A stretch of DNA of 17,558 nt from Cytauxzoon felis (taxonomy: Eukaryota > Apicomplexa > Aconoidasida > Piroplasmida > Theileriidae), in assembly GCA_020283715.1 (NCBI GenBank), contig JAIQCW010000158.1, forward strand, positions 1 through 17,558. The letters are read 5' to 3'. A program made the position numbers and the translations under genes. This document shows positions 1 through 17,558 of this stretch, piece by piece; within the stretch, counting starts at the first letter, position 1, and each line of letters begins with the position of its first letter. The notes below the pieces were generated by a model, which saw only the letters and a list, made by a program, of their open reading frames with translations, ran no database searches and was not told the origin of the DNA.

Positions 1-402
1 ATTATCTTCGTTCCTCCGATTAGATGTTCTGTTCTTAGGGGTTGAACTTTTTTATTCTTCTGGGTATACAAATTTTGTTCTTCCGAGATAACATCCCTTG
101 TTCCTCCGGGTTGATCATCTTCGTTCTTCCGGGTAGAATTCCTGTTCTTCCTCATTAACATCGCCACGATCTCTGGGAGTGGCTTTACTCTTTAGAGATA
201 GGTAATTGGAAGAGGCTCCACGCCGAGTGGGAACAGAGGTGGATTGAACCTCGGGTGGAGAAGAGCTCTGTTCTTCCGGGTTAACATTCCTCGTTCTTCC
301 GGGTATAAAATATAAGTGTGATAATTTTTTTGTGGTCCTCTTGATATCAATTATCCAATGAAGATGAGAATTATATGAATATTGATGATAAGACCTCAAG
401 TG
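1..402. repeat. Repeat mosaic: 21-23 nt tandem array plus palindromic-element arm
   Basis: The stretch starts with seven units related to GTTCTTCCGGGT, beginning near 10, 31, 54, 77, 100, 123 and 144, a spacing of 21 to 23 nt. It continues with an arm of the dispersed family (CCACGATCTCTGGGAGTGG near 164, CTCTTTAGAG near 189, GGCTCCACGCCGAGTGG near 212), a GAACCTCGGGTGGAG end near 246, and two more 23-nt units near 270 and 293. An AT-rich piece follows, and GACCTCAAGTGG near 391 looks like another element end. The minus strand is open from 399 down to 115 and carries the SSNYLSLKS frame found in the exonic copies. It has no ATG near its start and no recognisable non-repeat protein, so I do not call it a gene. 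Confidence 0.75.
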
Positions 403-545
403 GATTACTCATAGTTGATTTCATGGAAATGTAGTGATAGATGAATAAATGAGATATGAATAATACTTTATGAAAAATAATGAATGATGGATAAAAAATG
501 TACTAGTATATTGTAGTATAGATATATAATGATTAATAAAGTTGA
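403..545. other. AT-rich 3' flank of the WD40 gene
   Basis: This short AT-rich stretch lies just downstream of the WD40 gene's stop codon on the minus strand and presumably holds its 3' untranslated region. No element arm, RNA gene or coding exon is visible in it. Confidence 0.5.
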
Positions 546-2989
546 TTATTTTCTAGATAAAACATACATTGCAACAGTATGATCTTGTGAAGCAGAGATG
601 AGTGCAGTATATTGTTCATTACAATTAAGTGTATGTATATCAAGTATAGGTTTATCATGTGGTTGTATTTCATGTATAAGTTTATTATGTTTAATAATAG
701 ATATACAACCTGAACAATCACCAACAGCAAGTATATTTTTTTTTGGATGCCATACAAGTTTAGTTAATCCAATTTCAAGATTAATTTTAGATAATTTTTG
801 AAATTTATTATAATCCCAAATAATAACAGTACCATCCATAGAACAAGAAGCAGCAATAATATTTTCAGATATAAAATTAGTAAATTTAACAGATTCAACA
901 GATTCATTATGAGCATTATTAAATGTAAATGATAATTTTCTTTTAGAAATATTAATAAAATGTATATTACCATTAGAATCACCAATAATACATATTTGTA
1001 TATTATTATGACAATCTAATGATAATAAACAATTATTATTACCTAATTGTAATTTATTTGTATTAATTATTTTAAAATTTAAATCTAAATCTGTAATAAA
1101 TAAATTACCATCATCACATCCAATTATACAAATATAATTTTCATATTTTATAAATTTACCACATTGATTTAATGATGATGTTGATATTATATTTATTTCA
1201 TTTGTATCCGGTAACCATATTATTGAATTATTACCATCACCACCAAATAATAATGATGAATCATTATCTGGACACCAACATAACCATTCAATACCATTTA
1301 TTATTGGATCCAATGATGATAATAATTCATATTTATCATCACCTGAACATTTATATACATAACACATACCATCTAAACAACCTAATGCTAATAAACCACC
1401 ACTCATAGAATAACTACATACCGATATTGTATCACCAAATGGTCCCAATGATAATAATTCACCATCATCCATAGTATCTATATATAATAAATATCATAAC
1501 TATATATAAAATTATACTATTCTAAATATACTAGTACATATAATATATAATTATCATCATACATCATATTGCATATCCAACAATAGTCATTAATGCTAGC
1601 AATACCTCCACTTGAGGTCCAGTACTAGTCGTCATTCCACTAGCCGTGGCGGCCTTCTCTATTTACCTCCCCCTTCGCTTCCCTGAGATCAGCTACGGGT
1701 TCCACTTGAGGTCCAGTACTAGTCATCATTCCACTAGCCGTGGCGGCTTCTCTATTTACTTCCCTTCCAGCTCCCGTAGATCGCTTCCAGGTAGTCCACT
1801 TGAGGTTACAATCCTCAACAAATCCTTAGAACCATCTTCCATCATTCCCATGATGGATGATCCATCACTACCTTCCTACCACCACGATCTCTGGGAGTGG
1901 CTCTACTCTTTAGAGATAGGTAATTAAAAGAGGCCTCCACGGCGAGTGGAACAGTGGCTGTAACCTCAGGTGGAGAGCTGTCTGCAAGACAAAGAGAAGG
2001 CGGTAGCGAGGATAGGTCGGATTGGACCACAAGTGAAGTGGTACCATACCTAGTGGAAAGAACACAAATTTAGCATTTTGTCCAAAAAAACAAGTATATA
2101 TCCACTCGCCGTGGAGGCTTCTTTTATTTACCTATCCCAAAAGGGTATTGCCACTCCCAGAGATCGTGGCAGGGGTGAAGGTAATGATCTCAGGTAGCTA
2201 AGGATGGAATTAAATAGAGAGAGGATCACACCCAGTGAAAGGAAAAGACATATTTTGGAAGATAACGGCAGAATTATGACCCCAGGATCAACAACAAGTG
2301 TATGATAAACTACAAGAGTTTAAGGAGAAGATAATTAGAAGAGATATCTGAAATAATTCAACTTGTCTCCCACTCCCGTGAAGGCTCTTTCACTTATACC
2401 ACCCTCAGCTTCCCTGAAATCAGCTACAGGCATTAAATACTATTACTATAGTGATTATGTGAGATGTCATACAATATCCAGTTGGAAATGGATAATTTAA
2501 GGTAAGGGGACCTATTGCTATTCCTAGACATCATTACCCGAGAACGATCTACGGGAGCCTGAAGGGGAAGTAAATAGAAGGAAGCCTTCACGGCGAGTGG
2601 AAAACAAGGCTGTATAACCTTCAGTAAACAACAGCCGATTCATAGTGCTCTTTAAAGCAATGATCTTCTATGGTGCGATTAGTAGTGATCTTAGACATAC
2701 CATTATTTTTTGTGGAGAAATCATGTACAACGCACATATCACCGCAATTACCTATAGCAACGTGTGCTATTTCTGGAAATTGTGGATGAACAGCTATAGA
2801 ACAGACTTCAGAATCAAAATTTTTCCTCCAACATATAGATGATTGTTCACCTTGCTCATCCGGATCCTCCAATCCATCATCAACCCTAATATCCGGCTTC
2901 AAATAAAATATATCTTCTTCTTGTGACACATTATCCACAATCTCAGATAATATATCTTTATCCATCTTTAAATTTAATATATATTTCAA
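546..2989 (-). CDS. AAMP: WD40-repeat protein, AAMP/Sqt1-like, two exons
   Basis: Two exons: 2989-2701 and 1477-546. The donor GTATGT starts at 2700 and the acceptor TAG ends at 1478. Exon 1 ends one base into a codon and exon 2 supplies the other two (GAT), so the phase fits and the product is 406 residues; human AAMP is 434. An acidic N-terminus is followed by WD40 blades: SEVCSIAVHPQFPEIAHVA in exon 1, and in exon 2 DGELLSLGPFGDTISVC, LLALGCLDGMCYVYK, IEWLCWCPDNDSSLLFGG, SCSMDGTVIIWDY and ISASQDHTVAMYV. The order and the DGELL and final-blade motifs match AAMP, whose yeast relative Sqt1 is a chaperone for ribosomal protein uL16. Orthology is probable, but WD40 proteins are easily confused. 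A second in-frame ATG lies eight codons after the first and could be the start. Oddity: a 1,223-bp intron filled with repeats, in a window where repeat-free introns are about 40 nt. Confidence 0.82.
1600..2040. repeat. Composite palindromic element, partly duplicated, in WD40 gene intron
   Basis: This is the youngest-looking repeat in the 1.2 kb intron. Two direct copies of a ~65-bp block (CCACTTGAGGTCCAGTACTA, then TCATTCCACTAGCCGTGGC, then TCTCTATTTAC) start near 1609 and 1699, which suggests a nested or tandem insertion. Then come the F-type arm (TCCCGTAGATCGCTTCCAGG near 1773), the centre with CATTCCCATGATGGATGATC near 1844, the A-type arm (CTCTTTAGAG near 1907), GGCCTCCACGGCGAGTGG near 1933 and TAACCTCAGGTGGAG near 1961. 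Confidence 0.85.
2098..2222. repeat. Degenerate palindromic element in WD40 gene intron
   Basis: It starts with CCACTCGCCGTGGAGGC near 2102. An A-type arm follows, in which the usual CTCTAAAGAG mini-hairpin is replaced by CCCAAAAGGG near 2138, then CCACTCCCAGAGATCGTGG. A decayed D-type arm closes it (GTAATGATCTCAGGTAGC and GAATTAAATAGAGAG). The extra mutations suggest an older copy than the block before it. Confidence 0.75.
2368..2640. repeat. Old, widely spaced inverted arms in WD40 gene intron
   Basis: A decayed left arm (CCACTCCCGTGAAGGC near 2371, then CAGCTTCCCTGAAATCAGCTAC near 2404) faces a right arm near 2550-2605 (CGATCTACGGGAGCCTG, GGGGAAGTAAATAG, CCTTCACGGCGAGTGG). About 110 bp of unrelated sequence lies between them. 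This looks like an old copy of the same family. Confidence 0.7.
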
Positions 2990-3116
2990 ATGCGATTTTA
3001 AAACTATATTTATTTAAAATTTTATTACTAATGGGGAACACGCATTCTATTATATCATTGAAACCTCCTAACTTTTCAATTATTTTATATTTTTTATAAT
3101 CATTTACTATCTATAA
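2990..3116. promoter_or_regulatory. Divergent intergenic spacer between WD40 gene and PRP22
   Basis: These 127 bp separate the start codons of two genes pointing away from each other, so the stretch must hold both 5' untranslated regions and both core promoters or one shared promoter. It is AT-rich, with no repeat arm. I see no specific factor site that I would defend. Confidence 0.5.
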
Positions 3117-9521
<6,405 letters not shown>

Positions 9522-9646
9522 TCAACTAATCGCATAAATAATTATTTAAATTTAACTAAATTGAAATCATTTTTAATCTATTTTACATTAATTATAATTA
9601 AATACCATTAACATTAACTCCACCACCGTGTAGTCATACCACTTTT
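9522..9646. other. AT-rich convergent 3' flank
   Basis: AT-rich sequence after the PRP22 stop codon, presumably its 3' untranslated region. I see no gene or arm in it. Confidence 0.4.
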
Positions 9647-9853
9647 TCCACTAGTGGTTAGACCTGAGGTCGTCTTGCAGACAGCTCTTCTATTTAATTC
9701 CCCTTCCAGCTCCCGTAGATCGCTTACAGGTATTCCACTTGAGGTCTTATCACTAACCTCTCACGCCACGATCTCCGGGAGTGGCTATACCGTTTACGGG
9801 GAGGTAATTAGATGAAGCCTCCACGGCGAGTGGAATGAAAGGATATACAGTGG
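9647..9853. repeat. Palindromic element between convergent PRP22 and SPT4
   Basis: This is the one copy clearly in an intergenic gap between annotated genes. Order: CCACTAGTGG near 9649, GACCTGAGGTCG, GTCTTGCAGACAGC, F-type arm, CCACTTGAGGTC near 9735, then an A-type arm whose mini-hairpin is CCGTTTACGG near 9789 instead of CTCTTTAGAG, then GCCTCCACGGCGAGTGG near 9817. It lies past both stop codons. Confidence 0.87.
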
Positions 9854-9891
9854 AACGAGAGTATGAATATATCTTTGTGGATTTATTTTCA

Positions 9892-10475
9892 TTACTCGAT
9901 TTCGTCTTTAATGGATTCAGGTAATACGCCTGTGACTGAAATGGCGTAGCATCCTGGTATCATATCACCTGAGAATATAAATGATATTAATATTTTATAA
10001 ACCTACTAAGATTATTATAATGTGCCGCCCATGATTTTTGAGGGTCCATAATTGCGATTAAACCACTGAAATTAGTGCTTGTACAGTCCAATGTCCTCCT
10101 GCGATCACCGTCCATTTGTAGAAATGCACAATTTCCACAGCCATTCTCATAAAACTGTAAAGTATTCTTGAATTAAGATCGATTTATCACACACAAACCT
10201 GTCCTTCTGTCATTACCAGACGACACGATAAACATGCCCTCAACTTTAGTGACGGTTTTTCATTATCTGAATTTTTACCCCTTTTATTATAGCCTCTGAA
10301 TAAAATTTGATATAATATAAGGCATATAAACCTAACCTCGGCACAAAATCAAATTGACTGCTCTTCAAACCGTCATCGTCATTGTCGTATTTATCCAAAT
10401 GATCACCTTCATAATCAAATTCTACAAGAGGTTTAATTTAAAATCACTTGAAAAAAACTAACCTTTTTCTGGCAT
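9892..10475 (-). CDS. SPT4: Transcription elongation factor Spt4, five exons
   Basis: Spt4 pairs with Spt5 to form DSIF, which rides on RNA polymerase II and promotes processive elongation. Exons: 10475-10463, 10421-10337, 10295-10199, 10154-10007, 9968-9892; introns of 41, 41, 44 and 38 bp, all GT-AG and phase-consistent. The product is 139 residues (human 117), longer through an acidic and basic N-terminal extension. The zinc ribbon is C54-x2-C57 (RACLSCRLVMTEGQF) and C71-x2-C74 (NGCGNC), followed by LDCTSTNFSGLIAIMDPQKS and WAAHYNNLSDMIPGCYAISV, the Spt4 signature, and VTGVLP near the end. The first exon is only 13 bp (ATG, three codons and one base), so the start depends on that donor. 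No repeat has entered any of the four introns. The individual exons are too short to stand out as open frames. Confidence 0.94.
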
Positions 10476-10621
10476 TCTCCTTCTAATTTTAATAAAGTTT
10501 TACTGCAAGTCATCTACCATGGGTGATTGGATAGAGGGTCTTTTCGAGTACCTCATGGTGAATAAGAATTTAGTTGAAATAAGTATAAATATAGTATATA
10601 TGAGTATTAAATGAATTTAAA
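10476..10621. promoter_or_regulatory. Divergent spacer between SPT4 and GLE1, with a 31-codon upstream ORF
   Basis: These 146 bp separate the two outward-pointing start codons and must contain both promoters. On the plus strand an open frame of 31 codons runs from ATG at 10519 to TGA at 10612-10614, eight bases before the GLE1 ATG and out of frame with it. It could be a translated leader ORF, an unrecognised first exon, or chance. Confidence 0.45.
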
Positions 10622-12478
10622 ATGGTTAAAAATAAAGCATCTGGTTCTACTTTTGTTTTTAACGACAATGTCTTTGTCGATAACCGCAGATTGGCCGTAC
10701 CAGTAACACATTATGAAAATGACATGATGCTCTTTAGATTTCCCGATATTATAAAGAAAGAGATCAACTTTGATGTATCACCAGATATTAATTTTAATTA
10801 CAATGGGTCATCTGAAAGTTGTTTCATGGATGTTGTGGAGGATAATCGTAAAAAATCGCAGAGTTTATACACAAAATTGATCCAGGATGCCATGGATGAA
10901 CTGAAAATGATTGACTTTAATCGCAGAGAACGTTTGAGAATATTGGAAGAAAAACGTAAAGAACAGCTAAGGAGAGAGGAAGAGAAGAAACTTAAAGAAC
11001 AACAACAACACGTAGCTGATCTCAGGGAAGCGCAGGGACAACTAAATAAAGAAGCCACCACGGCGAGTGGAATTGTAGGCATTTCAGGTGGAACACCTAG
11101 TGGAAAAGATGGATCCTCAATGGATACTTCTTCCAATTATCTCCCTGCTGCAAGTCTAACAACTTCTAATGATCGTGGTCAGGGTGAAAGAGTAAAGGCA
11201 CCATTTGTACCTAAGAATAGATATACGGATATGTATATAAATTATTTGAATGAGTATAAGGGGTATAAATCAGAATATGATGCATTTGTTAGTATAATTA
11301 CTCAGGATATAAAATCTATAAGGATATCTATAGCTAAAAAAATTAACACTTGTATAAATACAGTAGCTGGTACTATAAAACAAGTTGAGAATACACATAA
11401 TACAATTAATAACTTGTTATGTACTTATAATGATAATCGTATAAAAATTTTTATTATCTTTCGTATTATTGAAGGTATTTTAAATTGTTGTGAATCAGGT
11501 AATCAAATTTATATCAATCCAAAATCTGTATGGCCATTTGCTCATTTAATTCGTGGTTTATGTATTTTAGATAAAAGATCATTAATAATATATTCTGTTA
11601 TGGCTGCTAAAAGGTCATGTTTTATAATTCCAAGATTATACATCTCTAATGATGAAGAACAACTTAAAAAATTACATAAATTCAATACAATTGAAACTAC
11701 CTATTGCAAATTCACACAAAGTGTTATCAAATTACATCTAGCATTCCTAGTTGTCACTAATAATATCAATTCCATCTGGTCATGGTTCGCTGGATTCATC
11801 AACTCATGCTGGAATAACGTATTTAAACTACCCCTATCATGCATACTCGTTACCGCATTCGAAACCGCCGGATTTATCGCACTCAAAACATACAATCAAC
11901 AATTCATCAAGGTATCAACACTCTATCTAAAATATAACCAATCCAGCTTCCATTCCACTAGCCGTGGAGGCCTCTTCTAATTACCTATCTCTAAAGAGTA
12001 TAGCCACTCCCGGAGATCGTGGCGATGTCAACCCCTAAGAACAGGAAAATTCTACCCGGAGGAACAAAGAATGTTAACCCGGAAGAACAGACTTCTGGTC
12101 TAGTGGATGTAACCTCAAGTGGAAGTGGAATACCTGGAAGCGATCTATGGGAGCTGGAGGGGGAAGTAAATGGAAGAGCTGACGGCAGGACGAAGAGAGG
12201 TAGATTGAACTTCAGGTGTAACATTCGCATGTTGGTTATATTTAATATATAGGTGATAAAGAATTGTGAATCATTATATGTGAGTAAATTAGATCAGGAG
12301 GGATTGAAATCACCGAATATATTAATGTATAATGGTCAATTGAAGCATTTATTTACTGAATTCAAGTATGTATAATGAATTGGATAATAAATTAATTTAC
12401 AGTAAAAACAACATGATACCGGAACCTATTGGTTATAACATGAAACATCAAGAAGAGGAGTTACGTAAAGATGTATAA
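10622..12478 (+). CDS. GLE1: mRNA export factor Gle1, three exons, with an exonic repeat insertion
   Basis: Gle1 sits at the nuclear pore and, with inositol hexakisphosphate, activates the DEAD-box ATPase Dbp5 to release exported mRNA. Exons: 10622-11911, 12253-12365, 12403-12478; GT-AG and phase-consistent, 492 residues. A charged, probably coiled-coil stretch (RRERLRILEEKRKEQLRREE and following) covers about residues 98-130. The conserved C-terminal Gle1 domain follows: the WPFAHLIRGLCILDK region, YCKFTQSVIKLHLAFLV, then WSWFAGFINSCWNNVFKLPL and FETAGFIALKTYNQQFIK, continued in exon 2 by VIKNCESLYVSKLDQEGL and in exon 3 by MIPEPIGYNMKHQEEE. Residues about 131-190 are repeat-derived and read in frame, exactly where the coiled coil would pass into the conserved domain. 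Intron 1 also has a repeat; intron 2 is 37 bp. Identification rests on the C-terminal domain, since the N-terminus is not conserved in this family. Confidence 0.9.
11012..11190 (+). repeat. Palindromic-element arms in frame within GLE1 exon 1
   Basis: The D-type arm comes first (GTAGCTGATCTCAGGGAAGC, read VADLREAQGQLNKE), then CCACGGCGAGTGG, TTTCAGGTGGA and CCTAGTGGAAAAGATGGATC, then a decayed A-type arm (TCTTCCAATTATCTCCC and GATCGTGGTCAGGGTGAAAG, read SSNYLPAAS and NDRGQGE). Both arms use the same frame as the VPS34 copies, but the order is reversed (D then A rather than A then D). There is no stop codon and no convincing splice pair around it. Confidence 0.82.
11951..12221. repeat. Palindromic element, GLE1 intron 1
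   Basis: A-type arm (CCACTAGCCGTGGAGGCC, then CTAATTACCTATCTCTAAAG, then CCACTCCCGGAGATCGTGG), three GTTCTT-type units on the opposite strand near 12028-12087, GGATGTAACCTCAAGTGG, F-type arm (CCTGGAAGCGATCTATGGGA) and CTGACGGCAGGACG. Sense orientation. Read in the NYLSLKS frame it meets TAA near 12028, so this copy could not be translated through. Confidence 0.88.
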
Positions 12479-12486
12479 TATTCATT
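12479..12486. other. 8-bp gap between convergent GLE1 and VPS34 stop codons
   Basis: The GLE1 TAA ends at 12478 and the VPS34 TAA on the other strand begins at 12487. Any 3' untranslated regions must overlap as antisense transcripts and must lie inside the neighbour's coding sequence. Confidence 0.7.
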
Positions 12487-15400
12487 TTATTTCCATGAAG
12501 ATGATATGATATGCCAAGTGTCTATAATAAATGGTGATATAGAATTTGCTGATTTATTAATTAAATTTAAAATTTCTTCTTCTAATTGTTTTTCATTTAA
12601 ATCTAATAATAATTTTTCTTTAACTGTATTTAATTTTTCTATATTGAGATTTTTTAATTTGAATTGTATAGACTGATAGAGTATTTGTAATATTAAATTG
12701 GCCTCTAATCGTATTATTTTAAATATTTTTATAAATCTCTTGATCATTAATTTAAATAATTTACTCTCTACACCACCTAATGTATTAATAAATTCCTTAG
12801 ATAATTTAAAAGGAGGTTGAGGTAAAGGTGTAGGATCATCACCAAATATAAAACTATAATCTACATGAACTATTAAACCCTCATAAGTCATCAATATATT
12901 ATGATAATGACGATCACCAACACCAAATATATACGTAAATACACTATAATCTGCCAAACTATAAATAAAATTCAACCACTTTTTAATACAATCAGAACGA
13001 ACTATAGTCCAATCACCTATCCTATTCTCTACAACATTAATTACACATGAGGTCCCTCCTTTGTCTTGCAGACAGCTCTCCACCTGGAGTCCAATCCAAC
13101 TCTCTTCGTCTTGCAGACAGCTTCCTTTATTTACCTCCCCCTTCGCTTCCCTGAGATCAGCTACGGGTTCTCCACTTGAGGTTACATCCTCACTACCTTC
13201 GCCACGATCTCCGGGAGTAGCTTTACTCTTTAGAGATAGGTAATTAGAAGAGCTGACGGCAGGACTGACCTCAGGTGGAGTGTAAAAGGATGTATTACTC
13301 TTGTAATGAGCATATGTATTGAGGAAGTTATTGATATTTTTGTATTTGTTTAGTAGATCATAGAGTGTGATTGAATTTGGTATAAATTCGATGCATCCAT
13401 CGATTTTTGAGAGTATAGTAACGTTATAATTGAGTAGATATGATTTTAATCTGTATGATTTAATAATTTTATTAATGATTTTGATTAACAATTGGCATAA
13501 ATTATCTTGTGATAAATCATCACCATATTTATACATCATTTTTATAATTTTATTATCATTAGTTAAAGTTTTTATAACTAATGGATATCTCTTCGATAGT
13601 ACAACTTTACATTCATTTGATAATAAGAATTTAAGATGTATATTAGGATTTGTAAATAATGGTACATTATTTAATCTTATCATATCACTATCATCATTAA
13701 AATGCCTTGACACAATCCTAAATAAAGACCTATTTTTATTTATACATCTACCTGGACACTCAATTTCCAAATCTCTACTTATATTCATCAATACTCTCCT
13801 AAAATCATCCTGAAGTCTAATATACTCACCCACTAGAACGCTACATTTCATTGTATCACAGTTCCAACATAAGTCAACCCTGACGTCAGATCCTCCACAC
13901 GAGGTTACATCCAATGTCGTCTTGCAGACAACATCAACCTGAGGTCCATCTTTTCCATTGCATGGAGCCTCTCTATATATTTCCCCCTCCGCTTCCCTGA
14001 GATCAGCTGCGGGTAGTCCACTTGAGGTTACATTACCACCTTCACTTCCGCCACGATCTCCGGGAGTGGCATTACCGTTTACGGGGGGATAATTGAAAGA
14101 GGCTCCACGGCGAGTGGAATCAGAGGTGGATTGGACCTCAGGTGGAGAGTCTTCATTATTGTGAGTGAGTTGTATTAATGATTCATAATATTTGAGGCAG
14201 TTTTTGTATGTATGATTATTGGATTGGCTGTATTCTGATGTTAGTATCCAATAGAGTTGTATACTGGTATTTATATCATTTAGACATGTATCGATGACAT
14301 GTTTATATAATATTTCATCATTAATTGTATTAAATATTATTTGTTTGAGATATAGTTTGATGAATTTTAAATTACACCAATTGATTAAAAATTTGTATAG
14401 AAATTGTCTTTTACTGTTGAAATCAGATGATAATAATTCTAATAAGGAGTTTGAATTAGGTTTAGTCCAATGGTTTAATATATTTTGAAATCTAATCAAT
14501 TCATTATTATTATTTAAATTTAGGAATCTTAAAAATAATGGAAGTGTATTTTTACCCCTGGATAATAAATTGGAATATTTCCATATTATCATATTAATAT
14601 ATCTATATGTTATATTCTTATACTTAAAACATGTCATAATATCATCTATATTATCTATTGTTAGTTGTATACCATATAATGGTTTATACGTTAAAATCTT
14701 TAACAATTTAAAATCATCTGGCTCAATTATACATAAATTTATCCTATCTCTACATAATGATAAAATATCACTGAATGTCAATAAAATATTCATCATCTTA
14801 TCACATATTATAAACGTATCCATTTTTATATAAAAATCATTGTCATTATACAACCAATTCAATATCGATGGTAATAATAATACCTTTGTATTCATATTTA
14901 CGTCTTCAACGTCCGTCATCGAAGATGCTGATGGAGAAGGTTTATTTGATGCTACATCTTCGTTCTTCCGGGTAGAATTCCTGTTCTTAGGGGTTGAACA
15001 TTTACGTTCTTCCGTGTAAGTAGTTTTTGTTATTCGGTGAGATTTACATGATGAATGAATGATTCGAATACGTCTAATTTTATTAATCTTTAAAGACTGT
15101 ATTTTATTAAAAATTTTATAAATGTTGAACTTTTCTTGTATATTTTTAGCTCTTGGTGGATAATTTTCATCATCACTAGTAATTGCAACATCAGATGATA
15201 CAGACTCGTTACCAGATGAATATAAATCATCCTTTATACTGTCATATGTTATCAATCTCTTATTAATATCCAAAGGTGGTATGACTATCGACGTGCCTTC
15301 AGCCATCACTACATTAGATTCAGTCAAAGGAGCTTCATGATTGGGATGGTTGGCTACACTCGAGATATTTCCACAAGACGTCCCACCTGAGGTCTCTCCA

Positions 15401-16545
15401 CTAGGCGTGGTGCCTCTTCCTTTTACTTCACCCTCCGCTTCCCGTAGATCAGCTGCGGGTAGTCCACTTGAGGTTACATTACCACCTTCACTTCCGCCAC
15501 GATCTCCGGGAGTGGCTATACTCTTTAGAGATAGGTAATTGGAAGAGCTGTCTGCAAGACGACCTCGGGTGGAAGTGGAAGACGAGGTGGATTGGACATC
15601 ATGTGGAGAGTTGCAGTTGTATATATTGAGATTGATGAAGCTAAATGTGAGGAGTATATTTGGAATATGATAGCATTGGCATGAGTTAATATGCCCGGTC
15701 TGTGCGTAATATAATATTTGTAGATAGAAATACAAAAGGTATTTGTGTATGTGTTGTTTATAGTTGATTGAAAGTGAGTGGTAACAACTTAGGATCCTTT
15801 GTATTTCAATAATTATTCTTTTATAGTGTAATGAACAGATAAGGTTGAATTTGTTGTTACAACAACACGAGTATTGATAATTTGATTCTTTATATATTAA
15901 TTGTTGATGTGTATCGTACTGATCACTGTGGTTATGGTTGAATGTGATTATACTACAAATGATGTCAGATATTAAATTCAATTTCAATTTAGAATACAGA
16001 ACACCACCAATGTATAAATTACATTTGAGATTTAATCCATCACCGGGAGCTGGATGATTAATCCCCCTGAAATATATCAGCATATCCAGTGGTATAATAG
16101 AAAATGGTAATTTATAATCTCTAATAGAGCATAATGATGAACTTAATTTGAATGGACATTTCCTCCTGTAATCTTTCTTTAATATCCTATCATCTTTATA
16201 TCTATACCAATACGTATGCCTGTGCTTAATTTTTACACTCCTACAAGTAGACACATCCTTATAGTCATTTTCAGTAGTACTTCTATTTATGAATACATCT
16301 TTATAACCATTATTGATCTTTACAGTTACAAAATTCGATATTCGTTTGTTTTTATCATCGTATAGTACAAATTCAATTATAATATCCCTTGTAATATCCT
16401 TTCCGCCATTGAAAAATATCAGCGAGCCTAAGGATAATGCATATTCATTAGTATATTTATTATAATATATCCTGGGATCTGGTGGTATTACATTCCTATT
16501 AGTATAAGCCGTATGGCAATTTATTAAATGATCTTCCAAGTTCAT
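12487..16545 (-). CDS. VPS34: Class III phosphatidylinositol 3-kinase, Vps34-like
   Basis: Makes PI3P from phosphatidylinositol, serving vesicle traffic and, in apicomplexans, apicoplast maintenance and haemoglobin uptake (family knowledge). One open frame of 1,352 codons, against 887 residues in human PIK3C3. A C2-like N-terminus (about 1-240) is followed by a helical region and a C-terminal kinase: MYKYGDDLSQDN with the ATP-contacting Lys near 1006, the catalytic loop FGVGDRHYHN with Asp near 1211, and HVDYSFIFGDDPTPLPQPPF. It ends in SSSWK, like the WRK tail of Vps34. Oddities: the activation-loop DFG reads DYS (Asp near 1229 kept) and GDDLRQD reads GDDLSQD. Four repeat blocks keep the frame open: about residues 312-388, 509-529, 799-884 and 1089-1166. 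The last may be spliced out (GT at 13298, AG at 13030-13029, phase 1/1), which would give 1,262 residues. Class III rather than class I/II or PI4K is inferred from the tail and domain order. Confidence 0.88.
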   Translation of the reverse strand: MNLEDHLINCHTAYTNRNVIPPDPRIYYNKYTNEYALSLGSLIFFNGGKDITRDIIIEFVLYDDKNKRISNFVTVKINNGYKDVFINRSTTENDYKDVSTCRSVKIKHRHTYWYRYKDDRILKKDYRRKCPFKLSSSLCSIRDYKLPFSIIPLDMLIYFRGINHPAPGDGLNLKCNLYIGGVLYSKLKLNLISDIICSIITFNHNHSDQYDTHQQLIYKESNYQYSCCCNNKFNLICSLHYKRIIIEIQRILSCYHSLSINYKQHIHKYLLYFYLQILYYAQTGHINSCQCYHIPNILLTFSFINLNIYNCNSPHDVQSTSSSTSTRGRLADSSSNYLSLKSIATPGDRGGSEGGNVTSSGLPAADLREAEGEVKGRGTTPSGETSGGTSCGNISSVANHPNHEAPLTESNVVMAEGTSIVIPPLDINKRLITYDSIKDDLYSSGNESVSSDVAITSDDENYPPRAKNIQEKFNIYKIFNKIQSLKINKIRRIRIIHSSCKSHRITKTTYTEERKCSTPKNRNSTRKNEDVASNKPSPSASSMTDVEDVNMNTKVLLLPSILNWLYNDNDFYIKMDTFIICDKMMNILLTFSDILSLCRDRINLCIIEPDDFKLLKILTYKPLYGIQLTIDNIDDIMTCFKYKNITYRYINMIIWKYSNLLSRGKNTLPLFLRFLNLNNNNELIRFQNILNHWTKPNSNSLLELLSSDFNSKRQFLYKFLINWCNLKFIKLYLKQIIFNTINDEILYKHVIDTCLNDINTSIQLYWILTSEYSQSNNHTYKNCLKYYESLIQLTHNNEDSPPEVQSTSDSTRRGASFNYPPVNGNATPGDRGGSEGGNVTSSGLPAADLREAEGEIYREAPCNGKDGPQVDVVCKTTLDVTSCGGSDVRVDLCWNCDTMKCSVLVGEYIRLQDDFRRVLMNISRDLEIECPGRCINKNRSLFRIVSRHFNDDSDMIRLNNVPLFTNPNIHLKFLLSNECKVVLSKRYPLVIKTLTNDNKIIKMMYKYGDDLSQDNLCQLLIKIINKIIKSYRLKSYLLNYNVTILSKIDGCIEFIPNSITLYDLLNKYKNINNFLNTYAHYKSNTSFYTPPEVSPAVSSSNYLSLKSKATPGDRGEGSEDVTSSGEPVADLREAKGEVNKGSCLQDEESWIGLQVESCLQDKGGTSCVINVVENRIGDWTIVRSDCIKKWLNFIYSLADYSVFTYIFGVGDRHYHNILMTYEGLIVHVDYSFIFGDDPTPLPQPPFKLSKEFINTLGGVESKLFKLMIKRFIKIFKIIRLEANLILQILYQSIQFKLKNLNIEKLNTVKEKLLLDLNEKQLEEEILNLINKSANSISPFIIDTWHIISSSWK
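13029..13298 (-). other. Candidate 270-nt intron in the VPS34 kinase domain
   Basis: The minus strand reads CAAGA|GTAATACATCC as a donor and TTAATGTTGTAG|AGAATAGG as an acceptor, with matching phase. Taking away the repeat (13048-13280) leaves 37 nt of flank, exactly the size of repeat-free introns in this window (37-55 nt). But the 270 nt are a multiple of three and contain no stop, so translation through is equally possible. Confidence 0.55.
13048..13280 (-). repeat. Palindromic element in VPS34 kinase region (intronic or exonic)
   Basis: Read along the gene: CTCCACCTGAGGTCAG, an A-type arm (TCTTCTAATTACCTATCTC, read [18 protein letters not shown]), GATGTAACCTCAAGTGGAG, a D-type arm (CCCGTAGCTGATCTCAGGGA, read [15 protein letters not shown]), then two CTGTCTGCAAGAC motifs separated by CTCCAGGTGGAG. 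Open throughout. It would lie in the loop before the helix that leads to the catalytic loop. Confidence 0.9.
13892..14149 (-). repeat. Palindromic element in frame within a VPS34 exon (helical region to kinase linker)
   Basis: Along the gene: CTCTCCACCTGAGGTCC, TTCCACTCGCCGTGGAGCC, an A-type arm with the variant mini-hairpin CCGTAAACGG (read NYPPVNGNATPGDRGGSEGG), GTAACCTCAAGTGGACTACC, a D-type arm (read [10 protein letters not shown]), GGACCTCAGGTTGATG, CTGTCTGCAAGACG-like and GTAACCTCGTGTGGAGG. 258 nt, 86 residues, no stop. No GT donor lies in the preceding ~60 nt of coding sequence, which supports a truly exonic insertion. Confidence 0.9.
14958..15018 (-). repeat. Three tandem GTTCTT-type units in frame within VPS34
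   Basis: Units begin near 14962, 14983 and 15006 on the plus strand, a spacing of 21 and 23 nt, the same rhythm as the array at the left end of the window. Along the gene they read TYTEERKCSTPKNRNSTRKN. A weak alternative is a 96-nt intron, 15047 down to 14952, with GT and AG in matching phase but a poor acceptor context. Confidence 0.75.
15382..15610 (-). repeat. Palindromic element in frame within VPS34 N-terminal half
   Basis: Along the gene: CTCTCCACATGATGTCC, CCACCCGAGGTC, CTTGCAGACAGCTC, an A-type arm (read SSNYLSLKSIATPGDRGGSE), GTAACCTCAAGTGGACTACC, a D-type arm (read [13 protein letters not shown]), CCACGCCTAGTGGAGAG and GACCTCAGGTGGGACG. A 66-bp core (15440-15505 region) is identical to the other exonic copy near 14013-14080. 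No stop, and no GT donor just upstream. Confidence 0.9.
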
Positions 16546-16587
16546 TTAATTACACATCTTTAAAAAAAAGTAATTATTTCATATTTA
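16546..16587. promoter_or_regulatory. 42-bp divergent spacer between VPS34 and the thiolase gene
   Basis: Only 42 bp separate the two outward-facing start codons, including an A-run near 16563-16569. This is too short for two separate promoters plus leaders, so either the promoters overlap the neighbouring coding sequence or one of the starts is further downstream. Confidence 0.5.
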
Positions 16588-17192
16588 ATGATGAATATTA
16601 ATGTTCTTGGAATTTCTAGAACACCCATATCTACAATATTAGGTACATTGTCTAGTCTATCAGCCGTCAAGTTAGGTATATTTTCCCTTTGATAAAATTA
16701 TGGAATTTATTGAATACATTTAATATGTAGGATCAATTTCATTAAATAGAGCTATAAATAATAGTATAATTAATAAAAATCATATCGATCATCTCATATT
16801 AAGTCAAGTCTATGACGCAGGTTGTGGACCATCACCAGCCAAACAAATCGCATTAAATTCAGGTTTGATAATCATCATATATCATATATATTCAATAAAT
16901 TCCAGAACTATCGCATAATATTGTCACTTTTCAAGTTAATCAGTCCTGTACAAGTGGTCTTAAAGCATTAACAACGGCGTACAATCTTATAGGTTCCAGT
17001 AAAGCACATTTAGTAGCCGTTGTAGGAACAGAAAGTACTTCAAATACACCATATATACTCGGGTTTGTTGATTTATAACCCAAATTAATTGTCAAATTAC
17101 ATAGCAAAGCAAGGTCCGGAGGGTACACATTCGGTAATGACGTGCTTATTGACCCTCTAGTACATGATAATCTACAATTCAATAACAGTCAT
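16588..17192 (+). CDS. Acetyl-CoA acetyltransferase-type thiolase, 5' part, four exons
   Basis: Thiolases of this type join or split acetyl-CoA and acetoacetyl-CoA. Exons: 16588-16675, 16731-16862, 16906-17062, 17105-17192; introns of 55, 43 and 42 bp, GT-AG, phase-consistent. Residues shown: GISRTPISTILGTLS at the N-terminus, KLGSISLNRAI, AGCGPSPAKQIAL, then the nucleophile loop VNQSCTSGLKAL with the expected catalytic Cys, VVGTESTSNTPYI, and KARSGGYTFGNDVLIDPLVH, the thiolase segment after the first catalytic motif. Two ATGs in a row open the frame; either may start. Exon 4 ends on a full codon at GTATGT (17193). The second half, with the C-terminal His and Cys motifs, is not seen: either it lies beyond the window or the gene is broken here. 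No clear targeting peptide precedes the thiolase core. Cytosolic, mitochondrial or apicoplast location is undecided. Confidence 0.85.
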
Positions 17193-17339
17193 GTATGTTT
17201 ACTACGAGAGAATGCAGTAACTCTACACTCGATGTCCAATCGCTATCATCTACTTGGAGTTCTACCGTTGGTCTTGCAGACAGCTTCTCTAATTACCTAT
17301 CTCTGAAGAGTAATGCCGCTCCCGTAGATCGCTTCCAGG
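17193..17339. repeat. Repeat arm in thiolase intron 4, chimaeric
   Basis: After the donor GTATGT, a GTCTTGCAGACAGCTTC motif near 17271 leads into one arm. It begins as A-type (CTAATTACCTATCTCTGAAGAG near 17288) and ends as F-type (CTCCCGTAGATCGCTTCCAGG near 17319). No opposite arm follows. Instead the sequence runs directly into the passenger frame also found in PRP22 intron 8. Confidence 0.75.
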
Positions 17340-17558
17340 TTATGAGATTCTATCAAACTCGTTGAGGTGTATACGAATGAATTGAAGACGGCTGAGTGCG
17401 AGTGTAAACCTGAAATGGGTAAAATAATTTTTCAGATTCTATTAGACTCTCTCGAATGTATCTTAGATAAGTTTAATGGTTCAAAGACTAAGAATGGTAA
17501 GGCCGAAAATGGCCAAGGAACAAATCAAACTGCTCATGGATCCAAGCCAAAATTTTAC
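17338..17558 (+). pseudogene. Unidentified reading frame related to the PRP22 intron 8 passenger, open to the window end
   Basis: From 17361 one frame is open for 66 codons to the end: VEVYTNELKTAECECKPEMG, then KIIFQILLDSLECILDKFNG and a Gly/Asn/Lys-rich tail. Its first part aligns with VEEYTKVLKTSGCHCKP at 7843-7890. Just upstream a 1-nt length difference between the copies (28 against 27 nt from TATGAG to TTGAGG) breaks the frame. It does not resemble the part of a thiolase that should come next. Either it is a passenger fragment within thiolase intron 4, or the exon of another gene that continues beyond the window. Family not recognised. Confidence 0.45.

Follow-up and report, generated by a model that had tools for sequence, protein, structure and literature searches.

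Cytauxzoon felis appears to carry a nuclear hairpin repeat with shuffling modules, similar in its working to the Rickettsia palindromic elements and the GC clusters of yeast; its exonic copies appear to be filtered by reading frame and are predicted to be translated (we put the probability of this reading at about 0.75). From the sequence, one foreign peptide seems to have been incorporated into many proteins that are unrelated to each other. The window analyzed here is the whole 17,558-nucleotide stretch that forms contig C95 of a 181-contig, 8.6-Mb assembly. It was studied together with a wider sample, 233 kb of the 8.6 Mb, which comprises the window, 20 stretches of five contigs and five 3-kb loci; the sample was chosen by repeat hits, not at random, and leaves out three overlapping hit loci. 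Among PDB chains, the aldolase of this genome scores best against 3kx6, from Babesia bovis (569 bits, with 511 for the runner-up), which together with the Babesia caballi relative of VPS34 described below marks the organism as piroplasmid-like.

The element is a GC-rich imperfect palindrome of about 230 bp with diverged inverted arms (A and D) and exchangeable short tip hairpins, and 51 A-D copies are alignable over about 240 bases. Once overlaps were removed, profile searches of the 233 kb returned 99 A-arm, 131 D-arm and 24 E-family hits in 134 clusters. Most often, in 62 clusters, a D arm follows an A arm or the pair is present as its reverse complement. A real copy folds as one long hairpin of -111.8 kcal/mol, compared with -151 for an idealized sequence with matched tips. 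The inner stem varies on both sides (T-A 73, C-G 24, T-G 1; C-G 88, G-C 11, other 4). Four kinds of tip hairpin combine at random, with 22 of 75 A-D pairs alike against 22.2 expected (tip types were scored in 75 of the 77 pairs).

Repeat stretches account for 24.4 of the 233 kb (about a tenth of the sample), with a GC content of 0.508 against 0.304 elsewhere in the sample, and lie in introns, intergenic DNA and exons. Genome-wide, the 24-base core of the A arm, with at most three mismatches, is matched 962 times on one strand and 998 times on the other (1,960 in all; the backward control gave 0). A match of at least 100 bases elsewhere in the sample exists for 91 of 134 clusters, the best being 96% over 149 bases. 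Judging from these copy-to-copy identities (median best 89%), the family is of intermediate age, being neither very recent nor ancient. The E family is a second GC-rich repeat (GTTCTTCCGGGT...) that mixes with the A/D elements, in the window at 14963-15013, 30-308, 3760-3813 and 12030-12093. It is also exonic, in VPS34 and in two frames on contig C113, and reads NPEEQ / STPKN.

The genes of the window that flank the copies are of nuclear type and have GT-AG introns, which places the repeat in the nuclear rather than the mitochondrial genome. For PRP22 (a name taken over from the earlier note, which was made from the letters of the window), pieces of the gene match the Pfam families S1 and OB_NTP_bind, with Helicase_C just under the cut-off. 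GLE1 scores 26.9 bits in Pfam (cut-off 24), and its query against PDB gave nothing useful. The VPS34 frame matches PI3_PI4_kinase (Pfam, E 9.8e-33), and yeast and human Vps34 are among its best PDB matches (7.9e-40). An Rfam scan of the window gave no match. The features discussed below are:

4879-5113, minus strand: intronic copy in the PRP22 intron 4813-5224, near-twin of 6018-6276
6018-6276, minus strand: intronic copy in the PRP22 intron 5974-6473, near-twin of 4879-5113
7027-7148, plus strand: intronic sense copy in the PRP22 intron 6919-7234, with TAG at 7093 in the peptide frame
10622-11911, plus strand: first exon of GLE1, ending at a GTATC donor at 11912 (read by hand)
11011-11190, plus strand: GLE1 block, D arm at 11011-11067 (by profile), then a degenerate A-like peptide, SSNYLPAASLTTSNDRG
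11966-12193, plus strand: intronic sense composite copy in the GLE1 intron 11912-12252, A arm at 11966-12022, D arm in the repeat list, TAA at 12036
12487-16545, minus strand: VPS34 (phosphatidylinositol 3-kinase), a single open frame of 1352 aa with four repeat blocks
13048-13280, minus strand: A+D block in the VPS34 kinase domain, arms at 13116-13257, one of six frames open
13892-14149, minus strand: A+D block in VPS34, arms at 13961-14103, A arm with the alternative stem CCGTAAACGG, one of six frames open
14963-15013, minus strand: E-family repeat block in VPS34, peptide around CSTPKNRNSTRKN, by profile hit and frame
15382-15610, minus strand: A+D block in VPS34, arms at 15401-15552, one of six frames open

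The earlier note had proposed that the exonic blocks share one orientation and one stop-free frame, and this holds: in all four A/D blocks of GLE1 and VPS34, the coding frame is the sole open frame of six. In mononucleotide shuffles, a given frame is open with a frequency of 0.022 (11012-11190), 0.016 (13048-13280), 0.015 (13892-14149) and 0.033 (15382-15610). The block at 13048-13280, listed before as a possible case, is now placed in the VPS34 open frame and within the kinase domain. In this region the protein has about 110 residues where yeast Vps34 has about 15 (between residues 696 and 712), and the insert is also absent from the Babesia caballi PI3K, which has a short stretch there. This orthologue comparison rests on the B. 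caballi protein and the PDB chains because protein searches gave no others: with the full-length protein, B. caballi PI3K was the sole relative among the best 8000 candidates by shared words, and searches with a VPS34 block alone or with the kinase C-lobe returned no relatives. The E block at 14963-15013, absent from the earlier note, has three of six frames open (shuffle frequency 0.33), and its openness by itself is not improbable. The VPS34 blocks fail the flank coding-score test described below (for 15382-15610, one side favors another frame). Because these flank scores are too poor, the VPS34 case rests on the single 1352-aa frame and on homology.

The GLE1 block had been described as an A plus a D arm. 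Its D arm was recovered by profile; its other half (SSNYLPAASLTTSNDRG) is A-like at the peptide level only and was not recovered by DNA alignment. The stops reported in the sense intronic copies are real, at 7093 (TAG) and 12036 (TAA) rather than near 7089 and 12028, but stop-free copies are not confined to exons: among 32 non-exonic A-D pairs, 10 keep a single open register from the A arm through the D arm. Of 11 introns in the window that were delimited by hand, 8 contain a repeat copy. Many intronic copies had been said to lie antisense, but no such bias could be shown (8 sense and 4 antisense among the 12 assignable of 111 non-exonic clusters). The near-twins at 4879-5113 and 6018-6276 lie in separate introns of PRP22 and share 94.6% identity over 223 bp, above most copy pairs, which suggests that local duplication or conversion may have produced them.

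Copies were classed as exonic when they lie in a long frame that is open on both sides. The profile search gave 26 such rows, which were reduced to 23 clusters by dropping a plus-strand duplicate of C113_50k:184-239 and two rows in short frames, both sense (C68_60k:22035, 105 aa, and C81_L007:1412, 165 aa), which were counted instead among the 111 non-exonic clusters. Thus, 23 of the 134 clusters in the 233-kb sample are in long open exons. A or D arms are present in 22 of them, and 21 of these 22 have one orientation and frame and the same peptide reading. The exception is a lone D arm that reads antisense within a frame of 871 aa carrying a PLU-1 domain. The A-D spacing is a multiple of three in 7/7 exonic copies, and non-exonic copies fall into the three mod 3 classes as 12/13/7.

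This uniformity of frame and spacing is partly built in, because the exonic set was chosen for being open. For that reason copies were selected anew by how strongly the 120 bases flanking each side score as coding. Fifteen copies have coding-like flanks, by a threshold chosen once the scores were known; 14 of them are open and in frame, and the fifteenth is in a plain GTATGT...TTTATAG intron. The GLE1 block is the only one of the five window blocks among the 14. Nine of the 23 exonic clusters fall below the flank threshold, probably because of repeat modules in their flanks.

Genome-wide, a query with the sense peptide placed 57 of 150 matches in frames of at least 250 aa, among the matches listed (the best 150 of 4161 candidates; 150 listed of 152 tabled matches, copied by hand for counting). 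Antisense queries, counted by eye among the matches listed, gave 1/150 for D frame 1 (best 150 of 2139 candidates), 0/150 for D frame 2 plus the A arm (best 150 of 3032) and 2/150 for D frame 2 alone (best 150 of 1455); these control queries run into stops in adjoining A arms. Frames are therefore uneven genome-wide among the matches listed, and not the equal mixture of frames and orientations that the earlier note had named as speaking against it. Exonic A arms include none with an indel (0/20) and no stop, compared with 5 of 79 frameshifted and 6 stop codons in non-exonic A arms. For D arms, net frameshifts number 12/24 in exons (2 stops in the alignment) and 54/106 elsewhere (24 stops), counts that tell little because the indels are mostly at the junction to the exchangeable tip.

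Several hosts resemble housekeeping genes, and two blocks are within a conserved domain. In an ABC-F-like ATPase, the block separates the Walker A part of one nucleotide-binding domain from a later part of that domain, with 262 residues between the matched stretches compared with 86 in the PDB chain. Blocks are also present in a RecQ-like helicase, in proteins resembling Vps36 and of the Sec23/24 type, in a HAT-repeat protein and in one with matches to Toprim, helicase and 3'-5' exonuclease; 7 of 18 scanned host protein pieces lack a Pfam match. The Toprim frame (1634 aa, L011:8214 to L012:3115) also has weak polymerase A matches, and its A-arm block is at residues 997-1015. This frame presumably resembles the plastid replication protein PREX.

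We propose that the hairpin repeat spreads through the nuclear genome into introns, intergenic DNA and exons, perhaps via a hairpin DNA or RNA intermediate and with hairpin modules swapped. Exonic copies would be transcribed, left unspliced and translated as a hydrophilic insert of about 20 to 200 residues, which VPS34, GLE1, the ABC-F-like ATPase and others may tolerate. The uniformity of frame would come mainly from the loss of frame-breaking insertions, not from aimed insertion. With tips included, 12 sense and 2 antisense frames are open across 49 full copies outside exons. Because a whole element so rarely has another open frame, loss of frame-breaking insertions would give the same uniformity, and targeting is not needed to explain it. 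For the A-to-D cores of the same 49 copies there are 14 sense and 9 antisense open frames (27 copies with none open, 21 with one). All 13 simple full exonic copies are sense, with p 0.13 against whole non-exonic elements and 0.0016 against cores. The whole-element comparison would thus fit a plain filter, and the core comparison asks for more, making some extra preference possible. The density of clusters in coding relative to non-coding DNA is 0.13, near one in six; against a plain filter, this ratio is higher than predicted if an insert of 3n bases is also required.

The alternative that survives best, which we nonetheless regard as unlikely, is that the element is coding-compatible by design, with the frame kept at the level of the family, insertion aimed, or the hydrophilic sense peptide preferred over the antisense one. 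The core comparison argues for it, as do the rarity of antisense matches in long frames genome-wide (1, 0 and 2 of 150, among the matches listed) and the chemistry of the peptides, the sense peptide being hydrophilic and the antisense ones more hydrophobic. In 30 non-exonic D-only copies, moreover, open antisense frames outnumber sense frames (54 to 30, a mean of 1.8 against one per copy), yet the exonic D-only copies are 2 sense and 1 antisense, three cases that are too few to decide. Opposed to design are the value of p 0.13 for elements with their tips and ends, the existence of the antisense exonic D arm, and the non-exonic copies, which keep neither spacing nor frame. Random insertion followed by loss of frame-breaking copies is the best reading of the combined evidence, and we would expect the pattern that is seen.

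A second alternative, that the blocks are stop-free cryptic introns that are spliced out, appears very improbable. In its favor, copies are common in introns, as in the 8 of 11 in the window. A splice model was built on 20 introns (11 read by hand and 9 with standard ends out of 18 found automatically). By their best in-frame GT-AG pair, 20 of 23 exonic blocks fall short of every one of these reference introns, with scores much like those of ordinary coding DNA (which has a median of 4.1 and goes up to 17.5). For the remaining three, the best 3n pair reaches the bottom quarter of what the introns score, which also speaks for splicing. Where copies do lie in introns, the splice sites are in AT-rich sequence beyond the repeat, and spliced DNA would need no open frame. 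As a set, then, the exonic blocks look like coding DNA, although a single block may still be spliced. The earlier note had held that splicing out of all these blocks would tell against it; judged by sequence, the blocks as a set are without good splice sites. Least credible is a third alternative, in which selection maintains the peptides as a useful, domesticated module: the synonymous to non-synonymous ratio of A arms (28:53 in exons, 69:211 elsewhere) leans that way, but the difference is not significant (p 0.088), D arms show the opposite (45:74 against 230:224, p 0.013), the host proteins are unrelated, and order-promoting residues are low in the peptide (0.22 against 0.46 for the whole of VPS34).

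Mobility of the repeat is deduced from its dispersal, because DNA-level empty sites were not found and no target-site duplication was recognized (none was constant among 30 candidate end pairs read by eye, and copies are often nested). The inverted ends suggest a hairpin or foldback intermediate. A search of the genome for an integrase core gave no hit; a piggyBac model gave none either, but its control was silent too. The one reverse-transcriptase match in the genome (G000:C56:73693-74436, L030) is in a 1010-aa frame and is possibly telomerase. It is conceivable, if doubtful, that translated exonic copies are themselves donors, so that a hydrophilic frame lets the family spread through essential genes, the same module lengthens many proteins, and hairpin modules shuffle via an RNA or DNA hairpin intermediate.

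The earlier note had drawn a parallel with the Rickettsia palindromic elements. A likeness in how the two work is well supported (copies of a single family sit in frame in genes that are unrelated, and their hydrophilic peptide recurs), but entry in a coding-compatible frame does not follow from the uniform orientation and frame. Kinship is not part of the claim. Dispersed palindromic repeats that keep the frame of unrelated protein genes and bring a conserved peptide are described for Rickettsia (PMC10969869) and are seen here by sequence only. The Rickettsia elements are bacterial, of about 150 bp, in ten families, with 44 insertions reported in R. conorii (PMC10969869), unlike the present repeat of about 230 bp with about 2,000 core matches in a eukaryotic nuclear genome with introns. 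A 22-base A core had no exact match in GTDB bacterial and archaeal species genomes, nor did the element core in IMG/VR.

One yeast mitochondrial GC cluster sits inside the VAR1 gene. Like the repeat described here, these clusters are GC-rich palindromes in AT-rich DNA whose modules merge and shuffle, and their authors lean to RNA-mediated ligation and retrotransposition (PMC4478555); unlike them, the present repeat is nuclear, larger and in many exons. The hairpin elements described from sponge mitochondria are another organelle parallel (PMC2800124). Nematomorph mitochondria likewise have inverted repeats within protein-coding genes, although these are described as perfect and are mitochondrial, and palindromes interrupt coding genes in Magnusiomyces mitochondria (PMC6649704). 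The Magnusiomyces palindromes stay untranslated via ribosome bypass and would have no need of a kept frame, whereas the present copies do keep theirs. They go by the name of byp, and frame indifference of the byp type appears to be absent here, with 14 of the 15 flank-defined copies in frame and open. Paramecium exonic selfish elements are cut out of the somatic genome. Mass colonization of coding exons is the feature they share with the present repeat (PMC8354472), and MITEs share terminal inverted repeats with it. Introner elements carry splice sites, whereas the sites here are outside the arms in AT-rich DNA (in 8 window introns and one on contig C94); the repeat is therefore not an introner. 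PARCEL repeats, described from microbes including some marine algae, are coding and have dyad symmetry but are tandemly arrayed, unlike these dispersed inserts in housekeeping genes (PMC2996958). Among the papers listed in searches of the open-license PMC literature, which takes in few subscription papers and preprints, we saw none that describes such elements from the nucleus of a eukaryote.

In a survey of 64 apicomplexan genomes, the phylum is described as seemingly devoid of class II transposons, and LINE-like elements are given for some Babesia and for T. equi among the piroplasmids (PMC9141347). Against that background, about 2,000 palindromic copies, and 23 exonic clusters in 233 kb, would stand out. 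Protein-coding palindromes are already known from Rickettsia and from organelles, to which a nuclear family at such a scale would be added. If the reading is true, eukaryotic proteins can repeatedly gain the same, probably disordered, insert from selfish DNA, which offers a natural test of enzyme tolerance for long inserts within catalytic domains. It would also be a warning that gene models in such genomes may wrongly excise these blocks as introns.

Other repeated sequences were noted in the window. A 60-bp spacer unit is present at 1816-1875, 4958-5017 and 6124-6183 (97-98% alike), and its sense peptide recurs, the same or nearly so, in exonic blocks on contig C68 (33623, 49126) and just before that on C53 (939). 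Pieces of reading frame with a common motif (...C.C), one of them intronic, are found at 7808-8014 and 17352-17417 in the window and at L023:5882-5953 and L024:6571-6636. Their matches beyond the query are weak (E 5e-4 to 0.009), and they are perhaps remnants of another dispersed gene-like family.
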